NCBI RefSeq assembly: GCF_900116425.1
Contig: NZ_FPAS01000002.1
Span: 576,537 to 640,536, forward strand
Direction of reading: 5' to 3'
DNA: 64,000 nucleotides
Source of the DNA: Lishizhenia tianjinensis
Lineage (GTDB): Bacteria; Bacteroidota; Bacteroidia; Flavobacteriales_D; Crocinitomicaceae
Position 1 is the first letter of the stretch. Every line of letters starts with the position of its first letter. The notes under the pieces are model-generated. The model was given only the letters and a program-made list of their open reading frames with translations. It made no database searches and was not told the DNA's origin. Positions 1 to 64,000 of the stretch are shown piece by piece. The position numbers and the translations under genes were made by a program.

Positions 1-96
1 GACGGTTACAGAAAAGGAAATGATATTTTACGAGCGAATGGTCAAATGCCAGGTGTATTCCAGTTTACGATAGGAACGAACATCGGAGATCTTTAA
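1..96 (+). CDS. C-terminal end of an outer-membrane beta-barrel protein, probably BamA (partial)
   Basis: Frame 1 is open from the window edge to a TAA at 94-96 and gives 31 residues ending in PGVFQFTIGTNIGDL. The alternating hydrophobic pattern FQFTIG near the end looks like the last strand of an outer-membrane barrel. In Bacteroidota, bamA is commonly followed by two ompH/skp genes and murI, which is exactly what follows here, so BamA (the Omp85 barrel assembly factor) is the likeliest identity. The last residue is Leu rather than the usual Phe. Only the tail is visible, so the assignment rests mostly on neighbourhood. Confidence 0.55.
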   Translation, partial: DGYRKGNDILRANGQMPGVFQFTIGTNIGDL

Positions 97-148
97 TCTA
101 TCACAATAAAAATATTATTTTCGTCGTTCGACTGTCAAATTAAAAATT

Positions 149-667
149 ATGAGAACTTTAGCTTTATCACTTTTATTGGTTATTGGCACGGCCTTTGCTT
201 CGTATGGTCAGAAGTATGGATACATTGATTCTGATTTCATTTTGGAGAACATGCCAGAGTATCAAGAAGCCAAGGAGAAATTAGATAAGTTTGCTGCTCG
301 TTGGCAAAAAGAGATCCAGGATAGATACGTTGTTATCAAAAAGAAGAAAGACGAGTTTGATAGAGTAGAGGCAGTACTTCCTGACGAAGAAAGAGAAGCA
401 CGTAAGTTAGAGATAGAAACTTTAGAGAACGAAACTTTGGAATTGCAGCAATTGCGTTTTGGTGTTAATGGAGATTTGTTTGCGAAAAGAAAAGAATTGA
501 TTCAGCCCATACAAGATAAAGTATTTGAGGCTCTTGAAAAAATTGCTAATGCCGGTAAATATGCGTTTGTATTTGATAAAGCAAATCAATCAAACCTTAT
601 ATTTGCAGACCCTAAATACGATCTAAGTAAAAGAGTTTTAAGAGAATTAGGCGTTAGCATTAAATAG
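149..667 (+). CDS. Skp/OmpH-family periplasmic chaperone
   Basis: 172 residues with a cleavable signal peptide (MRTLALSLLLVIGTAFASYG, 1-20) followed by a long charged helical stretch (about 45-125) rich in Lys, Glu and Arg, typical of the coiled-coil tentacles of Skp/OmpH. Skp-family trimers hold unfolded outer-membrane proteins on their way to the BAM complex. The C-terminal part (about 120-170: EALEKIANAGKYAFVFDKAN) matches the body-domain segment of the family. It sits between a barrel gene and a second ompH copy, 17 bases upstream of the latter, so the two are almost certainly co-transcribed. Length is normal for the family. A weak TAnnTTYG-like box lies at 116-123. Confidence 0.88.
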   Translation: MRTLALSLLLVIGTAFASYGQKYGYIDSDFILENMPEYQEAKEKLDKFAARWQKEIQDRYVVIKKKKDEFDRVEAVLPDEEREARKLEIETLENETLELQQLRFGVNGDLFAKRKELIQPIQDKVFEALEKIANAGKYAFVFDKANQSNLIFADPKYDLSKRVLRELGVSIK

Positions 668-684
668 ATAAATTAAGAAAGAAA

Positions 685-1227
685 ATGATGAAAAGATTAT
701 TAGTAGCGTTTGTAGCATTGTTATTTACAGGATTGGTATCTGCTCAAAGTGTAGCACATTGTGATTATGCAGCTGTATTCGATACAATGCCATCTGCAAT
801 TCAAGCACAGAAGGATATTAGTGAGTTAAGAGAGTACTACGCGAAAGAATTGGAAGAGGATCAATTGAAATTACAAGAGGCATACCAAAGATACCAAGTA
901 GAAGGAGCAAATCTTTCTCCAGTATTACGTCAGCGTGAAGAGAAAAGAATCCAAGAAATGAGTGCGGCTTTAGATAAGAAGAGTCAGAATTATGATGCTG
1001 ACTTGCAAAGTTTTTATCAAAAGAAAATGGCACCGTTAAACGAATTGATGAACGAGGCTATTGAAAATGTAGCAAAAGCGAATAAGATTGATTACGTTCT
1101 AGACAAAAATTCTGTGTTGTTTGCAGGTGGTAAGGATGTTACCAATCTAGTGATTGCTGAAGTGTTGAAGTTGGATGTACCTAAAACTACTGGTACGGAA
1201 ACAGCTCCAGCTACTGGTGGACAATAG
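685..1227 (+). CDS. Skp/OmpH-family periplasmic chaperone, second copy
   Basis: 180 residues; signal peptide at 1-21 (ends VSAQ), helical charged middle (about 45-120) and the family's C-terminal body segment (EAIENVAKANKIDYVLDKNS). It ends in a short low-complexity Thr/Ala/Pro/Gly tail (TGTETAPATGGQ) that the upstream copy lacks. Tandem ompH genes between bamA and murI are normal in Flavobacteriia. The two copies are clearly diverged, so this is an old duplication. ATG codons lie at 685 and 688; either could start the protein. A hairpin terminator at 1251-1280 closes the transcript. Confidence 0.88.
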   Translation: MMKRLLVAFVALLFTGLVSAQSVAHCDYAAVFDTMPSAIQAQKDISELREYYAKELEEDQLKLQEAYQRYQVEGANLSPVLRQREEKRIQEMSAALDKKSQNYDADLQSFYQKKMAPLNELMNEAIENVAKANKIDYVLDKNSVLFAGGKDVTNLVIAEVLKLDVPKTTGTETAPATGGQ

Positions 1228-1242
1228 AAAAGAAATTTTAAA

Positions 1243-1250
1243 TAACTTTG
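1243..1250 (+). promoter_or_regulatory. candidate -7 promoter element for murI
   Basis: TAACTTTG fits the Bacteroidota -7 consensus TAnnTTTG. It lies 30 bases before the murI ATG and directly abuts the hairpin terminator of the upstream ompH genes. No good TTG -33 box is visible at the expected spacing, so confidence is moderate. Confidence 0.4.
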
Positions 1251-1280
1251 AGTCGAGTAAATTATTGCTCGACTTTTTTT
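1251..1280 (+). terminator. Rho-independent terminator after the ompH pair
   Basis: Perfect 7-bp stem AGTCGAG / CTCGACT with a 10-base loop, followed by an uninterrupted run of T ending immediately before the ATG of murI at 1281. This position argues that murI starts at 1281 and not at the upstream in-frame TTG at 1248. Confidence 0.8.
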
Positions 1281-2111
1281 ATGCAAAATAATCACAAAGG
1301 ATACATTGGTGTTTTTGACTCTGGATACGGTGGACTAACCATATTGAAAGAGTTTCAAAAACGTTTGCCACAATACGATTACATTTATTTGGGTGATAAT
1401 GCAAGGGCTCCTTATGGAACACGTTCCTTTGAAGTTGTATATCAATATACCTTAGAATGTGTAGAGTTTTTGTTTGCTCAAGGATGTGAAATCATCATTT
1501 TAGCTTGTAATACAGCAAGTGCACAAGCGTTAAGAACGATACAACAGAAAGTCTTACCTATAAAATATCCGGGTAAAAAAGTTTTAGGTGTTTTACGACC
1601 AAGCACGGAGATGGTTGGAGAATTAAGTAAAACAAAGGTGGTAGGTGTTCTGGCCACTACGGGTACAGTCAAATCAGAATCTTACAAGATAGAAATAGAA
1701 AAATTCACCCCAGGTGTAAAAGTGGTACAACAGGCATGTCCTTTATGGGTGCCTATTATTGAAGCGAATCAGCATACTACTAAGGAGGGAGAAGCTATTT
1801 TTAAAAAGGATATAGATGTTTTTCTTGAGGCACACCCGAAAGTGGATACCATAGTTTTGGGATGTACACATTACCCCTTAATCTATAACTATCTAAGGTC
1901 TATTATCCCTGCTCACATTCAGTTAGTAACCCAAGGTGAAATTGTAGCTGAACGTCTAGAGGATTATTTGAATCGACATACCGAGATTAGTACTCGATTA
2001 AATAGAGGAACAACGCTTCAATTTTATTCTTCAGAAAATTCAGAAGACTTCAAGTCGTACCTCAAGGAAAATGACTGGGGAGATCAAAAAGTAAATCATT
2101 TTACATTATAG
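1281..2111 (+). CDS. murI: glutamate racemase
   Basis: Cytoplasmic enzyme interconverting L- and D-glutamate, which supplies D-Glu for peptidoglycan stem peptides. From ATG 1281 the product is 276 residues. It carries the three family signatures: DSGYGG (Asp13), ACNTAS with catalytic Cys76, and GCTHYP with catalytic Cys195. The 1281 start is preferred because the ompH terminator lies directly upstream and because the DSGYGG motif then falls at the usual distance from the N-terminus. The next gene begins 2 bases after its stop, so the two share a transcript. Full length, all key residues present. Confidence 0.96.
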   Translation: MQNNHKGYIGVFDSGYGGLTILKEFQKRLPQYDYIYLGDNARAPYGTRSFEVVYQYTLECVEFLFAQGCEIIILACNTASAQALRTIQQKVLPIKYPGKKVLGVLRPSTEMVGELSKTKVVGVLATTGTVKSESYKIEIEKFTPGVKVVQQACPLWVPIIEANQHTTKEGEAIFKKDIDVFLEAHPKVDTIVLGCTHYPLIYNYLRSIIPAHIQLVTQGEIVAERLEDYLNRHTEISTRLNRGTTLQFYSSENSEDFKSYLKENDWGDQKVNHFTL

Positions 2112-2113
2112 AT

Positions 2114-2635
2114 ATGGCGCTTGTAAAAGCATGTAGAGGTAAGTCACCACAATTCGGTGCAGATAACTGGTTGGCAGAAAACGCAACCGTGGTTGGCGAT
2201 GTTGTAACCGGGAAAGATTGTTCCATTTGGTTTAACGCTGTTATCCGTGGAGATGTTAACAGTATAGTACTCGGTGATTTGGTAAATGTTCAAGACGGTG
2301 CAGTTATTCATTGTACCTATGAAAAAACCAAGACTTTTATCGGAGATCGCGTGAGTATAGGACATAATGCCTTGGTTCATGGTTGTACTGTAGAATCAGA
2401 TGTATTAATAGGTATGGGCTCTATCGTTATGGACAATTGTTACATAGAGTCTGGGTCCATCATTGCGGCGGGAGCAGTTTTGTTAGAGGGAACACGTGTA
2501 GAGAAAGGATCTGTGTATGCAGGAGTCCCAGCCAAAAAAGTAAAAGCAATTTCACCAGAACTATTTGAAGGTGAAGTTCAGCGCATAGCTCAAAATTACA
2601 AGAAGTATTCTTCGTGGTTTAAAGACGAAGAATAG
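2114..2635 (+). CDS. gamma-carbonic-anhydrase-like hexapeptide-repeat protein
   Basis: 173 residues built almost entirely of left-handed beta-helix hexapeptide repeats (for example VVGDVV, SIVLGD, VSIGHN, VLIGMGS). Three histidines at 66, 84 and 89 match the zinc ligands of the gamma-carbonic-anhydrase group (YrdA/CaiE/PaaY type). These proteins form trimers with the metal at subunit interfaces. Some members hydrate CO2 or hydrolyse thioesters and many have no known substrate, so the activity is not certain. It starts 2 bases after murI and probably depends on that promoter. An acyltransferase role is less likely because the three His ligands are intact. Confidence 0.85.
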   Translation: MALVKACRGKSPQFGADNWLAENATVVGDVVTGKDCSIWFNAVIRGDVNSIVLGDLVNVQDGAVIHCTYEKTKTFIGDRVSIGHNALVHGCTVESDVLIGMGSIVMDNCYIESGSIIAAGAVLLEGTRVEKGSVYAGVPAKKVKAISPELFEGEVQRIAQNYKKYSSWFKDEE

Positions 2636-2695
2636 ACCTGTATATTATTAAGGTAATGTGAATTTCTTTCTAAAATTTAGGCGAAATTCTCTCCT

Positions 2696-2703
2696 TATCT
2701 TTG
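2696..2703 (+). promoter_or_regulatory. candidate -7 element for the TonB-receptor/T9SS/PorV operon
   Basis: TATCTTTG matches TAnnTTTG exactly and lies about 120 bases before the ATG at 2823, in the only sizeable gap (187 bases) upstream of the operon. It implies a leader of roughly 115 bases. A convincing -33 TTG is not visible. Confidence 0.45.
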
Positions 2704-2822
2704 TTAACAGTAAATTGTCAAAAAAGCCCTCGATTTTTAGCTTAATTTAACGTATCACGGCTATTTTTCCTATATTTACTGCTTTGTTGCTAAAAGAAAG
2801 TATAATAAATTAAACTGTTCTT

Positions 2823-5800
2823 ATGTTTAGAAAACTCAACTTGTTATTGACAAGTATCTTACTGACAGTGGCTTACAGCTTCGGTCAGACAGGTCTGGGT
2901 ACCCTGAAAGGTTCCGTTATTGACCGGGATACGAAAGAAACGCTGCCCTTCGTTAAGGTAGTATTAATTCAAGCGGACCAAGTGAAAGGTGGTGCGCAAA
3001 CTGATTTTGACGGAAAATTCCAGATTAACTCGATTAACCCTGGAACTTACGATGTTGAATTCAGATCTAGTGAAGGTTATTCTCCTTTAAGATTGACTAG
3101 TGTAATCATTACAGGGGATAAAATTACGTTCTTGGATGAAACCGAGATGAGTAAGCCGAGTGAAATCCAAGATTTGGAGGAAGTAGAGATTGTTGCTTAC
3201 TCTGTACCATTGATCGATAAAGATGGTGGTGCTTCAGGAGCTACAGTAACAAGAGAGGACATCTCGAGATTACCTGTTCGTTCTGCTGCTGGTGTTGCTG
3301 GTACAGTTGGAGGGGTAAACACGGATGAAGGATCAGGAGATATTTCTGTTCGTGGTTCTCGTTCTGATGCAACTTACTTCTACATTGATGGTATTAAAGT
3401 ACGTGGTTCATCTTCTTTACCTAAAAGTGCGATTCAGGAAGTATCTGTAATTACAGGTGGTCTTCCAGCAAACTACGGGGATGCAACAGGGGGGATTATC
3501 TCTGTAACAACAAGAGGACCATCGGCGCGTTACTTCGGGTCAATTGAAGCAGTTTCTTCAGGGTTTTATTTTCATGGTCAAGACCCAAGTGGTTACGATG
3601 GAAAAGTTATAGGTTTAGATAACTACGGTTACAACTTAGTGGAAGGTTTATTATCTGGTCCACTTTTGATGCGTAAAGACGAAAATGGAGAGAAGACAGA
3701 TCCTATCTTAGGATTCTTGGTTTCTTTAAACTATACAGACATTTTAGATGGTAGACCTTTAAGCGGAGGTTCTTACCGTATTAAGCAGGATGTTAGAGAA
3801 GAGTTGTTGGCAAATCCTTTACGTCCATCAGGACAAGGAGTTGGTAACTTCCATAACGCTAACTTTTTAAGAGCAGATGATTTTGAGTTGACTAAATACA
3901 GAATGAATGCTAGAAGTAGATCGTTAACATCTGCTTTGAAGATCGATGTTAATACCGGACCATCTGTAAACTTAACATTCGGTGGATCTTTGAACTACAA
4001 TACAGGGAAGAACTACTCTAGAAATGCTTCTTTATTGAACTTTACAAACTTTGGAACTTACACAGCGTTAGACTGGAGAGTTTACGGTAGGTTTACACAA
4101 CGTTTTGTTAACGATACTGAAGGTTCTTCTTCTAAAGTGAAGAGTGCATTCTACTCTTTAATGGTTGACTACTCGAACTCAACGCGTCAGTCTTTTGATG
4201 ACAACCACAAGTTTGATGTATTCAAATACGGTCACGTAGGTACATTTACAACTACAAGAAGACCATCTTACGAATTTAATCAGTCAGGAGATAGTTTAAT
4301 TCACAATGGTTTCGAAGATGTAAGAGTAGACTTTACTCCATCTGCAGAAAATGAAGCCTTAGCTGCAATTACTTCTCAGTACTACGATTTATACGCAGAC
4401 GATCCAACAGGAAGATACCAAAACTTGAACCAAATTGTTGCAGGTAACGCATTAAGAAATGGTGACTTACCAGGTAACGTTTACAGTTTATGGGATAACA
4501 TTGGTTCTCCAGCAAACGGTTTCTCTAAGTCAGAAGCTGAGCAGTTCCGTGTAACTGGATCAGGATCTGTAAATATTGGTGACCACTCAATCTCTTTAGG
4601 TTTCGAATACGAACAAAGATGGGATAGAGGATGGGGATCTGGTAACCCAGCAGGAATTTGGTCAGTTGCGCGTCAGTACGCTAACTTCCACATTTCGGAA
4701 TTAGACAAAAACCAAGCAACTTACGAATTCAACGGTACTTTCCCACAAGTAACATACGAAAGATTAAACTCTGGATATGCTTACACTTCTGGAACAGGAA
4801 ACTACGGTGGAGCTAGAGAGGCAGACGAGCAATACTTCTTTGATTACAACTTAAGAAATGCTTTAGGTTTACCAGTTGACGGTACAGACTTTATCGATAT
4901 CGATGCATTGGATCCTAACATTTTCTCTTTAGATATGTTCTCTCCAGACGAATTATTCAACTCTGGAAATAGCTACATTTCTTACTACGGTTACGATCAC
5001 ACAGGTCAAAAAGTAAGTGGAAGAACAGACATCAATTCTTACTTCAACGACTACGATGAAAATGGAAACTACCAAAGATTCATTGGTGCTTACCAACCAA
5101 TTTACATCGCAGGTTACATCATGGATAAGTTTGCTTTTGACGATATCGTATTTAACGTAGGTTTAAGGGTAGATATCTTTGATGCGAACCAACCAGTATT
5201 GAAAGATAAATACTTAATCTACAATGCGAACACTGTAGCTGAAGCAAGAGCAACTGGAAATGACTGGGTTAATATCCCGTCTAACATGGGAGATGATTAC
5301 GTTGTTTATGTAAATGATGTAAACGATCCTTCAGCAATTAATGGATTTAGAAATGATGAGACTTGGTACAATGCAGAAGGTGTTGTTGTAGAAGATCCAA
5401 GTGTATTAAGAGGATCTGCAGGTATTGCTCCATGGTTGAAAAACCCAGGACAAGAAACACCAGACGCAAGTGCATTCGAAGATTACACATCTCAAATTAA
5501 CTTGATGCCAAGGATTGCATTCTCTTTCCCTATTTCTGATGAAGCTTCTTTCTTCGCGAACTACGACATCTTAACAAAGCGTCCAACTTCAGGAGTAAGA
5601 TTTAACCCATTAGAATACCAATTTATTCAGAGTTCTACAGGAGTTATTAATAACTCTAACTTAAGACCAGAGAAAACAATTGATTACGCAATTGGATTCC
5701 AACAGGTATTAACTAGAACTTCATCTTTGAAAATTAATGCATTCTACCGTGAGCAAAGAGATCAAGTTCAGGTAAGAAACGTTTTCGAAGCATACCCGAA

Positions 5801-6554
5801 TACTTACAAGACTTATGGTAACCGTGACTTCGGTACTGTAAAAGGTGTTACTATCGCTTACGATTTGAGAAGAACAGGAAACGTAAGAATGACAGCTAAC
5901 TACACATTACAGTTCGCAGACGGTACTGGATCAAGTTCTCAAACGGCTTTAAGTTTAGTTAACTCTGGACAGCCTAACTTAAGAACTATCTTCCCTTACT
6001 CTTTCGATCAAAGACATGCTTTCGCAATCACATTTGATTACAGATATGGAAAAGGTGAAGGACCAGTTATCAATAACGTTCACTTCTTAGAAAATGCAGG
6101 TTTAAACATTGTTACAAACATTAACTCTGGAACTCCTTACTCAGCGTCTCAACAAGTTTACGCTTCTGTAAGTTCTGCACCAGGTGCACCTACATTACAA
6201 GGAACAATGAACGGTTCTAGAAAACCATGGACATACAGATTAGACTTACAGTTAGATAAAAACTGGGAGTTAGAGTTCGGTAAAGATGAAGAAGGTAACA
6301 AAACGAAAAAAGCTTACTTAAACGCTTACGTTCGTGTTACAAACATCTTTAACGCACAAAATATTTTGAGTGTATACAGAGCAACTGGATCAGCAACTGA
6401 TGACGGTTACTTAGGAGATGCTCAATATGAAGTCACTATTCAAAACCAATTAGACGAGCAATCGTTTAGAGATTATTACTTACTAAAAGTGGATAACCCT
6501 TACAACGTATCTTCTCCAAGAACTATTCGTTTAGGTGTGAAAATTGATTTTTAA
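2823..6554 (+). CDS. TonB-dependent receptor with N-terminal carboxypeptidase-regulatory-like domain
   Basis: 1243-residue outer-membrane protein. Signal peptide at 1-22 (ends SFGQ); carboxypeptidase-regulatory-like beta-sandwich at about 28-110 (GSVIDRDTKETLPFVKV ... DFDGKFQINSINPGTYDV); plug at about 125-235, with DISVRGSRSDATYFYIDGIKV and GGLPANYGDATGGIISVTTR; then a large barrel of Tyr/Asn/Gly-rich strands. The segment NLRPEKTIDYAIGFQQ is typical of the barrel. Such receptors move ligands across the outer membrane using TonB/ExbBD energy; the ligand cannot be read from the sequence. The gene uses many AAC, TAC and TTC codons, which suggests high expression. It heads a three-gene operon with a T9SS-sorted protein and a PorV-family barrel, so its job may be surface assembly as much as uptake. 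Confidence 0.9.
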   Translation: MFRKLNLLLTSILLTVAYSFGQTGLGTLKGSVIDRDTKETLPFVKVVLIQADQVKGGAQTDFDGKFQINSINPGTYDVEFRSSEGYSPLRLTSVIITGDKITFLDETEMSKPSEIQDLEEVEIVAYSVPLIDKDGGASGATVTREDISRLPVRSAAGVAGTVGGVNTDEGSGDISVRGSRSDATYFYIDGIKVRGSSSLPKSAIQEVSVITGGLPANYGDATGGIISVTTRGPSARYFGSIEAVSSGFYFHGQDPSGYDGKVIGLDNYGYNLVEGLLSGPLLMRKDENGEKTDPILGFLVSLNYTDILDGRPLSGGSYRIKQDVREELLANPLRPSGQGVGNFHNANFLRADDFELTKYRMNARSRSLTSALKIDVNTGPSVNLTFGGSLNYNTGKNYSRNASLLNFTNFGTYTALDWRVYGRFTQRFVNDTEGSSSKVKSAFYSLMVDYSNSTRQSFDDNHKFDVFKYGHVGTFTTTRRPSYEFNQSGDSLIHNGFEDVRVDFTPSAENEALAAITSQYYDLYADDPTGRYQNLNQIVAGNALRNGDLPGNVYSLWDNIGSPANGFSKSEAEQFRVTGSGSVNIGDHSISLGFEYEQRWDRGWGSGNPAGIWSVARQYANFHISELDKNQATYEFNGTFPQVTYERLNSGYAYTSGTGNYGGAREADEQYFFDYNLRNALGLPVDGTDFIDIDALDPNIFSLDMFSPDELFNSGNSYISYYGYDHTGQKVSGRTDINSYFNDYDENGNYQRFIGAYQPIYIAGYIMDKFAFDDIVFNVGLRVDIFDANQPVLKDKYLIYNANTVAEARATGNDWVNIPSNMGDDYVVYVNDVNDPSAINGFRNDETWYNAEGVVVEDPSVLRGSAGIAPWLKNPGQETPDASAFEDYTSQINLMPRIAFSFPISDEASFFANYDILTKRPTSGVRFNPLEYQFIQSSTGVINNSNLRPEKTIDYAIGFQQVLTRTSSLKINAFYREQRDQVQVRNVFEAYPNTYKTYGNRDFGTVKGVTIAYDLRRTGNVRMTANYTLQFADGTGSSSQTALSLVNSGQPNLRTIFPYSFDQRHAFAITFDYRYGKGEGPVINNVHFLENAGLNIVTNINSGTPYSASQQVYASVSSAPGAPTLQGTMNGSRKPWTYRLDLQLDKNWELEFGKDEEGNKTKKAYLNAYVRVTNIFNAQNILSVYRATGSATDDGYLGDAQYEVTIQNQLDEQSFRDYYLLKVDNPYNVSSPRTIRLGVKIDF

Positions 6555-6573
6555 TTAAAAGAAGTTAACAGTT

Positions 6574-9500
6574 ATGAAATTTTATTTATCAGCATTATTG
6601 TTTCTCGGAACCGTCTTTGGTGCACACGCATACTTAGGACCTGAAGAGCAAAACAGTATACAAGGGAATGGCGGAAATGGTTCTGTTATTGTCCCAAAAG
6701 CTAACTGTCCGAATTCGAATGCAAGATTATTCACCGATTTTAACGATGTAAGAGCATTGATAGAAGTAGGTGGGTCTCTATGGCAAAATAGAACTACGGG
6801 TAGTGCATCATACGAGGTGCCTGTTGGATCAGGTAACCACGTAATTTTCTCTGGATCTATCTGGATGGGTGGAACAGATGTTAACGGTCAGCTTAAATTA
6901 GCAGCCGTGAAATTTAGAACTCAAGGTAACGACTTCTGGGGTGGACCTTTAAGTGTTACTATTGGATCAGGTAACTTTGATCCGAATGCACCAGTAGGTG
7001 ATGACGCTATCCGTGACTTCGGTGCGGCAACTATCGATCCTGATGTGTGTATTGAATATGATAAGTTCTTTACTATTGAGAAATCAGAGGTGATTAAATT
7101 CAACTTGAAATATGAGTGTGATTTAGATCCTAACTGTGAGGATGTTTATGAAATATCTTCAGAAGCTCAAAACGTAATTAACAACTGGCCAGCTCACGGT
7201 GACGTGACGAGAGGTCAGGATTTCTACTTAGCTCCTTTCTACGATAGAGATGGAGATGGTGTGTACGATCCTACAGCAGGTGATCACCCTTGGTTTGATG
7301 ATATCTTAGGAAGAGACGATGTAGTTTGTGGAGTAGACAGACGTGTAACATTGTTCGGAGATATCTCTAACTGGTGGGTATTTAATGATAAAGGAAACAT
7401 TCACACAGAATCAGGTGGTGCTCCAATCGGTATGGAAATCCACGCTCAGGCATTCTCATTCGCTACTAATGATGAAGTGAATAAAATGACTTTCTACAAC
7501 TATGAGATGATTAACCGTGGTACACAAACATTGTACGATACTTACTTCTCTCAGTATGTAGATGCGGATATCGGATACTCTTTTGATGACTACGTAGGAT
7601 GTGACGTATCAAGAGGTTTAGGTTTTGCTTACAACGGTAACAACAATGACCCAGGTCAAGGTGGTTCTCCAGGATATGGTTCTAACCCTCCAGCGGTTGG
7701 TGTTGACTTCTTTGAAGGACCTTACCAAGATGCAGATGGTATTGATAACGTTGGTCCTCACTTTGAAGAGATCAATGGTGTAACTGAATTCATTCAACCA
7801 ACAGTAAATGAAGCGTTGAACGGAAACGGTATTGTTTACGGTGGTATTGGTATTGGATACTCAGACGGAATTGTTGATAACGAACGTTTCGGTATGAGAA
7901 GATTTAACTACTACAACAATGGTTCTAACGGTAGTTCTGACCCATTGTCAACGGCTCCAACACAGTTCTACAACTACATGACAGGTTTATGGAGAGATGG
8001 TTCTCAAAACTTCTACGGAGGTACGGGTTACCAAGGTTCTAATGGTGTTACTACAATTCCTGCAGATTACCTTTACCCAGGAGATTCAGATCCATTAAAC
8101 TGGGGTACAGCAGGTGTTGATCCAGGATGGGATTGGTCAGAAACTAATGCAGACGGAAACTTTGCTTCTAATGATGCATTGGATAGACGTTTCTTACAGT
8201 CAGCTGGTCCATTTACATTAACTCCAGGTGCTGTAAACAACTTAACTGTTGGGGTTATCTTTGGTCAGTCATTCTCAGGTGATGCTTACGCTTCAGTAGA
8301 ATCTGTAAAATTAGCGGATACAAAAGCACAAGCATTATTCGATAACTGTTTCAAAATCTTAGATCCGCCAAGTGCTCCTATCTTAGAAATTCAGGAATTA
8401 GAAAATGAGTTGATTTTAACGATTTCTAATCCATTCGGAAATAACGTAAACGAAGAGTACGAAGAAGAGGATAACATTAACATTGTTGATCCAATTAACG
8501 ATGCTCCTTACGATAAGTTCTACAGATTCGAAGGTTACCAGATTTACCAAATGATAGATGACGAAGCAACAGTTTCTGATATCGGTGATATTGACAAAGC
8601 TCGTTTAGTAGCACAGTGTGATATTGAAAATGATGTAGATCGTTTAATCAACTTTGAATTTGATGAGCAATTAGGTTTCTCTACACCAGTTGAGAAAGTT
8701 GATGGTGAAAACAAAGGTATTCGTCACTCATTCTCATTAGTAGAAGATGCGTTTGCTCAAGGTGCTCAAAAGAACCTTGTGAACCACAAGACGTACTACT
8801 ACATTGCTATTGCTTACGCATACAATAACTACAAAGATTATGATCCAACTGATCCATTGAAATTAGATGGTCAGCAGATGCCATACATTTCTTCTCGTTT
8901 GTCAGCAGACGGAAGTGGTATTAAGCCGGTAATTGGTATCCCACACAACCCTATGCCAGAAGCAGGAGGAACTGAATTCCACTTGAACTATGGTGACGCT
9001 CCTTACATTACAAGATTGGATGGTACAGGTAACGGTGGTAGATCTATTGATTTAACTCCAGAGTCTGAAGAGGCGATTTTAAACAGTCCAACTTCTTCAT
9101 TCGCAACTCCTACTTATACTACAAATGGTGCTCCAATTAATGTAAAAGTTATTGACCCATTAAGTTTAGTAGATGGTATCTACACTTTGAAGTTTGTTGA
9201 TTACGGTGATATTGATACAGCTTCTTGGATCTTAGAAAGACAGAATAAAGTAACAGGTGAAATCCAAACGATTGAATCTGAAAGAACGATTAACTTGAAC
9301 AACGAACAATTAATTCCAGACTGGGGTATTTCAGTTCAGATTGATCAATCTTACTACAGATGTCCAATCGCAATTTGTCAGGATTCAAGAGAATTAACTT
9401 CTCCAATTGAAGCGACTATAGAGTTCGCGGATTCATCTAAGAGATGGTTATCAGGAGTTCAGGATAACGATGCATTCTACCCAACAAACTGGATTACTTC

Positions 9501-10746
9501 AGGTGATTACATTCCAGAAGATCCTTACGTAGGTGGATTTACAGATCCTGCTTGTTACGCTGATTTAGTAACGATAGATGATGAAAAAGAATACGCTGGA
9601 TTATTGGATGGTATCGTAACTGCTGGTTCTTTTGCTCGTGCAAACGAATGTGGATACGCTGCTATTGGTATCAACAACTACTTTACACAATCGCAGTGGG
9701 AAAACACAGCGAAAGGTAAATTGGGTACAGCTGTACAGCCAAGTGTTGACATCGTAATTACTAGCGATAAGTCTAAGTGGACAAGATGTCCAGTTATCGA
9801 ATTGAACGTTGATGAAAACTTGTCTATAGGTGGTGCTAAGCCAGGAGCCTTAAGAGCAAGTCCATCAGTGGATAAAGAAGGAAGAAAAGCAGGTGACCCA
9901 GGTTACAATGATGCAGAAGCAACAAATAACGGTGCACAGCCTACAGGTATGGGATGGTTCCCAGGATATGCTATTGACATCGAAACAGGTAGAAGAGTAA
10001 ACATGGCGTTTACAGAGAACTCTTTCTTATCAGGTGAAAATGGTGGAGATATGATCTGGAACCCAACATCTACTTACCAAAATGCTTTAGGTGAACCAAG
10101 ATTTGGTGGTCAGCAGTTAGTGTACGTATTCGGAGGTCAGTTAAATGATATTCCAAACTACGAGCAAGCACAAACGTTCATGTACGATAACTTAGAGGCA
10201 GGAACATTAGCAGCTCACAAAAAAGTGATGGAGAACTTATCTTGGGTAGCTTACCCAATGTTAGCGCAAGATCAAGAGTTGTTAAGCACGGATGTAAGAA
10301 TTCGTTTAAGACTTCAAAAGGCGTACAGAAATTACTCAGCAACTGGTGATTTTGGTGGTAACCCAACGTACAGATGGGATATGGGTGAAACAGCAACAAC
10401 AAATAACAATGACGAACAATTAGTTTCTGTATTGGATATGATTAATGTTGTACCAAACCCTTACTATGCATTCTCTGAGTACGAGAACTCTAAATTAGAT
10501 ACAAGAGTTAAGATCACGAACTTGCCAGAGCAATGTTTGGTTCGTATCTACAATACTTCTGGTAAATTAATTAGATCGTACAAAAAGGATGACCCAATGA
10601 CGTCTATTGACTGGGATTTGAAAAATGCAAATGGTATTCCAGTAGCAGGAGGAGTATACTTAATTCACGTAAAAGTGGAAGGAATAGGTGAAACTGTTGT
10701 GAAATTCTTCGGAGGAATGCGTCAGCCAGATTTAGAGAACATTTAA
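6574..10746 (+). CDS. large T9SS-sorted surface protein
   Basis: 1390 residues with a signal peptide (about 1-19, ends GAHA) and a C-terminal sorting-type domain at about 1290-1380, containing VVPNPYYAF, VRIYNTSGKLIRSY, and GIPVAGGVYLIHVKV. A short extra tail (GGMRQPDLENI) follows the canonical end of the domain; I recall similar tails in this family of very long Bacteroidota proteins but could not check. The body is rich in Asp, Asn, Gly and Tyr with several Asp-rich loops (DRDGDGVYDPTAGD) that resemble calcium sites. No catalytic motif is recognised. It lies 19 bases after the TonB receptor and 24 bases before the PorV-family gene, so all three are surely one operon. Likely exported by T9SS and held at the surface; function unknown. 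Confidence 0.85.
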   Translation: MKFYLSALLFLGTVFGAHAYLGPEEQNSIQGNGGNGSVIVPKANCPNSNARLFTDFNDVRALIEVGGSLWQNRTTGSASYEVPVGSGNHVIFSGSIWMGGTDVNGQLKLAAVKFRTQGNDFWGGPLSVTIGSGNFDPNAPVGDDAIRDFGAATIDPDVCIEYDKFFTIEKSEVIKFNLKYECDLDPNCEDVYEISSEAQNVINNWPAHGDVTRGQDFYLAPFYDRDGDGVYDPTAGDHPWFDDILGRDDVVCGVDRRVTLFGDISNWWVFNDKGNIHTESGGAPIGMEIHAQAFSFATNDEVNKMTFYNYEMINRGTQTLYDTYFSQYVDADIGYSFDDYVGCDVSRGLGFAYNGNNNDPGQGGSPGYGSNPPAVGVDFFEGPYQDADGIDNVGPHFEEINGVTEFIQPTVNEALNGNGIVYGGIGIGYSDGIVDNERFGMRRFNYYNNGSNGSSDPLSTAPTQFYNYMTGLWRDGSQNFYGGTGYQGSNGVTTIPADYLYPGDSDPLNWGTAGVDPGWDWSETNADGNFASNDALDRRFLQSAGPFTLTPGAVNNLTVGVIFGQSFSGDAYASVESVKLADTKAQALFDNCFKILDPPSAPILEIQELENELILTISNPFGNNVNEEYEEEDNINIVDPINDAPYDKFYRFEGYQIYQMIDDEATVSDIGDIDKARLVAQCDIENDVDRLINFEFDEQLGFSTPVEKVDGENKGIRHSFSLVEDAFAQGAQKNLVNHKTYYYIAIAYAYNNYKDYDPTDPLKLDGQQMPYISSRLSADGSGIKPVIGIPHNPMPEAGGTEFHLNYGDAPYITRLDGTGNGGRSIDLTPESEEAILNSPTSSFATPTYTTNGAPINVKVIDPLSLVDGIYTLKFVDYGDIDTASWILERQNKVTGEIQTIESERTINLNNEQLIPDWGISVQIDQSYYRCPIAICQDSRELTSPIEATIEFADSSKRWLSGVQDNDAFYPTNWITSGDYIPEDPYVGGFTDPACYADLVTIDDEKEYAGLLDGIVTAGSFARANECGYAAIGINNYFTQSQWENTAKGKLGTAVQPSVDIVITSDKSKWTRCPVIELNVDENLSIGGAKPGALRASPSVDKEGRKAGDPGYNDAEATNNGAQPTGMGWFPGYAIDIETGRRVNMAFTENSFLSGENGGDMIWNPTSTYQNALGEPRFGGQQLVYVFGGQLNDIPNYEQAQTFMYDNLEAGTLAAHKKVMENLSWVAYPMLAQDQELLSTDVRIRLRLQKAYRNYSATGDFGGNPTYRWDMGETATTNNNDEQLVSVLDMINVVPNPYYAFSEYENSKLDTRVKITNLPEQCLVRIYNTSGKLIRSYKKDDPMTSIDWDLKNANGIPVAGGVYLIHVKVEGIGETVVKFFGGMRQPDLENI

Positions 10747-10770
10747 TAGAAGCGTTTAAAAGATTTGAAT

Positions 10771-11835
10771 ATGAAAATATTAAATAAAATAATTAAAGGA
10801 TCAATGATAGCCGGAGCAGTTTTAGCCTGCTCGGCATCATTTGCCGGAAATGAGGACCGTGTTGGGGAAGCTGGTGCATCTCAATTATTGGTAAACCCAT
10901 GGGCAAGATCAGCGGCTTGGGCTGATGCTGGTGTTGCTTCTGTAAATGGTCTTGAAGCTACATTTACGAATGTTGCAGGTTTGGCTTTTACAGATAAAAC
11001 ACAAATTAAAGTAAACTACACAAACTGGTTAGGAAGTGCAAACATCGATTTGTATTCTGCAGGTTTGGCACAAAGAGTATCTGATCAAGATGTTATCTCT
11101 GTAGCTATCCAAGCTTTTGGATATGGTGATGTTTACCGTACAACAGTTAACTTACCAGAACCAACTGGGGCGGTATTTACACCACGTCAGAACATTGTAA
11201 ATGTTGGTTATGCAAGAGAGTTCTCTAACTCAATTTATGGTGGATTTAACTTAAAAGTGTTAACTGAAAGCGTGGCAAACATGTCTGCTTCGGGTGTTGC
11301 TTTTGATGCAGGTATTCGCTACATCACTGGTGAGCAAGATCACGTTAAGTTTGGTATCTCTTTAAAGAATGTTGGTCCAACTATGCAGTTTGACGGAGAC
11401 GGATTGGCTACGCCTATCGTTTACCAAACAACAGGTGGATCTGCAACTTTAGAGCAACGTGTAAATGATTTCGAAATGCCTTCTCAATTAGTAATGGGTG
11501 TTTCTTATGATTTCTTGTTCTCAGAAACAAACAAATTAACAGCTGCAGGATCTTTTACTGCAAACTCTTTTAGTAATGACCAGTACCGTTTCGGTTTAGA
11601 TTACGGTATGGCAACAGAGAAAGCTGCATTCAATGTAAGAGCTGGTTATGTTTTGGAGAAAAATATCTTTTCTGATGAAAACAGAACGAGTGCATTGTCT
11701 GGTTTAACAGCTGGTTTCTCAGTAGATGCTTTGGTTGGAGAAAGTAAAGCTCCTATCGGAATTGAGTACTGTTACAGAATGTCTCCAGTGTTTGGAGGTA
11801 TTAATAGCTTTGGTGTTACGATTAGCTTAAAATAA
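10771..11835 (+). CDS. PorV/PorQ-family outer-membrane protein
   Basis: 354 residues from ATG 10771; an in-frame TTG two codons upstream is less likely. Signal peptide at about 1-26 (ends SFAG). The mature start GEAGASQLLVNPWARSAAWADAGVA, a hallmark segment of the PorV/PorQ family, is followed by FTNVAGLAF and a series of amphipathic strands ending in FGVTISLK. PorV is the T9SS shuttle that carries cargo from the translocon to the surface attachment complex, and PorQ and paralogues share the fold. This copy is encoded right behind a T9SS cargo gene, suggesting it handles that cargo. A hairpin terminator follows at 11858-11890. Confidence 0.85.
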   Translation: MKILNKIIKGSMIAGAVLACSASFAGNEDRVGEAGASQLLVNPWARSAAWADAGVASVNGLEATFTNVAGLAFTDKTQIKVNYTNWLGSANIDLYSAGLAQRVSDQDVISVAIQAFGYGDVYRTTVNLPEPTGAVFTPRQNIVNVGYAREFSNSIYGGFNLKVLTESVANMSASGVAFDAGIRYITGEQDHVKFGISLKNVGPTMQFDGDGLATPIVYQTTGGSATLEQRVNDFEMPSQLVMGVSYDFLFSETNKLTAAGSFTANSFSNDQYRFGLDYGMATEKAAFNVRAGYVLEKNIFSDENRTSALSGLTAGFSVDALVGESKAPIGIEYCYRMSPVFGGINSFGVTISLK

Positions 11836-11845
11836 AATATTTCAT

Positions 11846-11853
11846 TATATTTG
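11846..11853 (+). promoter_or_regulatory. candidate -7 promoter element for greA
   Basis: TATATTTG fits TAnnTTTG exactly. With the usual spacing, transcription would start near 11858-11860, which is the first base of the adjoining hairpin, so that hairpin would form the 5' end of the greA mRNA. Confidence 0.5.
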
Positions 11854-11857
11854 TTTG

Positions 11858-11890
11858 AACAGGAGAGTCCCTTGGGCTCTCTTGTTTTTT
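11858..11890 (+). terminator. Rho-independent terminator of the surface operon; also in the greA leader
   Basis: Ten-base stem AACAGGAGAG / CTCTCTTGTT (one G-U pair) with a 9-base loop, running into six T residues. It ends the TonB-receptor/PorV transcript. It also lies between the candidate greA promoter and the greA ATG at 11912. Confidence 0.8.
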
Positions 11891-11911
11891 GTTTAAAATT
11901 ATCAAAGAATC

Positions 11912-12385
11912 ATGTCACAAATAAGTTACTATACAGAAGAAGGTCTTAAGAAATTAAAGGATGAACTACATGAAATGAAAACAGTTCAACGTCCGTCAAT
12001 TTCTAAACAAATTGCAGAAGCGAGAGATAAAGGAGATTTATCAGAGAACGCAGAATACGATGCAGCAAAAGAGGCTCAAGGTATCTTGGAGATGAAAATT
12101 TCTAAGTTGGAAAATGTGATTGCCAATGCGCGTATTATTGATGATTCAAAAATGGATAACAACAAAGTTTTCATTTTATCTAAAGTGACCATTAAAAACG
12201 TGAAAAACGGAATGGAAGTGGCCTATACTTTAGTAGCAGAAAATGAAGCGGATTTAAAACAGAAGAAAATTTCTGTAGAATCTCCTATAGGTAAAGGTTT
12301 ACTTGGTAAAGCGAAAGGAGATATCGCAGATGTTCAAACACCAAATGGTATCGTTCAGTTCGAAATCATAAATATTGAAAGATAA
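11912..12385 (+). CDS. greA: transcription elongation factor GreA
   Basis: 157 residues, normal GreA length. The N-terminal coiled coil (about 1-75) carries the conserved tip region RDKGDLSENAEYDAAKEAQ, with the acidic Asp/Glu pair that stimulates RNA cleavage by backtracked RNA polymerase. The C-terminal FKBP-like globular domain (about 80-157) contains ESPIGKGLLGKAKGD, the family's signature. ATG at 11912; the stop overlaps the ATG of the HIT gene (TAATG), so the two are translationally coupled. A hairpin sits at the start of the predicted leader. Confidence 0.97.
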   Translation: MSQISYYTEEGLKKLKDELHEMKTVQRPSISKQIAEARDKGDLSENAEYDAAKEAQGILEMKISKLENVIANARIIDDSKMDNNKVFILSKVTIKNVKNGMEVAYTLVAENEADLKQKKISVESPIGKGLLGKAKGDIADVQTPNGIVQFEIINIER

Positions 12386-12774
12386 TGGCTTCTATTTTTA
12401 CGAAAATCATTAACAACGAAATTCCAAGTCATAAAGTAGCGGAGAATGATGAGTTCTTAGCTTTTTTGGATATTCAACCCTTGTCAGAAGGTCACGTACT
12501 CGTGGTACCGAAACAAGAAGTGGATTATATTTTCGACATAGAGGATGAGTTGTTGGGTAGGATGATGCAGTTTGCAAAATCTGTAGCGCGTAAAATGGAC
12601 AAAGCTTTTGATTGCAAGAGGGTAGGTGTAAGTGTTGTTGGTATAGAAGTACCGCATGCACATATACATTTAATTCCTATTAATTCGGTACAGGATATGA
12701 ACTTCAGTAAGGAGAAGTTAACCTATACACAAGATGAGTTAAAAGCTATCGCTGAAAAAATTAAAGCTTCCTAA
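12385..12774 (+). CDS. HIT-family nucleotide hydrolase
   Basis: 129 residues. The C-terminal histidine triad reads PHAHIHLIP with His91, His93 and His95; the central His acts as the nucleophile in this family. The N-terminal part (IFTKIINNEIPSHKV ... GHVLVVPKQEV) is typical of Hint-type proteins, which cleave adenosine phosphoramidates and related nucleotides in the cytoplasm. It overlaps the greA stop by one base and shares its transcript. Its last codons lie inside the stem of the downstream terminator. Full length, active-site residues intact. Confidence 0.93.
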   Translation: MASIFTKIINNEIPSHKVAENDEFLAFLDIQPLSEGHVLVVPKQEVDYIFDIEDELLGRMMQFAKSVARKMDKAFDCKRVGVSVVGIEVPHAHIHLIPINSVQDMNFSKEKLTYTQDELKAIAEKIKAS

Positions 12775-12788
12775 GGGAAGCTTTTTTT
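12763..12788. terminator. bidirectional terminator between the HIT gene and ruvC
   Basis: Perfect 9-bp stem AAAGCTTCC / GGAAGCTTT with a TAAG loop, followed by T7 on the plus strand and preceded by an A-rich run that gives a U-rich tail on the minus strand. It contains the HIT stop codon and abuts the ruvC stop, so it can serve both convergent genes. Confidence 0.8.
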
Positions 12789-13341
12789 ATGCCTTTCTGT
12801 TGGGGTTGTTCTTAATAAATGATGCCCAATCTTTTGACTTAGATTTGTTGTGTTCACCAACGCCTTTCGAGAAGTAATGACAAACGGCTGCAGCTAATCC
12901 GTCAGTTGCATCTAAATACTTTGGCAACTCTTTTATCTTAAGGAGTTGTTGCAACATTCCCGCTACTTGTTCTTTTGAGGCATTTCCGCTACCGGTAATT
13001 GCTTGTTTGATACGTTTAGGTGTATATTCTTCAAAAGGTACGTTTTGGCGTAAAGAGGCGGCTATACACACGCCTTGCGCTCTACCCAATTTTAACATCG
13101 ATTGTACGTTTTTACCAAAGAAAGGGGCTTCTATGGCCATCTCATCAGGTTTGTACTCAGTGATGATGCCGTCAACTCTATCGAATATCTTCTTTAATTT
13201 ATCGGGATGGTTATCTATTTTGGATAAATGGATAACCCCAAAAGTAATCAAGTGAAGCTGTTTGTTTTTGACATGAATAATTCCATACCCCATCACCGAA
13301 GTACCTGGATCTATACCGAGAATTATCTTATCTTCAACCAT
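12787..13341 (-). CDS. ruvC: crossover junction endodeoxyribonuclease RuvC
   Basis: 184 residues. Resolves Holliday junctions in recombination and repair, working with RuvAB. The four catalytic acids are in place: Asp11 (LGIDPGT), Glu71 (AIEAPFF), and Asp144 and Asp147 (LDATDG). The segments [11 protein letters not shown] and [21 protein letters not shown] are family hallmarks. The C-terminus carries about 20 extra basic residues. It is divergent from the next gene with only 13 bases between start codons, and it ends in a shared bidirectional terminator. Confidence 0.96.
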
Positions 13342-13354
13342 AAAATGTTTTGCT

Positions 13355-14257
13355 TTGAGAATTCCAAAGGTAAATAAGAAAATTAGAGTGTTGCTACAAA
13401 TCCCTTTGTTCTTCCTCCTGCTTTGGATTTTTTACGATAAGTTCTCAAGTTTTCAGTGGTCGGATATTAAATCCTTAAGCTTATACAATCCTCTTTTATT
13501 AATTATTGGTGTGCTTTTAATGCCTTTGAATTGGTACTTGGAAGCGTTGAAGATAAAAATGAACGCCGCTCAAATTAAGGAGGAAGAACACTTCAGTTTC
13601 AGGGCCGTGTTGGCTTCAGTTTTTATGGGTGTGATAACCCCGAACCGCTTGGGTAATTTTTTAGGGGCTCGACTTTGGTTTCAGAATAAACAAGCTTATA
13701 CCAGTTTAAATTTATACGCCAACCTTTCTCAATTTATTGCGACTTTAATTCTAGGTGGAGTTGGTTTAATATTTTTAGAAGTGATTCCTTTTAACTTACC
13801 CGCACCACTTTTGTATTCGTGTATAGTTATTGCCTTGGTAAGTTATTTTTCTATACCGAAAATTCGTTTCAAACAATGGAGGTTGTTGAAGGAATATAGG
13901 ATAGAGATTACCCCCAAGCATAGAGGAAGCCTTTTAGGCTTAAGTTTACTTCGTACGGTAATTATAAGTGTTCAATACACATGTTTTTTACTGGCTTTAA
14001 ATGAAGGAGCCTTTCAAACACTCTTTTTATGGTCAACTGTTTTTTATTTTTACCTGACCTTGATACCATCCTGGTTTTTAAACCGTCTAGTAGTGAGAGA
14101 GAGTTTGGCTCTAGTCATGTTTTTGCCATTACTAGATAATTCATTGGGGATTGTTTTCTCTTCTTTATTGATATGGTTGGTCAATTTAGGTTTACCGGCA
14201 ATCGTTGGTGCTTATTTTACCTATAAACGCAAAGCTTATGACTCTTCTATTCTATAG
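13355..14257 (+). CDS. flippase-like integral membrane protein (LPG-synthase TM / UPF0104 type)
   Basis: About 300 residues with seven or eight hydrophobic segments, starting [16 protein letters not shown] and ending [21 protein letters not shown]. The motif [16 protein letters not shown] in the first half resembles the conserved region of the lysylphosphatidylglycerol-synthase transmembrane family, whose stand-alone members are thought to move lipids or lipid-linked sugars. The only plausible in-frame start near ruvC is the TTG at 13355; the ATG at 13345 is out of frame. The C-terminus overlaps the start of the glycosyltransferase gene by 20 bases, so the two probably act in the same glycolipid or polysaccharide step. 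Confidence 0.75.
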
Positions 14258-15308
14258 TATACCTTTACTTTTCCTACTGTTATATTTAGGGCTGTATGTG
14301 TTTGTGATTTCCAAAAGGGAAAAGGTAATCGAAAATGGGAAGCGTATAGATTTGAAGGATCTTACGCTAATTGTTCCCTTTAGAAATGAAGCAAGCAATA
14401 TAGATCGAATAATTCACGCTTTGCACACGCAAGAGAAGCAACCTTACGAAATCATATTTGTAGATGATCATTCTACGGACAATACCTTGTCGGTTTTGAA
14501 GAATGAGTTGATAGATAGTCCCTTGAATGTTAAACTTCTTCACCTCGAAAAAGACTATGGTAAAAAAGCTGCTATACGTTTGGCGCTAGATCATACAGAA
14601 ACCAATTATGTGTTACAGTGGGACGCAGATGTTGTACCTGGCCAGAACTATTTTAATAACATACAAGAGCTTTTTGTAAGGGATATGTGGGTGCTTCCTG
14701 TAGTGTTGAGAACTACCAAAGGCTTATTAAAATACTTTCAATGGGATTATCTTTTTATCCACGCATTAAGTTATAGAATGAGGAAGTTGAAAGTTTTGAC
14801 GGCGAGTGGGGCAAATTTACTCTACAATAGAAAGACCTATTTGAATTTGTTGTCTAAAGCTTCAGGAGAAGAATATCTTTCAGGAGATGATTATTTCATG
14901 TTGGCAGTGTTTCAAGAACACAATAAAATGATAGGTGTGAGTGCCGCATCGTCCTTAGCGGTTGAAACTACCCTGCCTACATCGCTCAAATTATGTCTGC
15001 AACAACGACTAAGATGGCTGTCGAAAAGTAGTTGGTACGAATTGGTAGGTATCTTACTTTTAGCGGCAATCAATTTGTATTTTCTCATCTTAATTCTCAG
15101 CTTCACCACGTATGGTTTAGGACTGTTTTTACTTAAAACATTGATAGATATCGCTTACTTGCGCGAATATACCAAAGCAATCAGTAAGAAAGATATTTAC
15201 GCCGTACCTCTTTTCTTTCTGATCTTACCCTTTTATTTCTTCGTTTTATTCTTAGCTTCTTTTATCCTTAAAAAGGAATGGAAAGGAAGGGAGTTAAAAA
15301 AGAAGTAG
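14238..15308 (+). CDS. membrane-anchored family 2 glycosyltransferase
   Basis: 356 residues from ATG 14238. N-terminal membrane anchor (about 4-25), then a GT-A domain: LTLIVPFRNEASNI (about 43-56), VDDHSTDNT (75-83), the metal-binding DAD at 129-131, and (Q)QRLRW about residue 256-260, followed by two or three C-terminal membrane helices (about 275-350). This is the layout of processive or lipid-linked GT2 enzymes. The sugar and acceptor are not readable. It is translationally coupled to the upstream flippase-like gene. Its 3' end overlaps the convergent transporter gene by 15 bases. Confidence 0.87.
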   Translation: MTLLFYSIPLLFLLLYLGLYVFVISKREKVIENGKRIDLKDLTLIVPFRNEASNIDRIIHALHTQEKQPYEIIFVDDHSTDNTLSVLKNELIDSPLNVKLLHLEKDYGKKAAIRLALDHTETNYVLQWDADVVPGQNYFNNIQELFVRDMWVLPVVLRTTKGLLKYFQWDYLFIHALSYRMRKLKVLTASGANLLYNRKTYLNLLSKASGEEYLSGDDYFMLAVFQEHNKMIGVSAASSLAVETTLPTSLKLCLQQRLRWLSKSSWYELVGILLLAAINLYFLILILSFTTYGLGLFLLKTLIDIAYLREYTKAISKKDIYAVPLFFLILPFYFFVLFLASFILKKEWKGRELKKK

Positions 15309-16661
15309 TCCGGACATGAAAATAAGCGTGGCTATACAAAATAGAATAAAAGTAAAAGGGAGTATTTGATATGCTTTCAATTTAGTTACCGCCAAAAGTG
15401 GTAATGCCCAAAAAGGTTGTAACATGTTGGTGAGTTCATCTCCGTAAGCCATAGCCATAACAGTTTTAGGTAAGTCGGCATTGAGTTGCTGGGCTGATTC
15501 TATGATGATAGGTCCTTGTATGGCCCATTGTCCACCACCAGAAGGAACAAAGAAATTTACGATACCTGCACTGATAAATGTAAAGAAGGGTAAACTATCA
15601 GCACTCGCAAAAGTGATGATGAATTCCGTAAACATAAAGATGAGTCCACTGCCTTTAAGTATACCCAAAATACCGAAGTACAACGGAAATTGAATGAGTA
15701 TGCCTGAAGCTCCACCTATAGCGTCGTCTATTGCCTTTAAAAAGGAGTTTAAGTTTTGGTGAAAAATTAGCGCCAAACCCAACATGCAGAAATTAATGTA
15801 GTTGGGTTGAATAAACCCCATAGAACTTTTGCCTTCATAAGTTATGGCTTGTTGCAGCGCAACCAGTAGAATTAGTACGCCCAGAGATTTTGAGATCCAA
15901 GATTTGAATTCAAATTTTTCGGCCAAACCTAATCTTAAAATGGTAGATGAATTTGTTTCCTCTTTTTCACGTGTAGATAATTGAGGAATTTGACCCGCAT
16001 TGCGTTTAGAAATAAAGCCCATAACCAGGGGGATGAGCAGTAAAAGTAGTATACATACAAAGATATTTAGGGGACTAAAAAGGGTGGTCTCTATAGGGAT
16101 GGACAAACTTTCAAAGCCTATAGCCTTTAGATAATCAGCTTCCATTACTTTCGTAGGTGCACTTCCCGAAAATCCACCGTGCCAGACCAAAAGACCCAAG
16201 TATCCACAAGCGCCTAAGAGGGCGTAATTAATACTTTTTTCTTTGTGCTGAAAATACTCACCAATTTTACGGGCAAATAAGGCGCCAAAGATAAGGGCCA
16301 AGCCCCAATTCAAATATCCGAGAAGTATGGTACTACTGCTTAAAACCACCACAGCATTCACGCGATTGGTACAGAATAGAAGTAGTTTCTGAATTAGAGT
16401 GTTAAAGGGTTTGGATAGCGCAAGGGTATGTCCCAAAACCAAAATCAACATCATTTGAAAAGCAAAGTATAATCCTCCAGCACCTTTGTCCCACAAGCCC
16501 TCGTACCAGTAATTACTTAAGGCAATGATTTTGTTTTGACCGGGCTCGTCCTCCATGAAAAGTAAAGCAAGTAGAAAGGTGAGCAAACTTAAGAGTATGG
16601 CTAAACTAAAAGGACTAGGGAAGTAGTTCTTAAAATTGCGCTCTATTTTTTCAGGGTTCAT
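15294..16661 (-). CDS. short-chain fatty acid transporter, AtoE family
   Basis: 455 residues with about ten to twelve membrane helices. The motif FVPSGGGQWAIQGP at about 371-384 is the signature of the AtoE/SCFA_trans family, and LLVWHGGFSGSAPTKV earlier in the protein is also typical. Family members are believed to take up butyrate, acetoacetate and related acids. A TAATTTCG box at 16678-16685 on the minus strand may be its -7 element, giving a short leader. The 3' end overlaps the glycosyltransferase gene. No acyl-CoA transferase or thiolase lies nearby, so the substrate is unsupported. Confidence 0.88.
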   Translation of the reverse strand: MNPEKIERNFKNYFPSPFSLAILLSLLTFLLALLFMEDEPGQNKIIALSNYWYEGLWDKGAGGLYFAFQMMLILVLGHTLALSKPFNTLIQKLLLFCTNRVNAVVVLSSSTILLGYLNWGLALIFGALFARKIGEYFQHKEKSINYALLGACGYLGLLVWHGGFSGSAPTKVMEADYLKAIGFESLSIPIETTLFSPLNIFVCILLLLLIPLVMGFISKRNAGQIPQLSTREKEETNSSTILRLGLAEKFEFKSWISKSLGVLILLVALQQAITYEGKSSMGFIQPNYINFCMLGLALIFHQNLNSFLKAIDDAIGGASGILIQFPLYFGILGILKGSGLIFMFTEFIITFASADSLPFFTFISAGIVNFFVPSGGGQWAIQGPIIIESAQQLNADLPKTVMAMAYGDELTNMLQPFWALPLLAVTKLKAYQILPFTFILFCIATLIFMSGLLLF

Positions 16662-16697
16662 GGTTTTTGCTTTTGTACGAAATTACGAAAGTTGGGC

Positions 16698-16726
16698 ACA
16701 AAAAAAAGGCAACCGAAGCTGCCTTT
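16698..16726 (-). terminator. Rho-independent terminator of the flavin reductase/DUF3127 transcript
   Basis: Read on the minus strand: stem AAAGGCA / TGCCTTT-type pairing around a GCTTCGGT loop, followed by eight T residues. It lies 18 bases past the DUF3127 stop codon. Confidence 0.75.
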
Positions 16727-16744
16727 AATAATTTCTAATGTTAC

Positions 16745-17113
16745 TTAGAATGGAAGATCATCGTCTCCTTCTTCTACAAATGTCTCTGGACTAGAAGCTG
16801 AAGCTGGTTCACCATTTGGAGCTGGAGCTCCTGCACCCATTTTCTCAACTTTCCATACGTCTAGTGAGTTGAAGTATCTTACTTCACCAGCTGGACTTGT
16901 CCATTCTCTACCTCTAATAAAGAAAGAAACATTAACCATGTCTCCTTGGTTTACATCGTCCATTTGTGTAACTCTCTCCTGCGTTAATTGGAAAGAAATA
17001 TCTTGTGGATAGTTTCCAGAAGCGTCCGTCACTACAAACTCTCTCTTCTTAAACTTCTCTGAAATCTGTTGTGTTTCGTTTTTTACTTTAACAGTACCAC
17101 TTAGTGTAAACAT
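16745..17113 (-). CDS. DUF3127 OB-fold-like protein with an SSB-type C-terminal tip
   Basis: 122 residues. The first 90 or so (GTVKVKNETQQISEKFKKRE ... MVNVSFFIRGREW) match the DUF3127 family, which is restricted largely to Bacteroidota and looks like a small OB fold. The C-terminus is a flexible Ala/Pro/Gly/Ser linker ending in EEGDDDLPF. That acidic DDDLPF tip is the same kind of tail that single-stranded DNA-binding proteins use to recruit repair and replication enzymes. A nucleic-acid role is therefore plausible but is inference. It lies 12 bases downstream of the flavin reductase gene on the same strand and is followed by a terminator. Confidence 0.75.
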   Translation of the reverse strand: MFTLSGTVKVKNETQQISEKFKKREFVVTDASGNYPQDISFQLTQERVTQMDDVNQGDMVNVSFFIRGREWTSPAGEVRYFNSLDVWKVEKMGAGAPAPNGEPASASSPETFVEEGDDDLPF

Positions 17114-17125
17114 GTTTTGTCTCTT

Positions 17126-18022
17126 TTATTGATTATTAAATGAAAGAAGCGTTTTCCACGCATCTTCAATATTGTTTTCTTGTAATTGTTTTTTAGCCAA
17201 TTTGTGCAACTCTACTTCTAGCTTTGCTTGGTCCTCTTCTAAAGATACAAAAAGATCAGATAACTCTATGAGTTTGTGTTCATTCACATCTGTCTCGTTT
17301 GGTAACTCAACAATCCCTGCAAGTTTAGCTAAATCATTAGCACTTAATACCTCACTGTTTAAAATATCCGCAGGTAATTGATCGTAACCTATACCTATGG
17401 TTGTTATAGGTTTGGTAATTTCGAACATAGAATTTTCATCCGCTCGGCAGTACCAGTTACCTCCCATACGTGCTACCAAATCTATCTTTTTCTGGTCGAT
17501 ACGCTTGTTTTCCATAAGGAGATCCTCGCGAACGTGAATCTTAACAACCTCGCAGATTACCAAGTTTCCAGCACCACCATTTTGCCCTAATTCTATTACT
17601 TCGTTTACCTTACATTCAAATTGAACGGGACTTTCCTTTACTCTAAAAGGCTTCACAATATCAGAAGCGATAGGGGTTAATCCACTTTTTGTAAACTCGT
17701 TAACTCCTTTTGCATAAGGAGAAGAACTCAAGCTCATTTGTTCAACAATATCATAGTTTACAATATTGATAACACATTCAGGGTGCTCTTTTACATTGTC
17801 GTAAGTATCCTTTGTTGTATTGGTTCTACCACTTCTCGCTGGAGAAAAAACCATAATCGGTGGGTTCGCACTGAATACATTGAAGAAACTAAAAGGAGAC
17901 AAGTTGGGATTCCCTTCTGCGTCTACTGTAGAAGCAAAAGCAATGGGTCTTGGTCCAACAGCCCCTAATAACAACTGGTGTAAATGAGGAATTTCTAATT
18001 CTTTGGGTTCTATAGAATACAT
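17126..18022 (-). CDS. flavin reductase family protein (FMN-binding split barrel)
   Basis: 298 residues. The N-terminal half is a flavin-reductase-like split barrel, with GPRPIAFASTVDAEGNPNLS (about 23-42) and FFNVFSANPPIMVFSP, and SGRTNTTKDTYDNVKEHPE, all typical of the FMN-binding pocket. The C-terminal 100 residues (from about 200) are an extension with a helical end, seen in the longer members of this family. Substrate is not known; such proteins reduce flavins or act as oxidoreductase partners. A good promoter precedes it on the minus strand (TTG, N20, TACCTTTG). It is the first gene of a two-gene transcript with the DUF3127 protein. Confidence 0.85.
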   Translation of the reverse strand: MYSIEPKELEIPHLHQLLLGAVGPRPIAFASTVDAEGNPNLSPFSFFNVFSANPPIMVFSPARSGRTNTTKDTYDNVKEHPECVINIVNYDIVEQMSLSSSPYAKGVNEFTKSGLTPIASDIVKPFRVKESPVQFECKVNEVIELGQNGGAGNLVICEVVKIHVREDLLMENKRIDQKKIDLVARMGGNWYCRADENSMFEITKPITTIGIGYDQLPADILNSEVLSANDLAKLAGIVELPNETDVNEHKLIELSDLFVSLEEDQAKLEVELHKLAKKQLQENNIEDAWKTLLSFNNQ

Positions 18023-18047
18023 TCTTTTCTGCTAAAAAATTCGGAAA

Positions 18048-18078
18048 CAAAGGTAATGGTTCTCTTCTCCAATACCAA
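18048..18078 (-). promoter_or_regulatory. promoter of the flavin reductase gene
   Basis: On the minus strand a TTG (18078-18076) is followed after 20 bases by TACCTTTG (18055-18048), a full match to the Bacteroidota -33/-7 arrangement. It gives a leader of about 20 bases before the ATG at 18022. Confidence 0.6.
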
Positions 18079-18191
18079 CCCTTGTTAATAAGTTTGAAAC
18101 TTTGTTTTGCCAAGTGCTTTAGCAAGGTAAAGATGAGCGCGTTGGAGCTGGGTGAGTTTATTTTTAGAAATTGTAAAAAAAATCGACTCAA

Positions 18192-18224
18192 TTTGTTGGT
18201 CATGAAAATAATTCATTATCTTTG
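18192..18224 (+). promoter_or_regulatory. promoter of tRNA-Leu
   Basis: TTTGTTG (18192-18198) and TATCTTTG (18217-18224) form a good Bacteroidota promoter, with 18 bases between the second TTG and the -7 box. The predicted start lies near 18230, about 65 bases before the mature tRNA. Confidence 0.65.
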
Positions 18225-18295
18225 CACTCGCTTTCCATAGGTGAAGCGTTATTTGAAATACTATTTTTGAACTGTAAGGGGAAAAAATAATTTCT

Positions 18296-18377
18296 GCGGA
18301 TGTGGTGAAATTGGTAGACACGCTAGACTTAGGATCTAGTGCCGCGAGGTGTGTGGGTTCGAGTCCCTCCATCCGCA
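18296..18377 (+). tRNA. tRNA-Leu (anticodon UAG)
   Basis: An 82-base class II tRNA. The acceptor stem GCGGATG pairs with CATCCGC and the discriminator is A377. The anticodon stem CTAGA / TCTAG encloses the loop CTTAGGA, giving anticodon TAG at 18330-18332, which reads CUA and other CUN leucine codons. A variable arm of about 11 bases and the T loop GTTCGAGTC follow. CCA is not encoded. A strong promoter lies upstream and a hairpin terminator just downstream. Confidence 0.97.
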
Positions 18378-18387
18378 CAATCAAAGG

Positions 18388-18419
18388 TGGTATAAGATTG
18401 TTTTCTTATGCCATTTTTT
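18388..18419 (+). terminator. Rho-independent terminator after tRNA-Leu
   Basis: Nine-base stem TGGTATAAG / CTTATGCCA (one G-U pair) with an 8-base loop, then six T residues. It begins 11 bases after the tRNA, so most transcripts should end before tig. Confidence 0.75.
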
Positions 18420-18452
18420 GTTTATGATTGTTTAATTGTTAAGAGAAGCAAT

Positions 18453-19820
18453 ATGAATGTAACTCGTGAGAACGTTGATGAATTAAATGCAATTTTAAAA
18501 GTAGAAGTTGCTAAAGAAGACTATGAGAAGAAGGTAAATGACGTACTTTCGAACTATAGAAAACAAGCCAATATCCCAGGATTCCGTAAAGGAAAAGTTC
18601 CTATGGGAATGATCAAAAAACAATACGGTGCTGCTGTATTGGGCGACGAACTTAACAAAATTGTAAACGACGCTCTTTACAATTACATCCAAGAAAACGA
18701 ATTAGATATCTTAGGTAACCCAATTCCTAAGAATGATGCAGAGGTTAAAGGTGACTTTAACAACCCAGCTGATTTCGAATTTACTTACGAAATTGGTTTA
18801 GCACCAGAATTCGACATCAAATTATCAGGAAGAAACAAATACGATTACGTAAAAGTTAAAGCTGATGATAAAGTTGTAGATCAAGAGGTTGACAACATGC
18901 GTCGTCGTTACGGAAAGTTATCTGCAGGTGAAACAGTTACTGAGAATGATTTAGTAATGGGGCAGTTTGTAGAGTTAGTGAAGAAAGACGTAATCAAAGA
19001 AGGTGGTGTGATGAACTCATCTACTATCTCTATGGAGTTCGTTGAAGACGAAACTACACGTAAGAAATTATTAGGAGCTAAGGTTGGAGACGCTATCATG
19101 GTGAACCCAGAGAAAGTTTCTAGAGGTGGTAAAGATACTGCTGCTATGTTAGGAGTGAAAGAAGAAGAATTAGCTGATTTGTCTAAGAAATTCCAATTCA
19201 CTATCCACGAAATCAAACAAATGGAATTGGCTGAATTGAACCAAGAGTTGTTTGATAAATTATTCGGAGAAGGAGAAATCAAATCTGAAGAAGAATTAAG
19301 AGCAAGAATTGCTGCTGACTTAGAAAGAGTTTGGAGTAACGATAGCGATAGATTGTTAGCGCGTAACATCACTAAAGATTTATTAGCGAAAACAGAATTT
19401 GAATTACCAAATACGTTCTTGAAGCGTTGGATTCAAATGTCACAACCACAAGACAAGCCAGTTTCTATGGAAGAAATTGAAGCACAGTACGAAGGTTACC
19501 AAGAAAACTTGAAGTGGCAGTTGATACAAGGGAAAATCTTTAAGTCTAACGACATCAAGATAGACCAAGCTGAAGCTTTAGAATACACAAAAGGATTGAT
19601 GGCACAACAGTACGCACAGTACGGAATGCCAGCTCCAGAAGATAAAGAATTGACAGAAGTATCTCAAAAAGTATTGGCTAACCAAGAAGAAGCTCAAAGA
19701 GTTTACGATATGTTAGCAGATCAAAAATTGACTACTTTCTTCAAAGAAACAGTTAAATTAACTGAGAAAGAAGTTAGCTTCGACGAGTTCGTTAAGTTAG
19801 CGGAAGAAGCTCAAGCTTAA
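18453..19820 (+). CDS. tig: trigger factor
   Basis: 455 residues from ATG 18453, which is preceded by an AAGAGAAG ribosome-binding-like stretch; an in-frame ATG 15 codons upstream lies in the tRNA terminator and is rejected. Ribosome-associated chaperone for nascent chains. The ribosome-docking signature NIPGFRKGKVPMGMIKKQYG is at about 40-59. A middle peptidyl-prolyl-isomerase-like region (about 150-245) is weakly conserved, as is usual in Bacteroidota. The C-terminal helical arms run from about 250 to 455. A long antisense open frame within it is an artefact of codon composition. It is followed by the first copy of the repeat-associated terminator. Confidence 0.93.
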   Translation: MNVTRENVDELNAILKVEVAKEDYEKKVNDVLSNYRKQANIPGFRKGKVPMGMIKKQYGAAVLGDELNKIVNDALYNYIQENELDILGNPIPKNDAEVKGDFNNPADFEFTYEIGLAPEFDIKLSGRNKYDYVKVKADDKVVDQEVDNMRRRYGKLSAGETVTENDLVMGQFVELVKKDVIKEGGVMNSSTISMEFVEDETTRKKLLGAKVGDAIMVNPEKVSRGGKDTAAMLGVKEEELADLSKKFQFTIHEIKQMELAELNQELFDKLFGEGEIKSEEELRARIAADLERVWSNDSDRLLARNITKDLLAKTEFELPNTFLKRWIQMSQPQDKPVSMEEIEAQYEGYQENLKWQLIQGKIFKSNDIKIDQAEALEYTKGLMAQQYAQYGMPAPEDKELTEVSQKVLANQEEAQRVYDMLADQKLTTFFKETVKLTEKEVSFDEFVKLAEEAQA

Positions 19821-19837
19821 TTTAAGATAGACTTTAC

Positions 19838-19877
19838 AAAAATCCCCATCGCGTTTTACGTGGTGGGGATTTTTTTT
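19838..19877 (+). terminator. terminator, copy A of a repeated 17-bp-stem hairpin
   Basis: A 17-bp stem starting AAAAATCCCCATCGCGT, three-base loop TTT, 3' arm ACGTGGTGGGG plus T residues, with G-U pairs tolerated in the inner part. Near-identical hairpins occur at 24777-24813 and 29271-29310. Each is followed by the same series of low-complexity repeats. Confidence 0.85.
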
Positions 19878-19957
19878 GATTTAAAAATTTAATGATTTAA
19901 AAATTTAATGATTTAAAAATTTAATGATTTAAAAATTTAATGATTTAAAAATTTAAA
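19878..19957. repeat. five tandem copies of a 16-bp AT-rich unit
   Basis: Unit GATTTAAAAATTTAAT starting at 19878, 19894, 19910, 19926 and 19942; the last copy differs in its final base. There are no spacers, so it is not a CRISPR array. It is the second module of composite repeat copy A. The next 27 bases (19958-19984) hold the conserved core TTGCGGAATGAACTATTTAT shared with copy B. Confidence 0.9.
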
Positions 19958-19984
19958 GATTGCGGAATGAACTATTTATAATTT

Positions 19985-20064
19985 GAATCCTTGAATCCTT
20001 GAATCCTTGAATCCTTGAATCCTTGAATCCTTGAATCCTTGAATCCTTGAATTCTTGAATTGAG
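19985..20064. repeat. 8-bp tandem array (GAATCCTT), eight perfect and two degenerate copies
   Basis: Units start every 8 bases from 19985. Copies 1-8 are identical GAATCCTT; copies 9 and 10 are GAATTCTT and GAATTGAG. The same module occurs at 24915 (unit GAATCTTT) and 29408 (unit GAATCCTT) with different copy numbers. Confidence 0.9.
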
Positions 20065-20120
20065 GTTCTCGAGCAGCAGCGAAGTAGTGAGCTTAGCCGA
20101 ACTATCGAGAGATGAATCCT
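20065..20120. repeat. REP-like element, copy A
   Basis: Starts GTTCTCGAG and ends GATGAATCCT, with the shared core GAGCTTAGCCGAACTATCGA. TCTCGA at the left and TCGAGA at the right are inverted, so the element can fold back. A second copy lies at 24955-25010. It resembles dispersed REP-type palindromes. The remaining bases to 20234 hold nothing recognisable except a possible TATGTTTG box at 20147-20154. Confidence 0.7.
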
Positions 20121-20234
20121 TGAGTTAACCTTTACTTAAAACTGTTTATGTTTGCATAATGTTAAGTTTAATAATCGCTACCTAATTTCATAGCTATGTA
20201 AAAGAAGCTTAACTTCACTCTATCAAAGCCTCGG

Positions 20235-20242
20235 TAATTTTG
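20235..20242 (+). promoter_or_regulatory. candidate -7 element for the T9SS protein/PhoD pair
   Basis: TAATTTTG matches TAnnTTTG and lies 25 bases before the ATG at 20268. No clear TTG is found at the -33 position. Confidence 0.45.
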
Positions 20243-20267
20243 CGCTAGGAAAAATAAAACACAAAAT

Positions 20268-22841
20268 ATGCGTAAAATTTTACTTTTAGTAAGTGCTTTA
20301 ACATCGAGTTTAGCATTTTCACAAATTGAAATACTTCAAAGCAATCAATCTTATACTCAAGATTTTGATGCCTTGTCAAACTCTGGGGTAACCAATCATT
20401 ATTCGAGTTTGCCAGTAGGTTGGGTAGCCCTAGAAACGGGGAGTAGTGCCGACCAAATTTATAGAGCTTCAGATGGTTACTACTCTGGTGGTGATTTATA
20501 CAGTTATGGAACAGCGAATGATACAGATAGAGCGTTGGGAACTATTGGTAGTGGTTCTAATCCTCAGCTTTACTTTGCTTGTTATTTCGTAAACAAAACA
20601 AGTGATGTGCTTACCTCAGTAGATATTAGTTTTGATGCTGAATTATGGAGAGTAGGAAACCCAACACGTTCTACAGGAGCAGATACCTTACGTTTTGCCT
20701 ACAGTATAAATCCTACTGCCATTGATGATAATGCAGCATTTACCTATGAGCCTTCTTTGTTTTTTGTGAGTCCAGCAGACCCAGCAGGAACACCTAACAT
20801 AGAAGCTGATGGGAATTTAGCAGCAAACAGAGAAAATTTAAGTTTTACCTTAAATGTAAACATAGCACCCTTGGATACAATTTGGTTGCGTTGGAGAGAT
20901 GATAATTCAGCAAGTTTCGATGACGGTATGGGGGTAGATAACTTAAGTGTTCAGTTCGGTGCACAAGGTGGTGTAAATACAGCTTTGTTCAACGTACTTG
21001 GCGCTATGGATACCTACTATACGGAAGATTTCGATGGCATGGCAAGCGCTTATGGAGCTAATTCTGGATTTTCTACTTTACCATCAGGATGGTATGCACA
21101 TGAAGAAGGTGGGAACGCCAATCAAACTTACAATATTTCTTATGGAGAATTTGGAGGTGGAAACTTATACAGTTATGGAGATTCAGCTTCTACTGAGAGA
21201 GCTTTTGGATCTGTAGGAAGTGGAAGTTTGTACAAATCTCACCGCGGTGTAGCCTATATCAATACAACATCAGATGTGATAGAAAATGTAGAGGTAAACT
21301 TTACTGGAGAAATGTGGAGACAGGGTAGACCGGGGAGAACAACTGGTCCGGATACTTTGCATTTTTCTTATGCAGTAAATGCGGCTGGAATTGAAAACGG
21401 AGCTTACCAAGATTTTAGTTTATTGAACTTCTTCTCACCCGTTACAGATGGAATATTAAACACCCCTATGAATGGAAATGCCGCTGCGAATAAAACGGAT
21501 GTTTCTGGTGTGATCGGGAATTTGAACTTACAGCCCATGGATACCCTTTGGTTGAGATGGACAGATTACAACTCTGCAAGTTTTGATGATGGTTTAGCGG
21601 TAGATGATTTTTCAATTGCAGCCATAAGCACAGCAAGTATTTTGAGTGTAGAATTTTTAAACAGTTCTACAATTTTTAATGAAGAAGACGGTATCGTTCA
21701 GGTTCCTTTGGTGATACACAACAAGAACAACTTCTTAACGCAAGTAGGTGTAAGTATCGCAAATGCTGGAACAACGAATTTGATGAATGATGTAAACATC
21801 GTAGAGAGCTTGGTAACTTTCCCAACTACGGGTACAGATTCTATTGCTTATTTCCAGTTCAATATCTTAAACAGTGATCCTTTCGAAAACCAAGAATATT
21901 TTGTTTTAGAATTAGTGAATCCAACCAATGCCTTTTTAGGAAGCAATATCTACGATACTATTTTCATTGAGAACTACGAGTATCCCTTAGTGCCCATTGC
22001 AGATCTACAGGGTGAAGATGTAAACGGGGTGAGTGAAGTACTAGGTGCAAATGTTTTAATCGAAGGTATTGTGCACGGTATTAACTACAATTCTCTAGGC
22101 GGAATAGATTTCTACGTATTAGAGAATGGTAGTGGTTTGAACATCTACAGCATGGATGCAGACTTAAGTTACCAGCCTCAAGAAGGAGATGCTTTAAAGG
22201 TGTGGGGACAAATTTCTCAATTTAGAGGATTGACACGTTTGGAGAAGTTAGACTCTATCGAGCTAGTATCTACTCAAAATAATTTAGAGAACCCTCTTCA
22301 AGTAGAATTGCTTTCTGAAGCTACAGAAGGTCAATATTTAGAAATTGATTCTTTACAATTACTTCCAGCTATCGCTGTTTGGCCAGGTAACCAAGAAGTT
22401 TATGCGAAGAATTTAGAAACAGGAGATACACTTACATTATTTGTAGGATTTAATTCAGACCTCGTTGGAGAAGTAGCAACACAAGAAGTGTTTAAGGCCA
22501 TAGGTTTAGGTTCTCAATTTGCGAGTTCTACTTTGGTGCCTTTCCAAGATGGTTACCGCTTAATGTTGGTGAACAAAGCAAGTATGGGCTTCAGTGGAGT
22601 GGAAGTTGAAGCTTTGGCGAAACTTGTTATGTTCCCGAACCCAGCGCAAGATCAAGTTCAATTCAATGGTTTTGAAGGTGCAGCACAAGTAAGCATAGTG
22701 GCTTTAACAGGTAAAGTTGTTTACCAAGGAGAAGTACAGGCAAATGGGGTGATTAATCTTCAAGATTTAGCACCAGCAACTTATGTAGTGAAGGTAGTTA
22801 CGACAGAAGGAGTTTACACAAACACTTTAATCAAGCAATAA
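20268..22841 (+). CDS. multidomain T9SS-sorted secreted protein, two internal repeats
   Basis: 857 residues. Signal peptide at 1-18 (ends AFSQ). Two homologous modules of about 210 residues follow (about 20-235 and 245-460), each with YxxxFD, LPxGW, YSYG and LRW..NSASFDDG.VD segments, resembling lectin-like jelly-roll folds of secreted proteins. Next is a Calx-beta-like stretch (about 465-565), an OB-like DUF5689-type region (about 575-665, IEGIVHGINYNSLGGIDFYV) and a T9SS sorting domain at about 780-857 (KLVMFPNPAQDQVQF ... YVVKVVTTEG). No catalytic site was recognised. The PhoD gene starts 1 base after its stop, so the two are co-expressed. It may bind substrate or act in attachment. Confidence 0.82.
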   Translation: MRKILLLVSALTSSLAFSQIEILQSNQSYTQDFDALSNSGVTNHYSSLPVGWVALETGSSADQIYRASDGYYSGGDLYSYGTANDTDRALGTIGSGSNPQLYFACYFVNKTSDVLTSVDISFDAELWRVGNPTRSTGADTLRFAYSINPTAIDDNAAFTYEPSLFFVSPADPAGTPNIEADGNLAANRENLSFTLNVNIAPLDTIWLRWRDDNSASFDDGMGVDNLSVQFGAQGGVNTALFNVLGAMDTYYTEDFDGMASAYGANSGFSTLPSGWYAHEEGGNANQTYNISYGEFGGGNLYSYGDSASTERAFGSVGSGSLYKSHRGVAYINTTSDVIENVEVNFTGEMWRQGRPGRTTGPDTLHFSYAVNAAGIENGAYQDFSLLNFFSPVTDGILNTPMNGNAAANKTDVSGVIGNLNLQPMDTLWLRWTDYNSASFDDGLAVDDFSIAAISTASILSVEFLNSSTIFNEEDGIVQVPLVIHNKNNFLTQVGVSIANAGTTNLMNDVNIVESLVTFPTTGTDSIAYFQFNILNSDPFENQEYFVLELVNPTNAFLGSNIYDTIFIENYEYPLVPIADLQGEDVNGVSEVLGANVLIEGIVHGINYNSLGGIDFYVLENGSGLNIYSMDADLSYQPQEGDALKVWGQISQFRGLTRLEKLDSIELVSTQNNLENPLQVELLSEATEGQYLEIDSLQLLPAIAVWPGNQEVYAKNLETGDTLTLFVGFNSDLVGEVATQEVFKAIGLGSQFASSTLVPFQDGYRLMLVNKASMGFSGVEVEALAKLVMFPNPAQDQVQFNGFEGAAQVSIVALTGKVVYQGEVQANGVINLQDLAPATYVVKVVTTEGVYTNTLIKQ

Positions 22842-22842
22842 G

Positions 22843-24756
22843 ATGAAAAGAGTTTTAACATTATTAAGTCTATTTATAGGCTGGACAACCTTGGCACAAA
22901 ATGGGTTTACCCATGGACCAGATCAAGGCATAGAACAAGAATATTTTGACGCCGACTTAGCACCTTTTTATCATGGTGTGGCTTCTGGAGATCCTTTGGA
23001 AGACAGGGTGATTATCTGGACGCGTGTTACTCCTGAGCACGATACTTTGATTCCTGTAAAATGGGTAGTAGCCCTAGATACTGGCTTTCAAAACATCGTA
23101 GCTGAAGGAAATACAGCAACGGATTACACCAAAGATTATACGGTGAAAGTGGATGTTACGGGGTTGACTCCGAACACAACATACTACTATTATTTCTCGG
23201 CATTAAACACCAACAGTGTGAGGGGAAGAACGCGCACCCTGCCGGGAAATAATACGGAACACGTACGTTTGGCTTTTGGTTCGTGTAGCAATTATCAAAT
23301 GGGCTATTTTAATTCTTACAAGCGTATTGCTGAGCGCAATGATCTAGATGCAGTTTTGCATTTGGGTGATTATTTCTACGAGTACGCCATCTATGGGTAT
23401 GGTTATACGGTAGAGGTTGGACGTGAACACAGACCTTTGCATGAAATCGTTACTTTGGATGATTACAGAATTAGACACAACTTCTACAAGTTAGATCCTG
23501 ACTTAAGAGCAGCACACCAACAACATCCTTTCATTTGTATATGGGACGATCATGAAATAACCAACAATACTTATGAAGATGGAGCAGCCAATCACCAAGA
23601 AGAAACAGAGGGTGATTTTCAAACGCGTAAGGAAAGCGCAATACGTGCGTATTTAGAGTGGATGCCTATACGTCACCAACCTTTTAATGGCGACCCTAAA
23701 ATTTACCGTTCTTTTGCTTTCGGTGATTTGATGGATTTGTTCATGGTGGATACGCGAGTAGAAGGTAGACATGTACAAGCGGCAAATGCGCAAGATACTT
23801 TGTTCAATGACAGCACGCGTTTGTTGTTAGGCGATGTACAACGTAACTGGTTGTTCGATAACATGGACAATTCAAATGCAACCTGGCGAGTGATAGGGAA
23901 TCAGATTATGATTTCTGAAACAGGAGAGAACGATCCGGATATGGATGCTTGGACTGGTTATCCTTATGAACGTGGATTGGTGGTAGACAAATTAATGTCT
24001 TACGCAGATAAAAACAACGTGGTTCTAACCGGAGATACACACAGAAGTTGGGCCTTTGATTTAGCTAAACATCCTTTCGATACAGCAAGCTACCAACCCT
24101 TAACCGGACAAGGTACTTTTGGAGTTGAATTGGGTGCGCCAAGTTTGGCATCTCCGAATAGAAACGAGAGTAATCCTGGAACGAGTCAAGAACCAGACAG
24201 ACAAGCACTCTATGTGGAAAACCCACAATTGCGCTATGTAGATTTAGATAACCATGGATATGTAATTTTGGATATTACCAATTACAAACTACAAGCAGAT
24301 TACTTCTACACGGATACAAAAATGCCTTCTATGAAGGATAGTTTGGGCAAAAGTTTATTCACTTATGCGAATGAAGGATATTTACAAGAGGCTTTATCTG
24401 CTGCAACGGGTAAAGAAGTTCAAGAGATTCCTGCACCATCTTACATTCTTCCATATGAGGAGGGTGAGGTTGATAATTTAGGAGTGAATACATCTTCTAC
24501 TTTCTTATTAAGTGGTGTATATCCAAACCCTTCTAACGGACAGTTTTTCATAGGGTTTACCTCTAATCAGGATGAGATTTTATACCTAGAGGTGATAGGA
24601 GTAGATGGAAAACGTTTGATGGATAAAGTATTGCAAGTCAAAAAAGGAAACCAAAAAATTGCACTTCAGTTGCAAGATGTAACTTCTGGAATCTATGTAT
24701 TGAACCTTACAACGCGTAATGGAGATACATATTCTAGAAGAATAGCGATTCGCTAA
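22843..24756 (+). CDS. PhoD-family alkaline phosphatase with T9SS sorting domain
   Basis: 637 residues. Signal peptide at 1-18 (ends TLAQ); fibronectin-like N-terminal PhoD domain at about 40-135 (YHGVASGDPLEDRVIIWTRVTP); metallophosphatase core at about 145-480, with FGSCSNYQ, LHLGDYFYEY, CIWDDHEITNNTYEDGA, and GDTHRSWAFD supplying metal ligands; and a T9SS domain at about 560-637 (VYPNPSNGQFFIGF). PhoD enzymes are phosphodiesterases/monoesterases that use calcium and iron and release phosphate outside the cell. It follows the 857-residue secreted protein by 1 base. All expected metal-binding segments are present. Confidence 0.92.
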   Translation: MKRVLTLLSLFIGWTTLAQNGFTHGPDQGIEQEYFDADLAPFYHGVASGDPLEDRVIIWTRVTPEHDTLIPVKWVVALDTGFQNIVAEGNTATDYTKDYTVKVDVTGLTPNTTYYYYFSALNTNSVRGRTRTLPGNNTEHVRLAFGSCSNYQMGYFNSYKRIAERNDLDAVLHLGDYFYEYAIYGYGYTVEVGREHRPLHEIVTLDDYRIRHNFYKLDPDLRAAHQQHPFICIWDDHEITNNTYEDGAANHQEETEGDFQTRKESAIRAYLEWMPIRHQPFNGDPKIYRSFAFGDLMDLFMVDTRVEGRHVQAANAQDTLFNDSTRLLLGDVQRNWLFDNMDNSNATWRVIGNQIMISETGENDPDMDAWTGYPYERGLVVDKLMSYADKNNVVLTGDTHRSWAFDLAKHPFDTASYQPLTGQGTFGVELGAPSLASPNRNESNPGTSQEPDRQALYVENPQLRYVDLDNHGYVILDITNYKLQADYFYTDTKMPSMKDSLGKSLFTYANEGYLQEALSAATGKEVQEIPAPSYILPYEEGEVDNLGVNTSSTFLLSGVYPNPSNGQFFIGFTSNQDEILYLEVIGVDGKRLMDKVLQVKKGNQKIALQLQDVTSGIYVLNLTTRNGDTYSRRIAIR

Positions 24757-24776
24757 GGCGTATCAGATTTAGGCAC

Positions 24777-24813
24777 AAAATCCCCATCGCGTTTAACGTG
24801 GTGGGGATTTTTT
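24777..24813 (+). terminator. terminator, copy B of the repeated hairpin
   Basis: Same 17-bp-type stem as at 19838 (AAAATCCCCATCGCGT, loop TTA, ACGTGGTGGGGATTTT) with a T run. It ends the secreted-protein/PhoD transcript 20 bases after the stop codon. Confidence 0.85.
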
Positions 24814-25057
24814 GATTTAACAATTTAAAGATTCAACAAATTGAATATTCAACAATTCAATAATTTAAAAATTCAATGAATTATTAATTGCGGAATAAAC
24901 GATTTGTATAATTTGAATCTTTGAATCTTTGAATCTTTGAATCTTTGAATCCGAGTTCTCGAGGGAGAGCGCTGTGGTGAGCTTAGTCGAACTATCGAAA
25001 GATGAATCCTCTAACTTTCTAAATATCTAACCGTCTAAAAGTCTAACTGTCTAGGTA
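24814..25057. repeat. composite intergenic repeat, copy B
   Basis: Modules appear in the same order as after trigger factor. First comes an AT-rich run of GATTTAACAATTTAAA-like words (24814-24887). Then the core TTGCGGAATAAAC...TATAATTT (24888-24914), an 8-bp array with unit GAATCTTT (four copies plus one variant from 24915), the REP-like element (24955-25010), and a tail of TCTAAC/GTCTAA words (25011-25057). The array units are homogenised to a different sequence than in copy A. Confidence 0.8.
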
Positions 25058-25059
25058 CT

Positions 25060-25232
25060 CAGTTAGCGATTGAAGCGGAAAGCCCGGAGGCTTGAAAAGT
25101 TAAAAAGCACTTCGGTGGGGTGGGGCGACCAGCGGAAGCTACAACGCGCTTTAGTGCTTTACTTTGAAAGGTGAGGACTTGGAGGGGAAAGCGCGATTTA
25201 TTCCCCAACAAGTTGGGAATAAAAACTGCCAC
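25060..25232. ncRNA. candidate structured RNA or dispersed structured element, possible pseudoknot
   Basis: This stretch is noticeably richer in G and C than its flanks. It contains hairpin AAGCC-CGGA-GGCTT (25080-25093) and two perfect 8-bp helices: AAAGCACT (25104-25111) with AGTGCTTT (25153-25160), and CGCGCTTT (25145-25152) with AAAGCGCG (25188-25195). Their order a-b-a'-b' is that of an H-type pseudoknot with no gap between b and a'. CAGTT (25060-25064) can pair with AACTG (25224-25228) to close the ends. Open frames crossing it are short, unlike any family I know, and not preferred. Strand and transcription are not established; it could also be a non-transcribed dispersed element. Confidence 0.35.
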
Positions 25233-25266
25233 AAAAAAAAAGACCCTCCGAAAATGGAAGGCCTTT
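25233..25266 (-). terminator. Rho-independent terminator of the DUF5684 gene
   Basis: On the minus strand AAAGGCCTTCC pairs with GGAGGGTCTTT (two G-U pairs) around ATTTTC and runs into a long U tract. It lies 19 bases past the stop of the gene at 25285-25665. Confidence 0.75.
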
Positions 25267-25284
25267 ATCAATGCTTGTATTTGC

Positions 25285-25665
25285 TTAGTTGTCTAACAAG
25301 TCGTTGTCTTGCGCTACCACACCTTCGTAAGTGTAGTTACCGAAAGCAAGAATAGGGAAGAAAATAATTCCCAAAAGCACGAGTCCTATACCGAAACCTG
25401 CTCCTTGTCCAAACTTCTTTGCTAGCTCAATGTAAATAACAAAGGCCATTACAATGTTTACGAAAGGAATCAATAATAAAATGATCCACCATAAGGGTTT
25501 GTCTACAATTTTTAATAGTACAATAATGTTGTAGATAGGAATGATGCTAGCCCATCCAGGTTGTCCTGCTTTTTGGAAAACTTTCCAAAGTGAAACAACG
25601 GTTACTACGAGAAGTAGCAATTGAAATACGAGGAAACCTCCGCTTGGTTCTTGAGTTTGATACAT
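25285..25665 (-). CDS. small integral membrane protein, DUF5684 type
   Basis: 126 residues with three or four hydrophobic helices. The block VFQKAGQPGWASIIPIYNII followed by KPLWWIILLLIPFVNIV and LAKKFGQGAGFGIGLVLLGI matches DUF5684, a membrane family of unknown function that is sometimes fused to signal peptidase I in Bacteroidota. Here it stands alone with an acidic C-terminal tail (VVAQDNDLLDN). It is monocistronic, with its own minus-strand terminator. No catalytic residues are apparent. Confidence 0.8.
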   Translation of the reverse strand: MYQTQEPSGGFLVFQLLLLVVTVVSLWKVFQKAGQPGWASIIPIYNIIVLLKIVDKPLWWIILLLIPFVNIVMAFVIYIELAKKFGQGAGFGIGLVLLGIIFFPILAFGNYTYEGVVAQDNDLLDN

Positions 25666-25788
25666 AGTATTAAGTTTTTAGGTGCATGAAAATAATATAA
25701 AACTTAAGAAAAGGGTAGCGGCGCTTTAAATTTTTAGTGTTGAGCCTGTAGAGAATTTGTAAAAGAGGACGCAGAAAAGCTCAGGAAA

Positions 25789-25844
25789 AGTCTAAATGTC
25801 TTAGGATCCAAACGACTAAACGTCTAAAAATCTAACTATCTCTC
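25789..25844. repeat. TCTAAA/TCTAAC word cluster
   Basis: Degenerate, roughly 10-base periodic words (AGTCTAAATG, CGTCTAAAAA, TCTAACTATC). The same kind of words forms the tail of composite repeat copies B (25011-25057) and C (29437-29463), and a stand-alone cluster at 60381-60424. Confidence 0.6.
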
Positions 25845-25874
25845 AAAATAATTTCTTTAGCTAAAATCTATACT

Positions 25875-25882
25875 TATTTTTG
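25875..25882 (+). promoter_or_regulatory. candidate -7 element for hldD
   Basis: TATTTTTG matches TAnnTTTG and lies 16 bases before the ATG at 25899, predicting a leader of only about 11 bases. Confidence 0.5.
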
Positions 25883-25898
25883 TGCAAAACGATTAAAG

Positions 25899-26864
25899 AT
25901 GATAGTTGTAACAGGTGCCGCAGGTTTTATAGGTAGTGCTTTGGTTTCTAAATTGAACCAGGCGGGACATGAACATATAATGGTTGTGGACGATTTTTCT
26001 AAAACGGAAAAGGCGCACAATTTGGCGGGAAAAACAATAGGTGTTAAAATTTCTAGAAATGATTTTTTAACGTGGTTTAAAGAGAATGGAAAAGAGGTAG
26101 ATTTCGTGTACCACATTGGTGCAAGAACGGATACTTCTGAATTTGATAAAGCCATTTTTGATGAATTGAACGTAGAATATTCGAAGGAAATTTGGAAGTG
26201 GTGTTCGCACTACAAGATACCTTTGGTTTACGCGAGTTCTGCTGCAACCTATGGTATGGGAGAATTGGGGTATAAGGATGACCACAAAACGATTCCTCAA
26301 TTAAAACCATTGAACCCTTACGGAGACTCTAAACAAACTTTTGACGAGTGGGTTTTAAGACAACATACACATCCACCGTTTTGGGCAGGGTTGAAATTCT
26401 TTAACGTTTACGGACCAAATGAATACCACAAAGGTCGTATGGCATCTGTAGTATTTCATGCTTACCACCAAATCAATAAAACAGGAGCGATGAAATTGTT
26501 TAGATCGCACAATCCTGAGTACAAAGACGGAGAACAGAAAAGAGATTTTGTTTACGTAAAAGACTTGGTGAACATCTGCATGTTCTTGAAAAATGAAAAG
26601 GTAGAAAGTGGTATTTACAACTTGGGTTCAGGAAAAGCGCGTACTTTCTTAGACTTGGTAAGGGCGACTTTTGAAGCCATGAATAGAGAGGAGAATATTG
26701 GGTTTATTGATACTCCAGAGGATATCAGAGATAAGTACCAGTATTTTACAGAGGCAGACATGACCAAATTGATTACTCAAGGTTACAACAAAGGATTCCA
26801 CACTTTAGAGCAAGGGGTAGAAGACTATGTGAAGAATTACTTGATGGAAAACAAATATTTTTAA
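25899..26864 (+). CDS. hldD: ADP-L-glycero-D-manno-heptose 6-epimerase
   Basis: 321 residues; extended short-chain dehydrogenase fold. The NAD(P)-binding glycine motif TGAAGFIG is at 5-12, the catalytic Tyr141/Lys145 sit in PYGDSK, and SSAATYG is at 113-119. The C-terminal half (FNVYGPNEYHKGRMASVVFH and FRSHNPEYKDGEQKRDFVYVKDL) is characteristic of HldD/RfaD and sets it apart from UDP-sugar epimerases. It makes the ADP-L-glycero-D-manno-heptose used in the lipopolysaccharide core. No other heptose genes are nearby. Single-gene transcript from its own promoter. Confidence 0.93.
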   Translation: MIVVTGAAGFIGSALVSKLNQAGHEHIMVVDDFSKTEKAHNLAGKTIGVKISRNDFLTWFKENGKEVDFVYHIGARTDTSEFDKAIFDELNVEYSKEIWKWCSHYKIPLVYASSAATYGMGELGYKDDHKTIPQLKPLNPYGDSKQTFDEWVLRQHTHPPFWAGLKFFNVYGPNEYHKGRMASVVFHAYHQINKTGAMKLFRSHNPEYKDGEQKRDFVYVKDLVNICMFLKNEKVESGIYNLGSGKARTFLDLVRATFEAMNREENIGFIDTPEDIRDKYQYFTEADMTKLITQGYNKGFHTLEQGVEDYVKNYLMENKYF

Positions 26865-26948
26865 TTAGAAAGAAGTAAAGGATAGGACTATCCATTTTGA
26901 AGAAATGCAAGAGAGAATGCATATCTTCGCAATTCAAAATAAACACCA

Positions 26949-28220
26949 ATGTTAGAGATTACAAGAATTAGAGCAGATAAGGATGCTGTTATTGAAGGGT
27001 TGAAGACGCGTATGATAGATGCGACGGAAGTGGTTAACAATATTGTTGCTACGGACGAGTCGTGGAGAGCGAAAAAATCTGAATTAGACTCCATTGCTGC
27101 AGAAATGAACAAGATTTCTAAAGAAATTGGTATGCTTTTCAAAGAAGGAAAGCGCGATGAGGCAGATGCTGCAAAGGCAAAAACTGCAACATTGAAGGAA
27201 AACGAGAAAAACTTGAAAGCTGAGGTAGACGCTTTGGAAAATGAGTTGCAAGAATTGTTATACCAAGTTCCTAACGTTCCGCAAAGCATTGTTCCTGCTG
27301 GTAAATCAGAAGAAGATAACGTTACAGTTGAAGAAATTGGAACACCAGTTCAATTTAACTTTGATGCTTTACCTCACTGGGAATTGGCAGATAAGTTTGG
27401 TTTAATTGATTTTGAAACAGGTGTAAAAGTAACGGGGGCTGGTTTCCCTATCTACAAAGGAAAAGGAGCGAAATTGCAACGTGCTTTGATCAACTTCTTC
27501 TTGATGGAGGCAGACAAAGCAGGTTATGAAGAGTTTATTCCACCTCACGTAGTAAACGAAGCTTCTGGTTACGGTACAGGTCAGTTACCAGATAAAGAAG
27601 GACAAATGTACCACGTTGGTGTAGATGATTTATACTTGATTCCAACCGCAGAGGTTCCTTTAACAAACATCTACAGAGATGTAATTTTACCTAACGAAGA
27701 TTTCTCTATTAAAATGACGGGTTATACACCTTGTTTTAGAAGAGAGGCAGGATCTTATGGTAAAGATGTTAGAGGTTTGAACAGATTGCACCAATTCGAC
27801 AAAGTAGAGATTGTTCGTATAGAGCATCCAAATAACTCTGAGAAAGCTTTGGTAGAGATGGTAGATCACATCAAAGGACTGTTAGAGAAGTTAGGCTTAC
27901 ACTACAGAGTGTTGCGTTTATGTGGAGGAGATTTAGGATTTACTTCTGCAATTACTTACGATTTCGAAGTATACTCAGCAGCACAAGGAAGATGGTTAGA
28001 GGTGAGTTCTGTTTCTTGTTTTGAAACTTTCCAAGCCAACCGTTTGAAATTGAGATTTAAAGGTGAAGATAAGAAGACGCAATTGTGTCACACACTTAAT
28101 GGTTCTGCATTGGCATTGCCTCGTATCGTTGCGGCCTTGTTAGAGAATCACCAAACTGAAGATGGAATTATGATACCTGAAGCGTTAAGACCGTTTACAG
28201 GATTTGACAAAATTGACTAA
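26949..28220 (+). CDS. serS: seryl-tRNA synthetase
   Basis: 423 residues. Class II synthetase. The N-terminal antiparallel coiled-coil arm (about 30-105, rich in Lys/Glu/Ala) contacts the long variable arm of tRNA-Ser. The catalytic core has TAEVPLTNIYRD, motif 2 in GYTPCFRREAGSYGKDVRG, HQFDKVEIV, and motif 3 in NGSALALPRIVAALLENHQ near the C-terminus. All class II signatures are intact. A TATCTTCG box at 26922-26929 may be its promoter. It is the first gene of a likely operon with RidA and a small TPR membrane protein. Confidence 0.97.
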   Translation: MLEITRIRADKDAVIEGLKTRMIDATEVVNNIVATDESWRAKKSELDSIAAEMNKISKEIGMLFKEGKRDEADAAKAKTATLKENEKNLKAEVDALENELQELLYQVPNVPQSIVPAGKSEEDNVTVEEIGTPVQFNFDALPHWELADKFGLIDFETGVKVTGAGFPIYKGKGAKLQRALINFFLMEADKAGYEEFIPPHVVNEASGYGTGQLPDKEGQMYHVGVDDLYLIPTAEVPLTNIYRDVILPNEDFSIKMTGYTPCFRREAGSYGKDVRGLNRLHQFDKVEIVRIEHPNNSEKALVEMVDHIKGLLEKLGLHYRVLRLCGGDLGFTSAITYDFEVYSAAQGRWLEVSSVSCFETFQANRLKLRFKGEDKKTQLCHTLNGSALALPRIVAALLENHQTEDGIMIPEALRPFTGFDKID

Positions 28221-28231
28221 GAACAAAAAAG

Positions 28232-28666
28232 ATGAGTGAAAGTAAAATTAGCACTGCGAAAGCACCGAAGCCTGTAGGTTTGTACCCACACGCCAGAAAA
28301 GTTGGAAACTTATTATTCCTTTCTGGAGTTGGACCAAGAACAGCGGGTTCTGATGCTACAGATTCTGCAGTACCAGGTTTGAAATTGGATAAGAATGGAA
28401 ATTACTTAGAGTTTGATTTCGAAGCGCAATGTAGAAGCGTATTCGACAACGTAAAAGTAATTTTAGAGGAGTCGGGAAGTTCTTGGGAAAACTTAGTAGA
28501 TGTTACGGTTTTCTTAACGAACATGAAAAGAGATTTCCACACGTATAACAAAATATACGCGGAATACTTTAAAGATAACCAGCCGTGTAGAACAACGTGT
28601 GAAATCAGTAGCTTACCTACACCGATTGCTATTGAATTAAAATGTATTGCAACGATAGAAGATTAA
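28232..28666 (+). CDS. RidA/YjgF-family protein, possibly 2-aminomuconate deaminase-like
   Basis: 144 residues with the Rid fold: VGNLLFLSGVGPR (about 26-38), FEAQCRSVFDNVKVILEESGS and the anion-binding Arg in CRTTCEISSLP near 118-128, which is conserved in the deaminase-active members. RidA enzymes hydrolyse reactive enamines and imines. The opening APKPVGLYPHARKVGNLLFL resembles the 2-aminomuconate deaminase branch, which acts in kynurenine degradation, but no other kynurenine genes are here, so that finer call is tentative. Starts 11 bases after serS. Confidence 0.85.
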   Translation: MSESKISTAKAPKPVGLYPHARKVGNLLFLSGVGPRTAGSDATDSAVPGLKLDKNGNYLEFDFEAQCRSVFDNVKVILEESGSSWENLVDVTVFLTNMKRDFHTYNKIYAEYFKDNQPCRTTCEISSLPTPIAIELKCIATIED

Positions 28667-28667
28667 G

Positions 28668-29249
28668 ATGATAGGATTTGTTATAAGAGTAATTGTAGCC
28701 CTTGGGGTTGTAGGTTCAACTGTAGCATTATACGCAACAGGTTACTGGGGATGGGGAATAGTTATGACGCTTGTTTCTGCTTTGGTTGTGTTGACTTTCT
28801 TTAGAAACGAAAACATTATCATAGCCCTTTACCAAATGCGTTTAGGAAGCAAAGAAAAAGCGTACAAAGCATTGCAAAGAATCAAGGCGCCACAGATGTT
28901 GCCGAAGAGTCAGCACGCTTACGTAATTTACCTACAAGCCATGTTAGGTGCACAAGAGTTAGGATTTGCTAAGAGTGAGCAAATGTTATTGAAGGCACAA
29001 ACCTTAGGTTTACGTACCAAGCAAGATCAAGCCATGTGTAAAATGCACTTAGCAGGTATCTGTATGCAAACTGGACGTAAGAAAGAAGCACAAACTTTGT
29101 TGTCTGCCGCTAAGAAATTAGACGAGAACAACATGTTGGCTGATCAAATTAAAATGATGAAAAATCAAATGGGACAGGTAGCCTCTAAAAACCAGATGCG
29201 CCAAGCCATGATGATGAAGGGTAGAAGAAAGTCTCCGAAAATGAGATAG
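28668..29249 (+). CDS. small membrane protein with tetratricopeptide-like helices
   Basis: 193 residues. Two hydrophobic helices at the N-terminus (about 4-24 and 26-44) are followed by a soluble helical part (about 55-165) with TPR-like pairs (KAYKALQRIKAP, YLQAMLGAQELGFAKSEQML, LAGICMQTGRKKEAQTLLSAA). The C-terminus is strongly basic and Met-rich (RQAMMMKGRRKSPKMR). No named family is recognised. It starts 1 base after the RidA stop, so it is co-expressed with serS and ridA; a scaffolding role at the membrane is only a guess. Terminator copy C follows. Confidence 0.7.
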   Translation: MIGFVIRVIVALGVVGSTVALYATGYWGWGIVMTLVSALVVLTFFRNENIIIALYQMRLGSKEKAYKALQRIKAPQMLPKSQHAYVIYLQAMLGAQELGFAKSEQMLLKAQTLGLRTKQDQAMCKMHLAGICMQTGRKKEAQTLLSAAKKLDENNMLADQIKMMKNQMGQVASKNQMRQAMMMKGRRKSPKMR

Positions 29250-29270
29250 ACTTATCCTTTAAGATAATTG

Positions 29271-29310
29271 AAAAATCCCCATTGCGTGAAGACGTGGTGG
29301 GGATTTTTTT
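29271..29310 (+). terminator. terminator, copy C of the repeated hairpin
   Basis: Stem AAAAATCCCCATTGCGT pairs over 17 positions with ACGTGGTGGGGATTTTT through a GAAG tetraloop. Compared with copies A and B, one C-G pair has become U-G and the loop is different, yet pairing is kept. Confidence 0.85.
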
Positions 29311-29470
29311 GATTCAACAATTCAACAATTTGAAGATTTGAGGGATTTGAAATGATTTGAAATTTTGTAGGGTATTAAAATAATTTTTTGAACTATTTAT
29401 ATAATTTGAATCCTTGAATCCTTGAATCCTTGAATCGTCTAGCTATCCAGAAATCTAACCTTATCTTTCT
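29311..29470. repeat. composite intergenic repeat, copy C (no REP-like module)
   Basis: After the terminator come AT-rich words (GATTCAACAATTCAACAATT and relatives, 29311-29380), the core GAACTATTTATATAATTT (to 29407), three GAATCCTT units plus one variant from 29408, and the tail GTCTAGCTATCCAGAAATCT. The REP-like module present in A and B is missing. From 29471 to 29581 only a weak CAATTTTG promoter-like box at 29550-29557 is seen. Confidence 0.75.
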
Positions 29471-29581
29471 TCATGTTTTCTTAATCCCTCATAGTGTATC
29501 CTTAATAAAGCTTTAAATCCTAATTAATTAGTTTAAACTGACATCTCTGCAATTTTGTAGTGAATAAATTAATGTATAGAG

Positions 29582-31777
29582 ATGTTTAAAAAAATTACAC
29601 AATTCTGTTTTGTAGCTATGGTTGGTACTGTAGCAGCACAACAAAGCTCTGTAGTGTTTCCAGCAGAAAGCACTTGGAGTTATTCAGATGATGGATCTGA
29701 TTTGGGTTCAACTTGGACTGCTCCTTCTTTTAATGATGGCGCTTGGGCATCAGGTCAGGCACAATTAGGATATGGAGATGGTGATGAAACTACGACTTTA
29801 AGCTATGGTCCTGATGCACAAAATAAGTTCCAAACCACTTACTTTAGAGCTGACTTTTCAGTATCAGCTTTACCAACAGTAGATGAGGAGTTGGTATTGT
29901 TCTTAAAAAGAGATGACGGGGCTATCGTTTACATCAATGGAACGGAAGTTCACCGTGTAAACATGCCTTCTGGAGCAGTAGATTACACAACTTACGCCAA
30001 TGGAACTGTAGGTGGGAGTGATGAAAGTACTTACTTCGAAACGGTAATAGATGCAACGAGCTTGGTTGTAGGAAACAATGTTATTGCTGTTGAGATTCAC
30101 CAAGCTGATCCTTCTAGTTCTGATATTTCTTTCGATTTAGAATTGGCTTATAGAGAAATTATTCCTTTGGTTGCACCTGTAGATTGTAGCGACGAGTTGG
30201 ATGCTTTACACATCTCGAAGTTCACGTCGGTTATGCCGAGTGTACAACCAGATTCGTTAAGAATCCCATCAACGCACACTTTCCAAATGTTAATTCAACA
30301 CGGAGAGCCTTACACAGATGCTACGCAAGGGAACACAGGTGACAACTTTGACTTTACAGGGTATGTTCCTATCAACGGATCTAGTCACCAAGGTTACTTG
30401 TCTTTAAACCACGAAATGGGATCTTTCCCAGCAGCAGGGGTTTCTATGATGGATATTCAATTCGATTCAACTTTACACATTTGGAACATCACCAACAACC
30501 AACCGGTTGATTTTGCTCCCGTACAAGGTACAGGACGTAACTGTTCTGGTGCTGTAACACCATGGGGAACAATTATCACAGCAGAAGAAACATTACCAAC
30601 AAGTGATGCAAATGGAGATGGATACCAAGACATAGGATGGTTGGTAGAAATCGATCCAGCTACAGCTTCAGTAGTTGACCATGATGGTGACGGAGCGCCT
30701 GAGAAATTATTTAAGTTGGGAAGAATGTCACACGAAAACTGTGTGGTTTCAGAAGACAGAAAAACAGTTTACTTCGGTAATGACCAAAACCCAGGTTACG
30801 TATTTAAGTTTGTTGCTGATGTTGAAGAAGATCTATCAGCAGGTACTTTATATGTTTTAAAATTAGACGGACCATTAGACAATGCAACTACAGGAACATG
30901 GGTTGGGATTCCTAACTTTACTCCAACAGATTGTAACAATGTTTTATCTTACGCTTCAGCGGTAGGAGGAACGAACTTTGACAAAATTGAAGACGTTGAA
31001 ATCAACCCAGTTTCAGGTCAGATTTACTTCACATCTAAATCTTCTTCTCGAGTTTACAGATTTACAGACAATGGATCTACAGTTGCAGATGCTATGGTGT
31101 TTGTAGGGAATTCAGATTGGATTTATGTAATCGAAACTGCTGACGGATTAGTAGAAGAGCAGTGGAGAGGTGGAGTAGATAACTTAACTTTCGACGACGA
31201 AGGAAACTTATACGTAATTCAAGATGGTGGTCGTAACCACATTTGGATGGTTCCAACATGTCACACACAAACCAACCCAGCGGTTAAAATGTTTGCGGTA
31301 ACGCCAGCGGGATGTGAGCCAACAGGTATGACTTTCTCTCCTGACTTTAAATTCATGTTCGTTTCTATGCAGCACCCATCTAGTGGAAACACTACACAGA
31401 TGATAGATGCAACGGGAACGCCAGTTGTATTTGACAAAGAATCTTGTATCGTAATTGCGAGAAAAGAATACTTAGGTCCGGATGCAATGTACATTTCTCC
31501 AGCGAGTGTTGAAAATCAAGCGCCAGTGGAAGAGCCTGTGATTTTCCCTAATCCAACAAGCGGAAATGTTACTATTCAAATCAATGCAAATGCACAAGGT
31601 GCTGCTGTAGTTCATGTGTACAACATGGTGGGATCTAACGTAAGAATTTTATCTCAAGGTTTGAATGCTGGAACAAACAACATCAATGTAGAAATGGGGA
31701 ATTTACCATCTGGAGTTTACACAGCTGTAGTAACGGTAGGTAACCAAAGATTTACGCAGAAAATAGTAAAACGTTAA
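29582..31777 (+). CDS. PhoX-family (DUF839) alkaline phosphatase-like protein with T9SS sorting domain
   Basis: 731 residues. Signal peptide at about 1-19 (ends VAAQ). An N-terminal beta-sandwich at about 25-190 (WTAPSFNDGAWASGQAQLGYG) is often found on secreted hydrolases. The PhoX-like core runs from about 200 to 630: LSLNHEMG, NCSGAVTPWGTIITAEET, KLGRMSHENCVV, YFGNDQNPGYVFKFV, and DKIEDVEINP are family landmarks. The T9SS domain is at about 655-731 (VIFPNPTSGNVTIQ). PhoX enzymes are calcium/iron alkaline phosphatases exported to scavenge phosphate, though some DUF839 proteins have other roles. It heads a tight operon with an LRR protein and a di-haem peroxidase. Confidence 0.85.
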   Translation: MFKKITQFCFVAMVGTVAAQQSSVVFPAESTWSYSDDGSDLGSTWTAPSFNDGAWASGQAQLGYGDGDETTTLSYGPDAQNKFQTTYFRADFSVSALPTVDEELVLFLKRDDGAIVYINGTEVHRVNMPSGAVDYTTYANGTVGGSDESTYFETVIDATSLVVGNNVIAVEIHQADPSSSDISFDLELAYREIIPLVAPVDCSDELDALHISKFTSVMPSVQPDSLRIPSTHTFQMLIQHGEPYTDATQGNTGDNFDFTGYVPINGSSHQGYLSLNHEMGSFPAAGVSMMDIQFDSTLHIWNITNNQPVDFAPVQGTGRNCSGAVTPWGTIITAEETLPTSDANGDGYQDIGWLVEIDPATASVVDHDGDGAPEKLFKLGRMSHENCVVSEDRKTVYFGNDQNPGYVFKFVADVEEDLSAGTLYVLKLDGPLDNATTGTWVGIPNFTPTDCNNVLSYASAVGGTNFDKIEDVEINPVSGQIYFTSKSSSRVYRFTDNGSTVADAMVFVGNSDWIYVIETADGLVEEQWRGGVDNLTFDDEGNLYVIQDGGRNHIWMVPTCHTQTNPAVKMFAVTPAGCEPTGMTFSPDFKFMFVSMQHPSSGNTTQMIDATGTPVVFDKESCIVIARKEYLGPDAMYISPASVENQAPVEEPVIFPNPTSGNVTIQINANAQGAAVVHVYNMVGSNVRILSQGLNAGTNNINVEMGNLPSGVYTAVVTVGNQRFTQKIVKR

Positions 31778-31789
31778 TCAGAGATCACT

Positions 31790-32716
31790 TTGAAAAATAG
31801 AGTTTATACTGTGGCAATTGTCCTCCTCATGGGGGGCAATTGCCTTTTTGCACAAATGCAAGATACTACGCAAAGAAAGGCTGTTTCTGTTACGTATTCA
31901 GATTTAAGTGTTGCCCTTGAAGATAGAGATAAAGTAGAAAGCTTTTCTTACCGTTTAAATGAATTGGAATTTCTAAATCCAGTACTCGGAGAATTGAAAG
32001 CATTGCGGTTTTTGGATGTGAAGGGAAATGCACTGTATCATTTGCCCTCTACTCTTGGAAAATTAACACACTTAGAATCCTGCATACTTTCTGAAAATAA
32101 ATTGACTACGGTGCCTAGTTATATAGAGAATTGGGAAAGTCTAAAGTTTTTACAATTAGATGAAAACCAATTGGTGGATTTGCCAGCAGAAATAGGAGCT
32201 TTGAATGCTTTGGAGTTTCTAGACTTATCGTGGAATCAATTGTCATACATCAATACGCATATAGGTGAATTGGCCCAATTAAAGTATTTAGGAGTAGAGC
32301 ACAACGCCTTGTATTCACTACCGCCTGAAGTAAATAATTTGTCCCGTTTAGAGATTTTAAAACTCTCCTACAACCGCATAAGTTATTTACCAGTTGCCGT
32401 AGAGGGTTGGCAAAGCATGCAAGAAATACATTTGGATCATAATCAACTTCAAGCTCTGCCTAAAAGTATGGGTGAGTTGAGTAAGCTAAGCATTTTAGAT
32501 GTTTCCTTTAATGAATTAAAAGAACTCCCAAAGAGCTTTAAAAATTTGGAGGCTTTGCAAAGTTTAAACCTAGCGCATAACCAGCTAACAGAAATACCTA
32601 AGGCGCTTTTTAAACTAAAGCAGCTAAGAACACTTTTATTGGTAGGAAACAATATTCCTCAAAAAGAGATAGAAAAATTAAAAAAGAGATTGCCAAATCT
32701 AACGGTAATTGTATAG
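31790..32716 (+). CDS. secreted leucine-rich-repeat protein
   Basis: 308 residues starting at a TTG (31790); no ATG lies at a sensible place, and the TTG start yields a good signal peptide (KNRVYTVAIVLLMGGNCLFAQ). About ten LRR units of 23 residues with the LP..I..L..L..LDLS.N.L pattern span residues 60-305. Bacterial LRR proteins of this kind are protein- or surface-binding scaffolds. It sits 12 bases after the PhoX-like gene and 6 bases before the peroxidase gene, so it belongs to that operon. It may dock one of the neighbours, which is inference. Confidence 0.85.
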   Translation: MKNRVYTVAIVLLMGGNCLFAQMQDTTQRKAVSVTYSDLSVALEDRDKVESFSYRLNELEFLNPVLGELKALRFLDVKGNALYHLPSTLGKLTHLESCILSENKLTTVPSYIENWESLKFLQLDENQLVDLPAEIGALNALEFLDLSWNQLSYINTHIGELAQLKYLGVEHNALYSLPPEVNNLSRLEILKLSYNRISYLPVAVEGWQSMQEIHLDHNQLQALPKSMGELSKLSILDVSFNELKELPKSFKNLEALQSLNLAHNQLTEIPKALFKLKQLRTLLLVGNNIPQKEIEKLKKRLPNLTVIV

Positions 32717-32722
32717 ATAGAA

Positions 32723-34543
32723 ATGAAAGCGAAAGTGATGTTTACGCTGCTTAGCGTAGGAGTGATGTTAGGGAGCTTGATGATGATGAGTTCGTCAAGA
32801 AGTTTAGAGTATTACGAAGTGAATAGTTCTGCTCACCAAAGGGTAAAGAAGTATTATGGAGAAGAGTTAAGTGCATTAAAAAATAGTTTGTTGCAACTTA
32901 AAAGTTTGGCCGAAAATGCGGATCAGAATAGGTTGCAAGAAGTTTTTGTGGAAAGCAGATTACATTACAAACACATAGAGTTTATTGTTGAGTACTTTTT
33001 CCGTGAAACGGCATTAAAGGTGAATGGACCTAATTTGTTGGAGGCAACACCCAGTATGCCCAATATGCCTTTATACCCTTCAGGATTTCAGGTTGTAGAA
33101 GAGTTTGTATACAGCCAGGAGGAATTAAACAGAGAAGCTTTAATGGATGAGGTGGATGGACTTTTGGAAGGAATAGAAAAGTTGACACAATTAGAAAGTG
33201 CCGTTCTTTTGGATGATGCAAATTTAATCTACGCGTTAAAGTTGAATATGTATCGTTTAATTACAAAAGGGATAACAGGATTTGATAGTCCCGTTTCTTT
33301 GAATAGTGTAAAGGAAGCAGAGTTTACTTTGGAGGCCATGGATGAAGTTTTGGGGTATCTGGAACACGTGAATGATTTATCCATTTTAACCAAGCAAAGT
33401 ATCGTTTATTTACAGAACTATTCAGGTAGTTTTGATGACTTTAACAGGGCAGATTTTATTCGCGTGTATTTGAATCCCTTGACAGCTGCTATACAAGAGT
33501 ACACGAAAAGAGAAAAAATAGGATATCCCAATCATTTAGATTTTGCGATTCGAAAAGACGCCAAACATATGTTTGAAGAAAATGCTTTTGACTTGTCCTT
33601 TTTTGCGCCGCAAGATGCCTTGGAATTGACACCAGAAAATGTTGCTTTGGGGAAAAGATTGTTTGAAGAGAAAAAGCTGTCTGTAGACGGATCTAGAAAT
33701 TGTGCAAGTTGTCATAATCCTCAATTGGCCTTTACCGATGGTTTAAAAGTAAATACCGTTTTAGGGAAAAACGAAGGACTTTTACGCAACACACCAACCT
33801 TGGTAAACGCAGGGTATCAGAGCACGCAGTTCTACGATGGAAGAGTGGCTTTCTTAGAAGATCAAGCTCATGCCGTGATTACTAATAAGCAAGAAATGGG
33901 TGGCGTGTTTACTGACATCATTAAATCTTTACTCAAAGACAAATCTTATCAAAAAGCATTTCAAGAAGTGTATGGTGAGAAAAGCATAACGGACAGGGAA
34001 ATTAAGTTGGCCTTAGCGGCTTTTACAAGAAGTTTAAGTGCCATGAATAGTCCCTTTGATCAATACATGCGCGGAGACGATGAAGCTTTAGCTACAGGTG
34101 AAATTAATGGTTTTAATCTGTTTATGGGAAAAGCAAAATGTGCTACGTGTCATTTCGCTCCCTTGTTCAATGGTGTTGCACCACCTTTTTATGAGAAAAT
34201 GGAAAGTGAAGTTTTAGGACTACCTGTAGCAAATGTTGAAGAAGGTGCTGTGTTAGATGGTGATCTAGGAAAGTATGAAATCTATAAAATACAACATCAT
34301 AAACGTGCATTTAAGACAACAACGGTGCGCAATGTAGCATTGACTGCTCCTTACATGCACAACGGTGTTTTTAATACCTTAGAAGAGGTGGTTGATTTTT
34401 ACAACGAAGGCGGAGGGAAGAAATACGGTTTTGAACTGGAAAATCAAACCTTGCCTTTTGATCAATTGAATTTAACGGATGAAGAACAAAAGCACATTGT
34501 TTTGTTTATGCAGGCCTTGACAGATACGACTTATTTACAATAA
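32723..34543 (+). CDS. di-haem cytochrome c peroxidase (MauG/CcpA type) with helical N-terminal domain
   Basis: 606 residues. N-terminal signal-anchor (about 5-23); a helical domain of about 230 residues (about 25-280), possibly imelysin/EfeO-like (HYKHIEFIVEYFF); then the peroxidase part with two haem c sites, CASCH at 327-331 and CATCH at 473-477. LRNTPTLVNAGYQSTQFYDGR and TVRNVALTAPYMHNGVF are classic di-haem peroxidase segments. It reduces peroxide with electrons from periplasmic cytochromes, or oxidises a protein or metal in MauG-like branches. It is longer than ordinary CcpA (about 330-350) because of the extra N-terminal domain. Last gene of the PhoX-LRR operon. Confidence 0.88.
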   Translation: MKAKVMFTLLSVGVMLGSLMMMSSSRSLEYYEVNSSAHQRVKKYYGEELSALKNSLLQLKSLAENADQNRLQEVFVESRLHYKHIEFIVEYFFRETALKVNGPNLLEATPSMPNMPLYPSGFQVVEEFVYSQEELNREALMDEVDGLLEGIEKLTQLESAVLLDDANLIYALKLNMYRLITKGITGFDSPVSLNSVKEAEFTLEAMDEVLGYLEHVNDLSILTKQSIVYLQNYSGSFDDFNRADFIRVYLNPLTAAIQEYTKREKIGYPNHLDFAIRKDAKHMFEENAFDLSFFAPQDALELTPENVALGKRLFEEKKLSVDGSRNCASCHNPQLAFTDGLKVNTVLGKNEGLLRNTPTLVNAGYQSTQFYDGRVAFLEDQAHAVITNKQEMGGVFTDIIKSLLKDKSYQKAFQEVYGEKSITDREIKLALAAFTRSLSAMNSPFDQYMRGDDEALATGEINGFNLFMGKAKCATCHFAPLFNGVAPPFYEKMESEVLGLPVANVEEGAVLDGDLGKYEIYKIQHHKRAFKTTTVRNVALTAPYMHNGVFNTLEEVVDFYNEGGGKKYGFELENQTLPFDQLNLTDEEQKHIVLFMQALTDTTYLQ

Positions 34544-34555
34544 CAAATTACTCAT

Positions 34556-34586
34556 AAAAAAGGCCGTCTATTTTAGACGGCCTTTT
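34556..34586. terminator. bidirectional terminator between the peroxidase gene and the convergent T9SS gene
   Basis: Perfect stem AAAAGGCCGTCTA / TAGACGGCCTTTT with a 3-base loop, flanked by A run on the left and T run on the right, so it can act in both directions. Confidence 0.85.
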
Positions 34587-34593
34587 ACGTATC

Positions 34594-36216
34594 CTATTGT
34601 TTCACAATTCTAAAAAGTTCTGAAAAGTTCTGATTGTCACTATATATTTGAATGAAATAAATACCGGTTTCCAAGTGGTCAAGGTTTAATTTGAAATCAC
34701 TTTCTTGTAAGTTGTGGTAAGTCTCAATTTTTGCTCCTTTTGTATCGAAAAGAGTTAAATCATAATTAAGTTGAGATGAAGTGCTAATAGTGATTTCACT
34801 TTCAAAAGGATTGGGGGATAAACGAATATTGATATCCTTTTCAACAGAGATGTTTGCATGGGATAAATCCATGCATATCGTGGTGTCAATACATCCATTT
34901 GAAGATAGTTCTAGAGCGAATTGTCCAGTGTAAGGGAAGGTGAATTCATTCATGTCTGTTGCACCTGGTACCGGAAAGTAGTTGTTGTCACAGTAGAGCC
35001 ATTGGTAGCTCACTCCAGGTATGGAATCGTAAAAAACAGTTCCATAATTCCCCATTTGTGGGTCTATAGAATTGATTACAGTGTTGGCGTTAACATCACT
35101 TTGAAAATCGATTAACAACAAGTCTGAATAAGTATTTCCACAAGCATCGGTTACAACATAGCTGTAGAATAAAGTGTCGTTATATTGATTGGCAAATTCA
35201 ACGAAGAAGGTTGTGTCCTGTAGCGTTTGGTTGTTTACCTCTATACTGTATGGTTCAACACCTCCTGTGATGTTAGAAAATGAATAGAAAACAGTGTCAT
35301 TAATACAATCAACAGCCGTGTAATGCGTCAAAGGATCAGACGTAATTGAGAGATTAGCAGGATGGGTATTTACAATTACAGGTGAAGAGCTGCAAAGTAG
35401 AACTCCATTGGCATCATAAAGAGAAGCGGTGAAAACTGTGTCGTTCGGAATAGTAGGGGAAATACTTGTAACATTAGTAGCTCCGGTGCTCCAAATAAGA
35501 TCGTGTGAAGTGGCGAAGTCACAAGAACCAACATCACCGTAAATGATTAATTCTTGAACGTTGAATTTGTCGCAACACACGCCTGATGAATAATGTTGTT
35601 TTAATCTAACTTGCATGTTTTGTCCTATTGTACTTGTTGGGAAACTGTAGCTATATGTTGTCCATGGAAGTTCTGGTTGTCCATCGTCTGGTGACAAAAA
35701 GGAGTTGGCTATGTTCTGGGTAACCAATACGTTCGTATCAACGCCATGGGGCATGATATAACGCAAAAGTTCCCATGTTTGTCCTCCATCTATAGTGTAT
35801 TCAACGGCTATCCCTTCGTTTTTTAGGTCAGCACCATCACAAGAATTTGTAGCATCTTGATCACCCGAGTAAAGTTGAAAGCTAATTCCAGAATTCGGAC
35901 AAGCATTGTAAAAAAGTTTTGAGGTAATAGAGGGCGTTCCTGTATTGGTCGTAGCAAGAGTGAGGTAGTTACTATAGTCAGGATTATTACCGCAGGCTGT
36001 ACTAACGTAGCAATTACCTGAACTAATTGTCCAGTCAGGAGATAATTGATTGTTGGCAAAGGTATCTATGAAGAGTACAGGACTTGCATAGGCGTTAAGT
36101 TGAACAGATGAATTAATACATACGGTTGTGTCTGTAGGTGTTATACCAATTAGACAATTTTGACCATAGGAAAATGCACTGATAAGTAAACCGAGAAGTA
36201 GGGTGGTTAATTTCAT
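34594..36216 (-). CDS. T9SS-sorted secreted protein, unknown function
   Basis: 540 residues from ATG 36216; a further 14 codons upstream are in frame but give no signal peptide, whereas MKLTTLLLGLLISAFSYGQ does. The N-terminal third (about 50-220) resembles MAM/jelly-roll-like adhesion modules with several Cys residues (NSCDGADLKNEG, SSGVCCDKFNVQELIIYGD). Ig-like or PKD-like repeats occupy the middle (about 220-440). The C-terminus is a T9SS domain (LSPNPFESEITI ... GIYFIQIYSDNQNF). No enzyme motif is recognised. It converges on the peroxidase gene and shares its terminator. Confidence 0.8.
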   Translation of the reverse strand: MKLTTLLLGLLISAFSYGQNCLIGITPTDTTVCINSSVQLNAYASPVLFIDTFANNQLSPDWTISSGNCYVSTACGNNPDYSNYLTLATTNTGTPSITSKLFYNACPNSGISFQLYSGDQDATNSCDGADLKNEGIAVEYTIDGGQTWELLRYIMPHGVDTNVLVTQNIANSFLSPDDGQPELPWTTYSYSFPTSTIGQNMQVRLKQHYSSGVCCDKFNVQELIIYGDVGSCDFATSHDLIWSTGATNVTSISPTIPNDTVFTASLYDANGVLLCSSSPVIVNTHPANLSITSDPLTHYTAVDCINDTVFYSFSNITGGVEPYSIEVNNQTLQDTTFFVEFANQYNDTLFYSYVVTDACGNTYSDLLLIDFQSDVNANTVINSIDPQMGNYGTVFYDSIPGVSYQWLYCDNNYFPVPGATDMNEFTFPYTGQFALELSSNGCIDTTICMDLSHANISVEKDINIRLSPNPFESEITISTSSQLNYDLTLFDTKGAKIETYHNLQESDFKLNLDHLETGIYFIQIYSDNQNFSELFRIVKQ

Positions 36217-36237
36217 GTTTATTATTTTTTTGTAAAA

Positions 36238-36272
36238 ATAAAAAAAAAGCCCCATCAAGGATGGAGCTTTTT
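36238..36272 (-). terminator. Rho-independent terminator of the thrS-infC-rpmI-rplT operon
   Basis: Minus-strand stem AAGCTCCATC / GATGGGGCTT (one G-U pair), loop CTT, followed by at least eight T. It lies 22 bases past the rplT stop, just before the start of the T9SS gene. Confidence 0.8.
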
Positions 36273-36294
36273 TATAGAGAGAGTTGAATTTATT

Positions 36295-36642
36295 TTACTT
36301 TTTCAAAGAATCAACGATTGCTTTGAAAGCTTCTGGGTGGTTCATCGCTAAATCAGCCAATACCTTACGGTTTAACTCGATTCCAGAATTATTAACCGCT
36401 CCCATGAATTGAGAATAGCTCATTCCGTGCTGACGTGCACCAGCGTTAATACGCTGAATCCACAATGAACGGAAATTTCTTTTCTTTTGCTTACGTCCTT
36501 CGTAGGCGTATGCTAAACCTTTTTCAACAGCGTTTTTCGCTACTGTCCAAACATTTTTTCTTCTTCCGTAGTATCCTTTAGCTAACTTAAGAACATTCTT
36601 ACGCTTCGCTCTTGACGCTACATGATTTACACTTCTTGGCAT
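36295..36642 (-). CDS. rplT: 50S ribosomal protein L20
   Basis: 115 residues, the usual L20 length. The N-terminal basic extension ([29 protein letters not shown]) and the globular part ([21 protein letters not shown]) are family hallmarks. L20 is an early 23S rRNA-binding assembly protein. Last gene of the thrS-infC-rpmI-rplT operon. The 108-base gap before it contains small inverted repeats (for example CTCC-TC-GGAG near 36740), which could form part of an L20 autoregulatory leader as in other bacteria, but the fold is not clear enough to annotate. Confidence 0.97.
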
Positions 36643-36750
36643 ATCTTTTAATTTTTTTGGTACAATGTGCTCCCTTTTTTCATGAAGTCTTAGTTACACA
36701 ATACCGGGTTTAATAAATTTAACCGAATGTATAATTTCTCCGAGGAGAGA

Positions 36751-36948
36751 TTATTTCATTCTTAATTGTACTTTGATGTTTGCTTCGTCAGCTTTGTCAA
36801 CTAATCCTGCGTGCGTCAAATTACGTTTTTGCTTTTTCGTCTTCTTTGTTAAGATGTGACTTTTAAAAGCGTGTTTTCTTTTGATTTTACCTGTTCCAGT
36901 TACTTTGAATCTCTTCTTAGCACTAGATTTTGTTTTCATTTTTGGCAT
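36751..36948 (-). CDS. rpmI: 50S ribosomal protein L35
   Basis: 65 residues, strongly basic. The N-terminus [20 protein letters not shown] and the segment [17 protein letters not shown] are diagnostic for L35. It lies between infC and rplT in the standard order, with 58 bases to infC. Confidence 0.97.
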
Positions 36949-37006
36949 CTTCTCTTTTCTTTAAAGTTACCTCTCTCTTTATCTTCGTATGGGAAACTTC
37001 CCTGTA

Positions 37007-37555
37007 CTACTTTTTCTTCGGGTTAAGCATAATTGTCATACGCTTACCTTCTAATTTTGGCATTTGCTCTAACACACCGTAATCAGCTAATTCCTGAGCG
37101 AATTTCAATAATAAAATTTCACCTCTGTCTTTAAATACGATAGTTCTACCTCTAAAGAATACGAAAGCTTTTACTTTACTTCCTTCTTCTAAGAATTTCT
37201 TAGCATGAGCCAACTTGAAGTTGAAATCGTGATCATCTGTATTGGGACCAAAACGGATTTCTTTGATAACAACTTTAGACTGCTTCGCTTTAAGCTCTTT
37301 TTGTTTCTTCTTTTGGTTGTACAAGAATTTCTTGTAATCCAAAATTTTAGCTACTGGCGGATCAGCCTTAGGAGAAATCTCAACCAAATCAAGACCTTCT
37401 TCTTCTGCAAGTTTAATAGCATCACGTGTTGCAATAACTTGAGGTTCTACACCTTCTCCTACTAATCTTACTTTAGGCACGCGAATTCTATCATTAATTC
37501 TGTGCGGATCTTCTTGTCTTCTGGGTTGAAACTTTTTTCTAGGTCCTTTTCTCAT
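37007..37555 (-). CDS. infC: translation initiation factor IF-3
   Basis: 182 residues: N-terminal domain (about 15-85, [20 protein letters not shown] and [19 protein letters not shown]), basic linker ([14 protein letters not shown]), and C-terminal domain (about 100-180, [25 protein letters not shown]). IF-3 keeps 30S subunits free and checks start codons. In enterobacteria infC starts with AUU for autoregulation; here the start is an ordinary ATG. It lies 35 bases after thrS in the operon. Confidence 0.97.
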
Positions 37556-37590
37556 TTACTCTTTTTATGATTCACTACTTAAAATAACAA

Positions 37591-39537
37591 TTATTTGTCA
37601 GTAGTCAATTCTTCGTCTATTAATTTATTTACTATTTCTACAAATGCGTCTAATGTAACCGATCCTAAATCACCTGTTCCACGTTGACGTACCGCTAGGG
37701 TATTGTTCTCCGCTTCTTGCTCTCCAACGATTAACATAAAAGGTATTTTAGATAGCTCAGCTTCTCTAATTTTTTTACCAATCTTCTCATTTCGAGCGTC
37801 TACGAAACCGCGAATATCGTAATTATTTAGTAAACCAGAAACTTTTTCTGCATAGTCATTATATTTTTCACTGATAGGAAGTATAGCGAATTGTTCTGTT
37901 GTTAACCACAATGGGAAATCTCCAGCACAGTGCTCTAACAATACAGCAACGAATCTTTCCATAGATCCAAATGGTGCTCTGTGTATCATTACAGGTCTGT
38001 GTTTTTGGTTATCGCTACCTGTGTATTCCAATTCGAAACGCTCTGGTAAGTTGTAGTCTACCTGAATAGTTCCTAACTGCCATTCTCTTCCTAACGCATC
38101 TTGTACCATGAAGTCTAACTTCGGTCCGTAAAAGGCTGCCTCTCCGTATTCTACTACAGTTGGTAATCCTTTTTCTTCCGCAGCTTCCATAATCGCACTT
38201 TCTGCTTTTACCCAGTTGGCATCTTCACCAATGTACTTCTCTGGTTTTTCAGGATCACGTAAAGAAATTTGGGCTTTAAAATTCTCAAATTTCAAGGTCT
38301 TGAAGATGTACAATACTAAATCGATAACCTTCTTAAACTCGTCTTTTACTTGATCTTGTGTACAGAAAATGTGGGCGTCATCTTGCGTAAATCCTCTTAC
38401 ACGTGTCAACCCATGTAACTCTCCTGATTGCTCGTAACGATAAACTGTACCGAATTCTGCAAACCTTACAGGTAAATCTCTGTACGACCTTGGTCTTGAC
38501 TTAAAAATCTCACAGTGGTGCGGACAGTTCATTGGTTTCAACAAGAATTCTTCATCCTCGTCTGGCGTGTTAATCGGTTGGAAAGAATCCTTTCCGTATT
38601 TCGCGTAGTGACCAGAACAAACGTACAATTCCTTACTTCCAATGTGTGGAGTAATTACTTGATCGTAACCACCTTTACGCTGTGCTTTCTTTAAGAAGTT
38701 TTCCAAACGCTCACGCAATGCAGCTCCCTTCGGTAACCATAAAGGTAATCCTTGACCTACACGTTGAGAGAAAGTAAATAAGTCTAATTCCTTACCTAAT
38801 TTTCTGTGATCACGTTTTTTCGCTTCTTCCAAACGCTCTAAGTATTCGGTTAACTCTTTCGCTTTCGGGAAAGTGATACCGTAAATACGCGTCAACTGCT
38901 TGTTGTTTTCATCTCCTCTCCAGTAAGCTCCAGCAATAGAAGTCAACTTCACTGCTTTGATGAATCCAGAGTTAGGGATGTGTGGTCCTCTACATAAATC
39001 TGTAAAGTTTCCTTGTGTATAGAAAGTGATGTTTCCATCGTCCAATCCTTCAATTAATTCTAATTTGTACGGATCTTCTTTTTCTGTAAAGTACTTAATT
39101 GCATCTTCTTTAGAAATCTCTTGACGAACGAACTCTAACTTTTCTTTCGCCAAATCTTTCACCTTCTTTTCTACCTTTTCTAAGTCTTTTTCAGTGATGG
39201 TATATTCACCGAAATCTACGTCGTAGTAAAATCCATTTTCAATTGGGGGACCAATCGCTAATTTGATTCCTGGGTAGAAAAACTCTAATGCTTCAGCCAT
39301 GATGTGTGCAGAAGAGTGCCACATGGTTGATTTACCTTCCGTATCATTCCAGGTTAAAAGTTGAAGATCTACATCTTCATTAATCGGACGAAATGCATCT
39401 TGCACCTCTCCATTTACTTTTGCGGCAAGAACATTTCTTGCTAATCCTTCAGAAATACTTTTGGCAACATCTAATGCAGTGCTTCCTTTGTCGTATTCTC
39501 TTACCGAACCGTCGGGTAGAGTTACTTTTATCATCAT
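37591..39537 (-). CDS. thrS: threonyl-tRNA synthetase
   Basis: 648 residues: TGS domain (1-62), editing domain (about 63-225, [16 protein letters not shown] and the zinc-like histidine motif), class II catalytic core (about 240-535) with [37 protein letters not shown] and [13 protein letters not shown], and anticodon-binding domain (about 540-645). Both ATG 39537 and 39534 are possible starts. First gene of the operon; a TATTTTTG box lies 26 bases upstream. No leader resembling the E. coli thrS operator was identified. Confidence 0.97.
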
Positions 39538-39563
39538 CTAGTTTTGCTAAAAATTTAAGACTA

Positions 39564-39571
39564 CAAAAATA
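39564..39571 (-). promoter_or_regulatory. candidate -7 element for thrS
   Basis: Minus-strand TATTTTTG fits TAnnTTTG, predicting a leader of about 20 bases. No clear -33 TTG. The remaining 145 bases up to comEC show nothing else recognisable. Confidence 0.45.
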
Positions 39572-39716
39572 AAAAGAATATTGCTAGTACAGAAGCTAAA
39601 AGCCAGATTATACAAAGTTTCTTGGCATGAGATTTATCAATGTGATTTTCTAAGATTATTTGTGAAGTAAAGGAGAAAGTTGTAACTTCTTGCACAACCT
39701 AATTTAAATCAGCCTT

Positions 39717-41630
39717 ATGTCACCTAAACTCAAAGTTCCGAGTCTTGCATTTCATCTATTGCTATGCCTTGTTTTATCCTATGTTTTAGCTGCAGGAATT
39801 AGTTTTGAAGTTGATACTTACTTTTGCTTATTATCTTGTTTTTCAGTTCTTTTGATGGTTTTGAATTTCATCTTGAAACGTCGTGCTTTCCTTAAGGTGA
39901 AACTCAAGTCCGTTGTACTCTATTTCTTGTTTCTCACTTTCTGTATGTTACGCTACGAGGTGTATGTGGAAGGTCAAAACTACTTACTTCTTTCTTTACA
40001 AAATACAGATGAGGCCGTCGTGGTGGAAGCAGAATTTATTCAGGGCAAAGTCAGTGAGGGGAATTATTCTCCCTTGCTTTTTGAGGTGAATACTGTTTTT
40101 TTAGCTGAAAGTAAGTTTCAAACCAAAGAAAAATTGTTGGTTGTTTACTTCCAAGATTCAACGCAGCCCTTGCTTCAAATAGGAGAGGTGCTTTGTTTTC
40201 GGGCTAATTTGTCGCCCATTTCTAATAGTACGAATCCAGGCGCTTTCGACGCTCTTTCTTTTTGGGAAAACAAAGGGGTGAGAACCAGGGTGTTTTTACG
40301 ATCAGACCAAAGTTTGAAGGTGGGAAAGAACCATAGATGGCAGCAGGTATTTTCTACTTGGAGGGAAAAGTTAGCCGTGAAGTTCGAAGGTGTTTTGGCA
40401 TCCAAAGAGGCTGGAATTGCCAAGGCTTTGGTTTTGGGTGATAAGTCTGATCTAAACACCGATGTAAAAGATGATTTTACTGCAGCTGGAGCAATGCATG
40501 TATTGGCCGTTTCGGGTTTGCATGTTGGGATACTACTTTTTTGCTTGCAATTTTTCTTTCAAAAGATTCCCTTTTTAAGGAAGAAGAATCTGTATTTCAT
40601 CGTAGCTCTTGTCGTCTTGTGGGGCTACGCTTTTTTAACCGGTGCTTCTCCCTCAGTCATTCGAGCCACAACGATGTTTACCTTTTTGGTACTGGGTAAA
40701 TTAAGAGGGAAAGGAATGTTTAGCATGGAGGTCTTGATAAGCACGGCCTTTTTAATGTTGCTTCTTTCTCCCGCTTATTTAAAGGATATAGGTTTTCAAT
40801 TGTCTTTTTCAGCCATGTTTTCAATTGCTCTATTTTTCGAAGGGATAAAAAATCTTTTGCATTTCAAACAGGGGTGGCTCCATAAAATATGGGAGGGAAC
40901 GGCACTTTGTTTTGCGGCGCAATTGGGTACCTTACCCTTGAGCTTATATTATTTTCATCAATTACCCAATTACTTTTTAATTACCAATTTGGTGCTTTTA
41001 CTCATGGCCTTTGCAGCTATGTTTTCCGGACTACTTTTTTTGGTGACTTCTGTACTTCCTTTTGTCTCGGATTTAACGGCGTTTTTGTTGAAAATTAGTT
41101 TTAATTCTTTATCAAGTGCAATGGAGGAAATTGCAAGTTGGCCCTATGCGCTGACTCAAGGCATTCAAATCGGGTTGGGGAGTATGTTTGTGTTGTACGC
41201 ACTTTTACTTTTTATCCAATTTCAAGTACAGTTAAGGCGGCTAAAATTGATATTAATTGCGGGGGTAGTTTTTTTTCTTACTGCAGGTTGGATAGTGAAG
41301 GAAAGAGAGGCGAGTTTAAGGGAGGTTCATTTATTTGTTCTAGAAGCAAAGGGGCCGGCTTTACTTTTTTCCTTGCAGGGAAACCATCATGTGGTTTACG
41401 AAAGCTCGAACCCTTCTTTGCGAAAGGAACTGGCGTTTGTTTTGAAAAACTACCAACAAAAAAATGGGGGAGAAATTAGTTTTCATCCCTTGGAAGATGA
41501 GCGAATTAGTATAGGAGAATTACAAGTGGAAGTCCGTCAAGATTCACTTTACTTAAATTACCATTCGCTAGAACACCATCTGGCACTTAAGGATAAACAA
41601 GATAGTTGTTTAGAAATCCGTTTGCCTTAA
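39717..41630 (+). CDS. comEC: ComEC/Rec2-family DNA-uptake channel protein
   Basis: 637 residues. N-terminal membrane helices and an OB-like DUF4131 region (about 100-190); then the competence core with MHVLAVSGLHVGILLF at about 260-275 and further multi-helix segments to about 520. The C-terminal beta-lactamase-like domain of full ComEC proteins (usually 700-800 residues) is reduced here to a short beta-rich tail (about 540-637) without its metal ligands. ComEC imports single-stranded DNA across the inner membrane during transformation. No other competence genes are in the window. Its last 21 bases overlap the convergent lipoprotein gene. Confidence 0.88.
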   Translation: MSPKLKVPSLAFHLLLCLVLSYVLAAGISFEVDTYFCLLSCFSVLLMVLNFILKRRAFLKVKLKSVVLYFLFLTFCMLRYEVYVEGQNYLLLSLQNTDEAVVVEAEFIQGKVSEGNYSPLLFEVNTVFLAESKFQTKEKLLVVYFQDSTQPLLQIGEVLCFRANLSPISNSTNPGAFDALSFWENKGVRTRVFLRSDQSLKVGKNHRWQQVFSTWREKLAVKFEGVLASKEAGIAKALVLGDKSDLNTDVKDDFTAAGAMHVLAVSGLHVGILLFCLQFFFQKIPFLRKKNLYFIVALVVLWGYAFLTGASPSVIRATTMFTFLVLGKLRGKGMFSMEVLISTAFLMLLLSPAYLKDIGFQLSFSAMFSIALFFEGIKNLLHFKQGWLHKIWEGTALCFAAQLGTLPLSLYYFHQLPNYFLITNLVLLLMAFAAMFSGLLFLVTSVLPFVSDLTAFLLKISFNSLSSAMEEIASWPYALTQGIQIGLGSMFVLYALLLFIQFQVQLRRLKLILIAGVVFFLTAGWIVKEREASLREVHLFVLEAKGPALLFSLQGNHHVVYESSNPSLRKELAFVLKNYQQKNGGEISFHPLEDERISIGELQVEVRQDSLYLNYHSLEHHLALKDKQDSCLEIRLP

Positions 41631-42506
41631 ATAAACATCGTAGCGATATTCATGGAATTGAGGTTGTTGGTCATCTGAAAATTCTATAACACAGTAATAA
41701 GCAACTGTTTGGCCGTCTGCCGTTTCTTCTATTTCAAAATTGATAATGTTGAATTTTCTATCCAATTGATCACTTAAATCTTTCTCAACTAATTTTTTTA
41801 CACTTAAAGACCTAATTCTTTTTGCTTTGCGCATAAGACTCAAGGTGTGGTCTAAAAAAGCGTTGCGTTCTTCTGTACTAAACAAACTTTCATAGTGCGT
41901 TTTGTAGAGACGATAAAATTCAATTTCTTCTTGTGAGGGATAATAGTAGCTGGTGATAACAAAGGGCATGTTGAAAAAATAGATTTTATAGGTATAAAAC
42001 AGTTCTTTGTTGATTAAGTTAGAATCTAAAGGGGTGAGGAAGTTGACATTAATTTGGTTTTCGAGGTTAACCATTACTTCATGAATTTCAACTGTCGAAT
42101 CTTTTTTTACTGCGTAAACATGTTCTTGTTCGTAGATGATGTTACTTTTTTCTGCTTCAAGTTCTAGTCGTTTAACTGCAATGGCTTGATCTAATTCTTC
42201 GAGTTGATGATAATTCTTCCCTTTGTTTTTTAATAATTCTGTTTTAAGTCTGTACATAGAATCTAAAGGGAAGAAACTTTCTGGTTTAGTTACGATGAGT
42301 TTTCCATAAGCGATGCTTTCGTAACGGTTACTATCTTCTCCTAAGGTCGATTTTATATAGCGTTCAATGGCTAGTTCTCGGGTTTTTTCTTGACTCTGAA
42401 GACTTTTACCAACGTTCTTAGTTGAGGCACACGCCGGTAAAATTAAAAGCACAAGGTATAGCGGTAAAACATGAAAAAAGTATAAATGGTTTGTTTTCGA
42501 GCGCAT
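41610..42506 (-). CDS. predicted lipoprotein, unknown function
   Basis: 298 residues with a lipoprotein signal (LYLVLLILPACAS, lipobox LPAC, Cys at about 26). The mature part is charged and mostly helical (EELDQAIAVKRLELEAEKSN), followed by mixed alpha/beta with several aromatic residues (YYYPSQEEIEFYRLYKTHYESLF). No family recognised. It is divergent from the DUF5916 gene with only 27 bases between the start codons and convergent with comEC, overlapping it by 21 bases. Confidence 0.7.
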   Translation of the reverse strand: MRSKTNHLYFFHVLPLYLVLLILPACASTKNVGKSLQSQEKTRELAIERYIKSTLGEDSNRYESIAYGKLIVTKPESFFPLDSMYRLKTELLKNKGKNYHQLEELDQAIAVKRLELEAEKSNIIYEQEHVYAVKKDSTVEIHEVMVNLENQINVNFLTPLDSNLINKELFYTYKIYFFNMPFVITSYYYPSQEEIEFYRLYKTHYESLFSTEERNAFLDHTLSLMRKAKRIRSLSVKKLVEKDLSDQLDRKFNIINFEIEETADGQTVAYYCVIEFSDDQQPQFHEYRYDVYLRQTDF

Positions 42507-42533
42507 TGCTTATGATATTTGCGGTTCTTAATT

Positions 42534-44981
42534 ATGAAGTGCGGTTACATTCTTACAACTATTGTGCTATTTTTTACAATGATAGCAGATTTTGGATTAT
42601 CTCAAAGAACTTATCAGGTAAATAAATTGTCATCTGCCTTAGAATTAGATGGTTATTTAAATGAAGATTTTTGGGGCTCAGCACAATGTGCCTCAGATTT
42701 TATTGTAAACTACCCTCGTTTTGGAGATACATCCTCATTTTTGTCCAAATGCTACATGGTATACGCAGAGGATGCCATTTACATTGGCGGTGAATTTCAC
42801 GATCCTGAACCGGATAGTATTAGTTATTCTCTTTCGCAACGAGATGATGTTGGTAATGCCGACTGGATGGCGGTTTCTATAGATACCTATGGTAATAAAC
42901 AGCGCGCTTTCTACTTTTTTGTTACTGCTGCTGGAGTTGAAATAGACGGACTGATGGTGGATAATAACCTAGACTTGTCGTGGAACGCAGTATGGAAAAG
43001 TAAGGTGCAAAAACAGGATTATGGCTATAGTGTTGAAATAAAAATTCCTTATTCCGCCATACGTTTTCCGAACAAAGAAATACAGCATTGGAAGGTGAAT
43101 TTCAAACGTTCTGTACGTAGAAAAAGAGAAGAGTCTTATTGGTCGCCAGTAGACCCAAGAAAGTATGGAGAGATACAGCAAGCGGGTAAGGTAGAGGGAA
43201 TAAAAGGAATTCAACCACCTTTGCGTTTGTCCTTTACGCCTTACTTAACGGGCTATTATGAAAAGAATTCAGAGCAAGGTGAGGGTAATTACCGTTTAAA
43301 TGGAGGATTGGACCTGAAGTATGGAATTACAGAAGCCTTTACTTTAGATATGACCTTGATTCCTGATTTTGGTCAGGCCCGAAGTGATAATTTGGTTTTA
43401 AACCTTTCTCCCTTTGAAGTTCAGTTTGATGAGAACAGAGCTTTTTTTACAGAGGGTACAGATCTTTTTGGAATTGGTGATGTATTCTATTCGCGTAGGG
43501 TTGGAGGAACTCCATATAAGGCACAAGGTGTTTCCTCAGCTTTAAAAGGAAATGAAATTTTAACTGCCAACCCTCAAAAAGCGAACTTATTGAATGCTTC
43601 CAAAATTTCTGGAAGAACTAAAAACAATCTGGGGGTAGGTGTATTTAACGCCATTGAAGGTAGAAGTTTTGCTACAGTAAGGGATACAGTGACTGGTTTG
43701 GAACGCCAAGTTGAGACGAATCCTTACACGAATTATAACATCGTTTCACTGTCTAAACCTTTGAAGAATAACTCTTACGTTAATTTTTTAAACTCCAATG
43801 TACAGCGTGCAGGTGAGGCTAGAAACGCTAATGTTACCGTTGCTCAAAGTAATATTTTTTCGAAAGATGGCGATTACGCTGTTTTTACAGGACTTCGATT
43901 GAGTAATCTTCAAGAACAATCGTCGAGTACTATTGGTCATACGGCATTTATAGACCTAAGTAGAGTGCAAGGAGAGCACAACTTTGGGTTTAATTACAAT
44001 GAAATTAGTGATGATTTTAACCCGAATGATTTGGGGTATTTAGCGAGGAATAACTTTAGAGAATATGGTTTGTTCTACAAGTACTTTGATTTCAAACCGA
44101 AAAGAAATTTCTTGCGTAGATGGAGCGGGATAAATATGGCATATACAGAATTGTATGCGCCAGCGTTGTTCGAAACCTTACGCTTTAGTGCCTTTCACAG
44201 GAAAACCTATAAGAACTTCCTTACGGTGGGCTGTGATGTAAATGTTTATCCTTTGGGAAGTTTGGATCATTTTGAGGCGCGTTCTCCAGGTAACCCTGTA
44301 CAGAAAAATGCAAAGTACGATGCTAGCTTCTTTTACAGTAGTGATTATTCCAAACCCTTTGCCTTGGATGTTTCTGGGTATTTTGAAGATTACGTGGGTT
44401 GGGATCAGAGAAGTGCTTCTTTGGGAGTGAGTCCAAGGGTGCGTGTTTCTGATAAATGGTTTTTAGTCTTAGATGCTAATATTGACTATTTGGTCAATGA
44501 CTTTGGGTATGTACGTCCCATTGATTATGAAAGTGATGAAATCATTTTAGGAGAAAGAAACCGAAACATCATTACCAATACCTTTACTTCTGAATTCATT
44601 TTCACCAACAGAATGGGTATAGATATACGCGTGCGTCACAATTGGCAAAATGTAGACTATCATCGTTTTGACGCTTTGGGGAAGGATGGGAATAGAGTAG
44701 CATCTGCCTATACAGGAAGGGATAGTGAGGGACAAGAGATGCACGACATCAACTTCAATGCTTTTTCTATAGACTTGAATTATAGATGGGTGTTTTTACC
44801 TGGAAGTGAATTGAGGTTGGTTTATAAGAACAACATTTTAACGCAACAAGCAGATTTAGCTCCTAGTTATTTCAACAGTGTGGGTAATTTGTTCGAGTAC
44901 GCGCAAACCAATTCTTTCTCGTTTAGGTTGTTGGTCTTTATAGATGCCTTGTATTTCAAAGAAGGGCAGGACGTGCTTTAA
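42534..44981 (+). CDS. DUF5916 outer-membrane protein with N-terminal family-9-type carbohydrate-binding fold
   Basis: 815 residues from ATG 42534; an in-frame TTG at 42519 is rejected because it overlaps a promoter-like GATATTTG. Signal peptide about 1-23 (ends GLSQ). Residues about 30-215 resemble a CBM9-like sandwich (LDGYLNEDFWGSAQCASDF, MAVSIDTYGNKQRAFYFFV, VEIKIPYSAIRFP). The rest (about 225-815) is DUF5916: LSFTPYLTGYYE, DLKYGITEAFTLDMTLIPDFGQ and FFTEGTDLFGIGDVFYSRRVGG, probably a barrel. Widespread in Bacteroidota, no established function; surface glycan or peptide handling has been supposed. Full length. Confidence 0.85.
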   Translation: MKCGYILTTIVLFFTMIADFGLSQRTYQVNKLSSALELDGYLNEDFWGSAQCASDFIVNYPRFGDTSSFLSKCYMVYAEDAIYIGGEFHDPEPDSISYSLSQRDDVGNADWMAVSIDTYGNKQRAFYFFVTAAGVEIDGLMVDNNLDLSWNAVWKSKVQKQDYGYSVEIKIPYSAIRFPNKEIQHWKVNFKRSVRRKREESYWSPVDPRKYGEIQQAGKVEGIKGIQPPLRLSFTPYLTGYYEKNSEQGEGNYRLNGGLDLKYGITEAFTLDMTLIPDFGQARSDNLVLNLSPFEVQFDENRAFFTEGTDLFGIGDVFYSRRVGGTPYKAQGVSSALKGNEILTANPQKANLLNASKISGRTKNNLGVGVFNAIEGRSFATVRDTVTGLERQVETNPYTNYNIVSLSKPLKNNSYVNFLNSNVQRAGEARNANVTVAQSNIFSKDGDYAVFTGLRLSNLQEQSSSTIGHTAFIDLSRVQGEHNFGFNYNEISDDFNPNDLGYLARNNFREYGLFYKYFDFKPKRNFLRRWSGINMAYTELYAPALFETLRFSAFHRKTYKNFLTVGCDVNVYPLGSLDHFEARSPGNPVQKNAKYDASFFYSSDYSKPFALDVSGYFEDYVGWDQRSASLGVSPRVRVSDKWFLVLDANIDYLVNDFGYVRPIDYESDEIILGERNRNIITNTFTSEFIFTNRMGIDIRVRHNWQNVDYHRFDALGKDGNRVASAYTGRDSEGQEMHDINFNAFSIDLNYRWVFLPGSELRLVYKNNILTQQADLAPSYFNSVGNLFEYAQTNSFSFRLLVFIDALYFKEGQDVL

Positions 44982-45005
44982 ACATTCATCCCACCCTCTT
45001 TAGTT

Positions 45006-46013
45006 TTAGTTGTTTTTACGCCAAATACTTCCGTTTTTAGTACGGTGTTCAACAAGTTTTCCTTGTTTGGTTAATGTGATGAGTTCTTCCTCTGCACGTT
45101 TTCTGTCTTGGTCAGAAAGCTCTGCATATTCTCTAGCTGTTAAACTTTCGAATGTATTGAAGAGGTTTTCCCAATCTTTTTGGTACGCATGTATGTGTAA
45201 TGCTGGAAATTTTTCTTCCAATAAACTTTCGTATTTCTCAAAAGCTTGTGTTCCATAAATGAGGTTTTTGTTTCCTGTGGCATCTATTAGGTAAATGCTC
45301 GGGAATCCTCTTACTCCGTAGGTGCGTGCTAGGGCTAAATCTTGTTTGAAAGCTTCTTTTGCAGCGTTGTGTAAATCACTTTTAAATTGCTCAGTATTTA
45401 AACCTACTTGTTTGGCAGCCTCTACTAAATTTTCTTCTTTAGCAATGTTAATTTTGTGAAGGAAAACCATTTCTCTAATGGTTCTCATGTACAACTGTGC
45501 TTTCTTTTTATCTTGGATTTCAGCCGCTTTAAAAGCAATAGAAGGCGGGTAAGATGAGTGTAAAGGATCTTCTAACCAAAGATCTCCATCTATGGGCATG
45601 TCGTAATAGACACTTACCTCGTCCCAATGATGAGCAACGTCAGAAGGTTTACTTATACCTCCACTGTTGTACGACCAATCAGGTAATAAACCACCCATTC
45701 TGTATTCAATATCTAATTGGTCTCCATAGCTTAATTTTAGTTTTCTCAATTGCGGTTCTATACCCCAACAAGAGGAACAAATAGGATCGGTAAAGTAGAT
45801 AAGTTTAACCTTTTCACTGCTTAAACTTTGGTCAATTAAACTGTCGATAGCTCCTTCGTGCAGGGGCATTTCACATGCGCCAGAGTCTGGGTCGCATAAA
45901 AGGGCGTTCTTTTCTGTTGTTTTCATATTTTCTAAACTTTGTGTTTTACAACTCAGGGTAAGTAAGCTTACCATAAGCGTAAATGGGATGAAGAGTAATT
46001 TGTACATCATCAT
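45006..46013 (-). CDS. DsbA/SpxH-like thiol oxidoreductase lipoprotein
   Basis: 335 residues from the ATG triplet run at 46013-46005; a TTC-rich upstream extension to 46034 would overlap the predicted transcription start. Lipobox LTLSC gives lipid Cys22. The thioredoxin-like domain (about 65-290) has FTDPICSSCWGIEP with redox Cys79 and Cys82, and the TDPxCxxCW pattern is that of FrnE/SpxH-type DsbA proteins. RTYGVRGFPSIYLID holds the cis-Pro. A second Cys pair (Cys40, Cys47; LLCDPDSGACEMP) precedes it. The final 60 residues are helical and charged. Divergent from an HxlR regulator with palindromes between them, so it is probably part of a thiol-stress response. Confidence 0.85.
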   Translation of the reverse strand: MMMYKLLFIPFTLMVSLLTLSCKTQSLENMKTTEKNALLCDPDSGACEMPLHEGAIDSLIDQSLSSEKVKLIYFTDPICSSCWGIEPQLRKLKLSYGDQLDIEYRMGGLLPDWSYNSGGISKPSDVAHHWDEVSVYYDMPIDGDLWLEDPLHSSYPPSIAFKAAEIQDKKKAQLYMRTIREMVFLHKINIAKEENLVEAAKQVGLNTEQFKSDLHNAAKEAFKQDLALARTYGVRGFPSIYLIDATGNKNLIYGTQAFEKYESLLEEKFPALHIHAYQKDWENLFNTFESLTAREYAELSDQDRKRAEEELITLTKQGKLVEHRTKNGSIWRKNN

Positions 46014-46036
46014 TTCTGTTTTTTGTTCGAACACTT

Positions 46037-46044
46037 CAAAAATA
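46037..46044 (-). promoter_or_regulatory. candidate -7 element for the DsbA-like gene
   Basis: Minus-strand TATTTTTG matches TAnnTTTG; the predicted start is near 46031, which supports ATG 46013 over the upstream in-frame start at 46034. Confidence 0.5.
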
Positions 46045-46073
46045 CGAGCTGCTTTTTACTTTTGTAGGGTCAC

Positions 46074-46106
46074 TTTCCTCAAGGAAACTACTTCCCTTTA
46101 GGAAAG
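46074..46106. promoter_or_regulatory. paired palindromes, candidate HxlR operators
   Basis: Two imperfect inverted repeats in tandem: TTTCC-TCAA-GGAAA (46074-46087) and CTTCC-CTTTA-GGAAAG (46091-46106), centres about 18 bases apart. They lie between the divergent DsbA-like and HxlR genes, and the right one covers the expected -33 position of the HxlR promoter. HxlR proteins bind such palindromes as dimers, so autoregulation and control of the neighbour is the natural reading. Confidence 0.6.
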
Positions 46107-46121
46107 CACCAGAATCCCTTT

Positions 46122-46129
46122 TATTTTTG
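46122..46129 (+). promoter_or_regulatory. candidate -7 element for the HxlR gene
   Basis: TATTTTTG fits TAnnTTTG; TTTA at 46097-46100, inside the right palindrome, is at about the -33 distance. Confidence 0.5.
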
Positions 46130-46148
46130 AGAAGTAGAAAAGATAAGT

Positions 46149-46505
46149 ATGAAAAAGGATCCTATCGTAAATGCCACGCCCATTTGTCAGCACAGAATAC
46201 AAGCCATTAAAGATGCTATGGATGTGCTTTCTGGAAAATGGAAATTTCATATTCTCGGAACTTTGATCGAAGGAAACCGTCTTGGGTTTATGGAGCTAAT
46301 GCGTGAAGTGGAGGGAATAGGTACTAAAATGTTATCGAAAGAATTGCAAGATTTGGAAATGAATCAACTCATTACCCGAGAAGTGATGGATACCAAACCG
46401 ATTACAGTTGAATACAGTATTTCAGAAAAGGGGAAGTCTTTAAAACCAATTATAGATGAAATCGCCAAATGGGGAGCAGCGTATAGACAAGCGATAATTG
46501 ACTAG
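46149..46505 (+). CDS. HxlR-family winged-helix transcriptional regulator
   Basis: 118 residues, the full HxlR length. The segment AMDVLSGKWKFHILGTLIEG (about 23-42), followed by RLGFMELMREVEGIGTKMLSKELQDLE, is the HxlR helix-turn-helix. A single Cys at position 13 in the N-terminal arm matches the redox-sensing cysteine of regulators such as HypR and YodB. It likely senses disulfide, quinone or aldehyde stress. Divergent from the DsbA-like lipoprotein gene. Its TAG stop shares the bases CTAG with the stop codon of the convergent gene at 46502. Confidence 0.9.
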   Translation: MKKDPIVNATPICQHRIQAIKDAMDVLSGKWKFHILGTLIEGNRLGFMELMREVEGIGTKMLSKELQDLEMNQLITREVMDTKPITVEYSISEKGKSLKPIIDEIAKWGAAYRQAIID

Positions 46506-47080
46506 TCTTTTTTTAATGCGTAATGCCCACCATTAGGGTGAGGTCCTGAACAATCGCAAATTTCAAATGCATTAGAGCTGACCCAAATAAAGTTTTCTTT
46601 GTTTGCCATGTGCCATTGTTTAAGAGCAGTGACAAAATGAACTCTATTTTCATAACTGTGGTTTAGGTGTTTCCAGAAAACCGAGTAAGCTTCCGTAGAG
46701 CTAAATTCTATCCCCGCTAAGGTCAGTGTAGGTATATGATGTATGATTTCTTGAAAGGCGAGTAAAGCAATATCGCCGACCCTAAATTGCATTGCTGCAT
46801 AATTGTTTGGAGCATAGCTTAGCGTAGAATCCATAATTTTATCCAGCAGTAAAGGTATCACACTGTCTTTACCCTGAATAATTTCCCAAAAGAATACATC
46901 TCCACAGGAGCTGCATAGTTCACATTCTTCCAATACATTGGTAGACCTACAAGAACTTGCTACGTTGGTGGTAAATTGTAAACTGTCTATTTTTCTTTCA
47001 TATACATTTTGCGCCAAAGAGATCTGGGTTCCCAATAATATAGAAAGCGTTAGAACATATTTGAGTACAATTGTAGACAT
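46502..47080 (-). CDS. secreted cysteine-rich protein, unknown function
   Basis: 192 residues with a signal peptide (about 1-23, ends SLAQ). The mature N-terminus has a Cys cluster (SSCRSTNVLEECELCSSCGD, Cys at about 43, 52, 55, 58), and another pair lies near the C-terminus (FEICDCSGPHPNGGHY). These could bind metal or form disulfides. No family recognised. It is the last of a minus-strand run with the RDD protein and another secreted protein (spacings 9-10 bases), so these three are probably co-transcribed. It converges on the HxlR gene. Confidence 0.65.
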   Translation of the reverse strand: MSTIVLKYVLTLSILLGTQISLAQNVYERKIDSLQFTTNVASSCRSTNVLEECELCSSCGDVFFWEIIQGKDSVIPLLLDKIMDSTLSYAPNNYAAMQFRVGDIALLAFQEIIHHIPTLTLAGIEFSSTEAYSVFWKHLNHSYENRVHFVTALKQWHMANKENFIWVSSNAFEICDCSGPHPNGGHYALKKD

Positions 47081-47089
47081 GATGAATTA

Positions 47090-47512
47090 CTATTTCTTTA
47101 CCCGTACTACCCAAGTTTTGGAAAGTAAATCGTGCAATGGTTTTTGATAGGGTGTGAAAATGGTAATGAATTGAAAAGGAATGTTTCTAATAACCGTACG
47201 GATAAGAACTTGACCAAAAGAAGCTTTCTTAAATTCGTTGTTTACTACTCGACATTTGTTTAAAAATTTACCCGGCGTAAGTCCGAGAATGCTTTCAAAG
47301 AGAATGTAATAGCTAAAATGTACCGTCCAATAAAGACTAATAAAAATGAAGTTATTTTCTCCGGGTATGTAGAAGAATTTAAAATAGATCAGAAGGTGTA
47401 TGATAAGGATAAGTAGGTAGTCAGCAACTAAATCTCTAACCCTGTCCCAAAATGAACTAATTCCATCTAATTTTAATTTTGAGCTTATTTCTATATCTAG
47501 TAATTCTTCCAT
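47090..47512 (-). CDS. RDD-family membrane protein
   Basis: 140 residues. Opens SFWDRVRDLVADYLLIL, the RDD motif region with Arg and Asp residues at the start of the first helix, followed by two more helices and the family's GLTPGKFLNKCRVVN segment, with IRTVIRNIPF near the end. RDD proteins are small membrane proteins, some linked to ion transport or envelope quality control; the specific role is not known. Middle gene of the 46502-48484 minus-strand cluster. Confidence 0.82.
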   Translation of the reverse strand: MEELLDIEISSKLKLDGISSFWDRVRDLVADYLLILIIHLLIYFKFFYIPGENNFIFISLYWTVHFSYYILFESILGLTPGKFLNKCRVVNNEFKKASFGQVLIRTVIRNIPFQFITIFTPYQKPLHDLLSKTWVVRVKK

Positions 47513-47521
47513 TGGTGTGAT

Positions 47522-48484
47522 TTATTCGGCGTCAATAAGCTGTAATTTTATTCCTTCGGTCATGGTTGTGGTAGATGTTTTTTCTTTGACTGTTGTTCTT
47601 CTTGAAGTTTGGATAGACAAGGGCAGACCTAGGTCGTAATCTATCGTGAAAGCATTATTGTCAGTTATCTGAAAATCTATATCATTAAGTTCTAATTTTT
47701 CTGATTCGCTGAAATTGGTATTAAGTTTCTCAATGAATTCTTTGATAAATCTATTTACATCTTCTGGGTTGACGGTCATGTTATGAGAGAGTACACAGCT
47801 CATATTCTCTGCATCAACTTCTGAAATTGATATTTCGGCATCTCCTCTTAATGGGCTGCCGCCGAAAGGATTTGGTAAAAGATCTTCATAACTTACTTTT
47901 CCATTAGTATCAAATTCATATCCAAATGGAAAGTGGAAATATGTTAGCTCTTTAAAGGCTAAAGACATAATATTTTCTTCTGTGAATATTTCATCTATTA
48001 CAGTCTTGAGGTCATTTAGTTTATGAACCGATGTTTGGGGATATTCAGTAGAAAGAAGAGAAAAAATAGTTTCCATATTTTCTTTCATCGTTTTGAGTAC
48101 ATCACCCGCATTACGCATTTGTTTTACAAGACCCGTTTCGTCTGTCTCATAAATAATGTTTTGTGTAAGTAAATGCTTAAAGTCTTGAAGCATTTCTTTT
48201 TTTAACCCGTTAATATAGATTGGGTCTTGAGTATAACTTATGGTGTAACTAGTATCTGTTTCTTCAAGAATTTCAAAAGTCACCGTGTATACCAAAGAAT
48301 CTTCAACGGTGCGTGAACTTTTTGTTTCTTTAATTTTGGTTTTTATCAATTCGTAACTGTAAACTTCACCTTCTGTCCAGTAGGCAATAAAGGGGATGGA
48401 TGAAGGTGTTTCCTCTTGAGCAAATGCAGTTATGTTCAAACAAAACAGAAAAAGTAGGAGTAAGTTAGTTTTCATGATTTTCAT
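47522..48484 (-). CDS. secreted protein of unknown function
   Basis: 320 residues; signal peptide about 1-25 (ends AFAQ); ATG 48484 or 48475 are both possible. The mature part is beta-rich with many Thr, Ser and Glu residues (SRTVEDSLVYTVTFEILEETDT ... TMTEGIKLQLIDAE), like the small group of Bacteroidota proteins that measure as DUF6263-type domains, but I cannot confirm that. No catalytic motif is seen. First gene of the cluster with RDD and the Cys-rich protein. Confidence 0.65.
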   Translation of the reverse strand: MKIMKTNLLLLFLFCLNITAFAQEETPSSIPFIAYWTEGEVYSYELIKTKIKETKSSRTVEDSLVYTVTFEILEETDTSYTISYTQDPIYINGLKKEMLQDFKHLLTQNIIYETDETGLVKQMRNAGDVLKTMKENMETIFSLLSTEYPQTSVHKLNDLKTVIDEIFTEENIMSLAFKELTYFHFPFGYEFDTNGKVSYEDLLPNPFGGSPLRGDAEISISEVDAENMSCVLSHNMTVNPEDVNRFIKEFIEKLNTNFSESEKLELNDIDFQITDNNAFTIDYDLGLPLSIQTSRRTTVKEKTSTTTMTEGIKLQLIDAE

Positions 48485-48532
48485 TTAATGAATAAGAAGT
48501 TGTGTTTGGGGAAGTTGATTTAAAGAAGGGCA

Positions 48533-48895
48533 TTATTTTCTCAAAATTTTCTCCATTTTTCTGCCCTTTGCAATTTCATCCACAAGCTTGTCTAGGTAGC
48601 GCACTTTTTGCGTCAGTTCATTTTCTAGTTCTTCAATTCTGTAGCCACAAATTACACCTGTGATGAGGTGAGCATTTTCATGAAGTTTGGCTTGTTCGAA
48701 AAACTCTACGAAAGTTAAGTTCTCGTCTATAACACGTTGAATTTCTGTATCATCAAAACCTGTTAGCCACGTAATCACCTCGTGTAATTCTTCTTTGGTT
48801 CTGCCTTTGCGCTCTACTTTATTTACGTAGTGTGGATAAACCGAAGCAAAGGTCATCTTCGCAATTTTAGCGTTGTGCTCTGGTGTTGCTTTCAT
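48533..48895 (-). CDS. DUF2200-family protein
   Basis: 120 residues from ATG 48895; the upstream in-frame TTG start (48916) adds seven residues not typical of the family. The sequence IAKMTFASVYPHYVNKVERKGRTKEELHEVITWLTGFDDTE is the DUF2200 hallmark. The family is small, cytosolic and of unknown function, with a mostly helical fold and a conserved Tyr-Pro-His-Tyr core. It stands between clusters with its own short upstream region. Confidence 0.88.
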   Translation of the reverse strand: MKATPEHNAKIAKMTFASVYPHYVNKVERKGRTKEELHEVITWLTGFDDTEIQRVIDENLTFVEFFEQAKLHENAHLITGVICGYRIEELENELTQKVRYLDKLVDEIAKGRKMEKILRK

Positions 48896-48941
48896 CTCAA
48901 ATCTTTGTTGCTTCAAAAATAAAAGGAAAAAGTTAAGCGCA

Positions 48942-48972
48942 AAAAAAAGAGACTGCCTTTAAACAGTCTCTA
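48942..48972 (-). terminator. Rho-independent terminator of the gene at 48977
   Basis: Minus-strand stem AGAGACTG / CAGTCTCT with an 8-base loop followed by eight T. It starts 5 bases past the stop codon. Confidence 0.8.
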
Positions 48973-48976
48973 CTTA

Positions 48977-50182
48977 TTATCGATTGATGTTCTTTTTACT
49001 TTTTTGGACGTTAAATCCTACAGATGCACCTATCATACCTCCATTTCTACTGGAAGAATAGAAAAGGTTTACAGGGATGTTTAGCGCCCCTGCAGTAAAG
49101 GTTCTACCAAAACCAAATACCCAAGTAGTTCCAAGTTGCACCCTACCTCTAGAATCATATTGATCGGTGAAGTAGTAGTCCTCGCCGCTAGCTTCTGCAG
49201 GTGTAGGAGGATAGAAGTACCCCCATTGATCAATGTAATTGGTATCTGTAGAATAGTTTTGTTGTGCGTAATTATACCAATCATTATCGGAATAATAATA
49301 GTCGGCACCTTTACCGAAGCTATTTTGGCTATCGAAAAATCCTTGATTTATTTTTCTGAGGTTAAAACTCGGACCAAAGGCAAATTCCCAACCCGCTTTA
49401 CCAAATCTGAATCCATTAAGCAGGGTAAAAGAGGGGATGAATATACCTTGTTCTAAACCGGAGAAATTAAAGATACCTTCTAATAAGGCCGAGAAGTTTT
49501 CTGTACCAACGTATTGTTTTTCGAACTGGTAACCTATCATACTTACGCCAGGAAAGATGTCTAATCCTCCTTGGTTCACCGGACGACGGGCATATTGATA
49601 CATGTCACCCACTAAAAAGGCATAACCTAAACGAGGTCCCGAATTATTAATTCTACCCACATTGTTAGAGGTGATTAATTCGTTTTTAAATTCTAATCGG
49701 GTAATGAGTTCCTTGGAGACGGGTAATTGATGCATTTCCTTTAGCATTACCTCCACCATACGCTGTATTTCCATTTCTTGGTTGTCGAACTCTCTTACCA
49801 TGGCCATGTGTAGTTCTCCTCGTTTTACATCTATCCATTTCAAGGAGATGGCAATTTTGTTCCCCAATCCATCGAAACTTCCAGAAATGATGTAATCAAC
49901 ATTGAGCTTGCGCCCCATGCGGGTTAAACAATTTATACCAAAACAATTGGTTTTGAATTCGCTGGAATCTTGTATGACTTCTGCCATGTCAAATTCATCG
50001 TAGACATTGTATTTGTCTAGTTTGATCAGTTCTAGTTGTATAAATTTTGCAGCAATTTCTTGCGGTATATCTAGCTCCTGAACGTGTGGTTTAGCTACTG
50101 CAAAACTTGGTTTAGTTGAGTTTTCTTGGGCATTTGCAAAACATGCAAATAACAGCCCTGTTACAAGTAGTAGTCGTTTCAT
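48977..50182 (-). CDS. CsgG/TolB-like N-terminal domain fused to an outer-membrane barrel-like domain
   Basis: 401 residues; signal peptide 1-18 (ends ANAQ). Residues about 25-155 resemble the CsgG/LpoB/TolB-type domain: a predicted helix (IAAKFIQLELIKLDKYNVYDEFDMAEVI), then CFGINCLTRMGRKLNVDYIISGSFDGLGNKIAISLKWID, where the Cys-x4-Cys pair and the VDYIISGS segment fit that group. From about 175 onward the protein has repeated strands rich in Tyr, Phe and Gly (FSALLEGIFNFSGL, VFGFGRTFTAGALNIPV) ending in MIGASVGFNVQ, which looks like a barrel or a beta-rich lid. The combination is not one I know by name. Monocistronic. Confidence 0.65.
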   Translation of the reverse strand: MKRLLLVTGLLFACFANAQENSTKPSFAVAKPHVQELDIPQEIAAKFIQLELIKLDKYNVYDEFDMAEVIQDSSEFKTNCFGINCLTRMGRKLNVDYIISGSFDGLGNKIAISLKWIDVKRGELHMAMVREFDNQEMEIQRMVEVMLKEMHQLPVSKELITRLEFKNELITSNNVGRINNSGPRLGYAFLVGDMYQYARRPVNQGGLDIFPGVSMIGYQFEKQYVGTENFSALLEGIFNFSGLEQGIFIPSFTLLNGFRFGKAGWEFAFGPSFNLRKINQGFFDSQNSFGKGADYYYSDNDWYNYAQQNYSTDTNYIDQWGYFYPPTPAEASGEDYYFTDQYDSRGRVQLGTTWVFGFGRTFTAGALNIPVNLFYSSSRNGGMIGASVGFNVQKSKKNINR

Positions 50183-50332
50183 AACGTGTAGTTTTAGTTA
50201 CAGTAAGGTACGACCTTTTGTACTAAGGATGCAATTTTATCTCATTTGTGCTTGTTGATAATTGTCATTGCAATTGATGCTTAGAAAGCTTAGTTAAAAG
50301 AGGTGTAAAAAGAATTGTGTTTAGTTTTGTTT

Positions 50333-50938
50333 TTACGGGTCAGGATGAATTTCTATTTCTATGTTGTCTAGATGGACAAATTGTGCATCCAAAAATCTTT
50401 TTATTTCCTTTTGGTCTTCGTCACTCAGATTTAAGTTTCGTTTGGAGTGCTCCGTTCCATTAATAATGAAATGGTCTTGGGTAATCCATATTTTTTCTGG
50501 ATTAAAATATTGTTCGTTGTTTACTAGGAGTAGTGTTCCAAATTTACCTTTATAGCAGGAAAGTGTATGTGTGGGAAGTTTAAGTATAATTCTTATGCTT
50601 CCTAGTAGAGAGAAAAGTCCTAAGAAGTAAAGTAAAAGATCCGTCCTCCAGTATTCTTGAAAGCAATAGAATGTGGCAAGACCAACAATCAGATAGATAA
50701 ACAAACCTATGTTTTTGAGTGAAGGCTTTTCCTGTACATCCAAAGGTAGGATATGGTCAATTTTACCTGTTTTAATTCGATGGAGGAATACATATTCGAG
50801 GATAAATGGAAGTGATGCAAAAGAGAGTACGAAGTAAAAAAATGTCGAGTTAGTCTCAATCCCCATGATGAAAATAAGAGGAAGTAAACCGACAAACTTC
50901 AGTATGGATAAGAGGTCTTTTTTGTAGTAGTTATTCAC
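50333..50938 (-). CDS. small membrane protein, unknown function
   Basis: 201 residues. Four hydrophobic segments (about 10-30, 32-52, 75-92, 98-118) are followed by a soluble C-terminal part of about 80 residues with alternating strands (SCYKGKFGTLLLVNNEQYF ... QFVHLDNIEIEIHPDP). No family recognised. It lies 16 bases after the broken membrane-protein gene at 50955 and is likely the third gene of a unit with the TonB-C protein. The 150 bases between it and the gene at 50182 hold nothing I recognise. Confidence 0.65.
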   Translation of the reverse strand: MNNYYKKDLLSILKFVGLLPLIFIMGIETNSTFFYFVLSFASLPFILEYVFLHRIKTGKIDHILPLDVQEKPSLKNIGLFIYLIVGLATFYCFQEYWRTDLLLYFLGLFSLLGSIRIILKLPTHTLSCYKGKFGTLLLVNNEQYFNPEKIWITQDHFIINGTEHSKRNLNLSDEDQKEIKRFLDAQFVHLDNIEIEIHPDP

Positions 50939-50954
50939 GTTCTCGCGGTCTTAT

Positions 50955-51317
50955 TTAATTTGTTTTGAGAGGAAGGAGGTTGGTGATTATGAGTAAATCA
51001 AAAACTAAAGTTTTGAATATTATCATAACGAGATAATAATAGTTGCGGTTTTTTTTAAAAGGCTCAAGTAGGAGGATGTCATGGATGTAATTTACAATTA
51101 AATAAGTAAATACCACCAAGTATCTAGAAGTTAGGAGCTATTGAGTGGTTTTGCTGTTTATGAATAAATGAGTGATTTGAAGTAAAAAGAAAAAAGCGAT
51201 GACTTCGTATCTTATATGATAGAAATTTCCTGAGTTACGCTGGTAATCTTCGATGTTTATGATCAACTAAAATAGGAAGATGGAGGCTACAAGTCCTTGT
51301 ATGATTCTGGTAAGCAT
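50955..51317 (-). pseudogene. four-helix membrane-protein gene interrupted by two in-frame amber codons
   Basis: From ATG 51317 one minus-strand frame runs 121 codons to TAA at 50955, broken only by TAG at 51269-51267 and 51140-51138. Read through, it is a coherent small membrane protein with hydrophobic stretches (LTRIIQGLVASIFLF, YEVIAFFFLLQITHLF, YLVVFTYLIVNYIHDILLLE, MIIFKTLVFDLLIITNLL) and charged loops (EPFKKNRNYYY). It fits between the TonB-C gene (17 bases upstream) and the 50333 gene (16 bases downstream), as expected of a former operon member. TAG is a normal stop elsewhere in the window, so decay is the simplest reading. Confidence 0.65.
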
Positions 51318-51334
51318 GTATTGGAAATTTTAAA

Positions 51335-52066
51335 TTAATATACATGAAAGTGGATGGGAATACTACATTTTGTTGTAACGGGTTCTCCGTTACAATAAGC
51401 AGGTGTCCAATCGGGCATGATACGAATTAAACGTAATGCCTCTTGATCTATTAACGGTGAAACTGATTTTGTAATTTCTGCATCACTGAGACTACCGTCT
51501 GTATTAATTGTGAAACGAACAATAACATTGCCTTGTACGTGGTTTTGTAAATCTTCTTTGGGGTATTTAGTGTTGTAACTTAGGAAAAGAACAAGAGAAC
51601 TTTCTCCTCCGGGAAAAAGTGCTTTAGTATTGCGTGAATTGGAGTCTGCAATACAGTTGTTAAATAGATCTGTTTTATTAGAAACAGAGGAAATGGAATC
51701 CATACGTTTGAGTTCAGCGTAATATTCATTCATGCGCTCTTTTGTGAAATCAAGGCCGATCTCAAGTAGGTATGTTCCTTTTTTGGGTAAATATCTCTTC
51801 GTAATTGTTTGGGTTTGATAGTCTGGATGTTGAACAGTAAGGGTAATAGAGTCTGAATGTATTTTAGGAAGCTGTGTCCTTCCAAATGGATTTGTATGAA
51901 AGCCTTCTTCTCCGATTTCTTTTACGGTGATTAATGCGTTAGCTACTCTTTCTCTTGTCAATTGGTTTTTAACTTGAACCGTTATAATTACTCCTTTTTT
52001 AGCCTGTGAGGTTAACGGTGAAAAAAGGAGAAGGGAGAGAGTTAAAAGTTGAATTATGGTTTTCAT
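51335..52066 (-). CDS. secreted protein with C-terminal TonB domain
   Basis: 243 residues from ATG 52066; an 18-codon upstream extension has no signal sequence, while MKTIIQLLTLSLLLFSPLTSQA is a clear one. The middle (about 25-130) is a carboxypeptidase-regulatory-like beta-sandwich. The C-terminal TonB_C region is at about 150-243 (HVQGNVIVRFTINTDGSLSDAEITKSVSPLIDQEALRLI ... IPIHFHVY). Unlike a true TonB it lacks the membrane anchor and Pro-rich linker, so it cannot span the periplasm; it could bind the TonB box of receptors or another partner. First gene before the broken membrane-protein gene. Confidence 0.78.
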   Translation of the reverse strand: MKTIIQLLTLSLLLFSPLTSQAKKGVIITVQVKNQLTRERVANALITVKEIGEEGFHTNPFGRTQLPKIHSDSITLTVQHPDYQTQTITKRYLPKKGTYLLEIGLDFTKERMNEYYAELKRMDSISSVSNKTDLFNNCIADSNSRNTKALFPGGESSLVLFLSYNTKYPKEDLQNHVQGNVIVRFTINTDGSLSDAEITKSVSPLIDQEALRLIRIMPDWTPAYCNGEPVTTKCSIPIHFHVY

Positions 52067-52187
52067 GTTTTTTTGATTAAGTGCAAAAGATGATCTAAAA
52101 CTATAAAAAAATCCAAACAAGGATGGTACGAAAAGCTTCCCAAGCTTCTTGAGGACTTGTAGGGACAGTCTGGCCGTTTGACAAGCA

Positions 52188-52219
52188 TAAAAAAAGCGGA
52201 AACTCGAAAGTTCCCGCTT
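52188..52219 (-). terminator. Rho-independent terminator of dnaN
   Basis: Minus-strand stem AAGCGGGAAC / GTTTCCGCTT with a short loop (one G-U pair) followed by seven T, 25 bases past the dnaN stop. Confidence 0.85.
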
Positions 52220-52243
52220 GCAATATGTAGAAGTCTGTACGAC

Positions 52244-53362
52244 TTATTTATTCAACATAACTGGCATAACCAACATCAAGATGTCTTCTGCCTCGTTTTC
52301 GTTTTCTGCTGGTAAAAGAATACCTGCTCTGTTCGGTTCACTCATCTCAATTTTCACTTCTTTGCTTGAGATGTTGTTTAACATTTCCATTAAGAAACGA
52401 GAGTTGAAACCGATCTCCATATCGTCGCCATTGTAATTACACGTCAAGCGTTCGTTGGCTTCGTTAGAGAAATCTAAATCTTCTGCAGAGATTTGTAAAT
52501 CTGCTCCAGCCATTTTTAAACGTACTTGGTGTGTTGTTTTGTTGGCGAAGATAGATACACGCTTGATAGAACTTAATAAATCCATACGATCTACACTCAA
52601 TACGTTAGGGTTCTCTTTAGGAATTACCGCTTCGTAGTTCGGGTATTTACCGTCGATTAATCTACAAGTAAGTACTGTATCGTTGAATTCGAAAATTGCG
52701 TTGCTTTCGTTGTACATGATGCGTACTTGCTCTTCACCTTTTAAGTTCGACTTTAATAAGTTTAAAGGCTTCTTCGGTAAGATGAAAGATGAGCTACCTG
52801 TACTTTCAGCATCTGATCTTTTGTAACGAACTAATTTGTGTGCATCTGTTGCAACAAAGATGATATCGCTTCCAGCAAACTGAACAAAAACACCACTCAT
52901 TACCGGACGTAAATCGTCGTTTCCTGTAGCAAATAAAGTCTTGTTGATAGCCTCAGAAATGATCTCACCTGAAAGTGTAATGCTATCTCCGTTTTCTAAA
53001 GAAGGTGATTTTGGGAAATCATCTCCGTTGTATCCCACCATTTTAGATTTACCGTTGTTGTAAGTAATCTCTATGGCGAAAGTGTTGTTGTCTACTGTAA
53101 AAGTCAAAGGCTGCTCTGGAAGGTTTTTCAACACGTCCAATAATATTTTGGCAGGAATACAGATTTTTCCGTCTTCGTTGGCCTCAATATTCATAGCAGT
53201 TTGCATCGTTGTTTCTAAATCTGATGCAGAGATGGTTAAAGTTCCATCGTTTATTTCGAACAAAAAGTTGTCTAAAATAGGAAGGGTGTTGCTTGTGCTT
53301 AAAACACCACTGATGCTTTGTAATTGCTTTAATAAGCTAGTACTCGATATTACAAAATTCAT
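52244..53362 (-). CDS. dnaN: DNA polymerase III subunit beta (sliding clamp)
   Basis: 372 residues forming three clamp domains. N-terminal MNFVISSTSLLKQLQSISGVLSTSNTLPILDNFLFEI and the middle GVFVQFAGSDIIFVATDAHKLVRY are hallmarks, and the C-terminus ends LMLVMPVML in the position of the conserved hydrophobic tip (usually MPMRL). The clamp encircles DNA and tethers Pol III and repair enzymes. As is common in Bacteroidota it is not next to dnaA; instead it follows gldF-gldG-DUF4340 on the same strand. A TATATTTG box lies upstream at 53392-53399. Confidence 0.96.
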   Translation of the reverse strand: MNFVISSTSLLKQLQSISGVLSTSNTLPILDNFLFEINDGTLTISASDLETTMQTAMNIEANEDGKICIPAKILLDVLKNLPEQPLTFTVDNNTFAIEITYNNGKSKMVGYNGDDFPKSPSLENGDSITLSGEIISEAINKTLFATGNDDLRPVMSGVFVQFAGSDIIFVATDAHKLVRYKRSDAESTGSSSFILPKKPLNLLKSNLKGEEQVRIMYNESNAIFEFNDTVLTCRLIDGKYPNYEAVIPKENPNVLSVDRMDLLSSIKRVSIFANKTTHQVRLKMAGADLQISAEDLDFSNEANERLTCNYNGDDMEIGFNSRFLMEMLNNISSKEVKIEMSEPNRAGILLPAENENEAEDILMLVMPVMLNK

Positions 53363-53391
53363 TTCTAATTGTCATTAATTAGTTCAATTAA

Positions 53392-53399
53392 CAAATATA
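53392..53399 (-). promoter_or_regulatory. candidate -7 element for dnaN
   Basis: Minus-strand TATATTTG matches TAnnTTTG, about 30 bases before the ATG at 53362. It suggests dnaN has its own promoter as well as any read-through from the gliding operon. Confidence 0.5.
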
Positions 53400-53467
53400 A
53401 CCGAACATTTGAGATGATCTTCTTTCTCTCTTTATTAGTTGTTCACGTAGTTGTCAACAACAAATAT

Positions 53468-54496
53468 TTAGTTTTCTGTTTCTACAAAAATGTCTTTACC
53501 AATAAGGATAGGACCTAAGCCTATTCCAAATCTTCCTCCAATTTGAACACGTACTAAGTTGTCTTCTTTTGTAAAGGTCCACAAGTACTCCATGCTGAAG
53601 ATGTTTGTGTCTGGGCGACTTGGTACATCATCTATATAATCGTAGAAATTGTAGGTTTCAACTTCTCCTTTTTTCGGCGTAATTTTCAATGAGTAATGCG
53701 GAGTTGTCCGTTTCATACTGTCGATCTGCGCATTGTTCATGGTGTAGTTTTGTTGGTTGAAATGTATATTGTCAAAAGCATTTAAAAAGCTCAACAAGTT
53801 TTGTTTGTTTACGTTCAATACTTCTTCTCCTGTTCTGGCTACGTAATCACCATTTTCTAATTGAATGTTGTAGCTTTCCTCTGGAGTTTGAGCATTCACC
53901 AACTCTACGCCTTGTATATTGTTTTGTTCAAAGGCGAATAAATCTGAACAGGCCCATTGTTTAGGATCTACGAAAAATCTAGGTTCAATTATACCATTCA
54001 ATCCTTCCATATCCATAATTACAGGCTGGTCACTTTTAATGTCTGGTGTTTGCAGCAACATGTAAGTTCCGTGGTGATCTGGCGTACCATGCCCAACGAA
54101 CCAAGTTTTAACTAATTTGCCGTTTTTGTAAATGTCAACCTGCTTCGCTTTAGCAGCCATAAGTTTGTTTACCGTTGGCTTTAGTTTATCATTAACATAT
54201 CCTTTAAAACTGATTTTTCTAAAGGCTTCTAAGATGTTTTCTACGGGGTTGTCTTGTACACAGTTTCCATTGCCGTCTTTCCATTCCTCGTCTTTTTTAA
54301 CAAGGGTAAAGTCTACGTTGAACAAGGGGTCGTAAATCACAATTTTGTCTACTTCTTCCACGTTTTCAACCTCGAAATTGATCAATTCTGTTGGGTCCGA
54401 CTTTCCTTCGTTTTTAAGGGCAGTTTGCGTGTAGTAACCCAAAACAGCCAATAGGGCAACAGAGGTAAGGAGTACAATAATTTGTTTCTTTTTCAT
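53468..54496 (-). CDS. DUF4340 domain protein of the gldFG operon
   Basis: 342 residues. An N-terminal membrane anchor (about 4-24, IIVLLTSVALLAVLGYYTQ) is followed by a beta-rich extracytoplasmic domain (VENVEEVDKIVIYDPLFNVDFTLVKKDEEW ... VFVETEN) matching DUF4340. Such proteins accompany GldG-type proteins in several phyla, suggesting a partner in the same ABC complex. Its ATG shares one base with the gldG stop, so translation is coupled. No catalytic motif is seen; it could be the periplasmic sensor or load-bearing part. Confidence 0.82.
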   Translation of the reverse strand: MKKKQIIVLLTSVALLAVLGYYTQTALKNEGKSDPTELINFEVENVEEVDKIVIYDPLFNVDFTLVKKDEEWKDGNGNCVQDNPVENILEAFRKISFKGYVNDKLKPTVNKLMAAKAKQVDIYKNGKLVKTWFVGHGTPDHHGTYMLLQTPDIKSDQPVIMDMEGLNGIIEPRFFVDPKQWACSDLFAFEQNNIQGVELVNAQTPEESYNIQLENGDYVARTGEEVLNVNKQNLLSFLNAFDNIHFNQQNYTMNNAQIDSMKRTTPHYSLKITPKKGEVETYNFYDYIDDVPSRPDTNIFSMEYLWTFTKEDNLVRVQIGGRFGIGLGPILIGKDIFVETEN

Positions 54497-56262
54497 TATT
54501 TGGCGTATTTTCTTTTTCTAATAAATAAGGTAATCATTCCAAGTAATAGTATGCTTCCTAGTGGAATAACTAGGTTAATTGCTTTGTAGAAACCGGCTTG
54601 TTCTACCACTTTTTTCTTGTCGGTTGGGTGAAGATCTATGGATCTACTTCTTACAGAAAGTAAGGCTTCTTCACCCATCATGTAATCCACTGCATTTTGC
54701 ATGAATTCAAAGTTTCCTTTCGGGAAAGGATTGTCTATTAAATCTTCTATTTGGTAAGGCCCTGAACGCTTTTCATAATATTTGTAAGAGTTGGTTTCAG
54801 GCACGTAAACGGAGTCGTAATACTGGTTGGCAAAGAAAGTACCACTACTTACTACCATTACTTTTCCTGGAGCTTCACTTTCTGCCAAGAAACGTGCGTC
54901 TGGGTTGTCAGTATACGTTGAAATGATTCTGTTCTTAAAGGCTGAATTGAATTTACCCTCAACAATGGCCCCCAACATTTTTTTGTTCATGTCGTTGTTT
55001 ACATCTGCAAAGTCCGGTAACTCACCCAAACGTGTCATTCCTAAAGAAACCAGCATAGATCCTTGGCCGTGAACTTTTGAGTTGTTGGAAGAGGTTAATA
55101 AAATGTGTGGTTGAATGCCGTCTTGTTTTACAAATTGTAAGCTAGAGGCATACATTAAAAATACGGGGTCAACCTGACTACTAATGGGGTGTTCTGTACC
55201 TTGAGAACGTATGTAGAAGTACCAAGGTAGTGGTCGTGTTTCTTGACGTTTACTTAAGAAGAAGTATCCATAGTTGGCATCCACCACTAGGTCTTCGTTA
55301 ATTTTGATACCGTAGTCATACATTAATTCTTCTAAACCTGTTCTCTTTCTACGGGTATAAACGGTTTGATTTCTTCTTAATGAATCGTTATTGATTTCTA
55401 GGGGAGTAGAGAAGACCATTAATTTACCACCCTTCATCAAGAACTGGTCAATTACAAATTTGTCTTTATCGCTAAACTTACTTTGTGGGTCAGCGATAAT
55501 TAAACCGTCTAGTTCATCAAGTGCATTGATTTGACCGTCTATAGTTACATCTTGAAATTCGTAAGCATCTTCTAATTGTCTTCTGAAGTAAGCTGTTTTC
55601 GGAGCAGGTAATTCACCATGACCGTGCAATACCCCTATGCTTTTTTTAGAAGTTCTTGCTGCCTTGTCTATGGCCTTCATTAATTCGTACTCTATGTTGG
55701 TAATACTGTTTTGTATTTTCTGGTCCAACATGGCGTTAAGGTCTGCATTACCTCCTTGTAAGAATTGAACATAACCAGAGGTGATACCTTTGTATTCTAC
55801 TTTGGCTCCTGGGAAAACAACCAGTTTATCAGCAGTACCATTGCTTCTGAAATTTACAACGAGAGGAACAAGACCGTTTCCTTTGTCCATCAATTGTTCG
55901 CTCAACTCTTTAAAGTCTGCTTCTGTTCCTTCGGTTGGGTCAATAAATTCATACTCTACTTTTTTACCTGCGTAGTATTTGAATTCATCCAATTTGTCTT
56001 TGATAGAATTTCTTAAACGACGTAATTCTGCAGGCAATTTATCACCTTCTAAGTATACCTTAAAGAGTATTCTTTCCTTTAATAAAGAGTCCGAATCCAA
56101 TACCTCTTTAGTCGATTCTGTTAAAGAATAACGTTGGTCTTCTGTTAAGTCTATTCTAAAATCTGTAGCCCAAACTAATATGTTTACCAAAACAACTCCT
56201 GCTAAAACGATAAGGAGAAGAATAGAATAATAAACGCTTGATGATCTTTTTGTGTTTTTCAT
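54496..56262 (-). CDS. gldG: gliding motility ABC transporter component GldG
   Basis: 588 residues. N-terminal helix (about 13-33) and C-terminal helix (about 560-583, LVIPLGSILLLGMITLFIRKR) anchor a large periplasmic part. LVWATDFRIDLTEDQRYSLTEST near the start and the GIPGT-like IGVLHGHGELP segment with LDELDGLIIADPQSKFSDKDKF are typical of GldG. GldG works with GldF and the ATPase GldA, which is not in this window, in gliding of Bacteroidota. It is 8 bases after gldF. Confidence 0.92.
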   Translation of the reverse strand: MKNTKRSSSVYYSILLLIVLAGVVLVNILVWATDFRIDLTEDQRYSLTESTKEVLDSDSLLKERILFKVYLEGDKLPAELRRLRNSIKDKLDEFKYYAGKKVEYEFIDPTEGTEADFKELSEQLMDKGNGLVPLVVNFRSNGTADKLVVFPGAKVEYKGITSGYVQFLQGGNADLNAMLDQKIQNSITNIEYELMKAIDKAARTSKKSIGVLHGHGELPAPKTAYFRRQLEDAYEFQDVTIDGQINALDELDGLIIADPQSKFSDKDKFVIDQFLMKGGKLMVFSTPLEINNDSLRRNQTVYTRRKRTGLEELMYDYGIKINEDLVVDANYGYFFLSKRQETRPLPWYFYIRSQGTEHPISSQVDPVFLMYASSLQFVKQDGIQPHILLTSSNNSKVHGQGSMLVSLGMTRLGELPDFADVNNDMNKKMLGAIVEGKFNSAFKNRIISTYTDNPDARFLAESEAPGKVMVVSSGTFFANQYYDSVYVPETNSYKYYEKRSGPYQIEDLIDNPFPKGNFEFMQNAVDYMMGEEALLSVRSRSIDLHPTDKKKVVEQAGFYKAINLVIPLGSILLLGMITLFIRKRKYAK

Positions 56263-56270
56263 GCTCGGGT

Positions 56271-57002
56271 TTATTTACGCATTAATTTAAGTACTGAGTG
56301 AGTAGCGAAAAGGAAGAAGAAAATTACTCCGAAGAAGTAAGTTAAATCGCTCATTACGATAACTCCCTTTTTGATCGATTGATAATGAGTGTCTATTCCT
56401 ACAGCTTTGATTACTGAATCTAAACCTGCAAAGTTGGCGTAGCTCCCTAACATAGAAAGTCCGTTATAAAAGAACCAACACAAGAAAAGGGCTATAATAA
56501 AGGCCACGATTTGATTACTTGTAATTGCTGAGCAAAATATGCCTATGGCAACAAAGCAAGCGCTTAATAGGAATAGTCCTAAGTAAGAAGTGATGGTGGC
56601 GCCATCATCTATAATTCCTACTGGGTCTCCTAAATAGTGCATAGAGATATAGTAAACCAAAGTGGGTAATAAGGATATGATTACCAAAGTAACGCCAGCC
56701 AAGTATTTTGCCATCAAGATTTTAAAATCAGACAAGGGTCTGGTGTACAACAATTCTATGGTACCCGATCTTTTTTCCTCGGCAAAAGAACGCATGGTAA
56801 CGGCCGGAATTAAGATCAATAAGATAAGTGGGGCCATGCTGAAAAAGGGTTGTAAATCTGCCAATCCTCCTTCTAATAAATTGAAATAGTCTGAAATCAC
56901 CCAAAGAAACAACCAAGTGATTACAAGGAAAATAGCTACGAAAATGTAACCAAGAATGGAACTTAAAAAACTACGTATTTCCTTAAAATATAGGGCTCTC
57001 AT
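56271..57002 (-). CDS. gldF: gliding motility ABC transporter permease GldF
   Basis: 243 residues from ATG 57002; the upstream in-frame TTG (57020) overlaps a TAATTTTG promoter element. Six predicted helices of the ABC-2 type. KEIRSFLSSILGYIFVAIFLV at the start and SFAEEKRSGTIELLYTRPLSDF in the first cytoplasmic loop are ABC-2/GldF hallmarks. It forms the membrane channel of the GldAFG complex. First gene of the gldF-gldG-DUF4340 operon. Confidence 0.92.
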   Translation of the reverse strand: MRALYFKEIRSFLSSILGYIFVAIFLVITWLFLWVISDYFNLLEGGLADLQPFFSMAPLILLILIPAVTMRSFAEEKRSGTIELLYTRPLSDFKILMAKYLAGVTLVIISLLPTLVYYISMHYLGDPVGIIDDGATITSYLGLFLLSACFVAIGIFCSAITSNQIVAFIIALFLCWFFYNGLSMLGSYANFAGLDSVIKAVGIDTHYQSIKKGVIVMSDLTYFFGVIFFFLFATHSVLKLMRK

Positions 57003-57017
57003 TATGATTATTTTTGT

Positions 57018-57025
57018 CAAAATTA
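57018..57025 (-). promoter_or_regulatory. candidate -7 element for the gldF operon
   Basis: Minus-strand TAATTTTG fits TAnnTTTG and would give a leader of about 10 bases before ATG 57002. Confidence 0.45.
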
Positions 57026-57129
57026 AGGCTTAAAAATGCCCATAACCGAATCAATTCGCAAACTTTTGAATAATTATCCTTTAATAAGTCAAGTTCTTAC
57101 GAAAGTTACTTGCTTTTATACAGGTCTAA

Positions 57130-57432
57130 TTAGGGTTGAGGGAAGCCGTTAAAGTAGGTGTCTACCGACCAGGCTTCTGCCTTTGCGCCAAACCAAGGCT
57201 TAATGGTTGACCAAACGCCTTTGAATAATTCGCTGTAACGGTAATTGTTTAAAGCGGCTTCATCGTCCCAATCGCTGTAGGTGAAAACTACATGCGGTTG
57301 GTGTATGTCTTGCAATAACTTCATGCCATTGCACCCTTCAAAACCAGCAACTCTTGTATTTATAGTGTCGAAGAAAGTTAAAAAGTCTTCGAGTTTATCT
57401 TCTTGAAAAGTGAGTTTTACTATTCTTAACAT
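57130..57432 (-). CDS. ABM-fold monooxygenase-like protein
   Basis: 100 residues of the antibiotic-biosynthesis-monooxygenase/quinol-monooxygenase type ferredoxin-like fold: MLRIVKLTFQEDKLEDFLTFFDTI, FEGCNGMKLLQDIHQPHVVFTYSDWDDEAALNNYRYSELF. These small dimers act on quinols or degrade haem, and many only bind ligands; the function here is not determined. It begins 1 base after the SAM hydrolase gene and is co-transcribed with it. Confidence 0.78.
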   Translation of the reverse strand: MLRIVKLTFQEDKLEDFLTFFDTINTRVAGFEGCNGMKLLQDIHQPHVVFTYSDWDDEAALNNYRYSELFKGVWSTIKPWFGAKAEAWSVDTYFNGFPQP

Positions 57433-57433
57433 A

Positions 57434-58294
57434 TTAAAACAAAGATTCTAATGTAGTTCTAGATCCACGCGGACTAAATTCTATACGAATAACATCTCCT
57501 TCTTTCAATCCAAAAAGTGAATTCGCTCCTCCACCGTTACCAGGTGTACCTTTATTGATGGCAATTTCCAAGTTGTCTGTATCATTAAACATGGCCAATC
57601 TTTCTCCCGGAGGAACTTCGTTGTAACCCGCAGAAATTTCATCGATGTAGTACTCTTTCTTTCTAAAAAAGATGGTGAAAGGAATGTTTTTACCCATTCT
57701 GTCGAAATCTTCCTTAGTAATGTTGGTGATTAAGTTTCCATAGTTGTCTACATGGATAACTCTACCTTTAAGTACATTGGGTTCAATAACTGGATTGGCA
57801 ACAACCTTTCTTCGTATGCTTGTTTTTTCACTTCCTAATTCTTCGGGAGCTACACCTTGCGCTAAGGCAACGGCTGTAGGGGCCAAAATATTTTTAGTAG
57901 GAAACTTCATCAACTTGGGGTTGGATAGAACATTGTCTATCGTCCACATACCTTCTGCGGCATCATTCCCTAAAATCAAAGAGAAAATACCATTGTCTGT
58001 AGCCACGATGTATTGGTCTTTGTAGCGAATGAAGCTGGGCAAAGCACCTGCGTCAGGATCTCCAAAGTTTACTATGGGCTCGCTATCTACACCTATCAAA
58101 TGCACCGTGTTGGCGGGGAAATCTTTTAAACAGTTTTTAATGTAGAAGGAAGCTTGCGCTATATTGAAAGGGTTGATGTTGTGTGAAATGTCTACAATCT
58201 GAAGCTTACTTTCCACTTTATACATCGCGCCTTTTAATGCAGCGACGTAGTGGTCGTTTAAGCCCATATCTGTAGTTAATGTCACAATATTCAT
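57434..58294 (-). CDS. SAM hydroxide adenosyltransferase (S-adenosylmethionine hydrolase, DUF62)
   Basis: 286 residues. The N-terminal domain opens MNIVTLTTDMGLNDHYVAALKGAMY, with the Asp residues that position SAM, and DISHNINPFNIAQASFYIKN is the family signature. The C-terminal barrel (ATAV...RVIHVDNYGNLITNI) is also typical. The family splits SAM into adenosine and methionine using water; it is related to chlorinase/fluorinase enzymes but lacks their halide features. Possible roles are in SAM or adenosine balance. Divergent from phoH and followed by the ABM-fold gene. Confidence 0.88.
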   Translation of the reverse strand: MNIVTLTTDMGLNDHYVAALKGAMYKVESKLQIVDISHNINPFNIAQASFYIKNCLKDFPANTVHLIGVDSEPIVNFGDPDAGALPSFIRYKDQYIVATDNGIFSLILGNDAAEGMWTIDNVLSNPKLMKFPTKNILAPTAVALAQGVAPEELGSEKTSIRRKVVANPVIEPNVLKGRVIHVDNYGNLITNITKEDFDRMGKNIPFTIFFRKKEYYIDEISAGYNEVPPGERLAMFNDTDNLEIAINKGTPGNGGGANSLFGLKEGDVIRIEFSPRGSRTTLESLF

Positions 58295-58335
58295 GTATCC
58301 TTTTTAAAGAAAGTTTTAAGAAGAAGTAATTTCCC

Positions 58336-58354
58336 TAATTTTGAGCCAAAATTA
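58336..58354. promoter_or_regulatory. overlapping divergent promoters in a perfect palindrome
   Basis: TAATTTTGAGCCAAAATTA is a 19-base palindrome made of two -7 elements, TAATTTTG on the plus strand (58336-58343) and on the minus strand (58354-58347). They would drive phoH to the right and the SAM hydrolase gene to the left, with transcripts overlapping at their 5' ends. It may instead be a single operator. Confidence 0.5.
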
Positions 58355-58394
58355 ATCTTAATTTTAGATATTGTAAGTTTAAAACAAAGAGAAT

Positions 58395-59342
58395 TTGCAC
58401 GAAAAGAAATTTGAAATTCAAGGGATAAATCCCATAGAGCTTGTGGGTGTGAACAATGAGAAGCTGAAAGTGATTCAGGCTTATTTTTCCAAACTTAAAA
58501 TTGTAGCTCGCGGTAATGTAATTCTTGTTAAAGGCGATGAGGATGAAGTTAAAAGGTTTGAAACGAAATTCAAACTCTTGCTGAGTCATTTAGACCGTTA
58601 CAACGAATTAACCGAAAATCATATAGATAACCTTATGCTAGACGACGGCGCTAAATTGTTAAGTGGCGATGGGTCTGAGATTCTAGTACATGGTAATTCC
58701 GGAATTAAAGTAAAAGCAAGAACCTATAATCAGCGAGAGTTGGTTAAGGCGGTCAACAAAAATGATATGGTTTTTGCTGTTGGTCCTGCAGGAACGGGTA
58801 AAACGTACACGGCAGTTGCTTTGGCGGTAAGAGCGTTAAAGGCAAAAGAGGTGCGTCGTATTATTTTAACCCGACCGGCAGTTGAGGCAGGAGAAAATCT
58901 TGGTTTCTTACCCGGAGATATGAAGGAAAAGTTAGATCCTTACATGATGCCTTTGTACGATGCCTTAAGGGATATGATACCGGCAGAAAAGTTAGCAGAC
59001 CTAATAGAATTAGGGGTGATAGAAATTGCTCCCTTAGCATTTATGAGGGGTAGAACTTTGGATAAAGCCTTTGTGATTTTGGATGAAGCACAGAACACCA
59101 CGGTAAGTCAAATGAAAATGTTTTTAACTCGTATGGGTAAAAGCGCTAATTTTGTCATCACCGGAGATGCATCGCAAATTGATTTACCGCGTAAACAAAA
59201 ATCGGGGTTGATATTCGCATTAGACGTATTGAAAGGTATAGACGGGATTGGGATGATTCGTTTGAATCAAAACGATGTAATTCGTCATAGAATAGTTAAG
59301 CAAATAATAGAAGCGTTCGATAAAGCTGAAGAAAATGAGTAA
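58395..59342 (+). CDS. phoH: PhoH-family ATPase
   Basis: 315 residues starting at TTG 58395; no ATG is usable before residue 81. An N-terminal KH-like part (about 1-110) precedes the P-loop: Walker A GPAGTGKT at 130-137, Walker B ILDEAQN at 228-234, and [21 protein letters not shown] between. PhoH proteins bind RNA and ATP and are tied to phosphate starvation in name and to RNA metabolism in practice (the YbeZ branch). Its stop overlaps the purC ATG by 8 bases (ATGAGTAA). Full length. Confidence 0.92.
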
Positions 59343-60291
59343 AGCAGTTACAACAACTAACTTTAATTTTCCTAAACAAAAGGGAGTGTACCACGGAAAG
59401 GTAAGAGAGGTATACAATATAGATGATAACTACATGGTGATGATTGCATCGGATAGAATTTCGGCATTCGATCACATCTTGCCAAAAGGAATTCCTTACA
59501 AAGGTCAAGTTTTAAACCAAGTAGCTACAATGTTCTTGAAAGCTACAGAAGATATCGTTCCTAACTGGTTAATTGGTACACCAGACCCAATGGTTGCTGT
59601 TGGTCATAAGTGTGAGCCATTTAGAGTTGAGATGGTAATTCGTGGGTATTTGGCAGGACACTCTGCACGTGAATACAAAAGAGGTGAGCGCGTTTTATGT
59701 GGGGTTACTTTACCAGAGGGAATGAAGGAAAACGATAAGTTTCCAGAGCCTATCATTACTCCAGCTACAAAAGCAGACGAAGGTCACGACGAGGATATCT
59801 CAAGAGAAGAAATTATCAAGCAAGGAATTATTGCGGAAGAGGATTACATTCAATTAGAGAACTACACAAGAGCATTGTTCCAAAGAGGTACTGAATTGGC
59901 TGCTGAAAAAGGATTGATCTTGGTAGATACGAAATACGAGTTCGGTAAGAAAGACGGTAAGATTTATTTAATTGACGAAATTCATACCCCAGACTCATCT
60001 CGTTACTTCTATGCAGATGGTTACGAAGAGCGTCAAGCAAAAGGTGAGGCACAAAAGCAATTGAGTAAGGAGTTTGTTCGTCAGTGGTTAATCGAAAATG
60101 GTTTCCAAGGGTTAGAAGGACAAACAATGCCTGTAATGCCAGATGAATTTGTAGAAACGGTTACAGAAAGATACATAGAGTTGTACGAGAAGATAGTTGG
60201 AGAGAAATTCCAAAAAGATTCTACAGAAAACTTGAATGAAAGAATAGAAAAGAACGTAGTTGAGTTCTTAACAAAAGAAGGTTTGGTGTAA
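59335..60291 (+). CDS. purC: phosphoribosylaminoimidazole-succinocarboxamide synthase
   Basis: 318 residues. SAICAR synthase joins aspartate to CAIR in purine synthesis. [30 protein letters not shown] at the start, [21 protein letters not shown] and [14 protein letters not shown] in the middle are diagnostic. The ATG lies within the last codons of phoH, so translation is coupled. Full length for the long bacterial form. The hairpin at 60311-60341 ends the transcript. Confidence 0.97.
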
Positions 60292-60310
60292 GAACCTTTT
60301 AAGATATAGA

Positions 60311-60341
60311 GAAGGCGAGACGAAAGTTTCGCCTTTTTTTT
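60311..60341 (+). terminator. Rho-independent terminator after purC
   Basis: Stem AAGGCGA with inner GAC / GTT extending to TCGCCTT around a GAAA loop, followed by at least seven T residues, 20 bases past the purC stop. Confidence 0.85.
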
Positions 60342-60380
60342 GTGAGGGATAATTGTTTCCGCCTCGCAAACTACAAGCGC

Positions 60381-60424
60381 CTAACCCTCTAAAAATCTAA
60401 CTCTCTAAAAGTCTAACAGTCTAA
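60381..60424. repeat. TCTAAC/TCTAAA word cluster upstream of guaA
   Basis: Words CTAACCCTCT, AAAAATCTAAC, TCTCTAAAAG, TCTAACAGTC follow at about 10-base spacing. They match the tail of composite repeats B and C and the cluster at 25789-25844, and lie between the purC terminator and the guaA promoter. Confidence 0.6.
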
Positions 60425-60457
60425 GGAAAAATTGTTTTCCACATTCCAAAGAGTTAT

Positions 60458-60465
60458 TATCTTTG
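60458..60465 (+). promoter_or_regulatory. promoter -7 element for guaA, 5 bases from the start codon
   Basis: TATCTTTG matches TAnnTTTG. TTTT at 60435-60438 is at the expected -33 distance (19 bases). Transcription should begin about 60470-60471, the first base of the guaA ATG, so the mRNA may have no leader. Confidence 0.55.
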
Positions 60466-60470
60466 CACCC

Positions 60471-62003
60471 ATGCAAGAAAAGATTTTAATTCTCGATTTT
60501 GGTTCGCAATACACGCAGTTGATCGCGCGTCGTGTGAGAGAGCTGAACGTATACTGTGAAATACATCCTTGGAACAAAGTTCCTGAAATAGGTGAGGATG
60601 TAAAAGGTGTAATTTTATCAGGAAGTCCATTTTCAACAAGAGACGAAAATGCGCCAAAACCTAATTTAGATGGAATAAAAGGAAAACTTCCATTGTTAGG
60701 GGTATGTTTTGGAGCACAATATCTTGCATTGAATTATGGAGGTGAAGTATTGCCTTCTAAAATTAGAGAATACGGAAGAGCAAATCTTTCTTTCGTAGAT
60801 CAGGATAACGAATTAACAGTAGGAATGAGTGATAACTCTCAAGTGTGGATGTCGCACGGAGATACCATCAAAGAAGTTCCTTCTAATTATAAAATTATTG
60901 CAAGTACACCAGATGTACGTGTAGCAGGATACAAAATTGAAGGGGAGACTACTTACGGTATTCAATTCCACCCAGAAGTTTACCACTCGTTAGAAGGTAA
61001 AGTTTTGTTGGAAAACTACATTGTTAACATTTGTGGATGTGCCCAAGACTGGACGCCAGATTCTTTCGTTGAAGAAACGGTAGCTGATTTAAAAGCGAAG
61101 TTAGGAGACGATAGAGTAATCTTAGGTTTGTCTGGAGGTGTTGATTCATCTGTAGCGGCTGTATTGTTACACAAAGCTATCGGTAAGAACTTACACTGTA
61201 TTTTCGTAAATAACGGTTTGCTTAGAAAAAATGAATTTGATTCAGTTTTAGAAAGCTACCAAGGTATGGGGTTGAACGTAAAAGGAGTGGATGCTTCTGA
61301 GCAATTCTATGCAGAGTTGAAAGGATTAACTGATCCAGAAGCGAAACGTAAGGCAATTGGTAAAGTCTTTGTTGATGTATTCGATGCAGAGTCTAAATTG
61401 GTAGAAAATGCAAAATGGTTAGGTCAAGGAACTATTTACCCAGACGTAATTGAGTCAGTTTCTGCAACAGGAGGACCATCTGCAACAATTAAATCTCACC
61501 ACAACGTTGGAGGTTTGCCTGACTACATGAAATTACAAGTAGTAGAACCTTTAAGATTGTTGTTTAAGGATGAGGTAAGAAGAGTAGGAGCATCTTTAGA
61601 TATTTCACCAAATATTTTAGGTCGTCACCCTTTCCCAGGTCCAGGACTTGGAATTAGAATTTTGGGAGACGTTACCGCAGAAAAAGTGCGAATCCTTCAA
61701 GAAGTAGATCACATATTCATTTCTTCGTTAAAAGAAGATGGATTATATGATGATGTTTGGCAAGCAGGTGCTATCTTCCTTCCAATTCAATCTGTAGGGG
61801 TTATGGGAGATGAGAGAACGTATGAAAATGCGGTTGCTTTAAGAGCTGTAACATCAACAGATGGTATGACGGCAGATTGGTGTCACTTACCATACGAATT
61901 CTTGGCGAAAGTATCGAACAAGATCATTAATCAGGTTAAAGGTATCAATAGAGTTACTTACGATATTAGCTCTAAGCCACCTGCAACCATAGAATGGGAA
62001 TAA
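60471..62003 (+). CDS. guaA: GMP synthase (glutamine-hydrolysing)
   Basis: 510 residues from ATG 60471. The class I glutamine amidotransferase half (1-195) has GVCFGAQY with nucleophile Cys79, and QFHPEVYHS. The ATP-pyrophosphatase half (about 200-390) has [12 protein letters not shown] and the C-terminal dimerisation part ends PPATIEWE. Converts XMP to GMP. An upstream extension to 60432 is rejected because it overlaps the promoter. It is followed after 4 bases by the LysM gene and then hemF, an order common in Bacteroidota. Confidence 0.97.
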
Positions 62004-62007
62004 TTGA

Positions 62008-63861
62008 ATGAGATTTATTGGAATTTTAGTTATGATGTTGTTGGCTTCTACGCTTGTAGCGCAAGAAGGAGCAAACAAAAAGGATAAAATAGAAACTACA
62101 ATGGTGAACGGGAAGAAATGTCTCGTTCACGTTGTTGAAAGTGGAAATACACTTTACAGTTTACACCGTCAATACGAAGTGGCTATTGCTGAAATAGTTG
62201 CCTTAAACCCAAATGCTGAGGCTGGGCTTCAGGTGGGGCAGGTGGTCTATATTCCGCTCGAGAATTCCAATATTCAAACACATAAAATTCACATCGTAGA
62301 GGCGAGGCAAACCTTGTATGGTATTTCTCGCCTTTACGATGTTTCTGTAGCTGATATTGTAGCTTTAAATCCAGGTGCGGATCAGGGCTTACAAATTGGT
62401 CAGCAATTGAAAATACCAACTTTAGATGTAACCTCTACACCGGTAAAAGAAGTTGAGAAAAATACTTCACAACCTATCGTAAATAATCAACCACTCGTAC
62501 CTAATACGCCAAGTGTTCAATGGCCAGATAGCGTAGAAACGCACACGGTTCAAAAAGGTGAAACACTTTATAGAATTGCTTTGGCACACAAAGTAACCAT
62601 GCTGGATATCGTTAAAGAAAATGATATCGTAAATGGTGAAATTAAAGTAGGACAAATTTTAGTGATCCCTACAAAGGAAAAGGCTCCAGTATTTGCTGAA
62701 AATGCCATTCCATTTATTTCAGACTCTAATTATGTTGCTCCGAAATTCGAGCAAAAATCAAAATATAAGGTTGCGGTTATTTTACCCTTCCACATTACCA
62801 AAAATCCAGAAGTACTCTCTGGAATGATAACGCCAGCTACAGAATTGAATAAGTTAACAGATTTGTCTGTTGATTTTTACATGGGGGCGAAAATGGCCTT
62901 GGATTCTTTGGCAAAACTGGGCTTGACTGCGGAGGTTAAATTTTATGACTCGAAAGCGAGTGCGGCTGAAGTTGAGAGTATATTAAAAGGATATGATTTT
63001 AAAAATACAGATATCATTATAGGACCTTTGTTCAATCAAACCATTACTCCTGTAGCGAATTGGGCAAAAGCGAACAACGCAAGAATGATCGTTCCTTTTA
63101 ATGCCAATACTTCTGTTTTGAAAAGCAATCCTTACGTAAGTTTTGCTCTACCTTCAGATCTTACTTTAATTAAGTCATTGGCGCATTACTATGCTTTAGA
63201 GCATGGAGATGATAATGTGGTTTTAGTGAAAAGTGGTTTAGCGAAAGACAATGATGCTTACAGAGTTTTTAGAGAAGAGTTTAATCGTTTAACTACACCC
63301 CAATCGTACAGAGCTGTATTGAAAGAGGTGCAATTAACAGATGCAGGTAAAGAGTTATCTGCAGCGATTGTTAAAGATACATTAACTGTCTTCGTTGATT
63401 TGTCATCAGATAAGGCACATGCCATGCGTTTTTTAACGACCTTGAATAGGGTGAAAAACGAATCGAAGCACGAAGATGCAAGGGTTGCTGTGGTGGGTGT
63501 AAATGATTGGATGAAATTTGATGATTTAAGTAATTACTACAAGAATAGATTTCAGTTGCATTATGCATCGCCAAATCATTTAGATTATTCAACACCTGCA
63601 ATGAAAACCTTCGTGACGTCTTACAGAACACTTTATAACGCTGATCCTTCAAAGTATGCAGTGCAAGGTTTTGATGTGACTTACGCTTATTTGAGTCAGT
63701 ACCTTTTAATGCGCAATGTAAATGAAGGTTTGATGAATGATATTCGCCTTGAATCGAGAGGAGTAGGAAACGGAACAGAAAACGGAACTTGTTTTATTTT
63801 AAAACAAGAGAATTTTGAAATCAAGAGAGTTGGAAAAGTCATTAACCAAAGAGTATATTAA
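62008..63861 (+). CDS. LysM-repeat protein with periplasmic-binding-protein-like domain
   Basis: 617 residues; signal peptide 1-18 (ends LVAQ). Three LysM repeats at about 40-85, 92-137 and 178-222 (VESGNTLYSLHRQYEVAIAE, VEARQTLYGISRLYDVSVAD, VQKGETLYRIALAHKVTMLD) bind peptidoglycan or chitin-like polymers. From about 250 to 600 there is a type 1 periplasmic-binding-like fold (KVAVILPFHIT, MGAKMALDSLAKLGL, DIIIGPLFNQ, VQGFDVTYAYLSQYLL). The family lies between guaA and hemF in many Bacteroidota; its role in cell-envelope function is not settled. The end overlaps the probable start of hemF. Confidence 0.88.
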   Translation: MRFIGILVMMLLASTLVAQEGANKKDKIETTMVNGKKCLVHVVESGNTLYSLHRQYEVAIAEIVALNPNAEAGLQVGQVVYIPLENSNIQTHKIHIVEARQTLYGISRLYDVSVADIVALNPGADQGLQIGQQLKIPTLDVTSTPVKEVEKNTSQPIVNNQPLVPNTPSVQWPDSVETHTVQKGETLYRIALAHKVTMLDIVKENDIVNGEIKVGQILVIPTKEKAPVFAENAIPFISDSNYVAPKFEQKSKYKVAVILPFHITKNPEVLSGMITPATELNKLTDLSVDFYMGAKMALDSLAKLGLTAEVKFYDSKASAAEVESILKGYDFKNTDIIIGPLFNQTITPVANWAKANNARMIVPFNANTSVLKSNPYVSFALPSDLTLIKSLAHYYALEHGDDNVVLVKSGLAKDNDAYRVFREEFNRLTTPQSYRAVLKEVQLTDAGKELSAAIVKDTLTVFVDLSSDKAHAMRFLTTLNRVKNESKHEDARVAVVGVNDWMKFDDLSNYYKNRFQLHYASPNHLDYSTPAMKTFVTSYRTLYNADPSKYAVQGFDVTYAYLSQYLLMRNVNEGLMNDIRLESRGVGNGTENGTCFILKQENFEIKRVGKVINQRVY

Positions 63862-64000
63862 GGAACAGTTCATGTTGCTGCAAGATAGAATTTGCAGTAG
63901 ATTAGAAGAGCTAGACGGAAAATCAAAATTTCATCAAGACCTCTGGGATAGAGCAGAGGGAGGAGGCGGAAGAACCCGCATCATACAAGATGGAAATGTA
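63830..64000 (+). CDS. hemF: oxygen-dependent coproporphyrinogen III oxidase, N-terminal part (cut by the window end)
   Basis: 57 visible codons. LQDRICSRLEELDG then WDRAEGGGGRTRIIQDGNV align by eye with the N-terminus of HemF (LQDTICQQLTAVDG ... GGGGRSRVLRNGGVF). A TTG start at 63830, overlapping the LysM gene by 32 bases, keeps the conserved IKEQFMLLQDRIC helix; ATG 63872 would cut it. HemF turns coproporphyrinogen III into protoporphyrinogen IX in haem synthesis. Confidence 0.8.
   Translation, partial: MEKSLTKEYIKEQFMLLQDRICSRLEELDGKSKFHQDLWDRAEGGGGRTRIIQDGNV

Follow-up and report, generated by a model that had tools for sequence, protein, structure and literature searches.

Three intergenic regions of the Lishizhenia tianjinensis genome are probably (at a probability of roughly 0.7) paralogous copies of one gene-end spacer, composed of a terminator and of sequence from the short-repeat families of this genome, that was copied locally and did not move by itself. 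The copies, here called cassettes, lie in a window of 64,000 bp, the whole stretch of DNA that was analyzed, which corresponds to C8:576537-640536 (C8, contig NZ_FPAS01000002.1) of the 3.56 Mb genome (3,564,284 bases in 13 contigs). The closest relatives of the tig product (trigger factor) of the window are MAGs labelled Flavobacteriales, Bacteroidetes and Crocinitomicaceae (59-64% identity). Copy 1 is located after tig, copy 2 after the pair of a T9SS-tail gene and PhoD, and copy 3 after serS-RidA-TPR and before PhoX. The TPR match of the TPR-like gene upstream of copy 3 is below the Pfam cut-off. PhoD (before copy 2) and PhoX (after copy 3) are both T9SS-tailed phosphatase genes. The DNA that separates tig from an epimerase gene holds the T9SS-PhoD operon, with copy 1 on one side of it and copy 2 on the other, and a DUF5684 gene. 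PhoX with its T9SS tail (window 29582-31777) had no more than partial or tail-only matches in nine related genomes, those in genomes G005 and G026 being to the T9SS tail only, which suggests that PhoX may be an accessory or acquired gene.

The regions 19838-20127, 24777-25057 and 29271-29470 were all three found to read as related in the way the initial annotation described. The same modules in the same order, as proposed there, are present in all three copies for the hairpin, the reverse-strand words (RATTYRAN), a core of about 28 nt and the (TTGAATCY)n array (Table 1). This does not extend to the palindrome, which follows the array in copies 1 and 2 and is missing from copy 3, or to the TCTAAC tail, which copy 1 lacks and copy 3 shows weakly, copy 2 alone having a clear one. 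The cassette core ends in TATAATTTGAATC, and the array after it is built of TTGAATCC or TTGAATCT.

Table 1. Features of the three cassettes and of the operon between copies 1 and 2 (window positions)
Feature	Position	Strand	Remark
Copy 1, intrinsic terminator (putative)	19838..19874	+	starts 18 nt past tig stop codon
Copy 1, reverse-strand octamer/16-mer words (TGATTTAAAAATTTAA)n	19877..19961	-	
Copy 1, core GCGGAATGAACTATTTATAATTTGAATC	19962..19989	+	2 nt shorter than in copy 2
Copy 1, (TTGAATCC)n array	19983..20060	+	9.8 units
Copy 1, palindrome GGTTCTCGAG..CTATCGAGAGATGAATCCT	20064..20120	+	
T9SS-tail protein and PhoD operon	20268..24756	+	flanked by copies 1 and 2; not between tig and epimerase gene in four relatives' loci
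Copy 2, intrinsic terminator (putative)	24777..24813	+	starts 21 nt past PhoD stop codon
Copy 2, reverse-strand octamer words	24814..24889	-	
Copy 2, core GCGGAATAAACGATTTGTATAATTTGAATC	24890..24919	+	
Copy 2, (TTTGAATC)5 array	24912..24951	+	
Copy 2, palindrome GTTCTCGAGG..CTATCGAAAGATGAATCCT	24955..25010	+	
Copy 2, tail	25010..25053	+	B-type octamers RTCTARNN
Copy 3, intrinsic terminator (putative)	29271..29309	+	starts 22 nt past TPR-like gene stop codon
Copy 3, reverse-strand octamer words (ATTCAACA, ATTTGAAG)	29310..29365	-	
Copy 3, core TTGAACTATTTATATAATTTGAATC	29388..29412	+	
Copy 3, (TTGAATCC)n array	29406..29436	+	3.9 units; no palindrome after it

Each hairpin most likely ends the transcript of its upstream gene, a putative termination in vivo that is judged from anatomy. 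A stable, G+C-rich stem is followed by a T run just past the stop codon in all three copies, and the hairpins begin 18-22 nt past the stop codons, in agreement with the earlier placement of the cassettes at transcript 3' ends. The folding energies of copies 1, 2 and 3 are -24.7, -25.0 and -25.0 kcal/mol (z -6.1, -7.2 and -7.4), each hairpin folding better than all 200 shuffles of its sequence. On the minus strand, where G-U pairs of the stem become mismatches, the values are -17.6, -16.7 and -15.7. Since the G-U pairs work on the coding strand only, the sense of the hairpin is that of the upstream genes. The G+C-rich stem, the U tract and the strong coding-strand fold are shared with intrinsic (Rho-independent) terminators; unlike these, three neighboring cassettes share one hairpin sequence, while other C8 pairs share at most 17 nt. 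Among 104 terminator-like gene-end hairpins on C8 (5,356 pairs), the longest shared runs (19, 18 and 18 nt) are those of the three cassette pairs, by a small margin over the next-best pairs, which share 17 and 16 nt and are also neighbors (3.2 and 0.7 kb apart). Two other C8 hairpins share 13 nt (GGGATTTTTTTTG) with copy 1. Neighboring terminators sharing hairpin sequence of the AAAGGACAAAC..GTTCATCCTTT type were observed at C8:431929/432661, 435891/439172 and 491269/498534, one pair being inverted. An Rfam scan of the window at gathering thresholds matched only a tRNA, and the cassette was rejected as a known RNA family.

The initial annotation had regarded the cassettes as a dispersed element carrying its own terminator. 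The terminator is indeed part of the related copies at three non-homologous gene ends; dispersal and mobility were not borne out. A genome-wide search with a strict pattern of the hairpin and with the loose pattern AATCCCCA N4-30 TGGGGATTT found the same three places, exactly three matches, all inside 9.5 kb in this window, and arrays and palindromes were found at other intergenic sites without the hairpin. By these two outcomes, both named beforehand as decisive, the dispersed or mobile reading fails its own test. The hairpin pattern read backwards gave no match in the whole genome, which, together with the longest shared runs on C8, makes the likeness of the hairpins more than chance. Loci from other genomes, 2.33 Mb in all, contained no match to the cassette hairpin. 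The relatives searched included no other genome of the same genus. The core, searched genome-wide without gaps and with at most 3 mismatches, was found in copies 2 and 3 only; the core of copy 1 escaped this ungapped pattern by its 2-nt deletion, and the 2-nt-shorter form occurs once on C8, the contig searched for it. A dispersed element carrying a terminator was therefore rejected on copy number (three hairpins, and no core elsewhere in the ungapped search). The cassette is a local family of copies, neither dispersed nor self-mobile.

The observations are the shared module order, the three hairpin copies, the search for terminal inverted repeats that found none, the arrays and palindromes without the hairpin, and a gene order not seen in the relatives examined; from them we infer a copying event and a route as follows. 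The first part of the spacer would be the intrinsic terminator for tig, the T9SS-PhoD operon and the serS-RidA-TPR genes, and the rest would consist of octamer words in both orientations around the core, with the palindrome in two copies. The spacer, from hairpin to array, would have been copied over distances of at most 9.5 kb when the neighborhood was rearranged, segmental duplication or ectopic recombination being the most likely cause; Campbell-type insertion, tandem duplication with loss and ectopic gene conversion are candidate routes. The longest exact run is 18 nt between copies 1 and 2 and between copies 2 and 3, and 37 nt, mostly array, between copies 1 and 3. Since the copies have diverged (exact runs of at most 18 nt outside the array), a recombination origin is not directly readable from them.

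Intergenic sequence is habitually shared at short range in this genome, and the three cassettes fit this habit. With array words masked, the C8 intergenic regions yielded 75 similar pairs, 21 of them within 10 kb, compared to 2.8% of all pairs (binomial p ~1e-15, which ignores dependence, 12 of the 21 pairs coming from two clusters). One of the three cassette pairs (copy 1/copy 2) is among these 21. Two further C8 genes have direct repeats on either side, spaced 1.3 kb in one case and 2.5 kb in the other. A 241-bp intergenic segment (90% identity) is present on both sides of an ORF of about 650 aa at L211:14859-17598 (C8:454859-457598), and a 95-bp direct repeat (97%), whose likeness extends further by eye, surrounds the ORF C8:175817-176689 at L197:15541-16888 (C8:175541-176888). 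The motif GGGATAGAATTGCGGGTAGTCA, or close forms of it, occurs in both orientations at four intergenic sites within 10 kb (L204:2994-12717, C8:302994-312717). A non-coding unit of about 400 nt, in several repeats, was seen at L192:12278-16156 and L190:17887-18756 (C8 72.3-76.2 and 37.9-38.8 kb). It has a promoter-like part, TTGAC..TATCTTTG, which we take to be of the Bacteroidetes type, then about 110 nt, then a terminator AAAGCCTCG..CGGGGCTTTTT. The unit gave no Rfam match at gathering thresholds and is possibly a multicopy small RNA, for which it is a candidate.

The gene neighborhood was compared with that of relatives. In four loci tig is followed by the epimerase gene with no T9SS-PhoD operon between, at a distance of about 0.1 kb in two of them (L047, L130) and about 0.8 kb in the other two (L132, L135); this adjacency was seen in three of 29 kept relatives' loci (two of one genus) and in one of the five closest tig loci, some of which are truncated. 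The operon is present in G005 (PhoD 74%), on a contig other than that of tig, and in G010 (64%), and the PhoD orthologues of both carry their own, different terminators. In 29 of 29 serS loci of relatives, the other queried window genes were not detected within the available flanks, two of these loci being short. The 15 tig orthologues whose downstream DNA was inspected (of 22 loci, the remaining ones showing the upstream side) have other hairpins, so that no ancestral state is visible. The three cassette junctions were not seen in the relatives examined, which supports, and does not prove, a link to rearrangement; gene order around tig and serS is highly variable among relatives, and rearrangement at the junctions is thus weak evidence.

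A specific form of the local-copying explanation traces copies 1 and 2 to a single Campbell-type insertion next to tig, in which homologous recombination would have brought in a DNA segment with T9SS-PhoD and a copy of the spacer. What these direct repeats bracket is precisely the operon not present between tig and the epimerase gene at L047, L130, L132 and L135; the operon and tig are on separate contigs in G005, and two other C8 genes are similarly bracketed. This form is possible and somewhat doubtful: copy 3 requires a second event, the orthologues of PhoD in G005 and G010 end in different terminators, and the ancestral order is uncertain since tig-epimerase adjacency is found in few relatives. 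Far less probable is a small dispersed MITE-like mobile element with its own terminator and a low copy number, which we consider very unlikely. It would account for the same ordered modules at three non-homologous intergenic sites, each 3' of a stop codon, and a minisatellite-bearing MITE exists in Bacteroidota. BrickBuilt of Porphyromonas gingivalis is described as a MITE with a 23-nt minisatellite, 19 genomic copies and presence/absence among strains; both terminal inverted repeats are reported intact in 4 of the 19, and predicted terminators and/or polyadenylation sites flank 10 of the 19 (PMC4596501). To judge by that description, the cassette resembles BrickBuilt as an intergenic leader, tandem array and tail unit in Bacteroidota, and differs from it in that its copies are three and local and that terminal inverted repeats were not found. 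Many unlinked sites were not observed; the hairpin occurs in three copies only, within 9.5 kb and in one orientation. The longest exact inverted repeats at the ends given by the initial annotation are 6, 6 and 7 nt, the level of shuffled sequence (shuffled copy 3 pieces: mean 6.0, maximum 11). Inspection by eye of the 15-nt flanks of the cassettes showed no target duplication, and no Y1 transposase was found in the genome (PF01797, the family searched). The cassette thus fails the BrickBuilt/MITE tests that were run. Likewise very unlikely is the reading that hairpin and core are alike by selection and not by copying, for example as an attenuation or RNA-stability signal for phosphatase genes. 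PhoD before copy 2 and PhoX after copy 3, both T9SS-tailed phosphatase genes, would agree with it, as would a C-to-T change in the stem of copy 3 that keeps pairing as G-U. However, any terminator would be expected to conserve its stem, no match to the hairpin was found in the 2.33 Mb of other genomes' loci, and tig and serS-RidA-TPR carry the cassette too, which suggests no common regulon.

The words of the cassette arrays are part of a separate, genome-wide TTGAATYN family. Three successive units of TTGAATC(C/T) are found at nine genomic sites, the six outside the window all without the cassette hairpin. Arrays were surveyed on C8 (699,464 of 3,564,284 bases) with genes called by a longest-ORF script, and some regions counted as intergenic may hide short genes. 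The C8 intergenic regions (n=352) over the repeat threshold numbered 47 at lag 8, 24 at lag 7, 19 at lag 14 and 12 at lag 9, compared to 2 at lags 5 and 6 and 0 at lag 10. Exact lag-8 runs of at least 12 are intergenic in 19 cases on C8 and coding in none. With tandem units at many intergenic sites, the arrays qualify as an intergenic short-unit repeat family (SSR, 6-9 nt). The 63 lag-8 segments on C8 comprise 40 of TTGAATYN (A), 17 of RTCTARNN-like words (B) and 6 of neither. Among 281 A units, the share that keeps the base is 93-96% at positions 1 and 4-6, 86% at position 2 and 77% at position 3, frequencies that lean to TTGAAT since two TTGAAT matches are required for membership of class A. 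At position 7, 266 of the units have C or T, and position 8 is free, with all four bases. In a check that does not presuppose the core, ATTCAA/TTGAAT came out as the six best-kept positions in 30 of 49 longer segments.

Adjacent units carry the same free dinucleotide in 37 of 138 cases, compared to 22.3 (sd 4.0) in across-array shuffles (2 of 2,000 as high) and 31.9 (sd 3.3) in within-array shuffles (169 of 2,000 as high, no clear excess). When the cassette arrays and the arrays at C8:360891 and C8:383044, chosen after inspection, were left out, the count was 11 of 96, where across-array shuffles gave 12.8 (sd 3.2) and within-array shuffles 11.2 (sd 2.5). A few arrays, those of the cassettes included, look homogenized; neighbors in the other arrays are no more alike than chance. 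The lag-7 families are AGTGANA, GAATTAA-like and AATTTCN, and the lag-9 family is TCAAAT plus three variable bases. A run of 10 N at L193:528-537 (C8:80528-80537, approximate) is an apparent assembly gap inside a 9-mer array, (TCAAATCCC)n. Further B-type arrays (RTCTARNN) without the cassette hairpin are located at window positions 25791-25841 and 60381-60424.

Several roles and sources of the arrays were tried and not retained. A hairpin lies at most 170 nt away on the upstream side of 14 of the 40 A segments, compared to 5.8 (sd 2.2) under random placement; 5 of the 14 are cassettes, and a tie of arrays to terminators was set aside with 9 of 35 A segments near a hairpin once these were removed. 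A strand rule was not convincing (the coding strand carries TTGAAT in 15 of 21 co-directional regions; 6 plus and 7 minus in convergent and 5 and 1 in divergent ones). A universal stop-codon function of the words does not fit the 9-mer words. Phage origin was not retained either; a scan of viral contigs matched seven, six with arrays of a single dinucleotide and one (L324) with mixed CT/TT units.

Array and palindrome tend to co-occur genome-wide, and the hairpin is private to the three cassettes. The 20-nt half-site of the palindrome, with at most 3 mismatches, is found at seven genomic sites, a search that more diverged copies would escape. On visual inspection, A-type words lie near six of these sites (in the case of L043, loosely), and those near the remaining site, L046, are B-type; by the automatic measure the nearest array on C8 is 4.7 kb from this site. 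The palindromes are like REP/RAYT palindromes, as portrayed in PMC2817692 and others, in being small intergenic palindromic repeats at several sites, and unlike them in copy number, which is not high (seven sites), in the missing Y1 transposase and in RNA folding that does not exceed the shuffled level (z -0.96 and -0.13). The PF01797 search of the genome gave 0 matches, with controls positive in 5 of 14 genomes, and RAYT-driven palindromes were rejected for this family.

A pattern of four spaced TTGAAT hexamers has 87 matches in this genome. Among 58 relatives it has one match each in G005 and G021 and none in 56, and among 394 other Bacteroidota it is found in three genomes (1, 3 and 13 matches) and not in 391. 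The matches shown in other Bacteroidota are arrays of TT, of GA, or of GG with some GA. Periodicity in relatives was read from 20 stretches of seven genomes: G005, whose stretch was picked for its prior match, has TTGAATYN words and G033 has 7-mer words, and four of the seven have no lag-7 or lag-8 segment.

For the origin of the arrays, a neutral and a selected reading are both kept. Replication slippage followed by neutral mutation, with no function, is a serious possibility, if one we place somewhat below even odds. It would produce the few near-homogeneous arrays (19983-20060, C8:360891 and parts of C8:383044) and the excess of like neighbors over across-array shuffles when all arrays are counted, and slippage is the cause given for the abundant bacterial heptamer repeats in PMC4692102. 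That excess is due to the homogeneous arrays, however, and the hexamer positions are mostly kept (77-96%) while position 8 is free, the same hexamer being best kept where no core was presupposed. Slippage explains a few homogeneous arrays; the fixed hexamer and free dinucleotide elsewhere suggest selection or a generating process that preserves the hexamer. In its fullest form, the selected reading takes the TTGAATYN arrays as genome-wide tandem 8-bp putative sites, with the hexamer under selection, to which a lineage-specific DNA- or RNA-binding protein would bind cooperatively at intergenic positions; we consider this form rather improbable.

A literature search on TTGAATYN words, flavobacterial octamer repeats, Crocinitomicaceae intergenic tandem repeats and STRR heptanucleotides found nothing. 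Xanthomonas is reported to have heterogeneous intergenic heptamer repeats, (GGGAATC)n/(GGGANTN)n, in more than 180 patterns per genome (PMC4692102). As presented there, these share short units, a fixed core with free positions and many intergenic sites with the present arrays, which differ in being 8 nt long and A+T-rich, without G runs, and in having 7- and 9-nt word families alongside. TAACTGA direct repeats are described as exact heptamers of Beggiatoaceae, Cyanobacteria and five Bacteroidetes, which in the genome with the most of them lie mainly a short way 5' of start codons (PMC4679880). According to that account they are likewise lineage-sporadic, mostly intergenic, in many sets in some genomes and with stop codons in all frames of one strand, while the present octamers are degenerate and show no start-codon placement. 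The array family is best filed with the Xanthomonas heptamer and TAACTGA kinds, as a known kind of intergenic short-repeat family.

The TTGAATYN family is abundant in one genome and matched in 3 of 394 others of the phylum sampled. The fixed hexamer, the free dinucleotide and the unlike neighbors in most arrays are not predicted by plain slippage. If the binding-site reading is true, the cassettes would be gene ends that gained divergent site blocks around a core. The cassette itself is a local oddity, and suggests that neighboring transcription units can acquire copies of one another's gene-end spacers together with the terminator.
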